Assembly: GCF_003610295.1 (NCBI RefSeq)
Contig: NZ_RAPV01000001.1
Coordinates: 1,364,001-1,428,000 of the forward strand
Direction: 5' to 3'
DNA from: Paraburkholderia sp. BL23I1N1
GTDB taxonomy: Bacteria > Pseudomonadota > Gammaproteobacteria > Burkholderiales > Burkholderiaceae
DNA: 64,000 nucleotides
Shown piece by piece: positions 1 to 64,000 of the stretch (positions are counted from its first letter, which is position 1; each line of letters begins with the position of its first letter). The translations under genes and the position numbers were made by a program. The notes under the pieces are model-generated. The model did not search any database. It was not told the DNA's origin and saw nothing but the letters and a program-made list of their open reading frames with translations.

Positions 1-601
1 TCGAGGCATCCGGAAGCTTTGCTCGAGCTGCGGCGAGGTCGGCATCAGCGTGGTCGGCCCACTCAGCGCCGTGCGCGAGCACGTGCTTGATTAGCCAATG
101 GAGGCAATAGGCCTGCTCGTCTTCGGCGCGCGTCTTGATATCGGCGCCGACGGCCCGGAACAGATGCGCATAGCGCGCGAGCTGAAAGCACATCATGCCG
201 AGCACGTGGTGCAGCTCGGGCGTCATCTCTGCCGGGTAGGCTAGCGACATCAGGTCGGCCGGCTTCCGTGCGAGCGCCTTGACGATTCTCGGATGAAACG
301 CGAGATAGTCGAGATCCGGGTCGATCATGTCACTGCTCATGATCATGCTGAAGCCCCAGATCACGCGGAACATCCCGCCGGGCGCCGCGTCGAGACAACC
401 CTTCACCCGGTCATAGAACGCACGCAGGTGCTCGGAATCGTCGGCATCGAAGAACGTCGGTTCGTCTGGATCTTCTGCGTTGGGCGTCGACGGGTAATAG
501 CCCTTGTCGATATCGCCGAGGATGCTCGCAAGCTCTATGGCCGCGTCGACGTCCTGTTTCGACGCCTTCGCCATCTTCATCTGGGTTTTGGTGTTCATCA
601 T
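1..601 (-). CDS. Phage protein of unknown function (partial, C-terminus outside window)
   Basis: The frame stays open from an ATG at 601 to the window edge, giving about 200 residues. The start shares four bases (ATGA) with the stop of the upstream gene, so the two are translationally coupled. The protein is mostly helical-looking, acidic near residues 40-60 and leucine/histidine-rich later; I recognise no catalytic motif. It is the last visible gene of the leftward operon that starts at the promoter near 5380. Integrase would be expected further left. The reading frame is convincing but no function can be given. Confidence 0.7.
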   Translation of the reverse strand, partial: MMNTKTQMKMAKASKQDVDAAIELASILGDIDKGYYPSTPNAEDPDEPTFFDADDSEHLRAFYDRVKGCLDAAPGGMFRVIWGFSMIMSSDMIDPDLDYLAFHPRIVKALARKPADLMSLAYPAEMTPELHHVLGMMCFQLARYAHLFRAVGADIKTRAEDEQAYCLHWLIKHVLAHGAEWADHADADLAAARAKLPDAS

Positions 602-867
602 TCGTTCTCGAAAAAGTCGCTCTGTCTCTTGTCGCTGCTCGACTCCGGCAGATGCGTCGGGCAGAAGTGGGTGTCGGCGCCGACCTGATGCGCATGCACC
701 GCGCACAGATGCCGATCACATGTTTTTGAAGCACGCACCTGGTAATCGCACTGGAAACCGCTCGGCTCCTTGCAGCCGGGAACCGAGCAGCGCGGCGTTC
801 GCTCGCGGCCGCGCGTGCAGACGATTCCTGAGACGCCGCCGGGCGAGCGAAAAGGCGTGCAGGGCAT
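598..867 (-). CDS. Small cysteine/histidine-rich phage protein, probably zinc-binding
   Basis: An 89-residue protein with many Cys and His residues: a first set around CSVPGC and QCDY, then a set around CDRHLC, HAH and CPTHL. The spacing suggests one or two structural zinc sites. It lies in the leftward early operon and its stop overlaps the next start by four bases. Small zinc-ribbon proteins of this kind are common in phage early operons and have no fixed function. The reading frame is well supported; the metal binding is inferred from residue pattern only. Confidence 0.65.
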   Translation of the reverse strand: MPCTPFRSPGGVSGIVCTRGRERTPRCSVPGCKEPSGFQCDYQVRASKTCDRHLCAVHAHQVGADTHFCPTHLPESSSDKRQSDFFENE

Positions 868-872
868 GATTG

Positions 873-1211
873 CTAACCGACGATCGCCGCAACAGCGGCG
901 GCTTCTTGCGCGAGATTCGTGTAATGCCGTTGCGCGATCGCGCGCGCGGCATCGCGCATGAGCTGCGCGTCGGTGTCATCGATCTGCAGGGCGGCGCGGT
1001 TCTTCAGACGTTCCGCGAGTCGCCCGAGGTCGGATTCCTCGGGCGTCCAGTAAGCATCGGCGAAGCGGTGGAGGGAGGCGAGTGATCCCGTGACGCTCTG
1101 GTATTGCTGGCGGCCGATCTGGCCGTCCAGCAACACCGTCATACCGGCGGCGCGCGCAATCTCGACGATATCGGTCACGGGCGCCGCCCTGAATCCGTCG
1201 GGAACGGCCAT
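873..1211 (-). CDS. Phage protein of unknown function
   Basis: A 112-residue protein starting inside the last 37 bases of the ParB-like gene, with GAGG about ten bases upstream of its ATG. The sequence looks alpha-helical, with segments rich in Ala, Leu, Arg and Glu, and ends four residues short of the next gene's start region. There is no motif that I recognise. The long overlap with the upstream gene suggests translational coupling, although a later start at Met24 is possible. Its composition is that of a real soluble protein rather than of a shadow frame. Confidence 0.6.
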   Translation of the reverse strand: MAVPDGFRAAPVTDIVEIARAAGMTVLLDGQIGRQQYQSVTGSLASLHRFADAYWTPEESDLGRLAERLKNRAALQIDDTDAQLMRDAARAIAQRHYTNLAQEAAAVAAIVG

Positions 1212-2944
1212 GCTACTTTGGCCTCGTCGCTATTGAACAGATCGGCAGGCGAAGCCCTCTTCGTCGACTTCTTCGCGGCGATCGGTTTCTTCGGCGCTTG
1301 TGCCTTCTTTGCTGCGGGGGGCTTCTTGGCGGGCGCAGCCTTTTTGCCTGCTGCCTTTGCTGGCGGCTTGGGCGCGTTGGCGGGCATCTTCTTCGCGGGT
1401 ATCGGTGTCGGCCGCTTCGGCTTCATGTCGCCTTCGACATGTTTGCGCACGAGGCCCGGGTCGATGCCACGCACGCGCGCGGTTGCTTCGAGCAGCTCGG
1501 GCTTGGCGCTCGAATAGTTCTCGGCGACCGATTCGCCGATTAGCGCGATATCCATCACCAGGCGCCCGAGCGCTTCCGAATCGTTCTTCTCGAACTCGTC
1601 GACCTTTTTCGCAAAGTCGGCTTCGCTTATCGCCTTCGAGCCCCAGTCGTAAAGCTTCGAGAGACGGCGCTGGTTCTCATTCCAGAGACGCCGATAGAAG
1701 GTGACAGCGACGATCTTCAGATCGAAATCGTCAAGGCCTGTCCCGCTGTGCTTTTCGCGAACCCGACGGAATAGCTCGCCGCGGTATGCATCGGCCGCTT
1801 TTTTCTTGGCGTTCTCCGCCGACTGGGACGGATTAGACGAGCCGGCGCTGCGCGCCTGGATGCCCTTGTCGGCGAGTGCTTTCTTCAGATCCGACTTGTG
1901 CATGACGTCGACCAGCTGCCCGTCGTACGGTGTCTCGAGCAGGGCGGCCGTCTTGACGCCTTTCGCGCCGAGGATCTGGCGGAAGGTACGCGATTTCGCG
2001 TCGTCATGGCAGCGATCATCGAGCTTCACATAGCCGCCCTGCATTGCGCTGTACTGGGTCGGGAGCACGCTTTTCGCTTCCTTTCCGCTGATGACCTTGC
2101 GGCCCGCAGCCTCGGCGTCGGCGCGTTTCTGCGCGGCCGCGGCGGCGCGCTTGGTCTCGTAGCAGGCCGGATCCGTGCAGGTATCTTTGCTCTTCACGTC
2201 TCCGAAGAGGTCGGACTGATTGCCGGTGCGCTTCGGGCACGGACCGCACGCGCCGGCCGCCGGCACCAACTCGGCATCCGACGGCTTGAATGGGGCTTGG
2301 TCGAGCCGCAGCATGTACGTGCGCTCGATATGCGCAAATGCGGCCTTCGCCGACCGCGGTTCGCCGTCGATCCACGGCGCCACGATCTCTTTGGCAGCCT
2401 TCTCCTGCAGCTCTGCAGGCATCCGAGCGATAAGCGACGCGGTCGCGACCGTCAGCTTGCCATCGAAGAACAGCTTGCGCGTGGACGCGTTGAGCACGCA
2501 CAGCTTCAGGCGCTGCGCGACATACGTCTTCGTCTGGCTGACCTCGTCGGCAATTTGCTCGAGCGTGTGGCCGCGATCGGACAGGACCTTATAGCCGTCG
2601 GCTTCTTCGAGCGGATGCAGATCCTTGCGCTGCAGGTTCTCGACGATCTGGATATGGAGCACCTCGTCGTCCGAGAGATCCCGCACGAGCACCGGAACGT
2701 CGCTCAGGCCGGCAGCGGTGGCGGCGCGGTGACGACGTTCGCCGGCGACGAGCTCGAACAGGCCGGGCTCATTGGGCCACGGGCGCACGAGCATCGGCTG
2801 CAGGACACCGTGCTTGCTAACGCTCGCTACCATCTCGGCCTGATCGGCATCGGAGAAGCGCTTGCGCGGATTGGTCGGCGACGGCTGGATCGAACAGAGC
2901 GGCATAAACTCGACGGAAGCCTCTTGTGTGGTCTGCACGGACAT
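1175..2944 (-). CDS. Orphan ParB/Spo0J-like protein with zinc motif and histone H1-like tail
   Basis: The N-terminal ParB/Srx-like domain contains the conserved GERRHRA box (residues about 68-74), followed by a helix-turn-helix region near 120-170. A CGPC pair (about 233-236) with C256 and C261 looks like a zinc site. The last 75 residues are almost only Lys, Ala and Pro, as in histone H1 tails, and should bind DNA without sequence preference. ParB proteins are DNA-sliding clamps that normally work with a ParA ATPase, and no ParA is present in the window. A strong Shine-Dalgarno AGAGGAGAA precedes the ATG. At 589 residues it is about twice the length of a plain ParB. A role in phage replication, recombination or transcription is inferred, not shown. 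Confidence 0.85.
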   Translation of the reverse strand: MSVQTTQEASVEFMPLCSIQPSPTNPRKRFSDADQAEMVASVSKHGVLQPMLVRPWPNEPGLFELVAGERRHRAATAAGLSDVPVLVRDLSDDEVLHIQIVENLQRKDLHPLEEADGYKVLSDRGHTLEQIADEVSQTKTYVAQRLKLCVLNASTRKLFFDGKLTVATASLIARMPAELQEKAAKEIVAPWIDGEPRSAKAAFAHIERTYMLRLDQAPFKPSDAELVPAAGACGPCPKRTGNQSDLFGDVKSKDTCTDPACYETKRAAAAAQKRADAEAAGRKVISGKEAKSVLPTQYSAMQGGYVKLDDRCHDDAKSRTFRQILGAKGVKTAALLETPYDGQLVDVMHKSDLKKALADKGIQARSAGSSNPSQSAENAKKKAADAYRGELFRRVREKHSGTGLDDFDLKIVAVTFYRRLWNENQRRLSKLYDWGSKAISEADFAKKVDEFEKNDSEALGRLVMDIALIGESVAENYSSAKPELLEATARVRGIDPGLVRKHVEGDMKPKRPTPIPAKKMPANAPKPPAKAAGKKAAPAKKPPAAKKAQAPKKPIAAKKSTKRASPADLFNSDEAKVAWPFPTDSGRRP

Positions 2945-2953
2945 TTCTCCTCT

Positions 2954-3385
2954 TTAGTGTTTTGTGACGCCGTGCGGGGCGGCATTGCCGCTCATCACAT
3001 CGCGCAAGATTCCCTTGAGCGCGGTATCGCCGAATGCGGGCGAAGGCATCGGAGCGGTGGCACGTTGACGCACGATCGACATCGCGTGACGCCATTCAGG
3101 GACAGCACGCGGACTGTCGAGCCAGATCGGCATCCAGTTGCCAGCACCGTAGACCTCGTCGTAGCGGCGCAGTACGCATGTGCGCGTGTAGTCGACAGCC
3201 TCCGCGATGCCTGCATGTTCTTGCCCGCTGAACGAATGCGCGGCACCCATCGCGTATGCGGCGTAAGGCGCGCAGGCATCGTCAAAACGGACGCCGGTGA
3301 CGATCTGGCCGTCTTCGCCGAGAGCGAGGACCGACGTTCTGAGGTCCGTGGAACGCGTGTCGTCGAAGATGAAGATCGATTTCAT
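2954..3385 (-). CDS. Phage protein of unknown function
   Basis: A 143-residue protein beginning MKSIFIFDDTRSTD. I chose the ATG at 3385 because AAGGGA lies eight bases upstream; the frame is open further upstream but that part is Arg-rich and unlikely to be coding. It starts four bases inside a small upstream reading frame (ATGA overlap) and ends ten bases before the ParB-like gene, so it belongs to the same leftward operon. The middle contains WMPIWLDSPRAVPEWRHA, which I cannot assign to a family. Soluble, mixed alpha/beta in appearance. Confidence 0.7.
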   Translation of the reverse strand: MKSIFIFDDTRSTDLRTSVLALGEDGQIVTGVRFDDACAPYAAYAMGAAHSFSGQEHAGIAEAVDYTRTCVLRRYDEVYGAGNWMPIWLDSPRAVPEWRHAMSIVRQRATAPMPSPAFGDTALKGILRDVMSGNAAPHGVTKH

Positions 3386-3522
3386 GGTTGTGATCCCTTC
3401 ACAGTTCGCGTCATTCGCCGACGCCTGGCGGCGCGCAGGTGCGCACGCATGAGTTGATGGGCTTCGCGCAAGTCGATGCTTCGATCGTCGAGTGATGCAA
3501 GGATCTGCCACGGCGTGGGCAC
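3382..3522 (-). CDS. Possible 46-residue basic protein
   Basis: A short frame from a GTG at 3522 whose stop overlaps the next gene's start by four bases (ATGA). The N-terminal half (PWQILASLDDRSIDLREAH) looks helical and the C-terminal half is strongly Arg-rich. There is no clear Shine-Dalgarno sequence before the GTG. Support comes only from the tight coupling with the downstream gene and from filling the gap between two good genes. It could be non-coding. Confidence 0.4.
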   Translation of the reverse strand: MPTPWQILASLDDRSIDLREAHQLMRAHLRAARRRRMTRTVKGSQP

Positions 3523-3535
3523 CGGCGCGCAGCGG

Positions 3536-3880
3536 CTATTCCGTCTCGTTTTCAAGGAACGATGGCTGCCGGCGATCTATGGGCAGATCCTGCAGCGCGC
3601 GGCGTAGCGAAAACTCATCGATCGGCTGCACGCGCAGCTGACGCGCTGTCATGCGCGCGGCCGCCTCGTCGACGAAGCTGATGCCGTAGATGGCGCCGTT
3701 GCCGTAGAGCTTCGTGAAGGCTTGCGTCGCAGGCTCATGGCCGGCCGCTTCGAGCGCCGGCACGTCGACGCGCACGAACGCGCAGCCGCCGATCGTCTGT
3801 CCGCTCACGCGGCCAGCGATGCGCTGATGGCCGAAGAGTTCGACGATGGCCCATTGATCAAATTTTTCTGTGGATAGCAT
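3536..3880 (-). CDS. Phage protein of unknown function
   Basis: A 114-residue soluble protein. It opens with MLSTEKFDQWAIVELFGHQR, has a beta-rich first half (RIAGRVSGQTIGGCAFVRVD) and an acidic C-terminus. The composition and the regular operon spacing support coding. I recall similar proteins as hypothetical genes in Burkholderia prophages but cannot name a function. It is transcribed leftward with its neighbours. Confidence 0.7.
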   Translation of the reverse strand: MLSTEKFDQWAIVELFGHQRIAGRVSGQTIGGCAFVRVDVPALEAAGHEPATQAFTKLYGNGAIYGISFVDEAAARMTARQLRVQPIDEFSLRRALQDLPIDRRQPSFLENETE

Positions 3881-3966
3881 TTCGAATCCTTAAAAAGCGG
3901 GGCGCTGAACAAGCCGCCCACCCAAAACTCGCCGTCGGGGAATAGTCGGCGAGGGACCACGGCAAA

Positions 3967-4209
3967 TCAGGATGCAGGTGCATTGGGGAGCTGGCGCGTC
4001 GCCGCATCACGCTCTTGCTTGGTGAGCACCTGCACGATGCGAACGATCCGTGCGCTGCCGCGCGTCGGAATGACCTCATAGACGGCGCCGCTGTCCGAGC
4101 GGACGAGCGCGGCATCAACGAAAGCGGCGTGGGCGTCGGTCGTTATTGCAGGTTGGAGAAGGATCTGATCCTTCTGGAGGTGGCCGGCGCCACCGTGGTA
4201 ATAACGCAT
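3967..4209 (-). CDS. 80-residue protein resembling a miniature Arr-type ADP-ribosyltransferase fold
   Basis: The start at 4209 has AGGGGA upstream. The N-terminus YYHGGAGHLQKDQIL resembles the opening of rifampin ADP-ribosyltransferase (Arr) proteins (YHGT-x-L-x2-GD-x-L). The middle (TTDAHAAFVDAAL) and SGAVYEVIPTRG resemble the Arr segments TATLDAA-x-WGAEL and GRIYVVEPTG. Arr is about 140 residues, so this would be a reduced version. The assignment is pattern recognition by eye; activity is not claimed. It sits in the leftward early operon, between two very small genes, with one base between it and the upstream stop. Confidence 0.55.
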   Translation of the reverse strand: MRYYHGGAGHLQKDQILLQPAITTDAHAAFVDAALVRSDSGAVYEVIPTRGSARIVRIVQVLTKQERDAATRQLPNAPAS

Positions 4210-4210
4210 G

Positions 4211-4384
4211 TCACTGTCCCCCTGGGACGGCGCGCCGCGATTGCGCTTCCGAACCAACGCGATCGGCTTCTGCAGCGCTATGCGATTCGAACAGGGCGTC
4301 GAACTGTGCCGCGACGCGTACAGATGCCCAGGCAGCGGCCACGACCACGAGAAACGAAAGGAAGATCCAGCTGGTGAGTGACAT
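4211..4384 (-). CDS. 57-residue single-pass membrane protein
   Basis: A reading frame from ATG 4384 with GATGGGGA upstream. Residues 6-24 form a hydrophobic helix (IFLSFLVVVAAAW), followed by a hydrophilic tail rich in Ala, Glu and Arg. It fills the space between two well-supported genes and ends one base before the next start. Single-pass proteins in this position of lambda-like phages often act on the host envelope or exclude superinfecting phages, but nothing here proves that. Confidence 0.6.
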   Translation of the reverse strand: MSLTSWIFLSFLVVVAAAWASVRVAAQFDALFESHSAAEADRVGSEAQSRRAVPGGQ

Positions 4385-4387
4385 GAG

Positions 4388-4654
4388 TTATTCCCCATCA
4401 AGGTCGTTGGCGGCGCGCTTTTTGATGTCGACTAGGGGCGCGCTGAAATCGAGTTGCGGATAGGCGGCTCCGGCGCCGCGTCTGGGCGGTCGGCGCGACG
4501 CGCGAGGATTCGGATTGAGCTGCGCCCGCACGGCCGCTTGAACGGCGGCGCGCAGTGCGGGATTCAACAGTGCGGCGTCGGGATTGCCCGCACCGAGCGG
4601 AAGGCAGGCCGGGGCGAGGAGCTCGTCGGGGAGGCGGACCGGGGTCGGACGCAT
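4388..4654 (-). CDS. Phage protein of unknown function
   Basis: An 88-residue protein with a Pro/Ala/Leu-rich N-terminal half, a basic centre (RASRRPPRRG) and a more acidic end (LVDIKKRAANDLDGE). It begins one base after the upstream stop and ends three bases before the next start, as expected in a tight operon. No motif is recognised. Confidence 0.55.
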   Translation of the reverse strand: MRPTPVRLPDELLAPACLPLGAGNPDAALLNPALRAAVQAAVRAQLNPNPRASRRPPRRGAGAAYPQLDFSAPLVDIKKRAANDLDGE

Positions 4655-4655
4655 G

Positions 4656-4913
4656 TCAGGCCCCTTCCTTCGAGCCGAGGCGATCCAAATCGGGGCTGAC
4701 GATCCAGTGCTGGAAGATCACGGATATACGATTCGAGCCTTCCTGGGCGTCTTTGCCATGCATGCTCTTGACCAGCAAATGGCCACCGCCCGCGGCACGC
4801 TTGTTGGCCTCGCGAACAGACAACGGGATGTTGTCGAATTTCCGACGGTCGGCGACTAGCACAAAAACGATGTTCGAGCCGCCGTGCACGCCCACATAGT
4901 CATTGGTTGCCAT
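4656..4913 (-). CDS. Phage protein of unknown function
   Basis: An 85-residue protein starting MATNDYVGVHGGSNIVFVLV. The ATG at 4913 is chosen because the upstream extension is Cys/Ser/Arg-rich and unlike a protein. The sequence alternates beta-like stretches (NIVFVLVADRR, ISVIFQHWIV) with charged turns. It is co-directional and tightly spaced with both neighbours. No family is recognised. Confidence 0.65.
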   Translation of the reverse strand: MATNDYVGVHGGSNIVFVLVADRRKFDNIPLSVREANKRAAGGGHLLVKSMHGKDAQEGSNRISVIFQHWIVSPDLDRLGSKEGA

Positions 4914-4920
4914 GGCCGTC

Positions 4921-5133
4921 TCACATGCAATGCGAGGTCTTAACGCACGCGGCGTCAGTCGCGGTCGCGGCCGCGGCCATCTCAGCCTGATAGGCGTCAT
5001 AGCCGTGCCAGAGCAGGTACACGAAGAACACTCCGAACACGGCAAGCACGTTGCGAGTAAAGCGGAGGATCGACTTTGCAGCGCGCATGGCACGTTTCGG
5101 CGCCGGCGTGGCCTGTTGTTTTTCGAGCGACAT
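4921..5133 (-). CDS. Small single-pass membrane protein
   Basis: A 70-residue protein with a basic N-terminus (KQQATPAPKRAMRAAKS), one transmembrane helix at about 27-45 (NVLAVFGVFFVYLLWHGY) and a short Ala/Thr-rich tail with two Cys residues. The positive-inside rule predicts a cytoplasmic N-terminus. I place the start at the ATG at 5133 (AGGGGACT upstream) rather than the GTG three bases before. Early leftward operon; function unknown. Confidence 0.65.
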   Translation of the reverse strand: MSLEKQQATPAPKRAMRAAKSILRFTRNVLAVFGVFFVYLLWHGYDAYQAEMAAAATATDAACVKTSHCM

Positions 5134-5146
5134 CACAGTCCCCTAG

Positions 5147-5332
5147 TCAGTGTTTGCGCGGCGTGACGCATTTGCCGGCGAAATAGGCTGCGATGACGTC
5201 GATGCGGGAACCGCGAGTCGCCACCGCGCGGAGGTCGAGTACTTCGATCGACCTCGCTGTCGCAACGACGAAACGGATGTGACCATCAAGGGAATGGCGC
5301 GCGGCTTTGCGGCCGGCCTTTCTCGCGTTCAT
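5147..5332 (-). CDS. Small basic phage protein, first gene of the leftward operon
   Basis: A 61-residue basic protein with a good Shine-Dalgarno sequence (AGGAG, eight bases before the ATG). It is the first gene after the leftward promoter and its operators, the position held by N or other early regulators in lambda-like phages. It does not look like a classical N protein apart from its basic N-terminus (RKAGRKAARH). Function unknown. Confidence 0.65.
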   Translation of the reverse strand: MNARKAGRKAARHSLDGHIRFVVATARSIEVLDLRAVATRGSRIDVIAAYFAGKCVTPRKH

Positions 5333-5364
5333 GGTGTGCTCCTGATCGCATTGCGATGGAGCAG

Positions 5365-5393
5365 ATAGTAGCGAACGCTACGAGACAAATCAA
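5365..5393 (-). promoter_or_regulatory. Leftward early promoter (PL-like)
   Basis: Read on the minus strand there is a -35 TTGATT (5388-5393), a 17-base spacer and a -10 TACTAT (5365-5370). The first gene starts at 5332. One operator covers the -10 and spacer and a second abuts the -35, so bound repressor would block polymerase. The layout matches lambda PL/OL. Confidence 0.8.
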
Positions 5394-5407
5394 GTAGCGA
5401 ATGCTAC
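5368..5407. promoter_or_regulatory. Left operator pair OL (two GTAGC-N4-GCTAC sites)
   Basis: Two inverted repeats, GTAGC-GAAC-GCTAC at 5368-5381 and GTAGC-GAAT-GCTAC at 5394-5407, with centres 26 bp apart. The same motif recurs on the other side of the repressor gene. These are the expected binding sites of the repressor encoded at 5469-6263 and of the Cro-like protein. Confidence 0.85.
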
Positions 5408-5436
5408 TAGATGAAGGTTTTTTTGTACCTTGCGAC

Positions 5437-5461
5437 AAAAAGCCCCGGGCGTGCGGGGCTT
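5437..5461 (-). terminator. Rho-independent terminator of the repressor gene
   Basis: Inverted repeat AGCCCC (5441-5446) and GGGGCT (5455-5460), followed on the minus strand by a run of T. It lies just after the repressor stop at 5469, so repressor transcription ends before the leftward promoter. Confidence 0.8.
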
Positions 5462-5468
5462 CCTAGAA

Positions 5469-6263
5469 TCAGTCGTACGTCACGATTTTCGTTTTTACGA
5501 CGCCGCATATGACCGCATTGTCTTGGATCTCAGTTATCCCCTCGGGCCAAGCGGGATTCAGCGCCTTTAGATAGATCCGTTCGCCTTCCGAAATTAGCTG
5601 ACGAAGAATTGGCTCCGCCTCGCCATCGACCATTACAACTATGAATTTACGGTGGTCCGGCGTCCCCTTCGGATCAACGAGCACGATCTCTCCCTCGCGG
5701 AAGGAGCGATGGTCCGCGGGGTCGTACATGCTTTCACCGCGTACGCGCAGGTAATACGACTTCTGAGAAACAGCAACCGGTGAGTCGAGCCACTGCTCGG
5801 CATCACCGTACGCAAAGTTGTCCACAATGGAATCCCAGGTTCTAGCTTGTGCCCATGAAATCAGGGGATATGTCCCCTGATGTTGAGAATCAAGCTCAGC
5901 ACTTTTTACCATCCTAGACCAGGTATTTTTACCTACGGTGGTAATAAGACCGCGTTTTTCGCCCGTGTTTGGTGCATCGCTGGCCCCAACTTTGTGCTCG
6001 GCTGCTGCCGGTGAAGCATGTGCTCCGTGGTGGGGCACGCCGATCGTCGCCTCGGAAAACCAATTTTTCATGCCGGGGAGCGCTTCGATCGCCCGTATCG
6101 TTTTTTCGGTGACAGGTCGATCGCCAGAAAGCATTTGACGCACGAAAGCGCCGTCCTTATAGCCGAGACGCTTGCCAAAGGCGGTTCGATTTCCACCGCA
6201 GAGTTTGTCGATCGCGGCTCTAAGAGCCTCGATGCGCTGTCGCGCCAGTTCACGTTCATTCAT
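5469..6263 (-). CDS. Prophage repressor, CI/LexA type (HTH plus S24 domain), apparently non-cleavable
   Basis: A 264-residue repressor. The N-terminal HTH spans about residues 15-70 (GNRTAFGKRLGYKDGAFVRQM, ending near ALPGMKNWF). The C-terminal S24 dimerisation domain carries RVRGESMYDP with the nucleophilic Ser. Two key elements differ from self-cleaving relatives: the hinge reads SWAQARTW where they have Ala-Gly (codons GCT AGA here), and the position of the catalytic Lys is Arg in ILRQLISEGE (codon CGT). It should bind the GTAGC-N4-GCTAC sites on both sides of its gene. The ATG at 6263 is chosen from domain length; there is no Shine-Dalgarno sequence, as in lambda cI. Its codon use is more AT-rich than that of neighbouring genes. 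Confidence 0.9.
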   Translation of the reverse strand: MNERELARQRIEALRAAIDKLCGGNRTAFGKRLGYKDGAFVRQMLSGDRPVTEKTIRAIEALPGMKNWFSEATIGVPHHGAHASPAAAEHKVGASDAPNTGEKRGLITTVGKNTWSRMVKSAELDSQHQGTYPLISWAQARTWDSIVDNFAYGDAEQWLDSPVAVSQKSYYLRVRGESMYDPADHRSFREGEIVLVDPKGTPDHRKFIVVMVDGEAEPILRQLISEGERIYLKALNPAWPEGITEIQDNAVICGVVKTKIVTYD

Positions 6264-6272
6264 TTTCGTAGC

Positions 6273-6325
6273 GTAGCACCAGCTACGCATAGCAAACGCT
6301 CCTTGCAACTAGTAGCGTACGCTAC
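6273..6325. promoter_or_regulatory. Right operator cluster OR (three sites)
   Basis: GTAGC-ACCA-GCTAC (6273-6286), a degenerate ATAGC-AAAC-GCTCC (6289-6302) and GTAGC-GTAC-GCTAC (6312-6325); the last lies within a perfect 20-bp palindrome, CTAGTAGCGTACGCTACTAG. The first abuts the repressor start and would control the repressor's own promoter. The last occupies the spacer of the rightward promoter. Three sites here and two on the left mirror lambda OR and OL. Confidence 0.85.
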
Positions 6326-6331
6326 TAGAAT
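6303..6331 (+). promoter_or_regulatory. Rightward early promoter (PR-like)
   Basis: A -35 TTGCAA (6303-6308), a 17-base spacer and a -10 TAGAAT (6326-6331). Only six bases separate the -10 from the ATG of the Cro-like gene, so the transcript should start at or next to that ATG. One operator fills the spacer and a degenerate one lies just upstream of the -35. Confidence 0.75.
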
Positions 6332-6337
6332 GCGTGC

Positions 6338-6706
6338 ATGGATCTCGACCAATACCTCTCCGCGCCAGACGCGCTGACGATCTCCCAGCTTCGTAAGCGA
6401 ATGGAGGAGCTCGGCTATCCCATCAAGAGCAATGCGCAATTGAGACAGTGGCGCCACAAATATTCCGGGCGGCTGCCCAGTCCAGAGAACTGCGTCGGTC
6501 TGGAGAAGGCTACCGATGGCAAGGTGCGGCGCGAGGACAGCAGACCCGAAGACTGGTGGAAGATCTGGCCGGAGCTGAATGGGTCTGCCGAGTCGCAGGT
6601 TGAGTCCGCTCGATCCGTCGACGATGCGCAGCCGCCTACGGGCGGCCGGTCCGAGCGGCGAGCAAAGGGTAAGGCATCGAGGCGAATTTCGAAGGAGGGC
6701 GTCTGA
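6338..6706 (+). CDS. Cro/YdaS-like DNA-binding regulator
   Basis: A 122-residue protein divergent from the repressor gene and first in the rightward operon. The N-terminal 75 residues contain a helix-turn-helix (LTISQLRKRMEELGYPIKS, then QLRQWRHKYSGRLPSPENC) of the YdaS/Cro type seen next to repressors in Burkholderia prophages; SPENCVGLEKAT and DWWKIWPEL are typical. The rest is a basic low-complexity tail. It probably competes with the repressor for the shared operators to favour lytic growth. There is no Shine-Dalgarno sequence, and the promoter geometry predicts a leaderless mRNA. Confidence 0.8.
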   Translation: MDLDQYLSAPDALTISQLRKRMEELGYPIKSNAQLRQWRHKYSGRLPSPENCVGLEKATDGKVRREDSRPEDWWKIWPELNGSAESQVESARSVDDAQPPTGGRSERRAKGKASRRISKEGV

Positions 6707-6707
6707 C

Positions 6708-7223
6708 ATGCGGCGCATCCGATCGATGTTGGTGCCCGTGCGCGGCCAGATCCGCAAGCGTGCCGAACGCGCACCGTGTCCTGAAATGGCCGCATGGCTG
6801 CCGTGGATTCGGCCACCCGCTGCGGATATCGGTCGGTTTCGCGAGCAGATGGCGGCGCATGTGCACCGCGATGCCGGCCTGGAAACGCTCCGCGCGGAAA
6901 CCGGCTCCGATTGGGACGATTTATTGGCACAGCGCCGGCGAGAGGCGCAACGACTTTCGGATGTGGGACTTGAACGGCCTACGCTTTTCGACGGCGTGCG
7001 CGTGCCCGCTCTTAAGGCCGGCGAGGTAATTCGCGCAGTGACTAGCGATGCGGCTGCGTCGTGCCCGTTGTCTCGATTTGCGTCCAGTCGTCCAGAGCGG
7101 CCGGATGAATCACATAGGGAAGCGAGTCCCAGAGTTTCCATCCTGTCGTTTGCGATCGGACGGCTTCGGCGGCTTTTTCGGCGGTGCGCCAGCCCAAATC
7201 GAGAACGACGGGCTGAACGATGA
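6708..7223 (+). CDS. Miniature, rearranged portal-like protein
   Basis: The gene starts one base after the Cro-like stop with a near-perfect Shine-Dalgarno AAGGAGG. Three stretches resemble the full portal protein at 21984-23636. EMAAWLPWIRPPAADIGRFR matches portal residues about 50-70 (EMGAWLPWIRSPDAE). LETLRAETGSDWDDLLAQR matches the portal C-terminus (LTTLKQEAAEQGLDWEEVI). LERPTLFDGVRVPALKAGE matches a central portal segment (DERPAMFNGVRVPALAPGE). The third comes after the second, so the portal order is permuted and most of the protein is missing. Similarity ends near 7065; the remaining frame runs across an opposing gene and may be unselected. It could be a decaying remnant, or a small protein that interferes with portal assembly. 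Confidence 0.6.
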   Translation: MRRIRSMLVPVRGQIRKRAERAPCPEMAAWLPWIRPPAADIGRFREQMAAHVHRDAGLETLRAETGSDWDDLLAQRRREAQRLSDVGLERPTLFDGVRVPALKAGEVIRAVTSDAAASCPLSRFASSRPERPDESHREASPRVSILSFAIGRLRRLFRRCASPNRERRAER

Positions 7224-7356
7224 TTTCGCCGCTGCTTGCCCGGCTGAACGTCTCGTACGTGAGAAACCACGCTGGACGTCCATCCACATCCGGCCGAATG
7301 GTCATGGCACCGAAGGGCGATTTGTAGAGGTAGAAAAAGTACGTGTTTGCTTCCAT
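7042..7356 (-). CDS. Phage protein of unknown function, opposite to its operon
   Basis: A 104-residue protein. The ATG at 7356 has AAAGGGG nine bases upstream. The sequence is rich in aromatic residues (NTYFFYLYKSPFG, RPAWFLTYETF) and looks like a compact alpha/beta protein. It is transcribed against the rightward early operon and overlaps the 3' part of the mini-portal gene by about 180 bases, so expression from one side may interfere with the other. Opposite orientation suggests an independently expressed lysogen gene (moron). Function unknown. Confidence 0.65.
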   Translation of the reverse strand: MEANTYFFYLYKSPFGAMTIRPDVDGRPAWFLTYETFSRASSGEIIVQPVVLDLGWRTAEKAAEAVRSQTTGWKLWDSLPYVIHPAALDDWTQIETTGTTQPHR

Positions 7357-7450
7357 GAGGGTTCCCCTTTGTTGTGAAGCGGTGCGTGTGGAAGCCACCG
7401 ATTCTAAACGGGGTGTGAACCCTCACCCTTACGGCGCGGAGATGAGCCGA

Positions 7451-7738
7451 ATGAAGCCCGCTTTGCTGCATTCCGTCATCGACCAGCTGCTCAACGCGAT
7501 CGACCATCGCCCCGAGCTGGCCGACGATGTCCTGCACTTTCTCTTCGACGAGGTCAACGAGATCCGCGAGGGTCTTTGCGACGTGAGCACGCGTCACGGC
7601 CGCGACACGGTCCATGCGGATGGCTCGGTCACCTTCGGTATTGGCGTGGAGCTGCGCGCCACTGAGCGGTTGATGCAGTTCACGCACGCCATCGCACAAG
7701 GTGTCGTTCCACACATGCCGCTCGCTGGCGGCGCGTGA
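7451..7738 (+). CDS. Phage protein of unknown function
   Basis: A 95-residue protein starting MKPALLHSVIDQLLNAIDHR. The ATG at 7451 has GGAG at suitable distance; an in-frame ATG at 7442 is an alternative. The first half is helical and acidic (DDVLHFLFDEVNEIREGL). It diverges from the gene at 7356, so the 95 bases between them probably hold promoters for both. No family is recognised. Confidence 0.6.
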   Translation: MKPALLHSVIDQLLNAIDHRPELADDVLHFLFDEVNEIREGLCDVSTRHGRDTVHADGSVTFGIGVELRATERLMQFTHAIAQGVVPHMPLAGGA

Positions 7739-7785
7739 AGTCGGTTGTAAGTCGTTGTTCATTTTTCACCTGAAAGGAGGTCGTT

Positions 7786-8010
7786 ATGCGTCGTCGTGCG
7801 CAATTCCGCAATGAAGTAAAGACACGTCTGTCGGACCGGATTTATTCCGGCCTGCAGCAATTCAAGGCTCTGCAGGGCATTGATAGCGATTCGGCAGCTA
7901 TGAGCCGTCTCCTCGAATTGCAGCTGTTTGGCACGGTTGGGACTTTGCCGCCGAACCTGACAAATTTCAGTGCCGAAGCGGCCCACTATGGGACGGAATT
8001 GGCCGCATGA
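7786..8010 (+). CDS. Small ribbon-helix-helix-like protein
   Basis: A 74-residue protein with the strong Shine-Dalgarno AAAGGAGG. Residues 8-50 follow an Arc/MetJ-type pattern: a short strand (NEVKTRLS), a helix (DRIYSGLQQFKALQG), a turn, and a second helix (DSAAMSRLLELQLFG). Such proteins bind DNA as dimers. The next gene overlaps by four bases and also looks like a ribbon-helix-helix protein. The fold is inferred from pattern. Confidence 0.6.
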   Translation: MRRRAQFRNEVKTRLSDRIYSGLQQFKALQGIDSDSAAMSRLLELQLFGTVGTLPPNLTNFSAEAAHYGTELAA

Positions 8011-8207
8011 GCGAAGAGAAAACCAGCCTATCGGTGGAACTGCCCACACCGGAAGCAGCTGACTTAGCGGTAAGAGCGGCGCAGGAAGGCGTATCGACGC
8101 CCGATCTGCTTGGTTACCACGTGTTGCGCAGCGCCTATGGCCTGATGCATCCGAAGGTACTGGCGTTCGAAACGCGTCCCAAGTCGGGACAGGCTGGGAA
8201 TAAATAG
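8007..8207 (+). CDS. Small ribbon-helix-helix-like protein
   Basis: A 66-residue protein coupled to the gene before it (ATGA overlap). TSLSVELP could be the DNA-contacting strand, followed by helix PEAADLAVRAAQEG and helix TPDLLGYHVLRSAYG. Two tandem proteins of this type could form a heterodimer or act as a regulator and its modulator. Function unknown. Confidence 0.55.
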   Translation: MSEEKTSLSVELPTPEAADLAVRAAQEGVSTPDLLGYHVLRSAYGLMHPKVLAFETRPKSGQAGNK

Positions 8208-8235
8208 GCAGTGCTTGGGGGTTCTTTTTTGCTTT

Positions 8236-8285
8236 AGCTGCTGCACAAGCTGACTGGCGCACACCAGTCGTTTTGTGCAGCGGCT
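8236..8285 (+). ncRNA. Long hairpin upstream of two tiny membrane-protein genes
   Basis: Thirteen-base outer arms (8236-8248 and 8273-8285, one G-T pair) enclose an inner stem GACTGG (8252-8257) and CCAGTC (8264-8269). The Shine-Dalgarno AGGAG of the next gene begins immediately after the hairpin. It may be a leader structure that controls translation or an attenuator. A stretch of six T precedes it. Confidence 0.5.
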
Positions 8286-8296
8286 AGGAGTTCGAT

Positions 8297-8377
8297 ATGT
8301 CAATTACCACCATGATTTTCATCGTACTGCGCGTGATGTTCTTCGACGCAATGAGTCTGTTCGTGGGCGTGCTGTGA
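8297..8377 (+). CDS. 26-residue hydrophobic peptide
   Basis: ATG at 8297 with TAGGAG upstream; the peptide MSITTMIFIVLRVMFFDAMS is almost wholly hydrophobic. Its stop overlaps the start of the next gene (TGATG), so it could act as a translational coupler or be a tiny membrane protein. The good ribosome site and the coupling support it. Confidence 0.5.
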   Translation: MSITTMIFIVLRVMFFDAMSLFVGVL

Positions 8378-8538
8378 TGCTCACTGACGTCCTCAACGCG
8401 CTGCTACGCGCGGTCGTCATTGCGCTGATGTTCTGCGCCTTCTTTCCGCCGCGCGCCCGCTGGTGGGTGCGTTTCACCTTGAGCTTCGGCGGCGCGCTCG
8501 CGGGCGCGCTAGTCCACATGTTTTGGGGTCATTCGTGA
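8377..8538 (+). CDS. 53-residue membrane protein
   Basis: Starts within the stop codon of the 26-residue frame. It has two hydrophobic segments, ALLRAVVIALMFCAFF (about 7-22) and FTLSFGGALAGALVHMFW (about 32-50), separated by the basic turn PPRARWW. A small two-pass membrane protein; function unknown. Confidence 0.55.
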   Translation: MLTDVLNALLRAVVIALMFCAFFPPRARWWVRFTLSFGGALAGALVHMFWGHS

Positions 8539-8584
8539 ACGTCAAGGCGGCTGAACGCGTGCGGGTTACCGAGTCGGAGAAAGT

Positions 8585-8869
8585 GTGTCCCACCATTTAA
8601 CAAACTGCACTTGGGATCTGTCCGACGTGCCATCGGAGCTGAGCGGTCTCGGCCTGCTCGTACTACTACGCCTTGCACATCTAAGCGTGCAAAGCACCGG
8701 CGAGTGTACGGTGAGCGTGCCGGAACTCGCGGTCAAATGCCGCATTTCCGACAGCGGCGTGCGTCGGCAGATCAGGGTGCTGGAAGCGATGGGCCTGGTC
8801 ACGCAGTTCAGAGACGGTCGCCGGACGCTTTTCCGGGTGAACGTGGCGGCGCGTGATGAGCAGCAATGA
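8585..8869 (+). CDS. Winged helix-turn-helix DNA-binding protein
   Basis: A 94-residue protein with a GTG start and GGAG upstream. Residues 15-90 fit a winged helix: LVLLRLAHLS, TVSVPELAVKCRISDSGVRRQIRVLEAMGLV, then a wing (RDGRRTLFRV). The segment with IS-D-SGVRRQI is the likely recognition helix. In this operon it could be a regulator or part of replication. It overlaps the next gene by 14 bases. Confidence 0.7.
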   Translation: MSHHLTNCTWDLSDVPSELSGLGLLVLLRLAHLSVQSTGECTVSVPELAVKCRISDSGVRRQIRVLEAMGLVTQFRDGRRTLFRVNVAARDEQQ

Positions 8870-9413
8870 CGTCCAGCCCGCGCGGCCGATTAACGCAGGC
8901 CTCGTTGAGGCCGCGATCCGGCGGCACGTCGATCATCGTCGAAACACCCTGATTCCAGAGGCGTCGGTCCGCTATGCGCTTCCCGGCGCGCGCGGCTACG
9001 ACGAATACCGCGCGGACTTCATGATGGTCTCAGGCGCTGGCTACGGCACCGAACTTGAAGTCAAGGTATCGATCGCCGACTGGCGCGCGGATCTGAAGAA
9101 ATCGAAGTGGGTGGGCATGCCCGCGTGGATCACGCGCTTCGTCTATGTCGTCCCCGAGCAGCTCGGCATACCCGAGTTCGTGCCCGGGCACGCTGGTGTC
9201 TGGCATGTGAAACCCGCTCGCGTCGACCACTTCAGCACGCAGCCAGACGGCTACGAGATCGTGCTGGCCCGCGCGCCGCACGTGCTCGGCCGCGAGAAGG
9301 TGCCACCGGCCGTGATCGGCAAGTGGTACCGCAATCTCTACTACCGCTATTGGGAACAGCGCATTGACGCCCAGCGCCGGATCCCGCGTCATATCCGCGA
9401 GGGAGTTGCATGA
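8856..9413 (+). CDS. MmcB-like PD-(D/E)xK nuclease-fold protein
   Basis: A 185-residue protein. RADFMMVSGAGYGTELEVKV followed by SIADWRADLKKSKW fits the PD-(D/E)xK core with Asp, Glu and Lys (E-x-K in ELEVK), and the D-x-RAD-x-KK pattern resembles MmcB-related DNA repair proteins. I start at the ATG at 8856 rather than the adjacent GTG. It ends by overlapping the replication gene by four bases. The likely role is DNA processing in replication or recombination; activity is inferred from the fold. Confidence 0.65.
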   Translation: MSSNDVQPARPINAGLVEAAIRRHVDHRRNTLIPEASVRYALPGARGYDEYRADFMMVSGAGYGTELEVKVSIADWRADLKKSKWVGMPAWITRFVYVVPEQLGIPEFVPGHAGVWHVKPARVDHFSTQPDGYEIVLARAPHVLGREKVPPAVIGKWYRNLYYRYWEQRIDAQRRIPRHIREGVA

Positions 9414-10625
9414 GAGTCGCAGATGTATTGCGCGAGCTCGGCCGCCCGATCGCCTATTATCCGTTCCTCGCCCGATACCTCGGCGGCGTCAATGCCGCCG
9501 TGCTGTTCTGCCAGATCTTCTACTGGCAGGACAAGGCGACGAGCGAGCTCGGCGTGCACAAGACGTCGGCCGAGCTGGAGAACGAAACGGGCCTGTCCTA
9601 CGAGGAACAGCGCTCCGCGCGCGCCGCCCTGCGTGATTCGGGCGTGCTGATCGAGACCGAGAAGCGCATCGAGCACAAGATTTATTTCCGTGTCGACGAG
9701 GATGCGCTCGAGCGGATCCTTTCCGCTGGGCCGGCCGCGAAAAAAGCCTCGCAAGACTCGCGCACCGAAGTCTAAAACGTCCCTTACACCGCCTGGTAAA
9801 AGCCCACTCCCCGAAATGGGAAAAGTCCATTTCGGGGAATTGGAAAAGTCCATTCCGGGAAATGGTGAAAGTCCAGTTCCCGGAATGGAAGAAGTCCAAT
9901 CCCCGAACTTGGAAAACCCGTCTCCGCCAACCGGGCAAAACCTTGTCCGCGGAACGGGCGAAGTCCAGGTCGTTAACGATGGTGTGACTACAGCAGAGAC
10001 TACAGCAGCAGCAACGCGCGCGAGCAACGCTGTGGACAACTCCGAACAGCTGCCGCCGCTGCCGCGTGAAGACGAAAACTGCAACGACGCCGCGCCGCCC
10101 GAACGCGATGCCAGCGCGAAGGCCGAAGCGGCGATTGTCGAGCTGCTGCAGTCACTCGAAACCGCTCGCGGCAAAACGCCCGCGTTTGACGGTTCGAAAG
10201 CTCGGATCCACGTGCTCGCATGGATCGGCCGCTGCGTGACGCTGGAGCAACTGCGCACGGCGCACGGGTTTGCCGTGGCGGCGCGTTTGCGCGACAAGTC
10301 GGACTTGCCGGTGAACGCGGGCTTTCTCGCCACGTTCGTCGACGAGCTGCTAGTGGGCAAGAGCAGCGTCATGCCCGACGCGCTGCCGTGGTACCGAAGC
10401 GATGAACGCGTCGCTATCCGCGCCCGCGAAATCGGGTTTCGTGATCGCAAGCCGAACGAATCTCCCGCGTGGTATCGCGTTTTGGTCATCAAGGCTGCGA
10501 ATGATCGAAAAGCAGCCGAATTCGTGCTGCTGGATGCGAAGCAATTCAACGCTCTCGACCTCTACCAGTTCGCGCGCGCCACCTTCGGCGACGCGCTCAT
10601 GCCCGTTGACGACTATGCGTCCTGA
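9410..10625 (+). CDS. Phage replication protein (one-base frame disruption, probably one gene)
   Basis: The N-terminal domain (about 120 residues: RPIAYYPFLARYLGGVNAA, QIFYWQDKAT) is a winged-helix replication-initiator domain common in phage replication proteins. A Pro/Gly/Lys-rich linker and a C-terminal DnaT-like region (WIGRCVTLEQLRTAHGFA onward) follow. The frame breaks at a run of six A (9740-9745); removing one A joins PAAKKPRKTRAPKSK in one protein of about 405 residues. As deposited, the first frame stops at 9775 and the second runs to 10625. The linker DNA is a 23-bp iteron array, so the origin probably lies in this gene, as ori does in lambda gene O. Confidence 0.75.
9801..9984. 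repeat. 23-bp iterons, probable phage replication origin
   Basis: Five copies at exact 23-bp steps start at 9801, 9824, 9847, 9870 and 9893; three weaker copies follow at about 9916, 9940 and 9962. Consensus: AGTCCA-N-T-Y-CC-S-GRAA-YTGG. Each copy has internal dyad symmetry (CCATT and AATGG arms). Because 23 is not a multiple of three, successive copies are read in different frames, so selection acts on DNA rather than on peptide. Confidence 0.75.
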
Positions 10626-10890
10626 CTTCGAACCGACCGCGCCGCCGCGCACTTGCGTGACGTGTCGTTATGCAGGCCTGAATCCGCCTGTCAATCTCCC
10701 GATGGCATGCCGCCACCCCGATTCGCCACGCGACCTCATCAACGGATGGGTGAGCACGTGCGCAACGATGCGAGGTCTGCGGGGCACATGCGGGCCGCAC
10801 GGAGATCTGTGGGAAGCGCGAGAGGTGCTGCGCGTGCGTCGGTCGTTCTGGCGATCAATCTGGACGGTTCTCACCGGGGGGCCGTTTTGA
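10615..10890 (+). CDS. Small cysteine-rich phage protein
   Basis: A 91-residue protein that starts inside the last codons of the replication gene. CVTCRY, MACRHPDSP, CATMRG and CGPHGDLWE place five Cys and two His in the pattern of a metal-binding or disulfide-stabilised module. I start at the ATG at 10615 because the upstream extension is Ser/Arg-rich shadow sequence. Function unknown. Confidence 0.65.
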   Translation: MRPDFEPTAPPRTCVTCRYAGLNPPVNLPMACRHPDSPRDLINGWVSTCATMRGLRGTCGPHGDLWEAREVLRVRRSFWRSIWTVLTGGPF

Positions 10891-11303
10891 GCAACGTCAT
10901 AGACATCGACGCACTGCGCGTCGCCCGCAAGAGCAGCTACGTTCGCGCCGCCGGCGAATGCCGCCACATGCACGTCACGCTCGACGACAACGGAAACATC
11001 GTGAAGTGCGACGACTGCGGTGTGCAGCTGGACGCGCACTGGGCGCTCGGCCATTTCGTCGAGCACTACCAGCGCGCGATCGCGAAACTTACCCGCGCGC
11101 AAAACACGTTGGCGACGGCACAGGAAGAGGGCGTTCATCTGTTGGCGGCGCGCCGGATCGAGCGCGCATGGCGCTCGCGCACGATGGTTCCGGCATGCCC
11201 ACATTGCGGCGAAGGCATTGGTGCGCGGGATGACTTCGGCGGAACGATGATCAACAAGGCGTTGTATGAACGGCGGCGCGCCGCCAAGCGAGGTGAAGTA
11301 TGA
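10887..11303 (+). CDS. Phage protein with two zinc-ribbon-like motifs
   Basis: A 138-residue protein with a TTG start that overlaps the previous stop, and GGGGGG upstream. The first metal motif is CRHMHV with CDDCG; a helical segment (ALGHFVEHYQRAIAKLTRAQ) follows; the second motif is CPHCGEGIG near the C-terminus. It resembles small zinc-binding DNA or RNA proteins in phage early regions. It is coupled to the next gene by ATGA. Confidence 0.6.
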   Translation: MSNVIDIDALRVARKSSYVRAAGECRHMHVTLDDNGNIVKCDDCGVQLDAHWALGHFVEHYQRAIAKLTRAQNTLATAQEEGVHLLAARRIERAWRSRTMVPACPHCGEGIGARDDFGGTMINKALYERRRAAKRGEV

Positions 11304-11599
11304 ACTGCAAACCCGGAGATCTGGCATGCGTGGTTCGTGTGCCCCAATCTGAGCCTCACATCGAGGCAATCCTTCGCGAGCAACTGATAGGAAAGTTCGT
11401 TCGCGTCGTTCGCCTTACCGTCGGTTCCGAAGGCGCATTGGACGCTTGGAAAATTCTCGAACCGGTCAGGATCACGCTGCCCGCGGGTCGCGGAACGGGG
11501 ACGATGATCATTGACCTGTTTGGAATTGAGGATTCCGTGCTCCAACCTGTCCGCGGCGTGCCGGTGCACGACGAGCAGCTCGACGAGGTGCCCGCGTGA
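11300..11599 (+). CDS. Phage protein of unknown function
   Basis: A 99-residue protein (MNCKPGDLACVVRVPQSEP) with a beta-rich pattern (LACVVRVP, KFVRVVRLTV, PVRITLPAG) suggesting a small barrel-like fold. ATGA overlap upstream and GTGA overlap downstream place it firmly in the operon. No family is recognised. Confidence 0.65.
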   Translation: MNCKPGDLACVVRVPQSEPHIEAILREQLIGKFVRVVRLTVGSEGALDAWKILEPVRITLPAGRGTGTMIIDLFGIEDSVLQPVRGVPVHDEQLDEVPA

Positions 11600-11799
11600 A
11601 AGCGACGATCCAAGCTGACGGCACTCTCTATGTCGCCGCAGAGACGGCGCTTGAAGCATATGCGCTCGATCGCTGGGGAAGAGACAACCTGCCTTTTAAC
11701 GACGCGCGTGTGTGCCTACCGAAGATGATCGTTTATCACGGTCTGTCGATCGCGAATGGAAGCGAAACGCTTGAATCGCTTGTCTCGAAACCGATATGA
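11596..11799 (+). CDS. Phage protein of unknown function
   Basis: A 67-residue protein with a GTG start coupled to the preceding stop. It contains MKATIQADGTLYVAAETALE and YALDRWGRDNLP, typical of a real small soluble protein. It overlaps the start of the nuclease-like gene by four bases. Function unknown. Confidence 0.6.
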   Translation: MKATIQADGTLYVAAETALEAYALDRWGRDNLPFNDARVCLPKMIVYHGLSIANGSETLESLVSKPI

Positions 11800-12416
11800 G
11801 CAAGGGCACCGTCCGTTTCCCGGTAAGCGCGATTACTGATGGTCGCGTCGGTACCGCACGGGTTCGCGAACAGATCGCGAGCGCGGCGGCGTGTCTTACG
11901 TCGACGGATCCGGCCCCGCTGGATGCAGCGATGAAACGCCTGATGCAATACGAAAACACGGAGGAGGCGGCGGCGCGCATTCATGCATCGGTCGCGGCGC
12001 TTGGTCTGGGTGTGGATGCTGAACGCGTGCTCGACGATTGGCGTAACGCGCCTGACCTTTCGCCCGTTGAGCGCATGCAGCAGCTCGGCCGAATGTCGCG
12101 CGGCAAGCAGAACAAGACCGAGACCGCGTACGAGAACGAAGTACTTAAGCCGCAACTGCACGCCGGCGAGATCCTTTGGTACCGCTTCGAGGCAATCAAG
12201 CTGCGCCTCGCCGACAACACGTTTATCACCATCGATTTCCCCGTCATCACAGCTGCCGGCCAACTCGAGTTTCGCGAGGTGAAGGGCCGATGGACAGACG
12301 ACGCGCGTGCTAAGACGAAGGTCGCGGCCGCGCAGTTCCCATTCCGATTTTTTGCCATTCAACGCGACGGCCGTCACGGCTGGCGCATCGAAAGCCTGAC
12401 CAGCAATGGCTGGTGA
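11796..12416 (+). CDS. DUF1064-like PD-(D/E)xK nuclease (possible Holliday-junction or DNA-processing enzyme)
   Basis: A 206-residue protein. The C-terminal 100 residues carry AYENEVLKPQ, GEILWYRFEAIKLRLADN, then ITIDFPVITAAGQLEFREVKG, which gives the Asp, Glu and Lys of a PD-(D/E)xK site. WTDDARAKTKVAAAQFPFRF is characteristic of the DUF1064 phage family. The N-terminal half is a separate helical region. Such proteins occupy the slot of RusA-type resolvases in phage recombination modules. The last 65 bases recur as a degenerate copy at about 12750-12816. Confidence 0.7.
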   Translation: MSKGTVRFPVSAITDGRVGTARVREQIASAAACLTSTDPAPLDAAMKRLMQYENTEEAAARIHASVAALGLGVDAERVLDDWRNAPDLSPVERMQQLGRMSRGKQNKTETAYENEVLKPQLHAGEILWYRFEAIKLRLADNTFITIDFPVITAAGQLEFREVKGRWTDDARAKTKVAAAQFPFRFFAIQRDGRHGWRIESLTSNGW

Positions 12417-12435
12417 CATCGCAACGGAGATTCCC

Positions 12436-12738
12436 ATGAAGGCAAGCAACCCCGCAAGAGACGAAGACGACAGCGTCGACGAGAACAACCTGATGCCAGC
12501 GATCGATCGCGCGCATTCAGCTGCTGAACGTCTCGAAACCAGCATCGTGGATCTGCGCCGGCGCGTGACGCCGATCCTCCTGCCGAGCCACTCGCTGAAG
12601 TCGAGCGAAGACGACGATCGGGATGAGCGGAAGGAACCCGATTTCTCACCCGCATCCGCCGAGCTTGCGGTGCTAATTCGCCGGATCAACGACGCGCGTG
12701 CGCAGATCGAACTGATCACGCATTTGGCACGGACCTGA
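12436..12738 (+). CDS. Phage protein of unknown function
   Basis: A 100-residue acidic protein. The ATG at 12436 has AACGGAGA seven bases upstream. Helical segments (AIDRAHSAAERLETSIVDLR, ELAVLIRRINDARAQIELI) flank an acidic linker (KSSEDDDRDERKEPD). It is bracketed by two copies of the same sequence (the end of the DUF1064-like gene and its relic), which suggests it was inserted there. Function unknown. Confidence 0.6.
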   Translation: MKASNPARDEDDSVDENNLMPAIDRAHSAAERLETSIVDLRRRVTPILLPSHSLKSSEDDDRDERKEPDFSPASAELAVLIRRINDARAQIELITHLART

Positions 12739-12749
12739 CGAAGCGTGTT

Positions 12750-12816
12750 TCTCACCATTCAACGTGACGGCTGCCGATAGCCAGCGCGTAGAAGACCTCA
12801 CCAGCCGCAGCTGGTG
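12750..12816 (+). pseudogene. Relic of the 3' end of a DUF1064-like nuclease gene
   Basis: This stretch aligns with the last 65 bases of the intact gene at 12352-12416: both read ACCATTCAACG or GCCATTCAACG, then GTGACGGC, and both end in AGCTGGTGACA or GGCTGGTGACA. The relic has an in-frame TAG and other changes. It is probably a recombination scar left when the intervening gene entered. Confidence 0.65.
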
Positions 12817-12839
12817 ACAACCTCAACATGGAGCAACAA

Positions 12840-13118
12840 ATGTCGAAGATGCGAGCGAAGTTACAAGTTGGTTTCGTGCAGGCACACATGGGCTGGGTCG
12901 ATCCTGCCTCGGGCAAGACACCTGAAAAGTCGATGGAGACGCTGACGATGCATGCGGTGGCGAAATCGACCCCGTACGGCGATGACGGCCTCGACGAGGA
13001 CAACACGTTTGCGAAGTTCTCGCCTGGCGCAACCCTGCAGATCAACATCGCGAACCCCGAGCTCTGGGGCAAGTTCAACGTCGGCGACAAGTTCTACGTC
13101 GACTTCACACCGGCCTGA
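12840..13118 (+). CDS. Phage protein of unknown function
   Basis: A 92-residue protein. I use the ATG at 12840, which has GGAG seven bases upstream, in preference to the one at 12828. The sequence has a beta-sandwich look (KLQVGFVQAHMGW, TLTMHAVAKS, TLQINIANPELWGKF, DKFYVDFTPA). Similar small proteins occur widely in Burkholderia phages without assigned function. Confidence 0.65.
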   Translation: MSKMRAKLQVGFVQAHMGWVDPASGKTPEKSMETLTMHAVAKSTPYGDDGLDEDNTFAKFSPGATLQINIANPELWGKFNVGDKFYVDFTPA

Positions 13119-13144
13119 CATTTCGCCAGCGAGCCGCCGGAACC

Positions 13145-13360
13145 ATGAAAGCCGCCTGGGACGTCGTGAAGTTTCGCGTCAGCCGTGTCGATCCGGATGC
13201 ACCGCTTCCGGAACCCGGCGACGAGATGCGGACGGCTACCGGGCGGCGGTACCAGATTCTTAAGATCTCGCCGAAGTCTGTCACCTGCCTCGTGCTCCCT
13301 CGCGACGCAGAGCAGCAAGGGAAGGTGTGGATCTGGGAATGGAATAAACGTAGGCGGTAA
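13145..13360 (+). CDS. Phage protein of unknown function
   Basis: A 71-residue protein (MKAAWDVVKFRVSRVDPDAP) with alternating strand-like segments (RRYQILKISPKSVTCLVLP) and a basic end. CCGGAA lies before the ATG. Co-directional in the early operon. No family is recognised. Confidence 0.6.
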   Translation: MKAAWDVVKFRVSRVDPDAPLPEPGDEMRTATGRRYQILKISPKSVTCLVLPRDAEQQGKVWIWEWNKRRR

Positions 13361-13390
13361 CGCCCCTCAAATCACACGGAGAAAATGGAC

Positions 13391-13495
13391 ATGAGTACCG
13401 CGTACGTCCCGCACCAGCAGCGCGTTCTCGATGAGAAGACGGAACTCGACGTGAAGCGATCGAAGCTTCGCGACTTCATTAAGGGTGAATGGTGA
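13391..13495 (+). CDS. 34-residue helical peptide, possibly a truncated gene
   Basis: ATG at 13391 with CGGAG nine bases upstream. The peptide QQRVLDEKTELDVKRSKLRD resembles the N-terminal coiled segment of a phage protein family of about 70 residues that I recall as starting MSTPYQQRVIDEKAELD. Here it ends at IKGEW, so it may be truncated. Its stop overlaps the next start. Confidence 0.5.
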   Translation: MSTAYVPHQQRVLDEKTELDVKRSKLRDFIKGEW

Positions 13496-13821
13496 GAAAG
13501 CCCTTGCACCGCGTGCTCCGAGGTATCGCCGGTTCGGACTTTGCGGGCTTGCAGGCCGAACAACGGGAAGCAATCCGTCAGGCCGCGGCCGAGATCGAGG
13601 GGCACGACGAGGCATTCGCCGTGGTGGTGGCAGACAGGGCTGGTACCTCGCAAAGACTCGAGCAGGCGCAGAACAACCACCGTCACACGCTCGACTTCCT
13701 CGCGCGATGGCGTGAGCTGCTCGTCGCATTGCACGCCGAGATGCCAAACGACATCCGCATCAAGCGCGCGCTGATGGGTGAGCACCCGATGCGGCCGGCG
13801 GCATGGGAGAAACAGCAGTGA
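13489..13821 (+). CDS. Phage protein of unknown function
   Basis: A 110-residue protein, mostly helical (FAGLQAEQREAIRQAAAEIE, TLDFLARWRELLVALHAEM). AAGGGTGA lies just before the ATG. GTGA overlap couples it to the next gene. No family is recognised. Confidence 0.6.
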   Translation: MVRKPLHRVLRGIAGSDFAGLQAEQREAIRQAAAEIEGHDEAFAVVVADRAGTSQRLEQAQNNHRHTLDFLARWRELLVALHAEMPNDIRIKRALMGEHPMRPAAWEKQQ

Positions 13822-14171
13822 AGATGACCTTCATCGTCCCGGCGCAATTCACGGTGTACGGCGTGCCGCAGCGCGAGCGGCCGCCGTGCCTCGTCCAGTG
13901 CGATGTCGTCGAGCTCGTTCGCACGTTCGCCCACTCGCCATGGAAGTTCCGCAATAGCCTGCGCCGCGGCTTGCGCGTCAGCTACACGGCTTATGTCCGC
14001 ATCCCTGCCTGGATCACACCGCCGGAGAACTGGCCTCGCCTCGAGACAGGTGAGGTTGAGCTGCGCGTGCCGCTGCATTTCAACCAGCGTGTCCCGTTGC
14101 CGGCTTTCCCGCCTGACAGCAACCGCGTTCGGTTAGATGACGTCGTCCAGTTGCGGGACGAGCCATGCTGA
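13818..14171 (+). CDS. Phage protein of unknown function
   Basis: A 117-residue protein with a GTG start and GGGAG nine bases upstream; an ATG two codons later is the alternative. It contains FIVPAQFTVYGVPQRERPP and AYVRIPAWITPPENWP, with many prolines and beta-like segments. It overlaps the HNH-type gene by seven bases. Function unknown. Confidence 0.6.
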   Translation: MKMTFIVPAQFTVYGVPQRERPPCLVQCDVVELVRTFAHSPWKFRNSLRRGLRVSYTAYVRIPAWITPPENWPRLETGEVELRVPLHFNQRVPLPAFPPDSNRVRLDDVVQLRDEPC

Positions 14172-14602
14172 CCCGTAAGACGCCATTGCGCCGCACCCCC
14201 TGGAAAAGCTCACCTGTCGAGTCGAAGGACTGGCGCACCGAGTTACACAGCGGCGGCATCAAGCGCAAAGCACGGAAGAAGCGCAGCGGCCACGACGCGA
14301 AGATGCGCAACGCGTGCCGCGACCAGATCTGCTATCTGCGCGTGCCCGGTGTCTGTCACCAGCTCGAGCGCGAAGACACGATCGTGCCGTGTCACAGCAA
14401 CGAGAGCGAGCACGGGAAAGCAGGGATGCGCAAGGCCGATGACAAATACACGGTGCCGGGATGCGGCCTATGTCACTACTGGCTCGACTTCGGCGGCGCG
14501 CCGCAGATGCTGAAGTGCTCGACGTGGCGGCGCGCATACAGGGAATGGTCAGAGGTGCGTGACGGCATGCCTGACGAGTCAGTGGGAGAGATCGATGGTT
14601 GA
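14165..14602 (+). CDS. DUF1364-type phage nuclease (HNH-like, zinc-binding)
   Basis: A 145-residue protein. A basic N-terminus is followed by CRDQICYLRVPGVCHQ, then DTIVPCHSNESEHGKAGMRK and CGLCHYWLDFGG. The R-x-C-x-VRIPGVC start, the central His and the C-x2-CH motif are those of DUF1364 phage proteins, which replace other recombination nucleases in lambdoid phages. The protein probably acts on DNA in recombination or packaging; cleavage specificity is unknown. Confidence 0.7.
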   Translation: MLTRKTPLRRTPWKSSPVESKDWRTELHSGGIKRKARKKRSGHDAKMRNACRDQICYLRVPGVCHQLEREDTIVPCHSNESEHGKAGMRKADDKYTVPGCGLCHYWLDFGGAPQMLKCSTWRRAYREWSEVRDGMPDESVGEIDG

Positions 14603-15191
14603 TGCAACGCGGCCAGGTGGTTCGGCAATGCGCTGGTCGGAAGATGAAGACGAGATCCTTCGCGAGATATGGACGCTGCGCACGCCGTTGAAGGTTTCGG
14701 CCGCGCGGTTGCCCGGAAGGTCTGTTCGCGGCATACAGATGCGCGCGGAGACTCTTGAGTTGCCGCGCCGCCGGCAGGCTCGCGGGACATCCGACACGCG
14801 TCCCGCGTTCGTTGCGCTGTGGAGCGCTCTGAAGAGGCGAGGCACACGCATCGAGTTGGCGACGCGCGCTGGCGTGTCAAATCAGACGGCCGGTGACTTC
14901 ATCAAGCATTTCCGCGCGCAGATGCACATCGTCGACTGGTATCGCCCGGCGGACGGCCCGACCACACCGATTTACAAAGCCGGTGCGGGCGTCGACAAGC
15001 CAAAGCCGCCGAACAAGCCACGCGACAAGATCTACAGCGATTACTGGAAGCGGATGAAGCGCGAGCGGCCGGATCTCGCGGCGGCGCGCATTGCGCGGAC
15101 CACATTCAAGCGGCTGGAGCGCGAGGGCAAGTTAATGCGCCGCGATCCAGCAGCTGTTGCGCTATTCGGCACCGCCGGCGGCGCGCAATAG
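14595..15191 (+). CDS. Myb/SANT-like DNA-binding protein, candidate late regulator
   Basis: A 198-residue protein. The ATG at 14595 has GGGAGAG upstream. MRWSEDEDEILREIWTLRTP to RSVRGIQMRAETLEL is a Myb/SANT-type helix bundle. A second HTH-like region follows (IELATRAGVSNQTAGDFIKH) and the C-terminal third is basic (KPPNKPRDKIYSDYWKRMK). The gene lies near the end of the early operon, where late-gene activators are often found. The regulatory role is inferred from position. Confidence 0.6.
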   Translation: MVDATRPGGSAMRWSEDEDEILREIWTLRTPLKVSAARLPGRSVRGIQMRAETLELPRRRQARGTSDTRPAFVALWSALKRRGTRIELATRAGVSNQTAGDFIKHFRAQMHIVDWYRPADGPTTPIYKAGAGVDKPKPPNKPRDKIYSDYWKRMKRERPDLAAARIARTTFKRLEREGKLMRRDPAAVALFGTAGGAQ

Positions 15192-15220
15192 GCAGTTCCC
15201 TTCAATCACAGGAGATCAAT

Positions 15221-15823
15221 GTGACTCTGCTATTTATCCTTGCACTCAACTTCGCAGTCAGCTGGTTTAACTGTTACTCGATCGGGGGCATCTGGACCGA
15301 ATCCAAGGCGCTCGGGGGCTTCCCGCGGCTCCTTGCATGGTGCGGGGCCATTCAGGCTGCGATCGGCTTCAGCAGCGTGTTCGGCTTCCTCATGGGGTAC
15401 GCGCTGCACGTGACCGGGCACCTTCCGCCGCAGGTCGCAACCGGTGCGATGTCGCTCTGGTATCTGCTTGTGATCGTCCCTCTCCTCGGCACGGGCCTGA
15501 TCATCACCATCCAGTCGTGGATCGCGGCGTTCCGCGAGCGCAGCCTTCTCAACATGGGCACGGCCGCATACAACACGTTCGCGCAGCTGCACAACATGTA
15601 TGGCGCGATCGACGGAATCGCCGACGCGATGAGTGGCGTCGGAAGGCTGTTCGACGGCGACAGCGAAGACAGTGGCGGCGCGTTGGCGCTGTTCGCGATC
15701 GCGTTGGCGGTCGCGGCGCTCGCCAGCGGGATCGTGCTGACCGTGATCCTCATTCGCCGCTACGCAGGCCGCTTGCCGTTGCCGCAGCGTGAAGTCTCGA
15801 AGACGGCGGCGCGCTACGCGTGA
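15221..15823 (+). CDS. Multi-pass membrane protein of unknown function
   Basis: A 200-residue protein with a GTG start and AGGAG upstream. Hydrophobic segments lie at about 2-20, 38-58, 76-100 and 150-175, so four transmembrane helices are likely. It has no relation that I can see to holins. The last residues are basic. Function unknown; phage membrane proteins in early operons may act on the host or on other phages. Confidence 0.6.
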   Translation: MTLLFILALNFAVSWFNCYSIGGIWTESKALGGFPRLLAWCGAIQAAIGFSSVFGFLMGYALHVTGHLPPQVATGAMSLWYLLVIVPLLGTGLIITIQSWIAAFRERSLLNMGTAAYNTFAQLHNMYGAIDGIADAMSGVGRLFDGDSEDSGGALALFAIALAVAALASGIVLTVILIRRYAGRLPLPQREVSKTAARYA

Positions 15824-16011
15824 GCGAACCGCTTGAATGGTGGAAATACCGCGATCCGCTCGAAGTACTCGAGCGGCGCGAGAGCGAACGCTGCGTGGGA
15901 TGCATCCATGCGATCGCGAAGGAAGATCCATTCGGCGGTGTCCGGATGGTTTGCAGAAAGGGCAGGAAGTACGGAAAGCGCTGTGCGCAATACAAGGAAA
16001 CCAACGGATGA
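15820..16011 (+). CDS. Small cysteine-containing phage protein
   Basis: A 63-residue protein with a GTG start that overlaps the previous stop. CVGCIHA, VCRKG and RCAQYKE give a four-Cys pattern, possibly a zinc site. It is coupled by ATGA to the next gene. Small proteins of this kind are frequent just before the late regulator in Burkholderia phages. Confidence 0.6.
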   Translation: MSEPLEWWKYRDPLEVLERRESERCVGCIHAIAKEDPFGGVRMVCRKGRKYGKRCAQYKETNG

Positions 16012-16712
16012 CCCAGACCACAGAGAAGCTGTTCCGCACGCCGCAGGACGCGCTGATATTCGCGTTCAACTATTCCATGCAGCGAGGGGACCGCTCGCTG
16101 ACCGATCGCATGGCCGCGCCATCGCCGCGTACGGGGAAAGGCCTGAGCGGCAACGACGGCGCCGCTCAGGCCGGGATGATCCGCCGCGAGCTCGAGGAGT
16201 TGACCGATATCGAGCGCGCCGTGCTGGTGGCTCGGTTCGCGCCGCGTTCATGGCCCTGTGCGTGCGGCCGCGCATGCTGTTCCGGATACACGCCGAACCC
16301 GGAGTACCTCGGGGCTATCAGCCTGCTGACGCAGGCAGCGATGAGCGCGCTCGCGGGCCGCGTCGTTCATTACCAACTGCGCCGCGGACTTGTCGAGAAG
16401 GCGGCCGGCGCAAAAGTCGAGATCAAGGCGCTGGCGCTCAAATGCGAGGTGTCGGAGAAGACTGCCGAGGCGCATTGGCAGCTCATCAAACTGTGGTTCC
16501 AGGGGCGTGCGAAGCCGAAGAAGGTTAAGCCGTCGAAGCGTACGCGCACGGCCGCCGGTGTCGGCGCAGCTGATGTGACGGACGAGCCGCATCTGCACGA
16601 TGAAGCGGTCGAGCAGCCTGATGTGGCCAGCTCCGCCGATGGGCTCGAATCTCGCGCCCGAAAGGCGGCGGATTCTCTTCTCTCGACTCTCACCTTCATA
16701 GGCGAGGGTTAG
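16008..16712 (+). CDS. Probable late-gene regulator (antitermination Q-like, zinc motif plus HTH)
   Basis: A 234-residue protein starting MTQTTEKLFRTPQDALIF. A central segment CACGRACCSGYTPNPEY could bind zinc, and IKALALKCEVSEKTAEAHWQ looks like a helix-turn-helix. The last 70 residues are a Lys/Ala-rich linker and an acidic tail. Being the last early gene and combining zinc and HTH elements fits lambdoid Q-type antiterminators, but sequence similarity to known Q proteins is only suggestive. It could also be a general DNA-binding protein. Confidence 0.45.
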   Translation: MTQTTEKLFRTPQDALIFAFNYSMQRGDRSLTDRMAAPSPRTGKGLSGNDGAAQAGMIRRELEELTDIERAVLVARFAPRSWPCACGRACCSGYTPNPEYLGAISLLTQAAMSALAGRVVHYQLRRGLVEKAAGAKVEIKALALKCEVSEKTAEAHWQLIKLWFQGRAKPKKVKPSKRTRTAAGVGAADVTDEPHLHDEAVEQPDVASSADGLESRARKAADSLLSTLTFIGEG

Positions 16713-16803
16713 TCGGTAATCGTCAGGATTTTGACGCACTTAGCGTGCCATAATCGCGCGCGCCACGGCGCTGGACCGTGGCCGTAAATGGGGAAAGCAA
16801 AAA

Positions 16804-17106
16804 ATGCGTACGTTAATTCTCGGGCTGAGCGCGGCCATATCGGTGTGTGCCGTGGGCGCCCCTCGGATCGCCTTCGCTAGCGGCTGCGACAGTTGGGCGA
16901 AATTCGCTGAGATTTCGGCATCCTTACGCGATAGTGGCGCCTCAGAGGATCAGGCGAACAAGCTCATGGGATCCTCGATCAAAGATGACGACGCGTTAGC
17001 GATAGCGACGACGATAAATCACCGCATTTACACGGAGCCAACACTTCGTGCCATGGACTCGAAGCGGGTCGGAAACGCCATGCGGAAGGCCTGCCAAGCC
17101 GGATAA
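16804..17106 (+). CDS. Small exported protein (moron candidate)
   Basis: A 100-residue protein with GGGGAAA before the ATG. The first 25 residues are a signal peptide (MRTLILGLSAAISVCAVGAP, predicted cleavage after AFA-S). The mature part is about 75 residues with two Cys (CDSWAKF and RKACQAG) that could form a disulfide. It stands alone between the early operon and the toxin-antitoxin pair, and a hairpin (GCCACGG and CCGTGGC arms) lies before it. It may be expressed by the lysogen. Function unknown. Confidence 0.65.
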   Translation: MRTLILGLSAAISVCAVGAPRIAFASGCDSWAKFAEISASLRDSGASEDQANKLMGSSIKDDDALAIATTINHRIYTEPTLRAMDSKRVGNAMRKACQAG

Positions 17107-17183
17107 CCGATCGGTCGCTCTTGACGGTTTCGGTTTTTGACCGTAAATTACGCGTCAATCTGACACTGTGAATAAGTGTCTCC

Positions 17184-17215
17184 AAAGCCCCGACTCGTTT
17201 GAGCGGGGCTTTTTC
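17184..17215. terminator. Bidirectional rho-independent terminator
   Basis: Arms AAAGCCCC (17184-17191) and GGGGCTTT (17205-17212) with T runs on both strands. It separates the plus-strand moron from the converging minus-strand antitoxin gene. Confidence 0.8.
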
Positions 17216-17218
17216 GTT

Positions 17219-17545
17219 TCAGAAGTCGAGCTGCTCGGCAGTGATGCCGAGTGCACCCGCGATCTTCTCGCGCGTCGACTTGCGCAGCCGTTGACCGTTT
17301 TCCTGTTGAGCGTATGCGGACTGCGTGATTCCAAGCTTCGCAGCCACATCGGCCTGGGTCAGACCGAGGTGCTCGCGCCATGCGCGCGCAGGCGGCGCGC
17401 CATCGACCGTGCGACTCACGACCTCGTGTGGGATCAACCCGCGCTCGGCGCCATAACGAGCCACGTAGTCGGCATAGGGCATCACCACGAAGACCGGTTT
17501 TCCGTCCGGCCCGTTGATGACTTGGATGTTAGTAGGTGCGTTCAT
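17219..17545 (-). CDS. HTH antitoxin of a RelE/ParE-type toxin-antitoxin pair
   Basis: A 108-residue protein. The N-terminal half (VINGPDGKPVFVVMPYADYV) resembles RelB/Phd-like antitoxin segments, and the C-terminal half is an XRE HTH (LTQADVAAKLGITQSAYAQQ). It follows the toxin gene with 17 bases of overlap, the toxin-first order of HigBA-like systems. It should neutralise the toxin and repress the shared promoter. Confidence 0.85.
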   Translation of the reverse strand: MNAPTNIQVINGPDGKPVFVVMPYADYVARYGAERGLIPHEVVSRTVDGAPPARAWREHLGLTQADVAAKLGITQSAYAQQENGQRLRKSTREKIAGALGITAEQLDF

Positions 17546-17783
17546 CGCGTTTCCTCACTTCTTCGATCTCGACGACCTTGATTGCGCCGTCCCAGTTGAA
17601 CAGGACCCGGTAGTTACCGACGCGCAGTCTGTATTCATACTCGTGGTTCGTCAGCGCCTTGACGTTCTGGCAGTCGGGCATCGCCGACAAGGTTGCGACG
17701 CCGTTGCGGATCTGGACCTGATGCTGAGAGTCCAGTTTCCGGAGCTGCTTCGCTGCTTTCTGGGTCCAGTTGATCTTGTTCAT
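17529..17783 (-). CDS. RelE/ParE-family toxin
   Basis: An 84-residue protein of RelE/ParE length. Typical features: WTQKAAKQLRKLDSQ at the N-terminus, a central helix, then YEYRLRVGNYRVLFNW and VVEIEEVRKRDERTY, with the basic RVG-x-YR core and a C-terminal strand ending in Tyr. RelE-type members cut mRNA and ParE-type members poison gyrase; sequence alone does not decide. The promoter lies only seven bases upstream of the ATG, so the message may be leaderless. Confidence 0.85.
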   Translation of the reverse strand: MNKINWTQKAAKQLRKLDSQHQVQIRNGVATLSAMPDCQNVKALTNHEYEYRLRVGNYRVLFNWDGAIKVVEIEEVRKRDERTY

Positions 17784-17837
17784 GGCTGAAATTATAAGCC
17801 GAATATTAGTTTTTGCAACTGGAACATTAGTTTTCGC
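17784..17837 (-). promoter_or_regulatory. Toxin-antitoxin promoter and direct-repeat operator
   Basis: On the minus strand: -35 TTGCAA (17813-17818), 16-base spacer, -10 TATAAT (17791-17796). Two direct repeats, GAATATTAGTTTTTGC (17801-17816) and GAACATTAGTTTTCGC (17822-17837), start 21 bp apart, about two helical turns, and are the likely antitoxin-binding sites. The region is AT-rich compared with its surroundings. Confidence 0.75.
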
Positions 17838-17845
17838 GGACCGCC

Positions 17846-18094
17846 ATGAAGAGATCGAAGAAGGCTGCAGCGCCTAAAGCGGCGCGTCCACGCCTCGGCG
17901 AGAGCGTCATTGTGCGCGCGCCGTTCTTTCCGAAGCCGACTGTCGGTATCGTCATCGGCCTATATGAGGAAGACACGAACGATATCGCCGTGCAGGCCTT
18001 CCCGGTCGGCCGCGATTCGCTGCAGATCCCGGCCATTCCGTATTTCGACGCGGAGCCCGACGTCAGTGTGCGGTCGGCGACGTGGCTGGCGTAA
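17846..18094 (+). CDS. Phage protein of unknown function at the start of the late region
   Basis: An 82-residue protein with a basic Lys/Ala/Pro N-terminus and a compact beta-like remainder (GESVIVRAPFFPKPTVGIV, IPYFDAEPDVSV). Its TAA overlaps the next ATG. It is the first plus-strand gene after the toxin-antitoxin block and is probably co-transcribed with the structural genes. Confidence 0.6.
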   Translation: MKRSKKAAAPKAARPRLGESVIVRAPFFPKPTVGIVIGLYEEDTNDIAVQAFPVGRDSLQIPAIPYFDAEPDVSVRSATWLA

Positions 18095-18759
18095 TGACGA
18101 TCCGCGTTTCGTCGAACGCCAACGCGCTTGCGCGCAGCCTCGACGACTTCATAAAACGGCAACTGCCGTTCGCGATCGCCCAAGGCATCAATAAGACGGC
18201 CCAGCGTGTAGCGGAGGCCGAGAGCGAGAACATCGTTCAGACGCTGAAGAATCCAACGCCATTCACGCGCAAGTCGGTCGGCGTGCGACGTGCCAAGAAG
18301 GGCTCGCCCACTGCGGTCGTGTTCATGAAGGACATCACCGCCAGCTATCTGCAGCCATACGAGACCGGCGGTGTGCACAAGCTGCCGGGCACGGCGCTGC
18401 TGAACCCGAAGGACATCGCTCTCAACCAGTACGGCCAGCTGCCGCGCGGCATCATGGGCAAGCTGCGCGGGCGCAAAGACATCTACATCGGCGTGGTCAA
18501 GACAGCCAAGGGCAGCATCAACGGTGTGTGGCAGCGTCTCGATGTATCTCGCAATGGTGGCGTGCGAAAGAAGCGCGTCGCACACGGTGGTCTGTACGAC
18601 AAGCACCTCGGTGCGTTGAAGCTGCTCATTCGTTTCGGCGATGCGCTGCCCGTGAAGAAGCAGCTGAACTGGGGCAAGCGCGCGAAGCAGATCGTCGACC
18701 AGTGGATCGACCGAGACCTCGCCGACGCCCTCGCAGCGGCCCGCAGGACGGCCCGGTGA
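18094..18759 (+). CDS. Minor tail protein Z-like (virion morphogenesis) protein
   Basis: A 221-residue protein. DFIKRQLPFAIAQGINKTAQ, then a middle region with FTRKSVGVRRAKKGSP and YLQPYETGGVHK, and a basic C-terminal half fit the prophage minor tail protein Z family (lambda gpZ-like, tail completion). Its place before the terminase, not in the tail module, is unusual for lambda but seen in Burkholderia prophages. Family assignment is by recognition. Confidence 0.6.
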   Translation: MTIRVSSNANALARSLDDFIKRQLPFAIAQGINKTAQRVAEAESENIVQTLKNPTPFTRKSVGVRRAKKGSPTAVVFMKDITASYLQPYETGGVHKLPGTALLNPKDIALNQYGQLPRGIMGKLRGRKDIYIGVVKTAKGSINGVWQRLDVSRNGGVRKKRVAHGGLYDKHLGALKLLIRFGDALPVKKQLNWGKRAKQIVDQWIDRDLADALAAARRTAR

Positions 18760-18903
18760 GGGCCGCAGGAGGGTGGCCGGTCACCCTCCGAGACGGCTCC
18801 ATGGCGGGCGGGTCCTTCCCGGGGATCGCCGAATACGCGGGCATTGCGCGCGCGTGTTCTTTCCGTTCCATTGAGTAAAAAAAACCCGTTACACGTTACA
18901 CCT
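18760..18903. other. Candidate cos region
   Basis: The gap before the terminase small-subunit gene. It contains a strong inverted repeat GGAGGGTG-N6-CACCCTCC at 18768-18789 and a GC-rich stretch GCGGGCGGGTCCTTCCCGGG near 18808-18827 with partial symmetry. Lambda-type cos lies in just this position, upstream of the small-subunit gene. Repeated GTTACACC motifs follow. The exact nick sites cannot be read from sequence. Confidence 0.4.
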
Positions 18904-19021
18904 ATGGCGGCATCGAACGCAGCGCAAAGCCACGCGGCGTCTGGGAAGCGTGGTGTAACGAAGGGTGGTGGAAAAACTCGGGGGAAGGCGCAAGTCGTTA
19001 CACCGGTCGCCGTTACACCGG
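18889..19021. repeat. GTTACACC repeats in both orientations (possible terminase-binding sites)
   Basis: CGTTACAC(C) occurs at about 18889 and 18896, as the inverse GGTGTAACG at 18952-18960, and twice more at about 18998 and 19010. Part lies within the 5' end of the terminase small-subunit gene. In lambda, cosB R sequences bound by the small subunit lie next to its gene. Confidence 0.45.
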
Positions 19022-19623
19022 TGGGCAGCGACGGGATGATCGGGAAGGCGGCGCTTTGCGAAGCGCTGGGCTGGACGCGGCCGAAGCTGGATCGTCGGCT
19101 CGAGAGCGACGAGAACTTTCCGATCGCGCAGCGCGGCACCCGCGCCGGCGGTTGGGCTTTCGATCTCGCCGCGGTGCGCACTTATCTGGAAAACGGATCG
19201 CTCGCAACGGCGTCGGCATTGGCGCCGACGGCGGCCGCACACTTTGATCAGCGCTTCGATCCGCAGGCTGCACGCAATCCATATCCCGGGGCGAAGTACT
19301 CGGTCGTCCCGCCGGCCGGCGTCGAGCCGGTCGTGCACTCTGGTGAGCAGACCGCACGCCAGCGGCGCGACATGGTGCAGGCCGAGATCCTCGAGGACAA
19401 GCTGCGCCGCGATCGCGGCGAGCTGGTGCAGGCCGAGGTGATGCGTCAGGTCATCACGAAGATGCTGGTGCATCTCGGCAAGGGTCTCGACCGTCTGGCA
19501 GATCAGGTGGTCGACAAGCTGGGACTGCCGGAGTCGAATGCCGACGACATCCGGGATCTGACTGACGACCTGCGGGCAACGATGGTCGACGAGCTGAACG
19601 TGTTGCTGGGTCCCGATGCTTGA
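18904..19623 (+). CDS. Terminase small subunit
   Basis: A 239-residue protein if read from the ATG at 18904; an upstream TTG at 18844 is also in frame and the start is uncertain. GMIGKAALCEALGWTRPKLD and RRLESDENFPI form the winged-helix DNA-binding domain of Nu1-like subunits, followed by a linker and a helical C-terminal region (LVQAEVMRQVITKMLVHLGK). It binds cos and recruits the large subunit, whose gene starts eight bases before its stop. Confidence 0.8.
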   Translation: MAASNAAQSHAASGKRGVTKGGGKTRGKAQVVTPVAVTPVGSDGMIGKAALCEALGWTRPKLDRRLESDENFPIAQRGTRAGGWAFDLAAVRTYLENGSLATASALAPTAAAHFDQRFDPQAARNPYPGAKYSVVPPAGVEPVVHSGEQTARQRRDMVQAEILEDKLRRDRGELVQAEVMRQVITKMLVHLGKGLDRLADQVVDKLGLPESNADDIRDLTDDLRATMVDELNVLLGPDA

Positions 19624-21709
19624 GAACGCTTACGCCGACGCGTACCAGATCGCGCGTGAGGCGCTAGCGGCATTCATCCCGCCGAAACGCGAGACGGTTG
19701 CGCAGTACGCCGCGATGAACCGTCGACTGTCGAACCAGGGCGGCGGCTTCGTCGGACGCTGGCACCACGAGAAAGCGCCATATCTCGTCGCACCGATGGA
19801 GACGCTGACCCGGCTCGACTACCTGACGACGGTGATTGTCGGTCCTGGACAGTCAGGAAAAACTGAGGTTGCTCAGAACTGGTTGCTCAAGTCGGTCGCG
19901 AACGACCCGGGCGACATGCTCTGGTACATGCAAACGGATCCGGGTCTCGAGGCCTTCGTCAAGAGTCGGATCAACACGCAGATCAATAGCCATCCCGAGA
20001 TGGCCATGCGGCTCGGGTCGAAGCCCGTCGACGACTCGTTGCACTACAAGATGTTCGACGGCATGCACGTCGAATTCCTGTCGGCAAACGACAACAACCT
20101 GATCAACAAGTCGGCGCCGCGGATCGTGGCCGACGAGGTCGACGCGTATCCGGAGTCGCTCGGCGACATCAAGGCTGTGCTGGACGTGCGCCGGCAGACC
20201 TTCGGCCGCCAGTCGATGCTGCTCGCAATGAGCCACCCGGACCGCGCGCGCGGGATGGTGCCGGAGCGTGACTGGACCGCCGGCATCATGGCGCTGTACG
20301 GCGATAGCGATCGCCGCGTGTGGTACTGGCCGTGCCCACACTGCGGCGCTTGGTCGAGCCCGGTGCCGACCGCCGCGCGTTATATGGTGCTGCACTATCA
20401 GGACGACTTGAGCCTCGACGAGATTCAGGAGAAGGCGCGGCTCATCTGTCCCGTGAACGGCTGTCTGATCGAGGACCGCGAGCGACGAGCCATGAACCTC
20501 GCTGCGTACCGCTCGCCGTTCGGCGGGTGGGTCGGCGACGGCCAGGAGATCTCTCAAGACGGAGTCGTGACTGGCGAGCTTGCCGCGCGCGACAGCGCGG
20601 GTTTCTGGATCGTCGGCGCTATGTCGCCATTCATCCTCGGCGGCATTGGCGGTCTCGCCCGGGCGAAGGCGAAAGCGGAGCGCGAGTACGAGGTCGACGG
20701 TGATGACAAGACACTTCGTCAGGTGGTCGCCAAGCAGTGGGGCTTTCTGTATTCGCCCAAGCGCGGCACGGGTTCGATCGACGCGGGTGTGCTTGCGGAG
20801 CGTGCCGAGGCGGCGCTCAAGCTGGCAGAAGTTCCGGAGGGTGTGCGGTTCCTGACGGCCGGCGTTGATGCGAACGGCGGCCGCTTCGAGTGGTTGGTGC
20901 GCGGCTGGGGTGTAAACGGCGAGAGCTGGGTGATCGAGAAAGGCCGTGTTCTGGGCGATCCCGCGACGAACGCTGACGACTGGGATCAGCTGCTCGAGAT
21001 CGTCACGCGGACCTACCTGCTTTCGGATGGCAGCCGCCGGCGAATGCCGATTCGTGCTTTCGGTTTCGACAGCGGCGGCGAAGCGGGCGTGACGCAGCAG
21101 GCGTATTCCGCATGGCGCCGCTGGCGAAAGATGGATGGCGTTGTGCGTCTGATCGGCAAGATCGCCGGTCGCGATGCGTGGACCGTGTTACCGACGAAGG
21201 GCGCAAGTGCGCTGCTCGCGCAGCGGCTTGTCGTGACGTACCCGGACACGGCCCGTAAATCGAATCGCGCGGCCGCCGGCGGTACGGTCCCGGTTGCCCA
21301 GTTCAACCCGAACAGCTTCAAGGATGATCTTTCCGGCCAGCTGCAGAAAGCGGATGTCGGCGAGTGGTACGTGCATTTCCCGTATGCATTGCGGTCTCCC
21401 GAAGAACCTCACCTCTGGTTCGAACAGCTGACCGCTGAGACGCGCATGAAGAACGGGCGATGGGAAAAATCCATCAAAAGCCGGCGCAACGAGGCGCTCG
21501 ACCTGATGGTGCTCACACACGTGATGGCGCACCTGCACGGTCTCGCACAGATCGACTGGGCCAAGCCGCCGTCGTGGGCGGGGCCATGGGATACGAATTC
21601 AACCCTCATCGCAGGATCAGCCGCTGTGGCGCCGAGCGCGCCGCAGTCGGCGCCGAGCTCCGGCGCCACGCCGCAGAAGTCGAAATCCGCAGTTCACCGT
21701 TTCCGCTAA
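19616..21709 (+). CDS. Terminase large subunit (GpA family)
   Basis: A 697-residue protein, close to lambda gpA length. Walker A is GPGQSGKT (about residues 79-86) and a Walker B-like RIVADEVD lies near 171. CPHCGAW and CPVNGC form a zinc-binding insert typical of the family. The C-terminal nuclease domain includes LTAGVDANGGRFEW and FDSGGEAG. It packages DNA into proheads and makes the cos nicks together with the small subunit. The last 50 residues are a low-complexity tail. Confidence 0.92.
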   Translation: MLENAYADAYQIAREALAAFIPPKRETVAQYAAMNRRLSNQGGGFVGRWHHEKAPYLVAPMETLTRLDYLTTVIVGPGQSGKTEVAQNWLLKSVANDPGDMLWYMQTDPGLEAFVKSRINTQINSHPEMAMRLGSKPVDDSLHYKMFDGMHVEFLSANDNNLINKSAPRIVADEVDAYPESLGDIKAVLDVRRQTFGRQSMLLAMSHPDRARGMVPERDWTAGIMALYGDSDRRVWYWPCPHCGAWSSPVPTAARYMVLHYQDDLSLDEIQEKARLICPVNGCLIEDRERRAMNLAAYRSPFGGWVGDGQEISQDGVVTGELAARDSAGFWIVGAMSPFILGGIGGLARAKAKAEREYEVDGDDKTLRQVVAKQWGFLYSPKRGTGSIDAGVLAERAEAALKLAEVPEGVRFLTAGVDANGGRFEWLVRGWGVNGESWVIEKGRVLGDPATNADDWDQLLEIVTRTYLLSDGSRRRMPIRAFGFDSGGEAGVTQQAYSAWRRWRKMDGVVRLIGKIAGRDAWTVLPTKGASALLAQRLVVTYPDTARKSNRAAAGGTVPVAQFNPNSFKDDLSGQLQKADVGEWYVHFPYALRSPEEPHLWFEQLTAETRMKNGRWEKSIKSRRNEALDLMVLTHVMAHLHGLAQIDWAKPPSWAGPWDTNSTLIAGSAAVAPSAPQSAPSSGATPQKSKSAVHRFR

Positions 21710-21714
21710 ATCCT

Positions 21715-21984
21715 ATGGCCACTACCGATCTCAGCTCGCCGTACTACGGCATGAGCGATGCGCAGCTGCAGGCCGCGCTCGTCTCGGCGCAGCAGGCCTT
21801 GATCGATCTGCGGACGGGAAAGAAACTCGTCTCCGTTTCGTACGCACAGGGCGGCGGCGCGCGCAGCGCTACCTTCCAGCAAACCGACATGGCGAACCTG
21901 CGCATGCTGATCGCGGAACTGCAGCAGGCACTCAACCCGGGCGTGTGCATTAATCGCCGCCGCTACATCACGCCGGTGTTTTGA
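21715..21984 (+). CDS. Head-tail joining protein, gpW-like
   Basis: An 89-residue protein starting MATTDLSSPYYGMSDAQLQA. A helix (QLQAALVSAQQALIDLRTGK), a short hairpin (KLVSVSYAQGGGARSATFQQ) and a second helix (MANLRMLIAELQQAL) are the gpW fold. It sits between terminase and portal exactly as in lambda. It plugs the filled head before tail attachment. The TGA overlaps the portal ATG. Confidence 0.85.
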   Translation: MATTDLSSPYYGMSDAQLQAALVSAQQALIDLRTGKKLVSVSYAQGGGARSATFQQTDMANLRMLIAELQQALNPGVCINRRRYITPVF

Positions 21985-23636
21985 TGGCCAAAGAGATCAC
22001 GCTGGTTGACGCGGGCGGCAATCCGATCCGCCGCGCGCGTGCCGACTATCCGAACGGGATGCCTCTACGGAGTCAGGTTGGTGCCTCGTTTTTCCCGTAT
22101 CAGGCTGCGGAATGGCAGACGCAGGAGATGGGGGCGTGGCTGCCGTGGATCCGCTCGCCCGACGCCGAGATTACCCAGTTCCGCGATCGGATGGTGGCGC
22201 GCTCGCGCGATCAGGTTCGCAATGACGGTCGCTCGAGCGGCGGTATCACACGGATCCTCGACAGTGCGATCGGCGCTTCGCTGCGCCTGTCCGCTGCGCC
22301 TGACTATCGCGCATTGCGCCTCATCAGCGGGGCGAACTTCGATATCCAGTGGGCGAAGGAATTCGCGAGCGCCGTTGAGGCACGCTGGCGCATGTTCTCG
22401 AACGACCTGGACCGTTACAACGACGTGTCGAGGCAGCTCACCGTGTCGCAGCAGCTGCGTCTCGCGCTGCGTCACAAGCTGATCGACGGAGAGAATCTCG
22501 TCGTCAACTACTGGAAGCCCGAACGCGTTGGCCGCGGCGGCGCGCATTACGCGACCTGCTTTCTGGTTGTGGATCCGGACCGCCTGTCGAATCCCATGCA
22601 GATGTTGGACACGAAGCACCTGCGTGGTGGGGTCGAGGTCGACGACGACGGCGTACCGCTCGCATATCACATTCGCAAGGCGCACCAGAACGACTGGTAC
22701 AACGCTGTCGAGAGCATGGAGTGGGAGCGCGTCGAGCGGGAAGACGATGACGGCTGGCGGCGCGTGATTCATGACTATGACCGGGATCGCGCAGGACAGA
22801 ACCGCGGCATCGGCGTATTCATTCCAGTGCTCGCGCACGCGAAGATGCTCGCGCGTTACTACGGCATCGAGCTGCAGGCGGCGGCCCTCGCCGCATCGAT
22901 CGGCACATACGTCACAAGCCCGTACGACCCGTCAGAAGTGCAGGATGCGCTCGGCGGCGACCAGGAGCTCAAGTTCTACCAGAGTCTGCGAAAAGACTGG
23001 AACGACGAGCGTCCGGCGATGTTCAACGGCGTGCGCGTGCCAGCGCTGGCGCCCGGCGAAAAAATCGAGGCGGTCGCGTCCGACCATCCGCACAACGGCT
23101 TCACCGAGTTCGTGCACGAGATGCAGGGATGTGTCGCTTCCGCGCTTGGCGTCCCGATTGAACAGGTGACGCAGGACTGGTCACGCAGCAACTACTCGAA
23201 CATGCGCGGCTCAATGCTCGAGGGATGGAAGACGTTGATCCGCCGGCGGCTCGATTTTTCCGCGGGCACCGCGACGCCGATGTATGCGGTATGGCTTCGC
23301 GAGTCGATGGAGAACGACGAACTGCCGTTGCCGAAGGGCGCGCCCGACTTCCTGGAGGCTGCAACCGCCTACGCTGCCTGTTCGTGGCTCGGGCCCGCGC
23401 GTGGCTGGGTCGATCCGGTCAAGGAACCGCAGGGTTCCATTCTCAAGATGGACGCCGCGCTCACAACGCTCAAGCAGGAAGCCGCCGAGCAAGGCCTCGA
23501 TTGGGAAGAAGTGATCGACCAGCGTCAGATCGAAATCGAGGCTTTCAAGAAACGCGGCATGCCTCTGCCCGAGTGGGGCGGAGGGGAACTTGCTTCGCGC
23601 ACCGACGAACCTCCCGAACAGCCGAAGGCTGCATGA
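21984..23636 (+). CDS. Portal protein (lambda gpB family)
   Basis: A 550-residue protein with the lambda-family signature: WLPWIRSPDAE near the N-terminus, NDGRSSGGITRILDSAIGAS, LVVDPDRLSNPMQ, FNGVRVPALAPGEKIE, GVPIEQVTQDWSRSNYS and the C-terminal RGWVDPVKEP and DWEEVIDQRQIEIEAF. It forms the dodecameric ring through which DNA enters and leaves. A shorter rearranged relative lies at 6708. The stop overlaps the protease start by four bases. Confidence 0.93.
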   Translation: MAKEITLVDAGGNPIRRARADYPNGMPLRSQVGASFFPYQAAEWQTQEMGAWLPWIRSPDAEITQFRDRMVARSRDQVRNDGRSSGGITRILDSAIGASLRLSAAPDYRALRLISGANFDIQWAKEFASAVEARWRMFSNDLDRYNDVSRQLTVSQQLRLALRHKLIDGENLVVNYWKPERVGRGGAHYATCFLVVDPDRLSNPMQMLDTKHLRGGVEVDDDGVPLAYHIRKAHQNDWYNAVESMEWERVEREDDDGWRRVIHDYDRDRAGQNRGIGVFIPVLAHAKMLARYYGIELQAAALAASIGTYVTSPYDPSEVQDALGGDQELKFYQSLRKDWNDERPAMFNGVRVPALAPGEKIEAVASDHPHNGFTEFVHEMQGCVASALGVPIEQVTQDWSRSNYSNMRGSMLEGWKTLIRRRLDFSAGTATPMYAVWLRESMENDELPLPKGAPDFLEAATAYAACSWLGPARGWVDPVKEPQGSILKMDAALTTLKQEAAEQGLDWEEVIDQRQIEIEAFKKRGMPLPEWGGGELASRTDEPPEQPKAA

Positions 23637-24517
23637 TCAACTTTCCCCATCTGGCCACGCGGCTTTTCAACGTGCCGATCGCGATCCTGCCGCATAAGGC
23701 TGAAGTCGTGATGGCGGCACTTGCAGACCGGCTTGGTATCTCGCATCTCTTTCGCGGTGATGGCTCATCGCTCGAGCTGGCGAACGGCGGCGCGCGCGCG
23801 TTCCTCGACTCAGAGGACAACAGCGAGGAAGCGCAGTACAAGCCCTACGACGTAGCGCAAGGCGTCGCGCGCATCCCGATCGAAGGCACGCTAGTGCACA
23901 AGCTCGGGACGCTCGAGCCGTATTCGGGCATGACCGGCTACGACGGGATACGCGCGCTGCTGAGCATGGCGCTCGGAGATCCGGATGTGCGCGCGATCAT
24001 GCTCGATATTGATTCTCCTGGCGGCGAGGTGGCGGGATGCTTCGACCTGGTCGACGCGATATACGACGCCCGCGGACGGAAGCCGATCTGGGCCGTGCTG
24101 ACCGAAAGCGCCTATTCGGCTGCGTATGCGATCGCAAGTGCGGCCGACAGGATCATCGTCCCGCGCACGGGCGGCACCGGCAGCGTGGGTGTCATCTGCA
24201 TGCATGTAGATATGTCGCAGGCACTTTCGAAGGCGGGGATCGACGTCACGCTCATCCACTATGGGGCGAAGAAAGCCGACGGCAATGAGTTCAATCCGTT
24301 GTCGAAAGACGCGCTCAACCGCTTCCAGTCCGACGTCGACAAGATGGGAGAGATCTTCGTCAAGACCGTTGCTCGCAATCGTGATCTCAAGACGGCCGTC
24401 GTGCGCGACACGGAGGCCGGCACCTTTCTCGGCGCCGCTGGCGTCGAAATCGGCTTTGCCGACGCCGTCATGGCGCCGGACGAAGCTTTCGCTTCCCTGC
24501 TCGCCGAGCTGGGCTAA
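23633..24517 (+). CDS. S49-family head maturation protease (gpC-like)
   Basis: A 294-residue protein. IMLDIDSPGGEVAGCFDLVD and TESAYSAAYAIASAADRIIV carry the S49/ClpP-like oxyanion segment and nucleophilic Ser (ESAYSAAY). GTGSVGVICMHVDMSQALSK would supply downstream active-site elements. It processes portal and scaffold in lambda-like head assembly. In lambda the scaffold Nu3 is an internal product of this gene; here a separate scaffold-like gene follows. Confidence 0.9.
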   Translation: MINFPHLATRLFNVPIAILPHKAEVVMAALADRLGISHLFRGDGSSLELANGGARAFLDSEDNSEEAQYKPYDVAQGVARIPIEGTLVHKLGTLEPYSGMTGYDGIRALLSMALGDPDVRAIMLDIDSPGGEVAGCFDLVDAIYDARGRKPIWAVLTESAYSAAYAIASAADRIIVPRTGGTGSVGVICMHVDMSQALSKAGIDVTLIHYGAKKADGNEFNPLSKDALNRFQSDVDKMGEIFVKTVARNRDLKTAVVRDTEAGTFLGAAGVEIGFADAVMAPDEAFASLLAELG

Positions 24518-24543
24518 CTCATCCCACCATCAGGGTAAATCCA

Positions 24544-25212
24544 ATGAGCAATACGTTACGCAACCTCATGTCACGAGGTGGGTTGAGCTTCGCCCATCTT
24601 GGCCGCGGCTCCCGCGCTTCCGACGATAGTCGGGATGACGACAGCGACAAAGGGAAGAAGAGCAAGCGCGCGTCGGACGACGATGACGATCAGCAGCAGG
24701 ATCGTGAAAACGGCGACGGCAAACGCGGAAAGGCCGACGGCGGCGATTCGGATGATGACGACGACAGCGGTAACGGCAAAAGCGGGAAGCGCGCGTCGGA
24801 CGACGATGATGACGACAGCGGCAAGGGGAAGAAGGGCAAACGTGCCGCTGACGACGATAACGACGAGCGCGCCGAAGAGGACGACGACGATGAAGAGGAG
24901 ATGCGCGGCAAGAGCGCAAATGCTCGTGCGCGCCGTCGGGAGCGCGCCCGTTGCGCCGCCATCTTTGCCGCCAAGGGCGCCGGGCGAAACCCGGTTCTCG
25001 CATGCAAGCTGGCATTCACAACGTCGATGACGCGCAACGAGGCGATTGAGGTTCTCAACGGATCCCCGGCGCCGGAGGGCAGTCGCGGGCGTCGCGAGAA
25101 TCCGAACCTTGGCATCGACAGCGACCGCAGCGTGTCGAGCGAGCAATCGATCCAGTCCAGCTGGGATCGAGCGTTCGAGAAAGCCGGCGCCAAACGTCGC
25201 CGCAGCCGCTGA
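24544..25212 (+). CDS. Scaffold-like protein with acidic Asp/Lys repeats
   Basis: A 222-residue protein in the position of the capsid scaffold. Residues 25-120 are a low-complexity region with three units of the type KR-A-S/A-DDDDD followed by GK-rich spacers. The C-terminal 80 residues look folded (RCAAIFAAKGAGRNPVLACK, MTRNEAIEVLNGSP). Charged, extended scaffolds are known in tailed phages. An alternative is a minor head protein. Confidence 0.6.
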   Translation: MSNTLRNLMSRGGLSFAHLGRGSRASDDSRDDDSDKGKKSKRASDDDDDQQQDRENGDGKRGKADGGDSDDDDDSGNGKSGKRASDDDDDDSGKGKKGKRAADDDNDERAEEDDDDEEEMRGKSANARARRRERARCAAIFAAKGAGRNPVLACKLAFTTSMTRNEAIEVLNGSPAPEGSRGRRENPNLGIDSDRSVSSEQSIQSSWDRAFEKAGAKRRRSR

Positions 25213-25254
25213 ACGGCGAGCGCGTAGTCCATCCCTTAACTCTGGAAACCGATC

Positions 25255-25911
25255 ATGGCTCAAACCCCCCTCATCGAAAACCGGCACGACGGTGGCTTCC
25301 TCGTGTCGGAAGCGCGCGGGCACCGTTCGCGCGACGCGGTTACGTTTAGCGGCGCCGTAAGGCATCTTCCCGGCGAAGTGATCGCGAAGAAGGCCGGCGG
25401 CACAGCGACGGCCGCGGCGAAGGCTGGCAATACGGGCAATGGTGTCTTTACACTCGACGCGACGACGCCCGTGCTGCCGAATGCGAAAGCAGGCATCTAC
25501 GTCGTGCGATGCACCGCCGCCGCGACGAACAGCGGCACATTTCGTGTGTTCGACCCCGCTGGCGATGTAGTCGGCGATATCGTCGTCGGCCAGACGTTTG
25601 CCGACCAGATCAAGTTTGCGATCGCGGACGGCGCGAGCGACTTTGTCGTGGGCGACGAGTTCGACGTCGACGTTTCGGTTACCTCGACAACCTTCGTACC
25701 GTTGAATCCGACGGCTACGGACGGAACGCAGGTCGCTGCAGCCATTTGCTTCGGAACTTATGACGCGACGTTGGCCGACGTCCCGGGCGCCGCTGTCATG
25801 CGTGATGTCGAAGTGAACGGCGGCGAGCTGATCTGGCCGACGGGGATCACCGCCGCGCAGCTTGCGACGGCGCAAAGCCAACTCGCCTCGCGGGGCATCA
25901 TCACCCGCTAA
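25255..25911 (+). CDS. Head decoration protein (gpD-like, enlarged)
   Basis: A 218-residue protein. N-terminal PLIENRHDGGFLVSEARGHR and C-terminal GTYDATLADVPGAAVMRDVE with LASRGIITR are typical of lambda D-like decoration proteins. Lambda D is about half this length; an extra beta-rich segment (about residues 55-145, ATTPVLPNAKAGIYVVRC to GDEFDVDVSV) lies between. It binds the capsid lattice after expansion. Confidence 0.85.
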   Translation: MAQTPLIENRHDGGFLVSEARGHRSRDAVTFSGAVRHLPGEVIAKKAGGTATAAAKAGNTGNGVFTLDATTPVLPNAKAGIYVVRCTAAATNSGTFRVFDPAGDVVGDIVVGQTFADQIKFAIADGASDFVVGDEFDVDVSVTSTTFVPLNPTATDGTQVAAAICFGTYDATLADVPGAAVMRDVEVNGGELIWPTGITAAQLATAQSQLASRGIITR

Positions 25912-25986
25912 GTCTTACCCATTGGGGTTGTTCTTTCCTTTGTCCTGTGGCCGCGTTCGCGGCCATTATTATTTCTGGAGCCGATA

Positions 25987-27024
25987 ATGGCCAGTTTGGA
26001 CGTATTCCATCAGGATGCCTTCTCGACCATCCAGCTCACGGCTGCGGTCGATAAATATCCGTACCAGCCGGTGGGGCTCGGGGATCTCGATATCTTCGAA
26101 GATGAGCCGATCCGAAATACCGTGCTCGCCGTCGAACAGCGGCAAGGCCAGTTGATTCTGATTCCGACGTCGCCGCGCGGCGCGGAAGGCACCCAGCGTG
26201 TCACTGAGCAGCGTGGAGCCCGCTATTTCAAGGTGCCGCGTCTGATGCACGACGACACGATCTACGCGAACGAGATTCAGGATATCCGAGCGTTCGGCAC
26301 GGAATCCGAGCTCATGCAACTGCAGGCTGAACTGGCGCGCCGTGTCAGCGGCCCGACAGGCATTCTGCGCAATATCGAGTACACGTGGGAGTTCCACCGT
26401 CTCGCTGCCGTGCAAGGCCAATTGCTCGACGCGAACGGCTCGGTGATTTACAACTTTTTCGACGAGTTTGGCATCACGCCGGCAACGGAGGTGCCTTTCA
26501 ATCTCGCTGCGGACACCCCCAACAGCATCCGTCCGATCTGCAATGGCATCCGCCGCGCGATGATGCGCAAGGCGCAAGGTGCGTGGTTGCCGACGACGAA
26601 GGTGTACGCAATGTGCGGCGATCAGTTTTACGACGACTTTGTGAATCACCCGGACGTGATCCGCACGTTCCTCAACTGGTCAGCTGCCGCGGATCTCCGC
26701 GACGATAGCCAGGGTGCTGCGTTCGACACCTTCAAGTTCGCCGGCATCTACTGGATGAACTACCGCGGTTCGGACGACAACACGACCATCAAGATCCCGG
26801 ACGACAAGGTCAAGTTCTTCCCGGTCGGCGCGCCCGGCGTATTCCGACGCGCGCTCGCGCCTGGCGAGTCTTTCGAGTGGGTGAATACACCGGGCAAACC
26901 GATGTACATGATCCCGATCATGGATCGCGACCGTAATTCGTGGTGGAAGGTCGAGGGCTACTCGTATCCCCTCCATATCTGCACCCGACCGGAGATGCTG
27001 CAGAGCGGTCGCCTCGAGTCCTGA
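25987..27024 (+). CDS. Major capsid protein (lambda gpE family)
   Basis: A 345-residue protein, close to lambda gpE. The N-terminus MASLDVFHQDAFSTIQLTAA and segments QGQLILIPTSPRGAE, RGARYFKVPRLMHDDTIYA, and the C-terminal KPMYMIPIMDRDRNSWWKVE with LHICTRPEML are characteristic of the family. A good Shine-Dalgarno (CTGGAG) precedes the ATG. It follows the decoration gene as in lambda. Confidence 0.93.
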   Translation: MASLDVFHQDAFSTIQLTAAVDKYPYQPVGLGDLDIFEDEPIRNTVLAVEQRQGQLILIPTSPRGAEGTQRVTEQRGARYFKVPRLMHDDTIYANEIQDIRAFGTESELMQLQAELARRVSGPTGILRNIEYTWEFHRLAAVQGQLLDANGSVIYNFFDEFGITPATEVPFNLAADTPNSIRPICNGIRRAMMRKAQGAWLPTTKVYAMCGDQFYDDFVNHPDVIRTFLNWSAAADLRDDSQGAAFDTFKFAGIYWMNYRGSDDNTTIKIPDDKVKFFPVGAPGVFRRALAPGESFEWVNTPGKPMYMIPIMDRDRNSWWKVEGYSYPLHICTRPEMLQSGRLES

Positions 27025-27026
27025 TT

Positions 27027-27335
27027 GTGATCGACTTCGACGGAACGCTGAACGCCGCGATCAGCACGGTGCTCGGCGACGAAGTGCCGATCGCGTTTCC
27101 CGGTGTCAGCACGCCCGTGCTCGGCATCTTTTCGCTGATCACGGATCACATCTTCAGCGAAGAGGGCGTGGCGTCCGCGAATATCACGGTCGCGACGTTG
27201 GGCCTGCAGGTCTCGCAGCTACCGGCGCCCCCCCAGCAAGGCATCGTTGTCCAGATCAACGGGGCTAGCTATGTCGTGAAGGACATAGCGGTCGACGGCC
27301 TCGGGTGGGCATATCTCGATCTGGGTGCTCAATGA
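27027..27335 (+). CDS. Head-tail connector, FII-like
   Basis: A 102-residue protein with a GTG start two bases after the capsid stop. FPGVSTPVLGIFSLITDHIF and ITVATLGLQVSQLPAPPQQG with VVKDIAVDGLGWAYLDL fit the lambda FII (Phage_attach) pattern: a GIFD-like element, a strand pair and a C-terminal D-G-x-G. It should complete the head side of the head-tail interface. ATGA overlap with the next gene. Confidence 0.65.
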   Translation: MIDFDGTLNAAISTVLGDEVPIAFPGVSTPVLGIFSLITDHIFSEEGVASANITVATLGLQVSQLPAPPQQGIVVQINGASYVVKDIAVDGLGWAYLDLGAQ

Positions 27336-27886
27336 CGACGTCCCGTGATCTGCGCGAGATCTCCGTGCAGGGGCTCGTCGTGCCCGGCGCGACAGCAGCC
27401 GGCACGAATGTCTTTTCGCCGCGCACCTGGGCAACGTGGGACGGGACGTACCCGATGCTGCTCGTTCAAACGCCGGACGAAGACGGTCAGTCGTGGGGCC
27501 CGCACGGTCCGCCGGCGTTCACTGTAACGACAACCCTTCGGGTGACGGCACGTGCGCAGGCCGCTGCGCAGACAGGCGACCTCGCTGCAGCAGTCGTCGA
27601 AGAGCAGCTCGAGACGCTACGCGAGCAGATCAAGGCGGCCCTCATCAACTATCCGCCGCTGATGTCGTTGCTTCAGCAATACCCATTTTTCAGGTCGACG
27701 ATACAGCCCTCCGGCGAAGGCCAATCGCCGATCGGCACGCTGACGCTCGACGTCGGTCTCGAGTTTGTACAGGGACCGTACGACTTTTATCAGGCGGCGA
27801 CGGTGCCGCTCACAGGCGTCGATCTGACGGTCCAGGTACCCGACGGCACGACGGTGCCGGGCCTGACGATCAACCTTCCCCAGTAG
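27332..27886 (+). CDS. Probable tail terminator / head-tail connector
   Basis: A 184-residue protein at the junction of head and tail modules, the place of Mu gp37 or lambda gpU-type tail terminators. FTVTTTLRVTARAQA and a long helix (VVEEQLETLREQIKAALINY) followed by IGTLTLDVGLEFVQGPYDFY fit an alpha/beta connector. Sequence similarity to known terminators is weak, so the call rests mainly on position. Confidence 0.5.
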   Translation: MTTSRDLREISVQGLVVPGATAAGTNVFSPRTWATWDGTYPMLLVQTPDEDGQSWGPHGPPAFTVTTTLRVTARAQAAAQTGDLAAAVVEEQLETLREQIKAALINYPPLMSLLQQYPFFRSTIQPSGEGQSPIGTLTLDVGLEFVQGPYDFYQAATVPLTGVDLTVQVPDGTTVPGLTINLPQ

Positions 27887-27895
27887 AGGATCCCC

Positions 27896-28168
27896 ATGTT
27901 TGTGAAACCTGCTCCGGGCGTGCTCCTGCGCGACCCGGTCACGAAGCAGTTGCTGTCGGATTCGCCGGTTGAAGGGCTGAAGACGACTGTGGTGCCCGCC
28001 GAGGGCATGAAGGTCAGCGACTTCGACAAGTACTGGCTGCGCCGCATCCACGACCGCGATGCCGTGAAGGTATCGGACGTTTCCGTGGCGCAGCCGGCTT
28101 CCATCACCAGCAACGCTGGCACCGCACAGAGCGGCTCGGCCGGTGAAGCGGAAACCGGAGCAAATTAA
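27896..28168 (+). CDS. DUF2635 family protein (Mu gp38-like)
   Basis: A 90-residue protein. MFVKPAPGVLLRDPVTKQLL and GLKTTVVPAEGMKVSDFDKY WLRR are close to the DUF2635 pattern. The family always lies just upstream of the sheath gene in Mu-like tails, as here (zero spacing). Its function in assembly is not established. The C-terminal 30 residues are low complexity. Confidence 0.8.
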   Translation: MFVKPAPGVLLRDPVTKQLLSDSPVEGLKTTVVPAEGMKVSDFDKYWLRRIHDRDAVKVSDVSVAQPASITSNAGTAQSGSAGEAETGAN

Positions 28169-29683
28169 ATGGGTGATATCTCGTTTCCGAACATTCCACA
28201 GAACGTCCGCGTGCCGCTCTTCTATGCGGACATCGACCCGTCGAATGCGAACACCGGCCAGCAGACGCTGCGCGCGCTGATCCTCGGCCAGGTGCTGACC
28301 GGTAGTGCTGCCGTTCCCGGCAACGCTGTGATCTGTCAGGGCGTCGATGCAACCAAAGCGCTCGCTGGCCAGGGCTCGATGCTCGCACTGATGACCGCGG
28401 CGTATCGCAAACGCGACACGTTCGGTGAAGTGTGGCTGTTGCCGATGCAGGACGACCCCTCGTCGACCGCGGCCGCCGGCAGCCTCAACTTCACCAGTGT
28501 GCCGACAGCGACTGGAGTCCTGTCGCTGTACATCGGTGGCCAGATCGTCTCCCTCGTCGTGACGCCGACCATGTCGCTCGCGCAGCTCGCGACAGCGCTT
28601 GTCGCGCAGATCGGTACGCTGCCGGATCTGCCGGTGACGGCCGCCGTCGACGGCACGACCACGAGTAAGGTCGATCTGACGGCGAAGAACAAGGGGCTTG
28701 CAGGTAACGATATCGACCTGCAACTGAACTACGGCGGCACGCTCGCCGGCGAAGCCACACCGGCAGGGTTGGCAGCAACGATCGTCGCTATGGCCGGCGG
28801 CGCGACGAATCCGTCGACGCTGCCGACGGCGCTCGCTAATCTCGGTGATCAGCAGTTCGACTTCATCGCGTTCCCGTACACGGATAGCACGTCGCTGGCC
28901 GCGATCCAGTCGTTTCTGAGCACGCAGACGGGGCGATGGAGTTGGAGCGAGCAGCTCTACGGCGGCGCGTACGCGGCCTATCGCGGCACGCTCGGCACCC
29001 TCACGACCTTCGGCGTCACGCGCAATGATGAGCACGCGTCGATTATGGGTTTCAACGGCTCGCCGACCCCCGCATGGGTGATTGCCGCCGATATCGCGGC
29101 CGCTGTTGCAGTTTCAGCTCGCGCCGATCCGGCGCAGCCGCTGCAGACCGTAACGCTCGCGACGATGCAGCCGCCGCCGCGCCAGATGCGCTTTGCGCTG
29201 ACCGACCGCAATACGTTGCTGTACGACGGGATCTCGACTTTCGACGTAGCCGACGACGGCACGGTATCGATCGAAAACCTGATCACGACGTATCAGAAGA
29301 ACAGCTTCGGCAATGCGGACAACAGCTATCTCGAAGTCGAGACGATGAACACGCTGGCCTTCGTGCTGCGAGATCTCAAGTCGCTCGTGACGACGAAGTA
29401 TGCGCGCAAGAAGCTGGCGGCCGACGGCACGCGCGTTGTGCCGGGAACGAATGTGGTCACGCCGAGCATGATCAAGGCGGACCTGATCGCGCGGTACGGA
29501 ACGCTCGAGGAAAACGGTTATGTGCAGGGCAGCGCCGTCTTCGCGCAAGGCCTGATCGTGCAGCAGAACTCGCAGAATCCGAACCGGGTCGACGTGCTGT
29601 ATCCGGCCATCCTGATTGACCAGCTGCGGATCTTCGCGCTGCTGATGCAATTCTCCAACATCGTCCCGGCGTCGACGACCTGA
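28169..29683 (+). CDS. Contractile tail sheath protein (Mu gpL-like)
   Basis: A 504-residue protein. It starts MGDISFPNIPQNVRVPLFYA and contains FGEVWLLPMQDDP, DFIAFPYTDSTSLAAIQSFL, MQPPPRQMRFALTDRNTLLY and a C-terminal NPNRVDVLYPAILIDQLRIF, all typical of Mu-type sheaths. Presence of a sheath shows that the phage is a myovirus despite its lambda-type head. Confidence 0.92.
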   Translation: MGDISFPNIPQNVRVPLFYADIDPSNANTGQQTLRALILGQVLTGSAAVPGNAVICQGVDATKALAGQGSMLALMTAAYRKRDTFGEVWLLPMQDDPSSTAAAGSLNFTSVPTATGVLSLYIGGQIVSLVVTPTMSLAQLATALVAQIGTLPDLPVTAAVDGTTTSKVDLTAKNKGLAGNDIDLQLNYGGTLAGEATPAGLAATIVAMAGGATNPSTLPTALANLGDQQFDFIAFPYTDSTSLAAIQSFLSTQTGRWSWSEQLYGGAYAAYRGTLGTLTTFGVTRNDEHASIMGFNGSPTPAWVIAADIAAAVAVSARADPAQPLQTVTLATMQPPPRQMRFALTDRNTLLYDGISTFDVADDGTVSIENLITTYQKNSFGNADNSYLEVETMNTLAFVLRDLKSLVTTKYARKKLAADGTRVVPGTNVVTPSMIKADLIARYGTLEENGYVQGSAVFAQGLIVQQNSQNPNRVDVLYPAILIDQLRIFALLMQFSNIVPASTT

Positions 29684-29753
29684 CGGTCACTGCGCTACCT
29701 CGTAGTAGGCCGTCTTCAGGCGGCTTCTCTAATTTCCGCGTGGAGCATTCCAA

Positions 29754-30140
29754 ATGCCATCTCAGACTGGTGGACTTCTCGCCGGCACCGCCGACCTGTC
29801 GGTCGACGGCACGACATACATGGTCACCGGCGATTTCAAATACAAGCCCGGGAACAAGAAGCGCGAGACACTCGGCGGTATGGACCGGATCCACGGTTTC
29901 AAGGAAACGCCCTCGGCCCCGTACATCGCGTTCAACCTGCGTGACTGGGGTGGGCTAACCGTGGCCGACATCAACAACTGGACCGACGTGACCTGCGTGG
30001 CCAAGCTCGCCAACGGCAAGACGGTGATCGGCAGCGCCATGTGGACGGTCGAGGAACAGGAAGTCGACTCGACCGAAGCGAAATTCGACGTCCGTCTCGA
30101 AGGGACTGACAATTCCGTGACCGAAGTTCCGACGAGCTGA
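29754..30140 (+). CDS. Tail tube protein (Mu gpM-like)
   Basis: A 128-residue protein following the sheath. TADLSVDGTTYMVTGDFKYK, KPGNKKRETLGGMDRIHGFK and WTDVTCVAKLANGKTVIGSA fit the Mu gpM tube family, with NLRDW typical of the middle. It forms the inner tube along which DNA passes. It ends two bases before the chaperone gene. Confidence 0.88.
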   Translation: MPSQTGGLLAGTADLSVDGTTYMVTGDFKYKPGNKKRETLGGMDRIHGFKETPSAPYIAFNLRDWGGLTVADINNWTDVTCVAKLANGKTVIGSAMWTVEEQEVDSTEAKFDVRLEGTDNSVTEVPTS

Positions 30141-30142
30141 GC

Positions 30143-30760
30143 ATGAGCCAATCCGAAGAAAAAGTAATTACCCTGGCCGTCCCGCTTTCGCTGGGTGACG
30201 CATTGAAGTACGACTCGATCATGTTGCGTGAGCCGACGGTCGACGAGCTCGACCGCAGCACGCAGACGGCCGGGTCGATCTATGCGGTGAACGCTGCGCT
30301 GATCTCGATGGTTTCGAGTATTCCGCTGACGTTGATCCGAAAGCTGGGAAAGACCAAGTACGAAGAGGCCGTCGCGTATCTGAAGGGCTTCGACTGGACG
30401 TCCCCGAAAGATGAACCGAAGGCGCCGGAAAAGACCGTGGTGCTGAAGCAGCCGATCACCCTGAACGGCGACAACAGAACGTACGACTCGATCCATCTCA
30501 GCGAGCCGACGGTCGAGCAACTCGACCAGAGCGCGCAAGTCGACGGCACAGCTTATGCGTGCAATGCCGAACTGATCTCGCTTGTTTCTGGCGTGCCGAT
30601 CGCCGTAGTGCGGAAGATGGGCAAATCGAGCTACGAGGAGGCGACGGCGTTCCTCTCGGGTTTTACATGGGCGCCCCCGCCGTCTGGCGAGACCTCGGAG
30701 ACCGGTGCGCCGACGTTACCCACTTCTTCCGGTGGGGACCTGACGCCGTCGGCTGCATGA
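30143..30760 (+). CDS. Tail assembly chaperone, duplicated-domain form (Mu gp41-like)
   Basis: A 205-residue protein that is a tandem duplication of one unit of about 80 residues. Unit 1 includes YDSIMLREPTVDELDRS, LIRKLGKTKYEEAVAYLKGF; unit 2 includes YDSIHLSEPTVEQLDQS, VVRKMGKSSYEEATAFLSGF. Relatives usually have one unit. The unshifted product ends in a Pro/Ser/Thr-rich tail. It binds the tape measure protein during assembly. Confidence 0.85.
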   Translation: MSQSEEKVITLAVPLSLGDALKYDSIMLREPTVDELDRSTQTAGSIYAVNAALISMVSSIPLTLIRKLGKTKYEEAVAYLKGFDWTSPKDEPKAPEKTVVLKQPITLNGDNRTYDSIHLSEPTVEQLDQSAQVDGTAYACNAELISLVSGVPIAVVRKMGKSSYEEATAFLSGFTWAPPPSGETSETGAPTLPTSSGGDLTPSAA

Positions 30761-30819
30761 AGCTGAGCAGGTTCCAGTATTGGCATGACCAGGCCCTGCG
30801 CCTGAGACAGAGCACCTGA
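30143..30819 (+). CDS. Tail assembly chaperone, minus-1 frameshift product
   Basis: At 30658-30664 the sequence G-GGT-TTT, read in zero frame as GGT TTT, is a canonical slippery heptamer. A -1 slip continues as YMGAPAVWRDLGDRCADVTH, then FFRWGPDAVGCMKLSRFQYW and ends at 30819. The D-x-HFF-W-P-x3-M-x-LS ending is typical of frameshift extensions in P2 E', Mu gp42-region and lambda G-T chaperones. The tape measure gene starts nine bases later. Confidence 0.85.
30658..30664 (+). promoter_or_regulatory. Programmed -1 frameshift site GGGTTTT
   Basis: X-XXY-YYZ heptamer in the correct zero frame (G GGT TTT), located in the second of two duplicated domains. The equivalent place in the first domain reads GGC TTC and cannot slip, so only the second copy is active. 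Confidence 0.8.
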
Positions 30820-30828
30820 GGTCTTCCG

Positions 30829-32649
30829 ATGCCCAACGTTTTCCAGATCACGATCAGCGCGGTCGACCGCGCGACCGCGGTTGCCAAGGGCGTCAACGCG
30901 TCGATCGGCAAGATTACCAAGCCGATCTCCGACGTGAAGGCCTCCGTACAGGCCTTCTCGAAGGAAACTGGCCTGGACAAGCTCGGGGATCGTCTCGTCA
31001 AGGTCGGCGGCGTCGCGAGCGAGGCGGCGCGGCGGATCGGATCGATTGCGCCGCCGCTTGCGGCGATTTCGGCCGCGGGCTCGATCGCAGGCCTTGCGAC
31101 TATGGCCCACAGCTGGGGACGCACGGCGACCGAGATCTCGAACACGGCGTCGGTCATCGACGTGACGACCGATCAGTTGCAGAAGTACCGCGGTGCCGCG
31201 CGGCTGGCAGGCCTATCAGATTCCGACATGACGTCAGGCCTGAAGTCGGTGGGCTCTGCATTCGAGGATGCGGCGGCGGGCCGCGACACCTTCGTCGCTG
31301 GCGTGCTGTCAAGCAAGAACATTGGCATCCATCGAATGGCAGATGGCTCGGTCAACACGATCCGCGCGCTGCATGACATTTCGAATGCCGCCTCGAAGAT
31401 CACCAACGCGCAGGCGCGCGAGAAGTTTCTCGACATCTTCGGACTTGGCTCTCTCGCGCCGCTGCTCTCGAAGGGCGGCGCGGCGATCGACGAATACGTC
31501 GCGAAATACGAGAAGCTGGACGCGACGATGACGCCTGATCAGATCGCGCGTGGCGAACGCTTCAACGAGAACATGGTGGCGCTCGATGCGTCATTCGGGA
31601 AGCTCAAAAACACCCTTGGTGAGTCCGTGGCGCCGGCGCTGACTGCAGTCGCGAATCGCCTCGAGCCAATCGCTCAGGAGTGGGGCCCGAAGGTCGCATC
31701 GTGGATCGAGACGACCGACTGGAACAAGGCAGCTGATGACACAGCGAAATTTGTGGATCAGTTGGGCGGGGTGAAGACGATCGCCGCAGCGGTGGCTGCG
31801 ATCACTTTCGCAGGCCCGATTTTGAGCATCACCACGCTGATCGCACAGGCGGTGCGTCTCGTCAGCCTGCTCGGCACCATTGCGGTGACGACGGCGCCTG
31901 GCGCCGTAATTGCGCTGGGAGCAGCCGGATATCTAGCGGAAAAGACGCGGCAGGCGGCTTTTGACAAGGCTATTCCGGCCGGCCCGAATCACGATCAGTA
32001 CGTCGCCGACGCGATGGCGGGCGGTGTCGTCACTCCCGATGTTCAAGGTCCTAAGGGCGGAGGTCTCGGCGGTGACATCTATAGATGGGCCTCAGGCCTG
32101 TTCCGTTCGAGCGCCGCGAAAAATGCCCAGACGGCGCCAATCGTCGGTCGTTTTCAGCAGTTGGGCTGGAGTCCGGCTCAGGCAGCGGGCATTGCATCGA
32201 ACCTCTTCCGTGAGAGCGGATACGACCCGACGGCGAGCGGGGACAACGGGCAGGCCTACGGATTGGGGCAATGGCACAAAGATCGACAGGAAGAGTTCCG
32301 CAAGCGGTTTGGCAAAGACATTCGGCAGTCCTCCCTCGATGAGCAACTGCAGTTCGTCGACTATGAGCTGCGTCAGGGCAACGAGCGTCGCGCGGGGGAT
32401 GCGCTCGCGAAGACGACCTCTGCGGCGCAAGCTGGGGAGATCGTCTCACGGCTTTATGAGCGTCCGGCACAAGCTGACAACGAGGCCGCGATCCGTGCCA
32501 GTGATGCCGATGCGATCAACGGTCGAGTGCACGTGCAAATCGAAATGCCCAACGCGCCGAAGGGCACGCGTGCAACGGTTCGTAGCAGCGGGGCGGCTAG
32601 CGCCTCGGCGAACATCGGCGAGTCGAATTTGATGGAACCGGCAATATGA
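30829..32649 (+). CDS. Tail tape measure protein with C-terminal lysozyme-like domain
   Basis: A 606-residue protein. The N-terminal half is helical with Ala-rich hydrophobic segments (IGSIAPPLAAISAAGSIAGL, TIAAAVAAITFAGPILSITT) as in short tape measures. Residues about 440-555 form a phage tail lysozyme domain: RFQQLGWSPAQAAGIASNLF, RESGYDPTASGDNGQAYGLG, QWHKDRQEEF. That domain would cut peptidoglycan during DNA entry. The stop overlaps the next gene by four bases. Confidence 0.88.
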   Translation: MPNVFQITISAVDRATAVAKGVNASIGKITKPISDVKASVQAFSKETGLDKLGDRLVKVGGVASEAARRIGSIAPPLAAISAAGSIAGLATMAHSWGRTATEISNTASVIDVTTDQLQKYRGAARLAGLSDSDMTSGLKSVGSAFEDAAAGRDTFVAGVLSSKNIGIHRMADGSVNTIRALHDISNAASKITNAQAREKFLDIFGLGSLAPLLSKGGAAIDEYVAKYEKLDATMTPDQIARGERFNENMVALDASFGKLKNTLGESVAPALTAVANRLEPIAQEWGPKVASWIETTDWNKAADDTAKFVDQLGGVKTIAAAVAAITFAGPILSITTLIAQAVRLVSLLGTIAVTTAPGAVIALGAAGYLAEKTRQAAFDKAIPAGPNHDQYVADAMAGGVVTPDVQGPKGGGLGGDIYRWASGLFRSSAAKNAQTAPIVGRFQQLGWSPAQAAGIASNLFRESGYDPTASGDNGQAYGLGQWHKDRQEEFRKRFGKDIRQSSLDEQLQFVDYELRQGNERRAGDALAKTTSAAQAGEIVSRLYERPAQADNEAAIRASDADAINGRVHVQIEMPNAPKGTRATVRSSGAASASANIGESNLMEPAI

Positions 32650-34082
32650 GTGCAGCAACCCTGACGACGTTCGCCGGCAGCATTGGCGGCCTTGCGTCGG
32701 CCGCGCAGCAGGTTGCGTCGATCCTGACAGGCGCAGGTGCTGGAACATGGTGGGGCTCGCTGCGGCAGGCATCGTTCGGCGGTGTGCCATTCGCGGTGCG
32801 CGAGAATCGCACGCGTTTCGGCAACCGCAACGCCGTGCACCGCTACCCGTACCGCGACGACGTATATATCGAGCCACTCGGCAAGCTGCCGCGGCAGTAT
32901 GAGCTCATCGGGTTCCTGATCGAGAACAGCCGCGTCTATGGCGGCGGTCCGGTGATCGCGCAGCGCGATGCGCTGGTCGCGGCATGCGAGAAGGGTGGCC
33001 CGCAGACACTCGTGCATCCGACGTTTGGCAGCGTGCAGAGCGTCAACTGCATGGAGTCGGAGGCGAGCGAAAGCTTCGATCACGGCCGCGTGATCATGAT
33101 CCGCCTGTCGTTGATGCGCGGCGGCACGAAGATCTATCCGAACGTCACGCAGTCAACCCAGAACGTGGTTGATAGCGCGGCGCAAAACATGTTCGGCAGC
33201 TCGTTGGTCGACTTCGCGACGAAGGCAGCCACCGCGGTCCAGCAGGGCGCAGCGGTCGTGAATACGGCCGTCGATACAGCCCTTTCGTGGTACCAGACCG
33301 CAGTAAGCGACATCCACGATGTGGAACGCGTGGTCAATGCTGTTTCGACGCTCTCTGGCGATTTCAGTCGCTTCTTCGGCGGTGGCAATAGCGGCTATAC
33401 GGGCTCGAACCAGACAGCGCCGGCGGGAACTACCGCGGAGCAGCTGCTCGCGCAGGACACCGTCGGTGTAGCGGCGGTGGTCGCCGCGGGCAGTGCGTTG
33501 CAGACAGCGGCCGCGAACGCGAGCGATACGACGACGTTCGCTACGGCCGCACAGACGCTCGTGACAGCGCTCGCGGCCACAGCCTCAGACCCGGCCGACG
33601 CAATTCGGCTGATGACGGATCTGGCGTCGTTTTCGCCGACCGGCAATTTCACGAGTTCGCCGATCGGCTCGGCGATGTCGTCGATGCAGACGGCCTGCGG
33701 AGCCTTATTTCGGCGGGCTGCGCTCGCCGGCGTGGCGCAGGCCTGCGCCGTCTATCAGCCTTCCTCGTACAACGATGCAACGACGGTGCTCGAGAACGTG
33801 ACGATGCTCTTCGACGCTGAGATCGAGACGGCGGGTGATGCAGAAGATGATGCAAGCTTCGCGGCGCTACGCGCCCTGCGTAGTGCGGTCGTCGCAGATC
33901 TGCAGGCGCGCGGCGGCAATCTTGCGGCGCTGGTGACGATGACGTTCGCGGGCTCGCTGCCGGCGCTCGTTCTCGCGCACCGGATTTATGACGATGCCGG
34001 GCGTGCCGGCCAGTTGGTGCAGCAAGTGCAACCCGTTCATCCGTTGTTCATGCCACAGACGTTCCAGGCACTGGCCAACTGA
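32646..34082 (+). CDS. DNA circularisation/tail protein N (Mu gp43-like)
   Basis: A 478-residue protein. The N-terminal 150 residues (WWGSLRQASFGGVPFAVREN, RFGNRNAVHRYPYRDDVYIE, YELIGFLIENSRVYGGG) fit the DNA circularisation N-terminal domain. The remainder is Ala/Thr/Val-rich and helical. In Mu, gpN is a baseplate or tail-tip component needed for infection. Confidence 0.85.
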   Translation: MSAATLTTFAGSIGGLASAAQQVASILTGAGAGTWWGSLRQASFGGVPFAVRENRTRFGNRNAVHRYPYRDDVYIEPLGKLPRQYELIGFLIENSRVYGGGPVIAQRDALVAACEKGGPQTLVHPTFGSVQSVNCMESEASESFDHGRVIMIRLSLMRGGTKIYPNVTQSTQNVVDSAAQNMFGSSLVDFATKAATAVQQGAAVVNTAVDTALSWYQTAVSDIHDVERVVNAVSTLSGDFSRFFGGGNSGYTGSNQTAPAGTTAEQLLAQDTVGVAAVVAAGSALQTAAANASDTTTFATAAQTLVTALAATASDPADAIRLMTDLASFSPTGNFTSSPIGSAMSSMQTACGALFRRAALAGVAQACAVYQPSSYNDATTVLENVTMLFDAEIETAGDAEDDASFAALRALRSAVVADLQARGGNLAALVTMTFAGSLPALVLAHRIYDDAGRAGQLVQQVQPVHPLFMPQTFQALAN

Positions 34083-34085
34083 CGC

Positions 34086-35153
34086 ATGGACGACGATCTG
34101 ATTTTGATCGCGGGCGCCCAGGCGATCAGCGGCTGGACCGACGTGCGCGTCACGCGAGGTATTGAGCGCTGCCCGTCCGATTTCAGCCTCGGGCTGACGG
34201 AAGCGTTCCCGGGCGAAACGGAAGAGGTCATTGTGCAAGCGGGTGATCCGTTTGAACTGCACATCGGCTCGGATCGGGTCATCACTGGTTATATCGATGA
34301 GTACGTGCCGGAGTACGACGCTGACAGCCACTCGATATCGGCCTCCGGCCGCGGGAAGTGTCAGGATCTGATCGACTGTTCGGCAGTGTGGCCGAGCGGT
34401 CAGATCAGCGGCACGTCGGCGCTCGACGTGGCGTCGAAGCTTGCGGCGCATTACGGCATCAGCGTTGTGTGCGACATCGCAGGACTACCGCCGATCCCCC
34501 AGTTCAACATTTTCATCGGCGAAAGTGCGTACGACATCATTGAGCGGATCAGCCGGTATAGCCAGCTGCTCGTCTATGACACGCCGGACGGCAATCTGCT
34601 TCTGACACAGGCGCAGAAGACCCAGCACGTCGGCGGTATCGCCGAGGGCATCAACGCGCAGCATGCCCGCGTGCGGTATTCGGCTTCGCAGCGTTTTTCG
34701 AAGTACACGGTCTTCACGCAGTCGGTCGAGACATTCAACGACGCCGGCGTTGGAGCGAACGTGATCGTCACTATGGAAGACGTCGGTGTGAGGCGCACGC
34801 GCGAGCGCTATATCGTGGCCGAGGCCGTACAAGGCTATACGGATCTCGCGAAGCGCCGCGCCGTGTGGGAGATGAACCGGCGCATCGCTCGCGCGGCGGA
34901 GATCACGGTGACGACCGACAGCTGGCGCGACGGGGCAGGCACGCTCTGGACGCCCAACACGCTCGTGCCCGTGACGCTGCCCAAGCTGAAGATCGTGGAC
35001 GAGGTCTGGCTGCTCGGCGAGGTTACGTATATACGGAACGAAGAAGAGGGCACGATCGCGGAGCTCACGATCATGCGCCCCGAGGCCTATCTACCGGAAC
35101 CGGTCGCGCTGCAACCGTTGTTCGTCGACGCAAGCGCGTTGCCGGGAGCGTAA
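34086..35153 (+). CDS. Baseplate hub protein (Mu gpP/gp44-like)
   Basis: A 355-residue protein. VRVTRGIERCPSDFSLGLTE, ASGRGKCQDLIDCSAVWP, YDIIERISRYSQLLVYDTPD and the C-terminal WLLGEVTYIRNEEEGTIAEL are typical of hub proteins of the gpD/gp27-like superfamily. It forms the hub on which the spike (next gene) sits. TAATG overlap with that gene. Confidence 0.87.
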   Translation: MDDDLILIAGAQAISGWTDVRVTRGIERCPSDFSLGLTEAFPGETEEVIVQAGDPFELHIGSDRVITGYIDEYVPEYDADSHSISASGRGKCQDLIDCSAVWPSGQISGTSALDVASKLAAHYGISVVCDIAGLPPIPQFNIFIGESAYDIIERISRYSQLLVYDTPDGNLLLTQAQKTQHVGGIAEGINAQHARVRYSASQRFSKYTVFTQSVETFNDAGVGANVIVTMEDVGVRRTRERYIVAEAVQGYTDLAKRRAVWEMNRRIARAAEITVTTDSWRDGAGTLWTPNTLVPVTLPKLKIVDEVWLLGEVTYIRNEEEGTIAELTIMRPEAYLPEPVALQPLFVDASALPGA

Positions 35154-35797
35154 TGGCAACTTTCCATGCAGCGATCCGTCACGTAAGCCGTGCGATCGGC
35201 CGTGCGCAGGCAACCGCCGACCGGCTTGCTCGGCGCGTTCTGCTGCTTATCGGACGCGGCCGAATCAGCGCGCCGGTAAACGATGCAGGGCCGGTGCAGT
35301 TGCTGCAGGCGCAGATCAACGAGCTCGAGACGATCGACAACCTTCGGCGTATCGCTGAATTCGGTTTCACGTCGGTACCACCGCAGGGCTCCGATGTTGC
35401 GATCGTGTTCGTGGGCGGTGATCGCGGCAGCGGCCTCGTGATCGGCACGAACCACCAAGCCTCGCGGCCGACCGGTCTCAATCCAGGCGAGACGATGATT
35501 TTTACGCAGGACGGCAAGCAGATCTATCTCACCGCAGGCGGCGGGATCATCGTGAAGGCGAATGGCCAGCCGGTCGAGGTCAACGATGCAACGACGGTGA
35601 CCATTGTGGCTTCCACCGAAATTGTCGCCGACACACCGATTCTCAAGTGCACGGGTGACATTCTGGACAACTGCAACACGAACTCGCGGACTGTGGCCGG
35701 TATGCGTTCAGTGGCCAACGGCCACACCCATCCGGTTCCTAACGTTCAGTTGGGTGGTCCTGGTACGACAACGCAACCGCCTAATCAGCCCGAATGA
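35153..35797 (+). CDS. Baseplate assembly protein V / tail spike (Mu gp45-like)
   Basis: A 214-residue protein. LQAQINELETIDNLRRIAEF, GSDVAIVFVGGDRGSGLVIG and the beta-helical C-terminal part (TMIFTQDGKQIYLTAGGGII) fit Mu gp45 (gpV). ANGHTHPVPNVQ near the C-terminus has the H-x-H motif that binds iron at spike tips. It is the membrane-piercing needle. Confidence 0.88.
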   Translation: MATFHAAIRHVSRAIGRAQATADRLARRVLLLIGRGRISAPVNDAGPVQLLQAQINELETIDNLRRIAEFGFTSVPPQGSDVAIVFVGGDRGSGLVIGTNHQASRPTGLNPGETMIFTQDGKQIYLTAGGGIIVKANGQPVEVNDATTVTIVASTEIVADTPILKCTGDILDNCNTNSRTVAGMRSVANGHTHPVPNVQLGGPGTTTQPPNQPE

Positions 35798-36249
35798 GCG
35801 ACTTCAAGATTGTCTGGGACGTTGCCAATGCACGCGGCGACTGGCAGATGCTGGCCGGCGATATCGCGACGGGCGACGACCTCGAGACCGCGCTTCTCTT
35901 CAGCTTTTTCAGCGATCGCGAAGCCGCGCCGGACGATGTTATTCCGGACGGCTCGAACGATCGCCGAGGCTGGTGGGGCGATGACGACACCGACGACACA
36001 ACGGGGCCGACCGGCTCACGCCTTTGGCTGCTCTCCCGTAGAACCTCACCTACCAACAAGACGCTGACGGATGCCTATGACTACGTGGTCGAGGCAATCC
36101 AGTGGCTGATCGACACCGGCGTTGTCGGCAGCTTCGCCGTTGCTACCCAGTGGGTGCGGCCGGACATGCTCGGGATATCCATCACAGCGTATCAGCCGGA
36201 TGGCACCGCATTGCAGACCTATAACTGGGCTTGGCCCATGGTGAACTGA
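35794..36249 (+). CDS. Baseplate wedge protein GP46 family (gpW/gp25-like)
   Basis: A 151-residue protein. KIVWDVANARGDWQMLAGDI, LETALLFSFFSDREAAPDD and RRGWWGDD with SRLWLLSRR are GP46 family signatures. The position after gpV and before the gp47/J protein matches Mu. TGATG overlap with the next gene. Confidence 0.87.
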   Translation: MSDFKIVWDVANARGDWQMLAGDIATGDDLETALLFSFFSDREAAPDDVIPDGSNDRRGWWGDDDTDDTTGPTGSRLWLLSRRTSPTNKTLTDAYDYVVEAIQWLIDTGVVGSFAVATQWVRPDMLGISITAYQPDGTALQTYNWAWPMVN

Positions 36250-37409
36250 TGCCATTTTCACGTCCTACGTTAAGCGCGTTGCGCACCCAGATCTGGACGG
36301 ATATCAGGAGCGCGGTCGGACTGACGGTCTCGCTGCTTCAAAAGGCCGTCCTGAAGATTGTAGGGTCCGCGCTTGCGGCGCTCGTCTTTGGTCTGTATGG
36401 CTACCTCGACTGGATCGCTAAGCAGGCCGTCCCGTTCACGTCGACCGACGAGTTCCTCGCAGGGTGGGGCGCGTTGAAGAGCGTGTATCTCGAGGCCGCG
36501 ACGCAGACACAGCTAACGGTGCAGTTCACCGGAACAGCCCCGACCGACCTTCCAGCGGGGACCGGCGTGAACCGGACAGCCGACGGGTTTGCCTATGTGA
36601 CGATGTCCGATGCGGTGGTGAGCGGCACGACCGTCACGGTCAATATTCAGGCCGTCACTGCAGGGAGTGCTGGAAACTGCGATGTGGGCACGTCCGTGTC
36701 GCTGGCGTCGGCCGTCACCGGTATCCAGTCGAGTGGCACCGTAACTGCGACCGCCAGATCGGGTACGGATGTCGAGGAACAGGACGATTTCCGCGACAGG
36801 GTAATGCTAGCGTTCCAGGATCCGGTGCAGGGCGGTGCGCAAACGGACTACGTGAAGTGGGCGCGAAACGTGGCGGGTGTCACGCGAGCGTGGTGCTCGC
36901 CGAACGGGTTCGGTGCGGGTACCGTCGTCGTCTACTTCATGATGGATAACGCGGAATCGGAGCACGCCGGCTTTCCGCAGGGCACGAACGGCGTATCGCA
37001 GTTCGACGAAGGTCCGGGCGGCACGCCGCGAGACGTCGTGGCCACCGGCGACCAACTGACGGTCGCTGACGCGATCGTCAGTCAACAGCCGGTAACGGCT
37101 CTCGTCTACGCATGCGCGCCAATAGAGAACCAGATTGGTTTCCGCATAACCGGGGTGACTTCGACGAGTACGCAGACCGCGATCGATGGTGCGCTCGCAG
37201 ATCTGATGATCAGGGAAGGAGCGCCTGCCATCACGATCGACTTGTCCGACGTGAATTCTGCGATCGGCTCGGTGCCAGGGTCGTCAGGGTATTTGATCGA
37301 AGCGATCACCAGCACGGTGGGCAGCGTGACAACCACGTATCCCGCGAATACCAACATCACGAACGCCACGGGCCAGTTGCCGGTGCTCGGTAACGTCGAC
37401 TGGGTTTGA
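36249..37409 (+). CDS. Baseplate J / gp47 family protein
   Basis: A 386-residue protein. The true start is the ATG at 36249 overlapping the previous stop. FSRPTLSALRTQIWTDIRSA, then PAGTGVNRTADGFAYVTMSD, EEQDDFRDRVMLAFQDPVQG GAQTDY and the C-terminal ITIDLSDVNSAIGSVPGSS are family features. It forms baseplate wedges that link hub and fibres. Confidence 0.9.
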   Translation: MPFSRPTLSALRTQIWTDIRSAVGLTVSLLQKAVLKIVGSALAALVFGLYGYLDWIAKQAVPFTSTDEFLAGWGALKSVYLEAATQTQLTVQFTGTAPTDLPAGTGVNRTADGFAYVTMSDAVVSGTTVTVNIQAVTAGSAGNCDVGTSVSLASAVTGIQSSGTVTATARSGTDVEEQDDFRDRVMLAFQDPVQGGAQTDYVKWARNVAGVTRAWCSPNGFGAGTVVVYFMMDNAESEHAGFPQGTNGVSQFDEGPGGTPRDVVATGDQLTVADAIVSQQPVTALVYACAPIENQIGFRITGVTSTSTQTAIDGALADLMIREGAPAITIDLSDVNSAIGSVPGSSGYLIEAITSTVGSVTTTYPANTNITNATGQLPVLGNVDWV

Positions 37410-37412
37410 CCG

Positions 37413-38003
37413 ATGCCAGCACCGAACTACAGCGCCGCTAACTACCTGCAAGCGCTTCAGGCGCATTTGCCCCGCGGTCGGGTATGGCCGCGCGATCCCG
37501 ACGCCACTCAAACTGCGGTGCTCTCGGGGTTCACGCCGTGTTTCGCGGCGCTGACGAGCCGGGCAAATTATCTGCTCGTCGACGCCTTTCCACCGTCGAC
37601 CTTCGAACTGTTGCCCGAGTGGGAGTCAACGCTTGGGCTCCCGGATCCGTGCGCCGGCGAGGCGCCTACCACCCAGCAACGCGTCGCGCAGGTGGTCGCC
37701 CGGCTGACTGCTACCGGTGGCCAGTCGGTTGCGTATTTCACAGCCGTCGCGGCCGCTCTCGGCTACGCGATCACGATCACACAGTTTGTGCCATCGCGAT
37801 TTGGCAAGAGTTTCGGAACGCTGTTTGGCGGAGCTGCGTGGGCATTTGCCTGGCAAGTCAATGCGCCGACATTCACGATAAACACCCTGCAGTTCGGCGG
37901 ATCGTTCGGCACGCCGTTCGCCTCCTGGAGCAACAACGTCCTTCAGTGCGAACTGCAGCGTTTCGCGCCCGCTCACACGACGCTACTCTTTTCCTACTCC
38001 TGA
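37413..38003 (+). CDS. YmfQ/DUF2313 family tail protein (Mu gp48-like)
   Basis: A 196-residue protein. YLQALQAHLPRGRVWPRDPD, LLVDAFPPSTFELLPEWEST LGLPDPC and QQRVAQVVARLTATGGQSVA are DUF2313 hallmarks. It completes the Mu-type baseplate module before the fibre gene. Confidence 0.9.
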   Translation: MPAPNYSAANYLQALQAHLPRGRVWPRDPDATQTAVLSGFTPCFAALTSRANYLLVDAFPPSTFELLPEWESTLGLPDPCAGEAPTTQQRVAQVVARLTATGGQSVAYFTAVAAALGYAITITQFVPSRFGKSFGTLFGGAAWAFAWQVNAPTFTINTLQFGGSFGTPFASWSNNVLQCELQRFAPAHTTLLFSYS

Positions 38004-38010
38004 GGCACCC

Positions 38011-39351
38011 ATGGATCGATTGATCGCGCCGAACTCGGTCGTTTCTGCGCAAGCCGACGTTGCACCCGCAACCGGAACTCCGCAGTTTGCAACCGATGGC
38101 AACCCCGCCGCTAATATCCCGGCTACCCAATGGCCTGCATATCAATACAACGCGATTCAGGAAGAACTCGTCGCGATTCTGGTTGCGGCCGGCATCACGC
38201 CCGATCGGACTAAAACGAATCAGCTCGCCGCTGCTATCCGGCGTTTGGGGCAGAGCACGCTCGTGCTATCGGACACTGGCGCCGTGAACGCCTATGCCGC
38301 GACTAATCCCACACCGCTCATCACCGGCGCTTCGGCAACATGGGTCGACGGCGTCGTGCAGGCGGTGAAGATTGCACACACGAACACCGGCGCATCGACT
38401 TATGCGCCTGATGGCCTGGCTGCGATTCCGATCTATGGACTCGGTCTGCAACCCCTGCAAGGCAACGAGCTGCTGCTCAACGGTACCGCTATCCTCATGC
38501 ATGCGACGATCGCGGGCGTGAATAGCGGAAACCCGATCTGTGTATTGATGGAATGCGCAGGCGGAGCGCAGCAGATCCCCCCCGCCACCGCAAGCCAGCA
38601 TGCGGTGCAGTTGGGGCAGGTGGGACATGGACAGTGCCGGCTCACCTATTCGAGCGCGACGACTATCAAACTGACCCAGTTCAATGGTCAAAACCTAATC
38701 ATCAACGGAGTCCCGCAAGCTATTCCGGCAGCAGGTGTGTCGCTTTCGAATGGCGGTCTCTCGGCATCAACGTTCTATTATGTCTATGCATACATGAACG
38801 CAGGCGTGATGACGCTTGAAGCGGTTGCGACGACGCACGTCACAGGAACAAACGGTGTTGAACAAAAGAGTGGTGACGCGACCCGCTCGCTTGTGGGCGC
38901 CGTCCTGACGAACTCGTCAAGCCAGTTCAGTGCTACCAATAACTTCTACGGCATTATTTCGTGGTTCAACAAGCAAAGTATCAGTATGCAGCCGGTTGCG
39001 GCTGCCGGCACGCTGACGTCAACATCGCCGACGGAGATCAACTCCGGTAATCGAGTGACGTTTATATCCTGGCTCGGGGTGTCGGTCATCTGTACTTGCA
39101 GCGGTTTCGCTAGCGATACCATTTCGCAGTCTGCAATTGTTATGGGTGTTGGTTTTAACAGCATCACCGCAACGTCAGGGCAGATCAACCAAGCGAATGC
39201 GCCCTTTGCAGGCGCGGCGGTTAGCTTGTCAACCACATTCACACCGTTCGTTGCAACTGAGAATCAAGCCCAATACATGACTCCGCTTGGACAGGTTTCT
39301 ACAGGCTCCGGCTCGTTCAATGTCATCAATAGCGTGACTATCCAGGGCTGA
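38011..39351 (+). CDS. Tail fibre protein
   Basis: A 446-residue protein. The N-terminal region (MDRLIAPNSVVSAQADVAPA, QYNAIQEELVAILVAAGITP) is the baseplate-attachment part common to Burkholderia phage fibres. The remainder is Ser/Thr/Gly/Asn-rich and beta-like, as in receptor-binding fibres. Host range would be set by the C-terminal half. A terminator follows. Confidence 0.8.
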   Translation: MDRLIAPNSVVSAQADVAPATGTPQFATDGNPAANIPATQWPAYQYNAIQEELVAILVAAGITPDRTKTNQLAAAIRRLGQSTLVLSDTGAVNAYAATNPTPLITGASATWVDGVVQAVKIAHTNTGASTYAPDGLAAIPIYGLGLQPLQGNELLLNGTAILMHATIAGVNSGNPICVLMECAGGAQQIPPATASQHAVQLGQVGHGQCRLTYSSATTIKLTQFNGQNLIINGVPQAIPAAGVSLSNGGLSASTFYYVYAYMNAGVMTLEAVATTHVTGTNGVEQKSGDATRSLVGAVLTNSSSQFSATNNFYGIISWFNKQSISMQPVAAAGTLTSTSPTEINSGNRVTFISWLGVSVICTCSGFASDTISQSAIVMGVGFNSITATSGQINQANAPFAGAAVSLSTTFTPFVATENQAQYMTPLGQVSTGSGSFNVINSVTIQG

Positions 39352-39393
39352 CGCGGAACAAGCGCCCGCACAACTTTCCAAACATTTATGCAA

Positions 39394-39416
39394 GTCGCCT
39401 TCGGGCGGCTTTTTTA
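39394..39416 (+). terminator. Terminator after the structural operon
   Basis: Arms GTCGCC and GGCGGC (one G-T pair), loop TTCG, followed by six T. It ends the tail transcript before the first SGNH hydrolase gene. Confidence 0.7.
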
Positions 39417-39430
39417 TTTCCGGGGATAAA

Positions 39431-40261
39431 TTGAAATCATTTGCGATGTTTATCGCGACGGCATTATTCGCCTGTTTCGCGCATGCCACGACCTATTCGA
39501 CGGTCGATATTTATATGGATGGCGATTCGACGATGTTTGGCTGGGCGATGAGCGGTGGAACTATGACATGCAACGATGGAACGACGACGAGCGGCTGCAC
39601 GACCAACGACTACGGTCACAACATGGCAAATGGCACGATGTCGCAGCAGCAACATAATGAGCCGGCCGAAGTCTTGCTGGATATGGCCGCAGCGTTTGGC
39701 GCAGGGACCGTGACTGTCGAAAATCACGGTGTCGGTGGTGCAACGGTTCTGGATTCAATCAACGGATCGGCTGACGCAGTGAGCGGCGCTTCGGAATATG
39801 ATTGCTCTGTCACGACCAATGAGTCGGCGACTTGTGGATCGCTGGGGTCTCGATTGCATGCATCCCATGCACAAATCGTCGTCGGTAAATTTCTGACCAA
39901 CGATCAGTATCGAATGAGTCCGTCACAATTTCAAACGTATGTCGCGACGTGGATTTCCACGGTGCAGGGAAACACTAACGCGGATGGTAATCCGATGGTT
40001 GCGGTGTGGGAAGAGTCGTCGCCGATCTGCCGCCTCGATGCGCCCAACGTCGGGCCCTACCTAGATGCTGGGCGAGCGGCGGCTGCGGCGGCTCAGCCTC
40101 CAGTTCTGGTCATCGACAATCATGATTGGATTTATGCCAATTATGATTGGAAGCCACATCTCTCCGATTGCGTGCACCCTGATAACGGGCTATATGCCAC
40201 GCTTGGCGATAGATCGGCGACAACAATGGGACGGACCGTGCAATTGCTGCTCGGCAGGTAG
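39431..40261 (+). CDS. Secreted SGNH/GDSL-type hydrolase
   Basis: A 276-residue protein with a TTG start and CGGGGA upstream. Residues 1-19 are a signal peptide (MFIATALFACFAHA). The block I motif is MDGDSTMFGW (GDS nucleophile region), NHGVGGATV is the Gly block, and LSDCVHPDN carries the catalytic Asp and His. The family includes esterases acting on acetylated sugars. Six Cys suggest disulfides and periplasmic location. A close paralogue on the other strand begins at 41422. Possibly a lysogenic-conversion gene. Confidence 0.8.
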   Translation: MKSFAMFIATALFACFAHATTYSTVDIYMDGDSTMFGWAMSGGTMTCNDGTTTSGCTTNDYGHNMANGTMSQQQHNEPAEVLLDMAAAFGAGTVTVENHGVGGATVLDSINGSADAVSGASEYDCSVTTNESATCGSLGSRLHASHAQIVVGKFLTNDQYRMSPSQFQTYVATWISTVQGNTNADGNPMVAVWEESSPICRLDAPNVGPYLDAGRAAAAAAQPPVLVIDNHDWIYANYDWKPHLSDCVHPDNGLYATLGDRSATTMGRTVQLLLGR

Positions 40262-40262
40262 A

Positions 40263-40544
40263 TCACCACACAGTCATGTCGCGGCGGCGACGCTTTCTGG
40301 ATCCCATTTCCCATGCGATGTACAGTTTTGTGCCCTCTAAATACGGGTTGTCCAGAAGGCCATCCTGATTTTCCAGACCTTCTTCATATGCGGCTTGCAA
40401 GGCCGTCGAATTGAGTTCAACGGCAGGCCCTTTGTGAGGGTCAAGGAACCATTTAACGGTTCGCCATGCTGCCCCGATCCGCTGCTTCAGTTGCTGCATT
40501 GAAATGGCCCGGTTTGATGTACGGATATGAGTTATAACTCTCAT
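40263..40544 (-). CDS. Phage protein of unknown function
   Basis: A 93-residue protein from ATG 40544, coupled to the stop of the second SGNH gene (ATGA). An internal Met at 40499 is an alternative start. Contains AAWRTVKWFLDPHKGPAVEL, AYEEGLENQDGLLDNPYLEG and a basic C-terminus. It lies between the two convergent SGNH genes, on the strand of the second. Function unknown. Confidence 0.55.
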   Translation of the reverse strand: MRVITHIRTSNRAISMQQLKQRIGAAWRTVKWFLDPHKGPAVELNSTALQAAYEEGLENQDGLLDNPYLEGTKLYIAWEMGSRKRRRRDMTVW

Positions 40545-41422
40545 CGCCCTAACAGAATCTGAACAGTCCGCCCCATTGCCGTGCCAGCCCGATCGCCAAG
40601 AAACTTGTATAAATCGCTGTCGGGATGGACGCAATCCAGAAGACCCGGTATCCAGTTGTAGTTCGCATACGTGTAATCGTGATTGTCGATCACAAGGACC
40701 GGAGGATTGGCCGCCGCAGCAGCAGCGCGTCCCGACTTAAGGTATGGCCCGGCATCGGGGGCGTCAAGTCGACATATGGGCGATGATTCCTCCCAAATCG
40801 CCGTCATGTGCTGGCCATCTGCATTCAGATTCTGCTGAACCGTAGCCATCCAGGTCGCGACGTACTGCCCGTACTGCTGCGGCGTCATACGATATTGGTC
40901 GTTCGTGAGAAATTGTCCGACGACGATTTGTGCGTGGCTGGCTTTCAGGCGGCCCATGAGCGATCCGCATGTGGACGATTCATTCGTCACGGCAGAGCAG
41001 TCGTATTCTGGTGCCTGACTGATAGGGTCCGCAGAGCCGTTGATCGAGTCAAGGACGGTGGCGCCCCCGATTCCGTGATTTTCGACAGTCACCGCACCAG
41101 ATCCAAATGCGGCATCCATAACGGATTGAACGCGGCCGGGCTCGGTGATCTGCGCTTGCACGAAATTAGCGCCCGCGACGTTATGCCCGTAGCTGTCAAT
41201 GGTACAGCCCGAAGTTGTCGCGCCGTCGTTGCAAGTCAGCGTTCCGCCGAGCGCCGACCAGCCATACGTTTTGCTGTCGCCGTCATAGTAGATTGTAACG
41301 ACCTTGTCTTTCCTTAAAGTTTGGGGGTCGACCGTAGGTGTCCGCGCAGAATTAGTCATGGGAGCATTCCCACTGCTGCCACCACCGCACGCGCTGAGCG
41401 CTGCGGCGCACCCGAGCGACAT
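40541..41422 (-). CDS. SGNH/GDSL-type hydrolase lipoprotein, paralogue of the 39431 gene
   Basis: A 293-residue protein starting MSLGCAAALSACGGG, with a short lipoprotein signal (lipobox LSAC). YDGDSKTYGW, NHGIGGATVLDSINGSAD, VVGQFLTNDQYRM and LLDCVHPDS correspond segment by segment to the secreted paralogue; by eye about two thirds of residues match. Catalytic Ser, Asp and His are kept. It would be anchored in the outer membrane. Start chosen because the region further upstream encodes the HTH protein in another frame. Confidence 0.8.
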   Translation of the reverse strand: MSLGCAAALSACGGGSSGNAPMTNSARTPTVDPQTLRKDKVVTIYYDGDSKTYGWSALGGTLTCNDGATTSGCTIDSYGHNVAGANFVQAQITEPGRVQSVMDAAFGSGAVTVENHGIGGATVLDSINGSADPISQAPEYDCSAVTNESSTCGSLMGRLKASHAQIVVGQFLTNDQYRMTPQQYGQYVATWMATVQQNLNADGQHMTAIWEESSPICRLDAPDAGPYLKSGRAAAAAANPPVLVIDNHDYTYANYNWIPGLLDCVHPDSDLYKFLGDRAGTAMGRTVQILLGR

Positions 41423-41424
41423 GG

Positions 41425-41713
41425 CTATGGCTGCGGCTCTCCATCGGCCGCCGGCGGCCGGAACTCGGCCCCTGCCAGGCGCATCCTTTCGTAGATGCGC
41501 GCGAGGGTTGCCTCGTCCAATTCGAGCTGGGCCATGAACGTGAAGAGCATTTGCGCGCTCATCGGCCGCGGGTCTCGCGGATTGGTGTACTTGCGCCAAT
41601 GCTGATCGCCCGCAAGCCAGCATAAGTCGGCCATCTGCTTGCCTGTGAGCCCGAGCTCGTTTCTTCAGGTCGGCCAGCTTTTGCGCGGGAGGATGCTTGT
41701 AATGAATTGGCAT
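41425..41713 (-). CDS. HTH-type regulator, disrupted by one base
   Basis: The first frame reads MPIHYKHPPAQKLADLKK from 41713; the rest, ELGLTGKQMADLCWLAGDQH to the end at 41425, is one base out. Removing one base from the TTT at 41660-41662 (AAA on the coding strand) gives a continuous protein of about 95 residues of a kind common in Burkholderia prophages, with WRKYTNPRDPRPM and MLFTFMAQLELDEATLARIY. A perfect palindrome lies upstream and may be its operator. The break is probably a sequencing error. Confidence 0.65.
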
Positions 41714-41810
41714 AGCCGGGCACGCGGCGCGCGCGAAACGTGAACTTCATGATTTTCGTCCTTTCGGGATAAGCGGGACTCGCGACAGCGTTTCCCTATG
41801 GACAGTAAAT

Positions 41811-41827
41811 TAGCCCTAATAGGGCTA
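41811..41827. promoter_or_regulatory. Perfect palindromic operator TAGCCCTA-A-TAGGGCTA
   Basis: Eight-base perfect arms around one central base, in the AT-richer gap between the HTH gene (minus strand) and the lysis genes (plus strand). Such a site fits autoregulation by the HTH protein. Confidence 0.65.
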
Positions 41828-41848
41828 GTCGTCAAGCGAAGATCGCAT

Positions 41849-41871
41849 GCCGCCCATGAGGCGGCTTTTTT
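41849..41871 (+). terminator. Rho-independent terminator upstream of the lysis genes
   Basis: GCCGCC and GGCGGC arms with a five-base loop and six T. It lies after the palindromic operator and before the first lysis gene on the plus strand, so any promoter near the operator would give only a short RNA unless termination is suppressed. Confidence 0.8.
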
Positions 41872-41906
41872 ACACCCGCAGCGCCGGCAAACAGGAGATC
41901 GAGCCG

Positions 41907-42326
41907 ATGTCGGATTTTTGGAACGAGGGTGTGAAGTCAATCGCGGCGGCTCTCGGCGGGATGGGCACGTTCTGGGCCGGCGCGCGCATGTGGCGGCAAG
42001 CCGATCGTCGACGCCAGGCCGAAAGCGAGGGTGAGGCCAAGATCGTCGAGGCAGACTCAGCTGGGCAGGTCGAGTCCATCGCGCGATTTGAGCGACTCGC
42101 CACTCTTGCCGAAGAGAGGGCCGGACGTGCTGAAGCGCGTGAACTGTTGGCCGTTCAGCGTGCGGACCGCGCCGAGGAACTGATGCGAGCCGCTGAGCAA
42201 AGGGCTGCCGAGGCAGAACAGCGCGCCCGACATGCGGAGGCGGAAGTTGAGGAACTGAAACGCCGCATCGAGAGCCTCGAGCTGATCGTCGGCAACCGGA
42301 GGGCACGTGATGACGCAAATTCGTGA
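41907..42326 (+). CDS. Coiled-coil protein of the lysis cluster
   Basis: A 139-residue protein with AGGAG upstream. Residues 8-25 (GVKSIAAALGGMGTFWAGAR) are mildly hydrophobic; residues 30-135 are a long charged coiled coil (ARFERLATLAEERAGRAEAR, RAAEAEQRARHAEAEVEELK). It overlaps the next gene, which has a similar layout. Spanin- or holin-regulator-like; the function is not proven. Confidence 0.6.
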   Translation: MSDFWNEGVKSIAAALGGMGTFWAGARMWRQADRRRQAESEGEAKIVEADSAGQVESIARFERLATLAEERAGRAEARELLAVQRADRAEELMRAAEQRAAEAEQRARHAEAEVEELKRRIESLELIVGNRRARDDANS

Positions 42327-42888
42327 CTGGCGCTGGTGGGTCTTCATCGGCTGCTTGATGGGCGGCTTCGGCGGGATGCTGGCGGCCGGATATTTTCTGG
42401 GGCAGTGGGGCATGTCCGTCGAGCGAGCGAAATGGGCCGACGAACGTGGCGCACTCATGAAGCGCTTTCCGATTGCTCGAGCAGACGAGAGGGCTGCATG
42501 CACGCGAGAGTACTCCGCTCAGATCGAAGGCCTCAAAGCGACCGCGGCGGCGCGCGACGCGATGGCCAGCCAGACTGCGGCAGACGTGGTCGACATGAAG
42601 TCGCTGATGAAGACGACGAACGACCTGGCCGCATACACGCTGCGATTTCTCGGTGATCGCGCGCGCGTGAACGACGAACGCAGCGCCACGATGCTGAAAC
42701 AGACGCGCGAGGCAGCCGCCGCGGCGACGGCTGCCCAGAAAACCACGGTGCAGGTCGAGCAGAAGGTCAGCGTCGCAGCTGACAAGGCCGACGAGGCGGC
42801 GAGCACGGCAAAGGCTGTCGACAGAAAGCTCGACACCGCAACGCATCCAGCCTTGCCCGCGAAACCCTGGGCCGGCGGCAATCGCTAG
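42310..42888 (+). CDS. Membrane-anchored coiled-coil protein (inner-membrane spanin-like)
   Basis: A 192-residue protein. One N-terminal membrane segment (WWVFIGCLMGGFGGMLAAGY) is followed by a periplasmic coiled coil rich in Ala, Lys and Glu (SVAADKADEAASTAKAVDRK). This matches the topology of an i-spanin. It lies before the endolysin gene, which is not the usual Rz position, so the call is tentative. Confidence 0.5.
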   Translation: MTQIRDWRWWVFIGCLMGGFGGMLAAGYFLGQWGMSVERAKWADERGALMKRFPIARADERAACTREYSAQIEGLKATAAARDAMASQTAADVVDMKSLMKTTNDLAAYTLRFLGDRARVNDERSATMLKQTREAAAAATAAQKTTVQVEQKVSVAADKADEAASTAKAVDRKLDTATHPALPAKPWAGGNR

Positions 42889-42942
42889 CAGCTCGTCGAC
42901 GCACCTTTAACTTGCGCGCGGGTCCACGCGCCGGAGAACTCC

Positions 42943-43514
42943 ATGTCCCCTGACACGCTCGCCTCGGCGCTGCAGATTCCGCTCGCCCGTGCCACCCAGT
43001 GGGCCGATCCGCTGTCGGCCGCTATGGCGCTTTGCGCGATCGACTCGCCCGCGCGCCAAGCCGCGTTTCTGGCGCAGTGCGGCCACGAATGCAACCGCTT
43101 CCTGTTCCTGCGCGAGCTGTGGGGCCCGACGCCCGAGCAGAAGCTCTATGAGCCATTCACGCCGAAATCGAAGGCGCTGGGCAATACGACCGCCGGCGAT
43201 GGCTTTCGATACCGCGGTGGCGGCTTGATCCAGATCACGGGTCGATACAACTACCGGACGATGGGCCAGAAGATCGGCGTCGACCTCGAGGGCAACCCGG
43301 ATCAGATCTCGCAGCCGAGCGTCGCGGCGCAAGCATCGGCGCAGTTCTGGGCCGATCGCAATTTCAATGCATATGCGGATGCGGGGCGCATTTCTCACGC
43401 TGAGTCGCGCGATCAACATCGGCAATCCCAATAGCAACGCGACACCGAATGGCATGGACGACCGCGAACAGATCTGGACGAGTTGCAAAGCCCGCGCTCG
43501 GTGTCGCTGCCTAA
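42943..43514 (+). CDS. GH19 endolysin, disrupted by two one-base insertions
   Basis: A glycoside hydrolase family 19 (chitinase-like) lysozyme. LAQCGHECNRFLFLRELWGP carries the catalytic His-Glu region and YRGGGLIQITGRYNYR is the substrate-cleft motif. The frame breaks at GGGG (43383-43386) and at CCC (43491-43493). Removing one base from each restores ADAGAFLTLSRAINIGNPNS, MDDREQIWTSCKAALGVAA and a TAA at 43514, a protein of about 189 residues. As given it would end at 43434. It degrades peptidoglycan at lysis. Confidence 0.8.
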
Positions 43515-43532
43515 ATCGATTTTCAACAATCG

Positions 43533-43552
43533 CCGCCTAGAGCGGTTTTTTT
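43533..43552 (+). terminator. Weak terminator after the endolysin gene
   Basis: CCGC and GCGG arms with loop CTAGA followed by seven T. The stem is short, so read-through to the following genes is likely. Confidence 0.5.
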
Positions 43553-43570
43553 GCCTTTGGAGAAACAACG

Positions 43571-43882
43571 ATGAACGCATCACTTTGGGTAAGGTTTGTC
43601 GCGGCAGCCATGTGCTTTGCGGCATGGGGCGCGCTCGTGCTAATGGGGAAAGCGCCGGCGAACGAGTTCATCTTTGCGCTCGGCCAGACGCTCATCGGCC
43701 TCGGCGTTTATCACGCCGCGACCAACAATTCCATCGGCAGCGTCGCCGCGATCGCTTCGACGTTCGAACCGGTTGAGCCCGCCGTCGGGCCACTTCCGGT
43801 AGCCGCCGTTTCGACGTCGGCGCAGACGGCCGTGCCGCCGGTACCGACGGTTCAGGCCGCGGCACCAGCCGCGGTGCAGTGA
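43571..43882 (+). CDS. Holin-like small membrane protein
   Basis: A 103-residue protein with GGAG before the ATG. Two hydrophobic helices, FVAAAMCFAAWGALVLM (about 9-25) and FIFALGQTLIGLGVYHAA (about 33-50), are followed by an Ala/Pro/Val-rich tail. Size, two helices and position just after the endolysin suit a class II holin. No sequence match to a named holin family is claimed. Confidence 0.55.
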   Translation: MNASLWVRFVAAAMCFAAWGALVLMGKAPANEFIFALGQTLIGLGVYHAATNNSIGSVAAIASTFEPVEPAVGPLPVAAVSTSAQTAVPPVPTVQAAAPAAVQ

Positions 43883-44187
43883 TGCGTGCGTTACTCGCGC
43901 CGCTGCTGGCGCTCTCGCTGGCGGCGTGCGCGACGTATCGCGTCGAGCCGTTCTATGACGTCGGTGCCGGTCGCGTGATCTGCTGTCGCGCCACGGTGAC
44001 GAACAGCAAGAACATCGCGACCGTGAACTTCTTTGCCACGGAGTCCGGAGGCACCTACCTCATTCACTTCGTTGAAACCGGCGTCAGTGCCTCGGCGCCG
44101 ATCGCAGCAGCCGCCATCGGCGCGTCCGACGTCTCGGCCGCCGTCACCAGTGCGGCCGTCACGGCCGCAAAGTTCGCTCCCAAGTAA
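43882..44187 (+). CDS. Small lipoprotein
   Basis: A 101-residue protein with a lipoprotein signal (LLALSLAAC). The mature part has VICCRATVTNSKNIATVNFF and an Ala/Val-rich C-terminus. Its start overlaps the previous stop. A lipoprotein beside the endolysin and spanin-like gene could be an outer-membrane spanin, but it lacks the Pro-rich sequence usual for Rz1. Confidence 0.55.
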   Translation: MRALLAPLLALSLAACATYRVEPFYDVGAGRVICCRATVTNSKNIATVNFFATESGGTYLIHFVETGVSASAPIAAAAIGASDVSAAVTSAAVTAAKFAPK

Positions 44188-44197
44188 GGAACCCATC

Positions 44198-44647
44198 ATG
44201 AAACGTTTTTCCATGCTGCTCGCGGCAGGTCTTGTCGCGGCCACGTCGCTCGTAGGTTGTGCCGCGCTTTCGACTCAAACGCCGGCGCAGATTGCCCAGA
44301 ACATCTGTCCGGGTGTGCAATCGGAGATTGGTACCCTGAAACAGTCCGGGGTGTTCACCGGCGGCGCGCAGGCGACGCTGACCAATCAGGTTCAGCCCGA
44401 CGTTGATGCGGTATGCGCCCAAGGCGCGACGGTGACTGTGGTCAACATTCGGAATCTGGTGCAGGCCACGTTCCCGATTGTGGTGACAGCGATCGGTAAT
44501 TCCAGCCTGACCGATCAGCAGAAGCTGCAGGCGACGCTCGCGGTTGGCGTCGTGGTGACCGGCATCAACACGGCTCTTTCGCTGCAGTCGGCACCGATCA
44601 CCACGACGCCTGCGCCGACGCCGGCGAGCGGGACTATCGCATCGTGA
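44198..44647 (+). CDS. Lipoprotein of unknown function
   Basis: A 149-residue protein with AAGGA upstream of the ATG. The signal MLLAAGLVAATSLVGC ends in lipobox LVGC. The mature part is helical, Gln/Thr-rich (AQIAQNICPGVQSEIGTLKQ, QQKLQATLAVGVVVTGINTA) and ends in a Pro/Thr tail. The stop overlaps the patatin-like gene (GTGA). Possibly a lysis or conversion factor. Confidence 0.6.
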   Translation: MKRFSMLLAAGLVAATSLVGCAALSTQTPAQIAQNICPGVQSEIGTLKQSGVFTGGAQATLTNQVQPDVDAVCAQGATVTVVNIRNLVQATFPIVVTAIGNSSLTDQQKLQATLAVGVVVTGINTALSLQSAPITTTPAPTPASGTIAS

Positions 44648-45466
44648 ACCACCCGATCCGTGTCGCTTTTAGCGGTTCGGGCTTCAAGGTGCCGGCTCAC
44701 GCCGGCGCCTTGCAGGCGATCGTCGACGCGGGCTACCGGCCGATCGAGCTGGCGGGGACGTCCGGCGGCAGCATTTGCGCGGCTCTCTTTGCCGCCGGCA
44801 TGTCGCTTTCCGACATGAAGACGCTGGCGCTGACGCACGACTGGTCGAACATGATGTCGTTCAGCCCGCTCGCGGCGCTGCGTATGCGTGGGTTCTGCGA
44901 CGGCAAAACGCTGCTCGCGTGGATGCTCGAGCACACCGGCGGCAAGACGTTCGCGGATCTGGCGATCGACTTCACGGCCGTGGCGTCGAACGTGGCCAAC
45001 GAAGGCCCATTCGAGTTTTTCGCGCGCGGCGACGCCCGACGTTCCGGTTGCGCTCGCGGTGCGCTCGTCGACGTCGATCCCATTCGTTTTCGAACCGGTG
45101 TCCATCGCCGACGCGCTGCTGTCGGACGGCGGCATGGTGAACAACATTCCGGTGGATCGTCTGAAGGTGGACGAGGTGCCTCGGCTTGGCGTGCAGCTCG
45201 TGAGCATGGACCTCTCGCTGAAGCCGAAGGCGCGGCTCTGGCCTCTCCAGTTCGCTATGCGGCTGATCGATCTCATGCTGTCCGCGTGCGAGTCGACGCA
45301 CGTCAGCGCGGCGCAGGCCGCCGGCGCGCGAATGGCGTTTGTGGAGACGGGCTACGCGTCGACGCTCGATCGCAATATGCCGCTCGAGCTCCGGCAGCGT
45401 CTCTTCGACGACGGGTACGCCGCAACGAAAGCTGCGCTTGCGCAAATGGCGGCGGTGACTGCCTAA
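44644..45466 (+). CDS. Patatin-like phospholipase, disrupted by one base
   Basis: Starts with GTG overlapping the lipoprotein stop. FSGSGFKVPAHAGAL is the Gly-rich oxyanion region, IELAGTSGGSICAALFAAG holds the catalytic Ser (G-T-S-G-G), and DALLSDGGMVNNIPVDRLK holds the catalytic Asp. The frame shifts at CCC (45035-45037); removing one C joins FFARGDADVPVALAVRSS and gives about 273 residues ending at 45466. Patatin-like enzymes hydrolyse phospholipids. In a lysis cluster this could help membrane disruption or change the lysogen. Confidence 0.75.
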
Positions 45467-45855
45467 CGTCTCTTCTGGTGGCGCCGCGCGATCATCATCG
45501 CCGCGCGGTCCGCTGGATCATCTGGATCGTAGTCGAAGCCTTCCGCACCGCCCGTCAGCCGCGGCGGCGCGCGTCCCGGCTTGCCTTTTCCTCCGACCGG
45601 TCCGATGCGAAACAGCTCTCCCTCGATGTATTTGCAAGCGGCGCGCAGTGGCGCGTCCTCTCCGGTCAGTCTTCCAAACTCAGCTCTCTGAGCGGCGCGT
45701 GTCGTCTGTTCGAGCAATGTGTTCAGGCGCACTAGCGTCTCTCGCGAGTGCTGAACCTCGAGGATCAGTCGCCAGATGACCTCGTCATCCTTGCGCAGTC
45801 GATACCACTCGCGCAGTTCGGCGAGCGTAGGCGGGGCAAAAGGGGGCAGAGTCAA
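45463..45855 (-). CDS. SOS-controlled protein of unknown function, candidate antirepressor
   Basis: A 130-residue protein if started at the TTG at 45855 (MTLPPFAPPTLAELREWYRL); an ATG at 45903 would put the LexA box inside the gene and is less likely. The N-terminal 65 residues are charged and helical (RKDDEVIWRLILEVQHSRET, LVRLNTLLEQTTRAAQRAEF); the C-terminal part is Gly/Pro-rich then acidic and ends RRHQKRR. A LexA box lies 13 bases before the start. Together with the apparently non-cleavable repressor this suggests an SOS-induced antirepressor comparable in logic to Tum of phage 186; no sequence similarity to Tum is claimed. Convergent with the patatin gene. Confidence 0.6.
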   Translation of the reverse strand: MTLPPFAPPTLAELREWYRLRKDDEVIWRLILEVQHSRETLVRLNTLLEQTTRAAQRAEFGRLTGEDAPLRAACKYIEGELFRIGPVGGKGKPGRAPPRLTGGAEGFDYDPDDPADRAAMMIARRHQKRR

Positions 45856-45868
45856 GGCATGCTCAAAA

Positions 45869-45888
45869 CACTGTATGAATAAACAGTA
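45869..45888 (-). promoter_or_regulatory. LexA (SOS) box
   Basis: ACTGTATGAATAAACAGTA contains CTGT-N8-ACAG (45871-45886), and 16 of 20 positions match the E. coli LexA consensus. Beta-proteobacterial LexA uses the same type of site. A TATACT -10-like hexamer overlaps it on the minus strand. Confidence 0.8.
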
Positions 45889-45903
45889 TATCGCGAGCAT
45901 TCT

Positions 45904-46160
45904 GACGCGCCAGCCTGTACTATTAAGAAAAGCCAAACCACTACAAATCAAAGGCTTACGTGCGGCAGTATCCTCATATAGAGGTACAACATTTTGAATT
46001 GCCCGCTTTGCTGCGTAAGCTTTTGCGGGGAAAGACAGGATTGAAGGGCAAAGAGTGCGAGTATTCAGACCATATCGGCGGATCCAGGCGCAGCACCCAA
46101 GCTCCGCCGATCGCAGCAGCCGAGCGCGGCGGCACCGCGCCCATGACGAGGGAGACCGAC
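45904..46160. other. Gap holding the probable right prophage boundary
   Basis: About 257 bases without a convincing gene, AT-richer than both sides up to about 46040. It contains AAAGGCTTACG (about 45951) and the nearly inverse CGTAAGCTTTT (about 46015), an imperfect inverted repeat 60 bp apart that could be integrase-related. I see no tRNA gene. The attR core cannot be identified without attL, which lies outside the window. Confidence 0.4.
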
Positions 46161-46406
46161 ATGTCGCGTGAATTGAAAACCGAGCAGGAACTGCTGGCAC
46201 TGGTCGTGAAAGCGCTCGACGCCAATCCGGTCACGGCCGGCTGGATTCCGACCGGATTTCACGAGACCGTCGAGGACGAGGAGGGCTGCAACTGGGATAT
46301 CACCCATCTGCACCGCGACCGCAAGGACGCGAACGTGCGGGAAGTGGCGACCAGTGAGGCGGCCGGGATCATCAACGATCTGCGGGGCCGCTACAACCTG
46401 CGGTAG
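46161..46406 (+). CDS. Conserved small protein of unknown function
   Basis: An 81-residue acidic protein. I use the ATG at 46161, with GAGGGAG upstream. TEQELLALVVKALDANPVTA, then EDEEGCNWDITHLHRDRKDA and EAAGIINDLRGRYNLR. It has a balanced globular composition. Probably host or boundary gene. A hairpin follows its stop. Confidence 0.65.
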   Translation: MSRELKTEQELLALVVKALDANPVTAGWIPTGFHETVEDEEGCNWDITHLHRDRKDANVREVATSEAAGIINDLRGRYNLR

Positions 46407-46407
46407 G

Positions 46408-46430
46408 GCGCGGGGGGCTGTGCCCCGCGC
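46408..46430 (+). terminator. GC-rich hairpin after the small gene
   Basis: Perfect eight-base arms GCGCGGGG and CCCCGCGC directly after the stop codon, without a T tract. Possible terminator. The rest of the gap to lolC (to 46702) shows only GC-rich sequence. Confidence 0.5.
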
Positions 46431-46702
46431 GCAATGCCTTTCTCGCGAGTTCGCGGCATTGTATGGCAAACTTCGCGCTTGATTGACGGCAGTGGCGGCA
46501 GCGGTAGCCATGACGGGGTGCCGGCTTCGGTGGCGCGGGGGTTTGCCGGGAGCCCCGGAATGTCATACCGGAACCATCCGGGTTGCCGCGACACCAATGA
46601 TCACGGTGCTCAGGCCGCATGACAGGCGCGACAGTTGCAAGTTGCCGCCGTCATGCGCGGCAAAAGGCCAGCAGCAGACGAAGAACGCAGAAAAGGATTC
46701 GC

Positions 46703-47956
46703 TTGAAATTTCCCTACGAATGGCAGATTGGCTGGCGCTACACCCGCGCGGGCAAACGCACGACCGGTAACGGCTTCATTTCCTTCATCGCGCTCGTGTC
46801 GATGTCGGGTATCGCGCTTGGCGTCGCGGCGCTGATCGTCGTGTTGTCCGTGATGAACGGTTTCCAGAAAGAGGTGCGCGACCGGATGTTGTCGGTGCTC
46901 GCGCACGTCGAAATCTTTTCGCCGACCGGTTCGATGCCCAACTGGCAATTGACCGCCCAGGAAGCGCGCCAGAACAAGGAAGTGATTGGCGCCGCGCCGT
47001 ATGTCGAAGCGCAGGCGCTGCTGACACGCCAGGATGCCGTGAGTGGCGTGGCGCTGCGCGGCGTCGAACCGTCGCTCGAGCCTGAAGTGTCCGACATCGG
47101 CCGCGAAATGAAGGGCGGCAAGCTGACCGACCTCGTGCCGGGCGACTTCGGCATCGTGCTGGGTGCGGACCTCGCGACCAATCTCGGCGTAACGGTCAAT
47201 GACAAGATCACCCTGGTCGCGCCCGAGGGCACCATCACGCCCGCCGGCATGCTGCCGCGGCTGAAACAGTTCACGGTGGTGGGCATCTTCGAGTCGGGGC
47301 ATTACGAATACGACAGCACGCTCGCGCTGATCAATATCAAGGACGCGCAGGCGCTGTTCCGGTTGCCCGCGCCGACGGGGGTGCGGCTGCGCCTGACCGA
47401 CATGCAGCGGGCGCCGGAGGTCGCGCATCAGCTGGCGCGCAGCCTGTCCGGGGATTTGTACATCCGCGACTGGACCCAGCAGAACAAGACCTGGTTCTCG
47501 GCGGTGCAGATCGAAAAACGCATGATGTTCATCATCCTCACGCTGATCATCGCGGTGGCGGCGTTCAATCTGGTGTCGTCGCTCGTCATGACGGTGACCA
47601 ACAAGCAGGCTGACATCGCGATTCTGCGCACGCTCGGGGCGCAGCCCGGCTCGATCATGAAGATTTTCGTCGTGCAGGGCGTGACGATCGGCTTTATCGG
47701 CACGGCGACCGGCGTCGCGCTCGGCTGCCTGATCGCGTGGAGCATTCCGTGGCTCGTACCGATGATCGAGCATATGCTCGGCGTGCAGTTCCTGCCGCCG
47801 TCCGTATATTTCATCAGCGAATTGCCGTCTGAGCTGATTCCCGCCGACGTGGCGCGGATCGGTGTCATCGCGTTTGCGATGTCGGCGCTGGCGACCCTTT
47901 ATCCGAGCTGGCGTGGTGCGAAAGTCCGTCCTGCGGAGGCACTGCGCTATGAATGA
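46703..47956 (+). CDS. lolC: Lipoprotein-releasing ABC transporter permease LolC/E
   Basis: A 417-residue inner-membrane protein. A first transmembrane helix lies at about 20-45 ([20 protein letters not shown]), a large periplasmic domain follows, and three helices lie near 265-295 ([20 protein letters not shown]), 315-345 and 380-400. With LolD it extracts lipoproteins from the inner membrane for transfer to LolA. TTG start with AAAAGGA upstream ([10 protein letters not shown]). Single LolC/LolE-type subunit genes (LolF-like) occur in many non-enteric bacteria. Its last codons overlap lolD. Confidence 0.92.
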
Positions 47957-48692
47957 CCGTTCCGTTAGCGTATCCATGGCTTCTGAAGACACCGCGCTGC
48001 ATCCCTATGTGCTGGAAGCAACCGGCATTTCGAAATCATTCGTGCAGGGCGGCCTCAATGTGCAGGTGCTCAACAACGCGCAACTGAGCGTGCCGCGCGG
48101 CGAAAAGCTGGCGATCGTCGGCGCGTCGGGTTCAGGCAAGAGCACGCTGTTGCACGTGCTCGGCGGCCTCGACGATCCGAGTGCCGGTCATGTCTCAGTC
48201 ATGGGCAAGCCTTTTACGAAGCTCTCTGAGCGCGAACGTAACGACCTGCGCAATCGCGCGCTCGGTTTCGTGTACCAGTTCCACCATCTGCTGCCGGAAT
48301 TCACCGCGCTCGACAATGTCGCGATGCCGCTGCGGATTCGCCGCATGACGACCGAAGCCGCGCGGCGCGAGGCGCTCGCGGTGCTGGAACGCGTCGGCAT
48401 GGGGCATCGGGCTAAGCATCGTCCGGGTGAGCTGTCGGGCGGCGAGCGTCAGCGTGTGGCCATCGCGCGGGCGCTGGTGACGAAGCCCGCTTGCGTACTC
48501 GCCGACGAACCCACCGGCAATCTCGACGGCGGCACCGCCGACAAGGTGTTCAACCTGATGCTCGAACTGTCGCAAACGTTCGACACCAGCTTCGTGATCG
48601 TCACGCACGATCCGGAACTGGCCGGACGTTGCGACCGGATCATGCGGCTGCGCGACGGCGTCTTGCACGAAGAGCCGTCTGTGCCGGTTTAA
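47949..48692 (+). CDS. lolD: Lipoprotein-releasing ABC transporter ATP-binding protein LolD
   Basis: A 247-residue ATPase. Walker [11 protein letters not shown]-loop [13 protein letters not shown], signature LSGGERQR, Walker [13 protein letters not shown] and the switch His in IVTHDPEL are intact. It powers lipoprotein release with LolC. Starts eight bases inside the lolC end. The slightly long N-terminus may start at a later Met. Confidence 0.95.
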
Positions 48693-48759
48693 TCACCGCG
48701 CGGAACGTGAGCGATGCTTTGCCGTGCTCGGGCTTGCTCTGCCGCTAACTAGGCGCGCC

Positions 48760-49548
48760 ATGTGGATCGATACGCACTGTCATCTCGACGCTTCCGAATT
48801 CGACGCCGATCGCGATGAAGTCGCCGATGCGGCGCGTCGAGCCGGCGTCGGGCGTATCGTGATTCCCGCGATCGGCCGCGAGAACTTCACGGCGGTGCGT
48901 GAACTCGCGCACCGCATCGACGGCGGCGCGTATGCGCTCGGCATCCATCCGCTCTTCACGCCGGAGGCGCAGGAGAGCGATCTCGACCTGCTGCGCATGG
49001 AAATCGAGGCGAGTCTTGACGATCCGCTGTTCGTCGGCATCGGCGAGATCGGCCTCGATTATTTCGTCGAAGGTCTCGACGATGCGCGCCAGCAGTTTTT
49101 CTATAACGGTCAACTTCAACTGGCGCGCGAATTCGATCTGCCGGTGATTTGCCACGTCCGCAAATCGCAGGATCAGGTGATCAAAGGGCTGCGGCGGCAT
49201 CAGATTCATCGCGGCATCGCGCACGCTTTCAACGGCAGTTTCCAGCAGGCTCAGGCGTATATCGACCAGGGCATGCATCTCGGTTTCGGCGGCAATCTGA
49301 CCTTCGAGCGGGCGCGGCAAATCCGCCGCCTTGCCGGGCAATTGCCGTTCGAGGCGTTGGTCGTCGAGACCGACGCGCCGGACATCGCGCCTTCCTGGAT
49401 GTACAAGCAGCGCAACTCGCCGGAGCAGATTCCGGGCATCGGCGCGGGCCTCGCGCAACTGCGCGGCATGACTGCCGACGAAGCCGCCCTAGGCACAACG
49501 GCTAACGCGCTCGCCGCGCTGCCGCGGCTCGCGCTTTCCTCTGCATAA
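48760..49548 (+). CDS. tatD: TatD family metal-dependent hydrolase
   Basis: A 262-residue TIM-barrel DNase/exonuclease family protein. Metal ligands: DTHCHLD at the N-terminus, Glu in GEIGLDYFVE, His in ICHVRKS, His in AHAFNGSF and Asp in VETDAPDIAPS. The family is linked to DNA repair and 3'-5' exonuclease activity. The start is the ATG before WIDTHCHLD. Confidence 0.92.
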   Translation: MWIDTHCHLDASEFDADRDEVADAARRAGVGRIVIPAIGRENFTAVRELAHRIDGGAYALGIHPLFTPEAQESDLDLLRMEIEASLDDPLFVGIGEIGLDYFVEGLDDARQQFFYNGQLQLAREFDLPVICHVRKSQDQVIKGLRRHQIHRGIAHAFNGSFQQAQAYIDQGMHLGFGGNLTFERARQIRRLAGQLPFEALVVETDAPDIAPSWMYKQRNSPEQIPGIGAGLAQLRGMTADEAALGTTANALAALPRLALSSA

Positions 49549-49574
49549 TTGATCCCGATGGTTTGAGTGGTTCG

Positions 49575-49599
49575 CGCCGGGCGGAACACACGCCCGGCG
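49575..49599 (+). terminator. Hairpin after tatD
   Basis: Perfect nine-base arms CGCCGGGCG and CGCCCGGCG, loop of seven. No clear T run follows. Lies between tatD and comEC. Confidence 0.5.
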
Positions 49600-49678
49600 G
49601 GCTTGCTCACGCCTGCTCGCTGTGCGTTGCGCCGTCCGGCGATGGCGGGGCGAAAGGGGTGGAAGCGGCGGAGGGTGG

Positions 49679-52591
49679 ATGCGGGCATGGTGGTGCGGGT
49701 TTGCGTTGGGGGTGATCTGGTTGCAGCGGCAGGCGGCATTGCCGGGTTGGGGTGGGTGGTGTGGGCTGGTGCTGCTTGGGAGCGTTGCAATTCTTGTGGC
49801 GGCGTGGGGAGTGCGGCGCGGTGCTCGAGGCGAGAGGGACGGCGGTTCTCCGGGCGAACGCGGCGGTGCTTCGGGCGAATGGCGTAGCGGTGCGCGGAAT
49901 GAGCTGCGCAGCGGTACTTCGGATGCAGTGTGCGGCGGTGCTTCGGATGGATCGTGCGTTGCTCCGATAATCGAGGGCGCGCGTGCGTTAGCTGCAATTT
50001 CGCGCATGTGCCGGACCTTGTTCAGCGTGCGCGTGCGCTCATACGTCGGTTGGGGCGCGGTGTGGATCGCGGCCTTATGTACAGGCGTTGGCTATGCCGC
50101 GTGGCGCGCTGAAACCCGGCTCGCGGTGAGCTTGCCGAGCGCTTGGGAGGGCCGCGATATCGACGTCGTCGGCAGCATCAAAGGTCTGCCGTCACGCGAC
50201 GACAAGGGCGCGCGCTTTCGCTTCGAAGTCGAGTCGGCCGATGCGCCGATCGCCGCTTTTCCACGCGTGATTCAACTGTCATGGATTGCCGAGGATGCGC
50301 CGCCGCCGTTGCTTGAACCGGGCGCGCGCTGGCGTCTGACCGTGCGCCTCAAGCGCCCGCATGGCAACGCGAACTTCGGCGTGCGCGATGCCGAAGCGAG
50401 TTTGCTGGCGCGCAACGTGCGCGCTACCGGCTACGTGAGCGCCCCGGCTCATGCATTGCGTCTACCAGGCAACGCGCGTGGCATCAGCGTGACAGTCGAT
50501 CGCTGGCGTGCCGCGCTGCGCGCACGCATCGACACGGTGCTCGCCGACGCACCGCACCGTGGGATTGTGGTGGCGCTCGCCATCGGCGCGCAGGACGAAG
50601 TCAGCGCCGCCGACTGGCTGCTGATGCGCGGCACGGGCACCAGTCATCTGGTCGCGATTTCGGGTTTGCATATTGGCTTTGCCGCGGGCCTTGCGGCGTG
50701 GCTTGCCGGTGCAGTGTGGCGGCGCTCGGGGTTCATCGGTCGCAACTGGCCGTTGCTGGTACCCGCGCAGATCGTCGCGGTGACCGGCGGCGCGCTGTTC
50801 GCGGGGCTGCATGCCGCGCTGGCCGGGTTCAACGTGCCGGCGCAGCGCGCACTATGGATGGCGGGCGTGGTGGCGCTCGCGTTTGTCAGCGGGCGCAACC
50901 TCCCACGATCGGTGGTGCTGGCGTGGGCGTTGGGGCTGGTGCTGCTGATCGATCCGTGGGCGGTGGTGTCGGCGGGATTCTGGCTGTCGTTCTGCGCGGT
51001 GGCGGCGATTCTGTTCGCGATGTCGGGACGGCCCCGCGTGCAGGATCACGAGCAGCGCCGTGACGAAGAGGGTGAGCGCGGTGTGATGCCATCCAGGTTC
51101 TTGAGCCTGTGGTCCGCGCTCTGTCGCCGCGCTCGTGCTTTCGGTGAACGCCTACGGAGCGCCGCGCATGTGCAGTTCGCGGTGACCGTCGCGCTTGCAC
51201 CGCTCACCGTCTACTGGTTCGCGCAGATTCCGTTGATTGGTCCGCTCGCCAATGCCTTCGCGATTCCGTGGGTGAGTCTGCTGGTGACGCCGGCGGTATT
51301 GGCGGGCGTCGCGTTGCCCACGCCTTTCGATGCCTACGCTTTTCGCGCCGCGCATACCTTGCTCGACCTGCTGGCCGAGGGTTTGCAGATGCTGTCCGGT
51401 CCGGCGTGGACGCTCTGGCGGTTGCCGCAGCCCGACGCGTGGACGCTCGCCGCCGCGGCGGTCGGTGTTCTCTGGTGTCTGGCGCCGCGTGGCTGGCCGC
51501 TGCGCTGGGCCGCACCGCTCACGTGGCTGCCGCTGCTGATGCCGGCGCCACCCGGGCCGCCGCATGGCAGTTTCCGGCTGACGGCGCTGGATATCGGGCA
51601 AGGCAGCTCGGTGCTGGTCGAAACGGCGCATCACACGCTGCTGTTCGACGCCGGGCCGGGGCCGGAATCGACGCATGCGGGTGAGCGGGTTGTCGTTCCG
51701 TTTTTGCAGGCGCACGGCGTCACGGCGCTCGATACGCTGATCATCAGCCACGCCGATTCCGACCACTCGGGCGGCGCGCCCGCTGTGCTGGACGCGATCG
51801 AGGTGCGTCAAATGGGGGCCGCCTTGGCGCCTTCGAATCCGCTGTGGGCGCAAGCCGGGCAACGCGGTGCGGATACGCTGCCCTGTGCGGCCGGGCAACG
51901 CTGGCAGTGGGACGGCGTCGAGTTCGCCATGCTCTGGCCGGACGCCGGGCCGCTGCAAGGCAAGCCGAATGCGCATTGCTGCGTGTTGCGGGTGAGTGCG
52001 ATGGCGGCTGCGGTGAAGCTGCCCGCCACGGAGAGCCCGCTTGCAGCGGAAAGGCCGCCGGCTGTGAAAAGCATGTCGCTCGCGGAAGGCAGAGCGGCTG
52101 TGGAGAGCACGTCGGCGGGACAGGCTCAAACCGCGCCTATACGCATGTCAGCCTTGTTAGCGGCAGACATCGAAGCGCCGGTCGAACGCATCCTGCTCGC
52201 GCGCGATCGCGACGTATTGCGCGCCCAGATACTGGTCGTGCCGCATCATGGGAGCAAGACCTCGTCGACCGAGCCGTTCCTCGACTCTATCGACCCGCTC
52301 ATCGCGCTATTTCAGGTAGGCTATCGCAACCGATTTCATCATCCGAATGCGGGGGTGTTCGAGCGTTACAAGGCGCGGCATATCGAGCTTGCACGCAGCG
52401 ATACGGACGGCGCGGTGCGGGTCGACGTCAACCCGGATGTCGGCCCAGGTCTCAACCCGGGCCTCGGGCCCGTGGGAAGTATCGAAGCCAACGCGGAAGT
52501 TGCGCCGCAAAGCGCTCCGGGCCTGAACGGCGCCGCATTGACACTCGAGCGCTATCGCGACACGCAGCGCCGCTACTGGATGGATCGCTGA
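49679..52591 (+). CDS. comEC: DNA uptake channel ComEC/Rec2
   Basis: About 970 residues. The start at 49679 has GGAGGG upstream. The N-terminal region has several membrane helices and a DUF4131-like domain; the competence domain follows (GTSHLVAISGLHIGFAAGLA); the C-terminal metallo-beta-lactamase domain has DIGQGSSVLVE, ISHADSDHSGGAPAV and VPHHGSKTSS. It takes single-stranded DNA across the inner membrane in transformation. Low-complexity inserts interrupt it between early helices (about residues 50-95) and within the lactamase domain (about 780-840). Confidence 0.9.
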   Translation: MRAWWCGFALGVIWLQRQAALPGWGGWCGLVLLGSVAILVAAWGVRRGARGERDGGSPGERGGASGEWRSGARNELRSGTSDAVCGGASDGSCVAPIIEGARALAAISRMCRTLFSVRVRSYVGWGAVWIAALCTGVGYAAWRAETRLAVSLPSAWEGRDIDVVGSIKGLPSRDDKGARFRFEVESADAPIAAFPRVIQLSWIAEDAPPPLLEPGARWRLTVRLKRPHGNANFGVRDAEASLLARNVRATGYVSAPAHALRLPGNARGISVTVDRWRAALRARIDTVLADAPHRGIVVALAIGAQDEVSAADWLLMRGTGTSHLVAISGLHIGFAAGLAAWLAGAVWRRSGFIGRNWPLLVPAQIVAVTGGALFAGLHAALAGFNVPAQRALWMAGVVALAFVSGRNLPRSVVLAWALGLVLLIDPWAVVSAGFWLSFCAVAAILFAMSGRPRVQDHEQRRDEEGERGVMPSRFLSLWSALCRRARAFGERLRSAAHVQFAVTVALAPLTVYWFAQIPLIGPLANAFAIPWVSLLVTPAVLAGVALPTPFDAYAFRAAHTLLDLLAEGLQMLSGPAWTLWRLPQPDAWTLAAAAVGVLWCLAPRGWPLRWAAPLTWLPLLMPAPPGPPHGSFRLTALDIGQGSSVLVETAHHTLLFDAGPGPESTHAGERVVVPFLQAHGVTALDTLIISHADSDHSGGAPAVLDAIEVRQMGAALAPSNPLWAQAGQRGADTLPCAAGQRWQWDGVEFAMLWPDAGPLQGKPNAHCCVLRVSAMAAAVKLPATESPLAAERPPAVKSMSLAEGRAAVESTSAGQAQTAPIRMSALLAADIEAPVERILLARDRDVLRAQILVVPHHGSKTSSTEPFLDSIDPLIALFQVGYRNRFHHPNAGVFERYKARHIELARSDTDGAVRVDVNPDVGPGLNPGLGPVGSIEANAEVAPQSAPGLNGAALTLERYRDTQRRYWMDR

Positions 52592-52698
52592 TGAATTGCC
52601 GCCCGCACAGACAGAACAAATGCGCCGCCGGGCTCGGAGCTTGAGTGAAAAGTCAGGCCTGAAGCCCGCGCGCTAAAACAGAACGGAGAGAGCCGCAG

Positions 52699-57730
<5,032 letters not shown>

Positions 57731-57787
57731 TGGTCTGGCTGCAAGCGCCGACCGATGAGCCGGTTATCCTTCGTTTCTGATTGACCC

Positions 57788-57816
57788 CGCCGCCCTGCGT
57801 ATAGCGCAGGGCGGCG
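57788..57816 (+). terminator. Strong hairpin terminator after eno
   Basis: Twelve-base perfect arms CGCCGCCCTGCG and CGCAGGGCGGCG with loop TATAG, then TGTATTTATT. Lies between eno and ftsB. Confidence 0.7.
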
Positions 57817-57837
57817 TGTATTTATTGTGCTTACTTC

Positions 57838-58269
57838 ATGCGGCTTGTCACTGCTGTCCTGATCGTTCTACTGGCGCTGATCCAGTACCCGCTCTGGTGG
57901 GGGCACGGCGGCTGGTTGCGCGTGCATGAGTTGCAGCAGCAACTGGCGCAGCAACTGCAGAAGAACGCCGATTCGAAGCTCCGCAATGAGCGCATTCAGG
58001 GTGAAGTGCAGGATTTGCAGAACGGTACGGCCGCCGTGGAAGAGCGGGCTCGCTACGAAATGGGCATGGTGAAGGACGGCGAAGTGTTCGTGCAGTTCGT
58101 GGCGCCGAATGCGCCGTTGCCGAATACGAACACGCCGTCGGTTACCACGTCTACGCGTGGTGAAGTCTCGGCGGCACCGCTGCATGTGGTGCCGAACCCG
58201 GAGTCGCGCGCGAAACCGGATCGCAAGCATGGCGGCAAGACGGTCAAAGACAAGAAGGCCACACACTGA
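57838..58269 (+). CDS. ftsB: Cell division protein FtsB
   Basis: A 143-residue bitopic protein. The N-terminal helix ([20 protein letters not shown]) spans the inner membrane; a periplasmic coiled coil ([40 protein letters not shown]) and [19 protein letters not shown] follow, as in FtsB. It works with FtsL and FtsQ at the division site. The Pro/Thr/Lys tail of about 45 residues is longer than in E. coli. The eno-ftsB order is typical. Confidence 0.92.
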
Positions 58270-58284
58270 GTGTAGCCATAGTCA

Positions 58285-58304
58285 GGCGGGCTGAGCCCGC
58301 TTCG
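58285..58304. terminator. Bidirectional hairpin between convergent genes
   Basis: GCGGGC-TGA-GCCCGC (58286-58300) between ftsB and the minus-strand lipoprotein gene. Confidence 0.5.
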
Positions 58305-58306
58305 AC

Positions 58307-58687
58307 TTACCAGCCCCAGTACGGCGAATAGCCTACGCCAACACCCGTACCCCAGCCGTGCCCCCAACCGCCACCGTAATAGCTGCCATACACGCTCACG
58401 GGCGGCGAGTAATAACGTGAATACGCTTGAGCCGCGTTCTCGGCGGCAATGGCCTGATTCTGATCGGATAACACCTGACGGTCGATCGCGTCATAGCGTT
58501 CGCGTTCTTCCGGCGTGAGCGGCCGGGCGGTGCTCGTCATGCCCGACTGGTCGGCCGGAAGGCGGCTATAAATCGGCGATGGGCCCGGCGGGTCCATCAC
58601 GCAACCCGTAAGCGCAGCACTGCCGGCGATGACTGTCAGCACGGTGAGCGAGCGCATGCAATGCGTTAGCGAAGCAGGGATGTTCAT
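58307..58687 (-). CDS. Small lipoprotein of unknown function
   Basis: A 126-residue protein from the ATG at 58687, with GGAG upstream. Signal peptide about 1-28 with lipobox LTGC. The middle has TPEERERYDAIDRQVLSDQN and the C-terminus is rich in Gly, Tyr and Trp (YGSYYGGGWGHGWGTG), which is typical of small outer-membrane-associated lipoproteins. Function unknown. Confidence 0.75.
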   Translation of the reverse strand: MNIPASLTHCMRSLTVLTVIAGSAALTGCVMDPPGPSPIYSRLPADQSGMTSTARPLTPEERERYDAIDRQVLSDQNQAIAAENAAQAYSRYYSPPVSVYGSYYGGGWGHGWGTGVGVGYSPYWGW

Positions 58688-58856
58688 TTTGATCTCCATC
58701 AGTCGGATACCTAAGCAAAACATGCACAGCATGCAGCGCTAATGATCCAACGCAACGATCGACGATAACGCGCCGCCCGAGCCTCGAAAAAGGCAGCCGG
58801 CGACGTGTCATTTTACTGCTTTGACACAGGCGAAATGGGCTCGCCGCCGGGCCGCT

Positions 58857-59807
58857 TCAGTGCCGCTGGTCAGCAGCCGGCGTCACGCCATGTGAAAGCG
58901 CATTGGCGACGAAAAGTTGCGCCACGTCGACCGGATCGAACTCGTACCGTTGATTACAGAATTCGCAATGAATTTCGACGTGACCGCGCTCTTCGATCAC
59001 GCCGTCCACTTCTTCGCGGCCTAGCATCTTCAGCATCGCGCCGACTTTTTCGCGCGAACAGCTGCATTCGAAGCGCGCCGTGGCCGGTTCGAAATGCTGC
59101 ACATTTTCCTGCCAGAACAGACGGCGGAAAATCGTTGCGGGTTCTTCCTTCAGCAGCTCGTCTTGCGACATCGTGCCGCCGAGTGTGCAGACGCGCTCCC
59201 ACGTGTCCACATCCAGATCGCCAGGATGCGGAACAATGCCGCCGTCGCCAGGCAGCTTTTGCAGCAGCATGCCGACTGCGCGTTCGGTGTTCGCCGCGAG
59301 CCACAAACGCGTGTCGAGCTGCTCGGAGTGATGCATGTAGTGTTCGAGCACTTCGGACATCGACTTGAGCGGGCCGTCCACACCCGAGAGCGGCACGATA
59401 CTTTGATACGGTTGCTGGCCAGGCTTCTTTTCGCGCGGGTCGAGCGTAATCACGCAACGGCCATGGCCGCTCGCGTTGACCAGTTCGATCATGGAGGCGG
59501 TGTCGTCGATCGTATTGCCCGTTTCGCCGGAAAGCTTGGCGGTGGCGCGCATCGACAGGTCGGAGCTGCACTGCACCACCAGCATTTTGGCCGGGCCGTC
59601 GCCGAAAATCTGCATGACGAGCGTGCCGTCGAACTTGAGATTCGCCGAAAGCAGCGCGCACGCGGCCATCATCTCGCCGAGAATCGTCCGGACAGGGGCC
59701 GGATAGTCCCGGCGCGTCAGCACTTCCTGCCACGTATTGCGCAGCGAAACGATCTCGCCACGCACCGGCGCCGCGCTGAACATGAATTTTTGCAACTGGT
59801 CGCTCAC
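58857..59807 (-). CDS. hslO: Redox-regulated chaperone Hsp33
   Basis: A 316-residue protein. The C-terminal zinc centre is complete: C248-S-C250 and C281-E-F-C284. The N-terminal domain begins KFMFSAAPVRGEIVSLRNTW. Under oxidative stress the cysteines form disulfides and the protein becomes an ATP-independent holdase. Monocistronic in appearance. Confidence 0.95.
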   Translation of the reverse strand: MSDQLQKFMFSAAPVRGEIVSLRNTWQEVLTRRDYPAPVRTILGEMMAACALLSANLKFDGTLVMQIFGDGPAKMLVVQCSSDLSMRATAKLSGETGNTIDDTASMIELVNASGHGRCVITLDPREKKPGQQPYQSIVPLSGVDGPLKSMSEVLEHYMHHSEQLDTRLWLAANTERAVGMLLQKLPGDGGIVPHPGDLDVDTWERVCTLGGTMSQDELLKEEPATIFRRLFWQENVQHFEPATARFECSCSREKVGAMLKMLGREEVDGVIEERGHVEIHCEFCNQRYEFDPVDVAQLFVANALSHGVTPAADQRH

Positions 59808-59870
59808 AACTTTTCCTCGGTCGAATGACGCAGCCTGGGCTGCGCCGTGCGCGCCGCGCGCTCCGGCTGA

Positions 59871-60395
59871 TTAGCCGATGCGCACGAGCTGCGCCTTGAA
59901 ATAATCGCGGCGCTCGGCATAGCTTGCCGTGCCGCGCTGCATATTTGCGATGTCCGTCTCGGTCAGTTCCCGCACCACTTTGGCGGGCGCGCCGAGAATC
60001 AGCGAATTGTCGGGAAACACTTTGCCTTCAGTGACGATGGCGCCCGCTCCGACCAGACAGTTGCGGCCGATCACCGCACCATTCAAGACCACGGCCTGAA
60101 TTCCGATCAGCGAGCCTTCCTTGATCGTGCAGCCGTGCAGCATGACCTGGTGGCCGATCGTCACGTTCGGCTCGATCGTCAGCGGGAAGCCCGGGTCGGT
60201 GTGCAGCACCGCGTTTTCCTGAACGTTACTGCCGGCGCCGAGGGTGATCGGCTCGTTGTCGCCGCGCAGCGTTGCGCCGAACCAGACGCTTGAATTTTCC
60301 TCGAGGGTCACATTGCCGATAATGTTCGCCGAATCCGCGACGAACACGCTTTCGTGGATGGTCGGGGCTGCCTCGCCAAGCTTATAAATTGTCAC
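59871..60395 (-). CDS. Gamma-carbonic anhydrase family protein
   Basis: A 174-residue left-handed beta-helix protein. The GTG start at 60395 has AGGAG five bases upstream. Hexapeptide-like turns run from VFVADSANIIGNVTLEENSS onward; VLHTDPG and TIGHQVMLHGCTI carry the three metal-binding His residues. Whether it hydrates CO2 or has another role (as in YrdA/PaaY proteins) cannot be told. Confidence 0.88.
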   Translation of the reverse strand: MTIYKLGEAAPTIHESVFVADSANIIGNVTLEENSSVWFGATLRGDNEPITLGAGSNVQENAVLHTDPGFPLTIEPNVTIGHQVMLHGCTIKEGSLIGIQAVVLNGAVIGRNCLVGAGAIVTEGKVFPDNSLILGAPAKVVRELTETDIANMQRGTASYAERRDYFKAQLVRIG

Positions 60396-60615
60396 AGTGT
60401 CTCCTCTTGATCGGTCGCTATGCGCTGCGAGGGCGGGTTGGGGCGGTAACGGGCTGCAAAGTAGTGGCCGCAAAGAGGCTGCAAAATGCCCGAAAGCGTC
60501 CCGCTGGACTGGGTTGTCTGGCCGGCCCCGCGCGATTGGCACGCGAGATGGTCGAATCGAGTATTGTAAACGGTTGTGTGGTTAGGCCGCCTGGCGGTGC
60601 TTAAAGTGGTACCCC

Positions 60616-60663
60616 AGCGGTACCACAAGCGGTACCACAAGCGGTACCACAAGCGGTGCCACC
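60616..60663. repeat. 12-bp tandem repeat
   Basis: Four consecutive units of AGCGGTACCACA (the last degenerate), with a related partial unit just before at 60605. It lies in the 360-base gap between the carbonic-anhydrase-family gene and the ferritin-like gene, outside confident coding sequence. The rest of that gap shows nothing I can assign. Confidence 0.85.
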
Positions 60664-60756
60664 AGCCGTGCGGCGCCCAGCCTTGGCGAACGCCGCGTCT
60701 TCCGTCTGCTGCCTTCCGTCTCGCCTCGTGCCGTGCCCTTTGCCAACCTCGTTGCC

Positions 60757-61677
60757 ATGAATTCCGCTGCTCCGTCTACTTCACCCGTTGCGCCGATATC
60801 GAATCCTGAGATTTGTCCGGATCGCGCGAACTGCGCGCGCACTGCGGCGCTGGCCGCATTGTGTGAAGTCGACCCGGCAACCAAGGCAGTCGCGGCCCGT
60901 GCGTTATACGCCGCCGTGCTCGACGGCAGTCTCGCATGCCCCGCAAACCTCGAAATCGCCGAGCCGGCAGACTTGCCGGGCCGCCCCGCACGCCCCGAAC
61001 TGGTCGATCCGCGCAAGCTGAAGCGCCGCAGCATGCAATCGCCTGAAGGGCGGGCCGTCTTGCTGCACGCGCTTGCGCACATCGAATTCAACGCCATCAA
61101 TCTCGCGCTCGACGCCGTCTGGCGTTTTGCCGGCATGCCCGCCGGGTTCTACACCGATTGGCTCAAAGTTGCCGCCGAAGAAGCGCATCACTTCTCGCTG
61201 CTGGTCGCGCGGCTTGCGGAGTTCGGCCATGCTTACGGCGATTTCCCCGCCCACGACGGGCTCTGGGACATGTGCGAGCGCACCCGCGCCGACGTGCTGG
61301 CGCGCATGGCGCTGGTGCCGCGCACCCTCGAAGCGCGCGGCCTCGACGCTTCGCCGCCGATCCGCGCCCGCCTGCAGCAGGCAGGCGACCATGCATCCGC
61401 GGCGATTCTCGACGTGATCCTGCGCGACGAAATCGGCCACGTGCTGACCGGCAACCGCTGGTTTCGTCATCTGTGCGACGAGAACGGGCTCGATCCGCAC
61501 GCCACCTACACGCGTCTCGCCGACCAGTATCACGCACCGAAATTACGTGGTCCGTTCAATTTCGAGGCGCGCCGCGACGCCGGATTCGACGAAGCCGAAC
61601 TGGCCGCGCTGGTTGCCCTGGCCGGCCTCGACGCTGAGCAACCGCCCCGGCCGGCCCCGTTGACCCTGAGCGACTGA
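60757..61677 (+). CDS. Ferritin-like DUF455 family protein
   Basis: A protein of about 306 residues from the ATG at 60757 (a GTG at 60733 is also possible). Ferritin-like helices carry Glu/His ligands: HIEFNAINLALDAVWRFAG, AAEEAHHFSLLVARLAEFG and LRDEIGHVLTGNRWFRHLC. WLKVAAEEAHHF is typical of DUF455. Probably binds a di-metal centre; the reaction is unknown. Confidence 0.87.
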   Translation: MNSAAPSTSPVAPISNPEICPDRANCARTAALAALCEVDPATKAVAARALYAAVLDGSLACPANLEIAEPADLPGRPARPELVDPRKLKRRSMQSPEGRAVLLHALAHIEFNAINLALDAVWRFAGMPAGFYTDWLKVAAEEAHHFSLLVARLAEFGHAYGDFPAHDGLWDMCERTRADVLARMALVPRTLEARGLDASPPIRARLQQAGDHASAAILDVILRDEIGHVLTGNRWFRHLCDENGLDPHATYTRLADQYHAPKLRGPFNFEARRDAGFDEAELAALVALAGLDAEQPPRPAPLTLSD

Positions 61678-61762
61678 AGCCTTCTTCCATGGTCGGAGCC
61701 CACGCATCGTCCGGCTATCTCGTTATAATCGAACGACCATTCTTTTTTTGGGCGTGCCGTTC

Positions 61763-62647
61763 ATGAATACCTCCAAGTCTGAGTTCGTCGCCGTGCGCGG
61801 CATCCGTCTGCACGTGCGGCGCTGGGGCAATCCGGATGCGCCGATGCTGTTCATGCTGCACGGCTGGATGGACGTGGCGGCGTCGTTCCAGTTCGTCGTC
61901 GACTCATTGGGCGGCGACTGGCAGGTAATTGCGCCCGATATGCGCGGCTTCGGCCTGTCGGACTGGCCGGTCGCAGAGCGCGGCGGCGGCAACTACTGGA
62001 TCCAGGACTACCTCGCCGATCTCGACGCACTGGTCGATCACTACGCCCCGACCGGCGAAGTCAATCTGGTCGGCCACAGCATGGGCGCGAACATCGCCTG
62101 CCTGTATGCGGGCGTACGGCCGGAACGGGTGCGGCGCGTGGTCGATCTGGAAGGTTTCGGCCTCGCGCCTTCGCACTCGGCGCAAGCGCCCAAGCGTTTG
62201 CGCAATTGGCTCGACGAGTTGCGCGATCCGCCGCAGCTCAAGCACTACGCGTCGCTGGATGACGTCGCCGGGCGCCTGATCAAGACCAATCCGCGTCTCG
62301 CTTTGCAGCACGCCCAGTTCCTCGCGCAGCATTGGTCCAAGCCGGACGGAGAAGGGCGCTTCATGCTGCTCGCCGATCCGGCGCACAAACTGCGCGGCCC
62401 GACGCTATACCGCCTCGACGAAGTGATGGCCGTGTGGCGCAAGGTCACCGCCAAAGTGCTGCACGTCGAGGCCGCCAACTCGCCCACGCTCGCACAGATC
62501 GCCGGCGAGATTCCGCTCGACGAATTCAAGGCGCGTTTCCAGGCTTTTCCGAACTGGCGCGAGAAGATCATCGACGAAGCGGGGCACATGGTTCATCACG
62601 ACCAGCCGGAGCAGGTCGCCGCGCTGATCGAGGGCTTCTGCGCCTGA
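61763..62647 (+). CDS. Alpha/beta hydrolase
   Basis: A 294-residue protein from the ATG at 61763. LFMLHGWMDVAASFQFV is the oxyanion segment, VNLVGHSMGANIACLYAG the nucleophile elbow and EAGHMVHHDQPEQVA the catalytic His. A TATAAT at 61724-61729 is the likely -10. Substrate unknown. Confidence 0.88.
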   Translation: MNTSKSEFVAVRGIRLHVRRWGNPDAPMLFMLHGWMDVAASFQFVVDSLGGDWQVIAPDMRGFGLSDWPVAERGGGNYWIQDYLADLDALVDHYAPTGEVNLVGHSMGANIACLYAGVRPERVRRVVDLEGFGLAPSHSAQAPKRLRNWLDELRDPPQLKHYASLDDVAGRLIKTNPRLALQHAQFLAQHWSKPDGEGRFMLLADPAHKLRGPTLYRLDEVMAVWRKVTAKVLHVEAANSPTLAQIAGEIPLDEFKARFQAFPNWREKIIDEAGHMVHHDQPEQVAALIEGFCA

Positions 62648-62750
62648 ACCTTGCAAATAGGCTTCGGTGCGAGATCCGCTATCGTGAGATAGCGCTGCGG
62701 GCATTTACTGCGTTGCAGTAAAATGTGTGCTGAACCTTCTCAAGACAAAG

Positions 62751-63582
62751 ATGAACGCCGACCTCCACTGTCACTCCACCGTTTCCGACGGCCAGTTCGC
62801 GCCGGCCGATGTCGCGCGCCGCGCGCACGCGGGCGGCGTGACGCTGTGGGCGTTGACCGATCACGACGAACTGGGTGGCCAGCACGAAGCGCGCAGCGCC
62901 GCCGAGGCGCTTGGCATGGACTACCTGAGCGGCGTGGAAATCTCGGTGACATGGGCTTCGCGCACGGTGCACATCGTCGGACTCGGCGTCGATCCTACGA
63001 GCGCGACGCTGATCGATGGCCTTGCGCGCACCCGTAACGGCCGCGCGGCGCGCGCCGAAGCAATGGGCGAACAGCTGGCCGCGCTCGGCATTCCCGACGC
63101 CTATCAAGGCGCGCTCAAATACGTCTCGAACCCGGACATGATTTCGCGCACGCACTTCGCGCGCTTCATGGTCGAAAGCGGCTACGCCAGCTCGACGCAA
63201 GACGTGTTCACGCGCTTCCTCGGCGACGGCAAGCCCGGCTATGTGTCGCATCGCTGGGCAAAACTGGCGGACGCGGTGGGCTGGATCCAGGCGGCCGGCG
63301 GCGAGGCGGTCATCGCGCACCCAGGTCGCTATGCATACTCGCCAGTCGAATTCGACGCGTTTTTTTGCTGAATTCATCGACCTCGGCGGCAAGGCGATCG
63401 AAGTGGTGACGGGCAGCCACACACCGGATCAGTACCGCGAATACGCGGACGTGGCGCGCCGCTTCGGCTTCGAGGCCTCGCGCGGTTCCGACTTCCACGC
63501 ACCCGGCGAGGGCCGCGTCGATCTCGGCACGCTGCCGCCGCTTCCTTCCGATCTCAAGCCCGTCTGGGAACGCTGGTTGTGA
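62751..63582 (+). CDS. PHP-domain phosphoesterase, disrupted by one base
   Basis: A metal-dependent phosphoesterase of the YciV/TrpH type. NADLHCHSTVSDGQFAP, LTDHDELGGQ, SGVEISVTW, AVIAHPGRYAYS and RGSDFHAPGEG give the PHP metal ligands. The frame breaks at seven T (63360-63366); with six T it reads FDAFFAEFIDLGGKAIEVV on to 63582, about 276 residues. As given it stops at 63371. It probably acts as a nucleoside 3',5'-bisphosphate or RNA 5'-end phosphatase/exonuclease, as RNase AM/TrpH does. Since it is a housekeeping gene, sequence error is likelier than decay. Confidence 0.82.
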
Positions 63583-63714
63583 TCGCGCGCCGTGCCGCAG
63601 CGGCACGATTTGCGCGACAACCGTTGCCCGGAGTGCGTGCATTCGCCCGATCTTCCACCCGGCTTTCCATCCGAGTTTTTCTGCACCGTCACCCGTAGCC
63701 ACCGATAGTCAAAA

Positions 63715-64000
63715 ATGTCCCAATACTTTCGGCTTCATCCGGATAACCCACAGCCGCGCCTCGTCAAGCAGGCTGTGCAGATCATCAATGATGGCGGCGT
63801 CGTCGCGCTGCCGACGGATTCCAGCTATGCGGTCGCCTGTCATCTCGACGACAAGGACGCGGTCGAGCGCTTGCGGCGGATTCGCGGACTCGACGAGAAG
63901 CAATTGCTGTCGCTGCTGGTGCGCGATCTGTCGGAGCTGGCGAACTTCGCCATGGTCGACAACCGGCAGTACCGCCTGATCAAGTCGGTCACGCCGGGCC
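63715..64000 (+). CDS. YciO/YrdC (Sua5-like) family protein, partial
   Basis: The first 95 residues, running off the window. SQYFRLHPDNPQPRLVKQAV, DGGVVALPTDSSYAVACHLD and RLRRIRGLDEKQLLSLLVRD with LSELANFAMVDNRQYR match the YciO branch of the YrdC family, related to tRNA threonylcarbamoyladenosine synthesis. It often lies next to the PHP gene. Confidence 0.88.
   Translation, partial: MSQYFRLHPDNPQPRLVKQAVQIINDGGVVALPTDSSYAVACHLDDKDAVERLRRIRGLDEKQLLSLLVRDLSELANFAMVDNRQYRLIKSVTPG

Follow-up and report, generated by a model that had tools for sequence, protein, structure and literature searches.

A short gene next to the Cro-like gene of a Paraburkholderia prophage contains segments similar to the portal protein of the same phage, which raises the question of how pieces of a structural protein came to be encoded in an immunity region and what the resulting protein might do. 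The window analyzed here is the whole stretch of 64,000 nucleotides (64 kb) of the 9.1 Mb genome of Paraburkholderia sp. BL23I1N1 within which the prophage is located.

The gene adjacent to Cro and its similarity to the portal

The immunity region encompasses a gene for an S24-type CI-like repressor on the minus strand (5469..6263; Peptidase_S24, E 2.9e-19; phrog_4, transcriptional repressor, 9.5e-21), the start of which is approximate because the listed ORF begins with TTG at 6308 and the MNERELARQ start at 6263 is our choice. On the plus strand, it is accompanied by a YdaS/Cro-like gene (6338..6706; phrog_35, transcriptional repressor, 3.7e-12) whose match to YdaS_toxin (PF15943, E 5.5e-6) scores 26.6 bits, under the 30-bit cutoff. 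A single base separates the stop codon of the Cro-like gene (TGA, 6704-6706) from the ATG at 6708 of the gene in question, and the Shine-Dalgarno sequence of the latter, AAGGAGGG (6692-6699), is located inside the 3' end of the former; the entire junction, AAGGAGGGCGTCTGAC (6692..6707, plus strand), overlaps the end of the Cro-like gene and is nearly the same in relatives. The start codon, the Shine-Dalgarno sequence and the adjoining Cro-like gene are as given in a preliminary description of this locus, which however placed the end of the gene at 7065; the reading frame is open to 7223, 158 nucleotides further. The gene (6708..7223, plus strand), identified by blastp against the phage's own portal, by its homologues and by portal profiles, encodes a protein of 171 amino acids (aa). 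The single site detected by a promoter scan precedes the Cro-like gene and is at the chance level (0.6 expected); none of the five terminator-like sites found (2.3 expected) is located within 6708-7356. Farther away in the window, a 589-aa ORF on the minus strand (1175-2944) appears ParB-like by eye.

The portal of this phage (21981..23636, plus strand) belongs to the lambda family and, judging by sequence similarity, is the source type of the modules in the 6708-7223 ORF. Three separate HSPs link the two proteins in blastp: residues 9-50 of the ORF align with portal residues 27-73 (43%, E 1e-8), residues 33-91 with 469-530 (29%, E 7e-7), and residues 89-114 with 343-368 (69%, E 4e-8), the respective E-values under composition-based statistics being 1e-8, 9e-6 and 2e-8. 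The order of the segments along the small protein is N-terminal, C-terminal, central, with a blurred border between the first two because their HSPs share query residues. Profiles constructed from 84 portals also match the ORF (N, 4e-10; C2, 2e-9; central or M, 5e-5; these are E-values of a single-sequence search). With 1900 shuffled sequences and E <=0.02, the N, C2, M and C1 profiles yielded 69, 65, 19 and 10 matches, respectively, where 38 each were expected, so that weak N and C2 calls are slightly over-counted.

The ORF is arginine-rich, and a chance resemblance of such a sequence to a portal could be considered; we give this explanation hardly any credence given that none of 2000 shuffled ORFs reached 35 bits (best 28.9), that the ORF is the only one of 596 stop-to-stop frames (at least 60 aa, ORF included, portal excluded) to match the portal with E <1e-4, the next-best frame having E 6e-4, and that the homologues described below keep the modules. 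Coincidental similarity, which the preliminary description had named as a way in which its proposal could fail, is thus contradicted, and the portal-derived N-terminal, C-terminal and central segments in permuted order that it had reported are borne out. Together, blastp, profiles and controls trace the segments to a structural component of phages of the same group. At the DNA level, the N segment is 72% identical to the portal gene over 76 nucleotides and the central segment 82% over 38 nucleotides; no match comparable to these was found for the C piece. This moderate identity, correctly anticipated from the letters of the sequence, rules out a recent duplication of the portal.

The portal origin holds for the three segments and does not extend to the first 18 aa, which form a basic, family-specific header (MRRIRSMLVPVRGQIRKR, 6708..6761, net charge +7) that was delineated by family comparison. 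Further along the plus strand, there follow the N module (aa 25-50, 6780..6857; portal ~48-73, wing), supported by blastp, profile and alignment to lambda gpB; a C1 piece (aa 54-64, RDAGLETLRAE, 6867..6899; portal ~490-500) that is visible by alignment, the short profile making no call in this copy; the C2 module (aa 68-88, 6909..6971; portal ~507-527, crown) and the M module (aa 89-114, 6972..7049; portal 343-368, equivalent to gpB 320-345), both supported by blastp, profile and the gpB map; and a basic tail (aa 112-171, 7041..7220, net charge +7), delineated by frame and charge analysis, that is antisense to a convergent gene, X. The portal-like share of this copy amounts to roughly 85 of the 551 portal residues, permuted. 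In Pfam, no family matched the ORF at E up to 1, so a full-length PF05136 domain is absent (the phage's own portal matches Phage_portal_2 with E 7.8e-90), and a PHROG search returned one weak portal match (phrog_537, E 1.9e-4).

A family of module proteins and the slot after Cro

Among 5.8 billion proteins, a single-sequence search (E up to 1) gave 4 matches, and growing alignments, scored only against the ~8,000 candidates with the most words in common, gave 6 (E up to 1) and then 9 (E up to 10), for a total of 10 distinct proteins (P0001-P0010) among the candidates scored. The header type was found in three further genomes (G008, G101, G142) by a single-sequence search of 144 genomes of the genus; G028, G053, G072 and, from another genus of the same family, G225 emerged from a profile search combined with inspection of the slot; and two virus contigs (G483, G484) contribute two more members. 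After removal of duplicates (P0003, P0005 and P0007 are identical to G008, G142 and G028, respectively), there are 15 distinct header-type proteins and two with another carrier, so that the absence of homologues, the other outcome deemed adverse in the preliminary description, does not apply. The known hosts are Paraburkholderia and one further genus of the same family.

A header-DNA pattern occurs in 3 of the 144 genomes of the genus and, among 398 genomes of the family, in the own genome alone. Viral contigs searched with alignment A2 yielded 59 loci, three of which are members, and the 46 inspected of the remaining 56 are located in portal-sized frames of 501-656 codons; an order-level scan produced matches in 7 of 300 genomes including the own one, the other six being in frames of 532-638 codons. 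Single-sequence searches of genome contigs and viral contigs found no relative, and neither did the searches of GenBank phages and of plasmids. Because such scans miss divergent copies (e.g., G053, G072 and G225, which were read later, where the scans covered these genomes), the member counts are lower bounds.

The homologues are indeed located in other immunity regions, where the preliminary description had suggested they be sought: all 10 copies with known context are on the same strand as, and downstream of, a Cro-type gene, 7 of them directly and 3 one gene later. The slot is highly variable. In 21 loci read after the Cro-like gene (20 of them belong to genomes or records that contain such a portal, the other one being G483; the portal of G101 is on another contig and was assumed to belong to the same phage), the portal-module gene is present in 10, a 62-aa remnant in one (G019), and the Cro-like gene followed by another gene in 6, whereas in 4 (G026, G082, G017, G085) the examined slice contains no Cro-like gene. 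The six loci with another gene, and the remnant, indicate that the portal-module gene is dispensable. A second slot gene (head MPNIS..., tail GLARVIKD...) carries portal modules mid-protein in P0009 and P0010, neither of which has a Pfam match, and is present without called modules in G028; P0006 is a fusion that consists of the header, C2-M-N and the tail of this second gene.

Several observations on the slot were made in passing. The second slot gene, which occurs with or without the mid-protein modules, is located in L082 on the minus strand around 10389. In L146, L155, L156, L158 and L037, an alternative occupant of 118-120 aa is hydrophobic and membrane-like by eye; in L037, it lies between the Cro-like and portal-module genes. 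The junction AGGAGGGCGYCTGA (Shine-Dalgarno sequence plus upstream stop; 6692-6707 in the window) is near-identical at gene borders of these prophages, appears twice in L082 (10389 and 9630, minus strand), and may be a site of cassette exchange.

To delineate the modules, the portal was cut into 88 overlapping tiles of 24 residues, and a profile of each tile was searched in the 17 family proteins. Matches with E <=1e-3 fall in tiles that start at 31-61, 337-355 and 475-517, and 67 further tiles have none; portal matches are confined to residues ~46-74, 337-366 and 481-530, barring weak ones at 265-300, where three tiles (265-277) have one match each with E 4e-4 to 9e-4. In 340 shuffled sequences, single tiles matched 0-2 times. 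The crown piece was matched in 16 of the 17 proteins. Detection biased toward conserved parts of the portal was considered and is unsupported: by information content, six tiles that were checked in the matched windows hold ranks 13-61 among the 88. Since these six tiles are of ordinary information content, the three-window pattern is no detection effect.

Conservation of the permuted order, proposed earlier as a sign of function, is apparent in one respect and lacking in another. C2 precedes M, the reverse of the portal, in all 10 proteins with both modules called (the M call of P0002 is weak, 1e-2; G101 has a weak extra C2 behind M, E 9e-3, and P0009 a weak extra M ahead of C2, E 8e-3). The position of N and the number of modules vary: N is ahead of C2 in seven proteins (those of the window, G008, G101, G028, P0001, P0002 and P0008), behind M in P0006 and P0009, and alone in G142; in G225, N was called weakly (E 5e-3) within the header, and this call is discounted. 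By eye, C1-like pieces are found behind M in P0001, P0002, P0003, G053 and G072, some of them also called by the profiles, and an M-like stretch is found between C1 and C2 in G028. As aligned, the architecture comprises a basic header and a basic tail, between which lie one to four or five portal modules arranged differently than in the portal. When the modules of the window copy were compared with 84 portals, the phage's own portal ranked 5th for N, 8th for M and 77th for C2; N and M resemble the clade of the phage's own portal.

Selection, the basic tail and convergent gene X

The pN/pS ratio is 0-0.20 for the header (ten pairs of five genes), 0.48-0.53 for the N block (three pairs), 0.41 for C2-M of G483/G484, 0.30 for header-C2-M of G053/G072, and 0-0.75 for C2 alone (36 pairs of nine genes, many synonymously saturated). 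Pooling of three disjoint pairs (window/G008, G053/G072, G483/G484), in which the blocks are short and synonymous saturation affects some of them, gives pS 0.32 vs pN 0.12 (Fisher p 1e-7, from rounded counts); for the modules without the header and without G053/G072, p is 8e-4, and G483/G484 alone is weak, with 5 synonymous and 6 non-synonymous changes. By these ratios, the header and the modules are under purifying selection; a comparison of this kind had been proposed in the preliminary description.

The tail is encoded opposite to gene X (7042..7356, minus strand, 104 aa), which is preceded by a leader (7357..7436, minus strand) with the conserved CCCGTTTAGAATC and the inverted repeat GGTGAGGGTTC...GAACCCTCATG. 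In all 11 loci compared (10 members and the G019 remnant), the tail is antisense to X in one and the same frame relation, with a probability of 2e-5 if the loci were independent; because the X genes fall into few homologous groups, the probability is weaker, perhaps 1e-3 by our estimate. Within the overlap, the variation at X codon positions 1-3 is 24, 12 and 52 in G008/G072 and 22, 17 and 33 in G484/G142. An excess at X position 3 is clearest in these two of the seven pairs; in four, position 3 is highest but less markedly so, in one of them tied with position 1, and in G053/G225 (14, 5, 13) it is slightly under position 1. Most pairs thus lean toward third codon positions of X, which suggests that X is the constrained protein in the overlap and that the tail residues are free; no selection on tail amino acids was seen in the seven pairs. 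In the 10 copies with DNA, the net charge is +4 to +8 for the header, +3 to +9 for the tail, and -3 to +3 for the modules. The mean net charge per residue of the tail is 0.135, whereas the two remaining antisense frames have values of 0.073 and 0.047; in 4 of 10 loci, however, one of the latter is more basic than the tail frame. What is kept in the tail, as far as these comparisons indicate, is the frame and the basic character. All 10 loci that have the portal-module gene also have the leader pattern (TTTAGAAT plus inverted repeat), as do 2 of the 11 other loci, which include four slices without a visible Cro-like gene.

The basic ends could also be those of a regulator that binds RNA or DNA, such as a lambda N-like protein, in which the portal pieces would be filler or a timing signal that senses portal partners. 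The header and tail are basic in all 10 copies with DNA, the gene is adjacent to Cro, and gene X, which is antisense and has a leader of its own, could link the expression of the two genes. Lambda N-like antiterminators are encoded near cro, are made early, and are small and basic at the N-terminus; the basic N-terminus and the proximity to cro are common to both, and the portal modules have no counterpart there. The Pfam and PHROGs searches of the ORF matched neither the N family nor any other regulator family, and selection on the portal modules would be left unexplained, so we deem a regulator quite unlikely.

A non-adaptive origin, in which fragments of the portal came to lie behind a strong start site and were then shuffled among neighbours, the ORFs being by-products, would be in line with the highly variable slot, the loci without the gene, the modules in a second carrier (P0009, P0010) and in one fusion (P0006), and a tail without constraint of its own. 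It is at odds with the recurrence of the same three windows, the maintained C2-M order, pN/pS below 1 and the frame of entry into the tail, which is shared by all 11 loci (not all independent), and is in our view unlikely. The reading frame is not unconstrained, given that pN/pS is below 1 and the frame is kept, even if the tail residues are without visible constraint. The recombination relic that the preliminary description offered as its second option is likewise disfavoured by the homologues, the three windows, the C2-M order of all 10 proteins with both modules, the pN/pS ratios and the constant antisense frame.

As side observations, X differs between prophages (compared were 7042-7436 of the window, minus strand, L035, L037, L039, L074, L160, L082, L149, L151 and L159): the X proteins are small, mostly acidic and of several groups, and have a common leader with an inverted repeat around the start codon. 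The X transcript would be antisense to the portal-module gene.

Structure and possible role of the portal modules

The portal of the window was aligned with lambda gpB (8k38), with domain limits taken from PMC10721106. On this map, N corresponds to the wing, C1 and C2 to the crown, and M to gpB 320-345, i.e., to the clip with its final three residues in the stem. The C-arm of gpW, the lambda connector, docks at gpB 320-324 (PMC10721106); the paper labels these residues wing, whereas its own limits place them in the clip (280-342). M begins at the strand equivalent to this docking site. The 88 portal tiles gave no match in the 17 proteins from the stem helices, the tunnel loop or most of the wing, barring the weak ones at 265-300. 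Unlike the lambda-family portals (PF05136, gpB), to whose wing N-terminus, clip strand and crown helix the three segments are homologous, the protein of the window has the order N-C2-M, is devoid of the stem helices and tunnel loop, is encoded beside Cro, and has no Pfam match.

An AlphaFold2 model based on a shallow, 12-row alignment has a mean pLDDT of 60 and a pTM of 0.23 and contains no predicted globular fold; it includes helices at 25-30, 37-55, 58-86 and 145-160 (block pLDDT 58-88 for 37-55 and 58-86) and a strand pair in the header, M being unstructured. A search of the PDB with the model returned nothing of note (two matches, best E 8.7). The shuffled module order also argues against one single fold. 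The term miniature portal, used at first, is therefore wrong in detail, there being neither stem nor tunnel-loop parts nor a globular fold in the model; as modeled, the protein resembles portal motifs strung together, with a basic segment at either end.

Taken together, the sequence comparisons suggest that imitation of portal surfaces, directed against portal partners or portal sensors, is the most likely role. Specifically, it is plausible, if somewhat short of probable, that the protein is a portal-motif mimic that competes for portal partners. From the position in the Cro operon, we infer that the mimic would be expressed early, ahead of the phage's own late genes. It could then bind partners of the portal monomer in a related phage that co-infects the cell or is induced at the same time, the candidates being the connector, terminase, scaffold and capsid proteins of that relative; the binding would compete with or poison portal incorporation. 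A dominant-negative action on related phages, as first proposed, is possible. Given the variable module order and the lack of a predicted fold, the modules would act as linear motifs; the basic ends may anchor the mimic to nucleic acid, membrane or acidic partners, and shuffling would let the mimicry change during exchange of immunity regions. The three windows, the C2-M order, pN/pS below 1, the gpW docking strand, the absence of a globular fold and the position next to Cro all speak for mimicry. Counting against it are the N-only protein of G142, the dispensability of the gene, and the rank of C2 (77th of 84), which appears odd for a mimic of the phage's own portal. Because N and M resemble the own clade, the mimic would need a suitable timing or affinity so as not to interfere with its own phage.

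A serious rival to the dominant-negative reading, even if we rate it as rather unlikely, is an anti-defence decoy, in which portal epitopes would occupy a host sensor of portal monomers without triggering it, so that the real portal, made later, would escape. SpbK and Avs4 are bacterial defences that read portal surfaces, the clip included (PMC12847820); they are sensors, unlike the portal-module protein, which we propose to be a mimic. M as a clip strand and N as a wing segment would suit a decoy. The ten small proteins compared are 31-49% identical to that of the window, whereas the portals of five other such phages (G008, G484, G028, G142, G101; a sixth entry, G482, is G142 in its virus record, and no portal was found in the G483 fragment) are 82-97% identical to the window's portal, which would fit an arms race. 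However, the known sensors read folded clip and stem surfaces, whereas here the stem is absent and no fold is predicted, and the crown piece, matched in nearly all family members, is not among the sensor contacts named in the available part of PMC12847820.

Under the mimic reading extended to both kinds of target, we tentatively envisage a new class of phage effectors, early strings of interchangeable linear motifs, copied from the type of portal that the phage itself has, that would be reshuffled between immunity types and serve as decoys against rival assembly or a host sensor, with a basic tail overprinted on a convergent gene. Literature searches restricted to open-licence full texts, and judged by titles and abstract starts, listed no paper on a portal-derived small protein or inhibitor. 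If such a class exists, pieces of a phage's own structural proteins serve it as modular decoys that evolve by shuffling of short motifs rather than whole domains; three portal surfaces important for partners or sensors would be named, the modules could be used directly to probe portal assembly and portal-sensing immunity, and the gene would exemplify a C-terminus overprinted on a convergent neighbour. The capsid-derived restriction genes Fv1 and enJS56A1 encode whole or near-whole structural proteins in native order. Like these, the portal-module protein would exploit a portion of a viral structural protein to act on viruses related to its source; unlike them, it consists of short pieces of three domains, shuffled.
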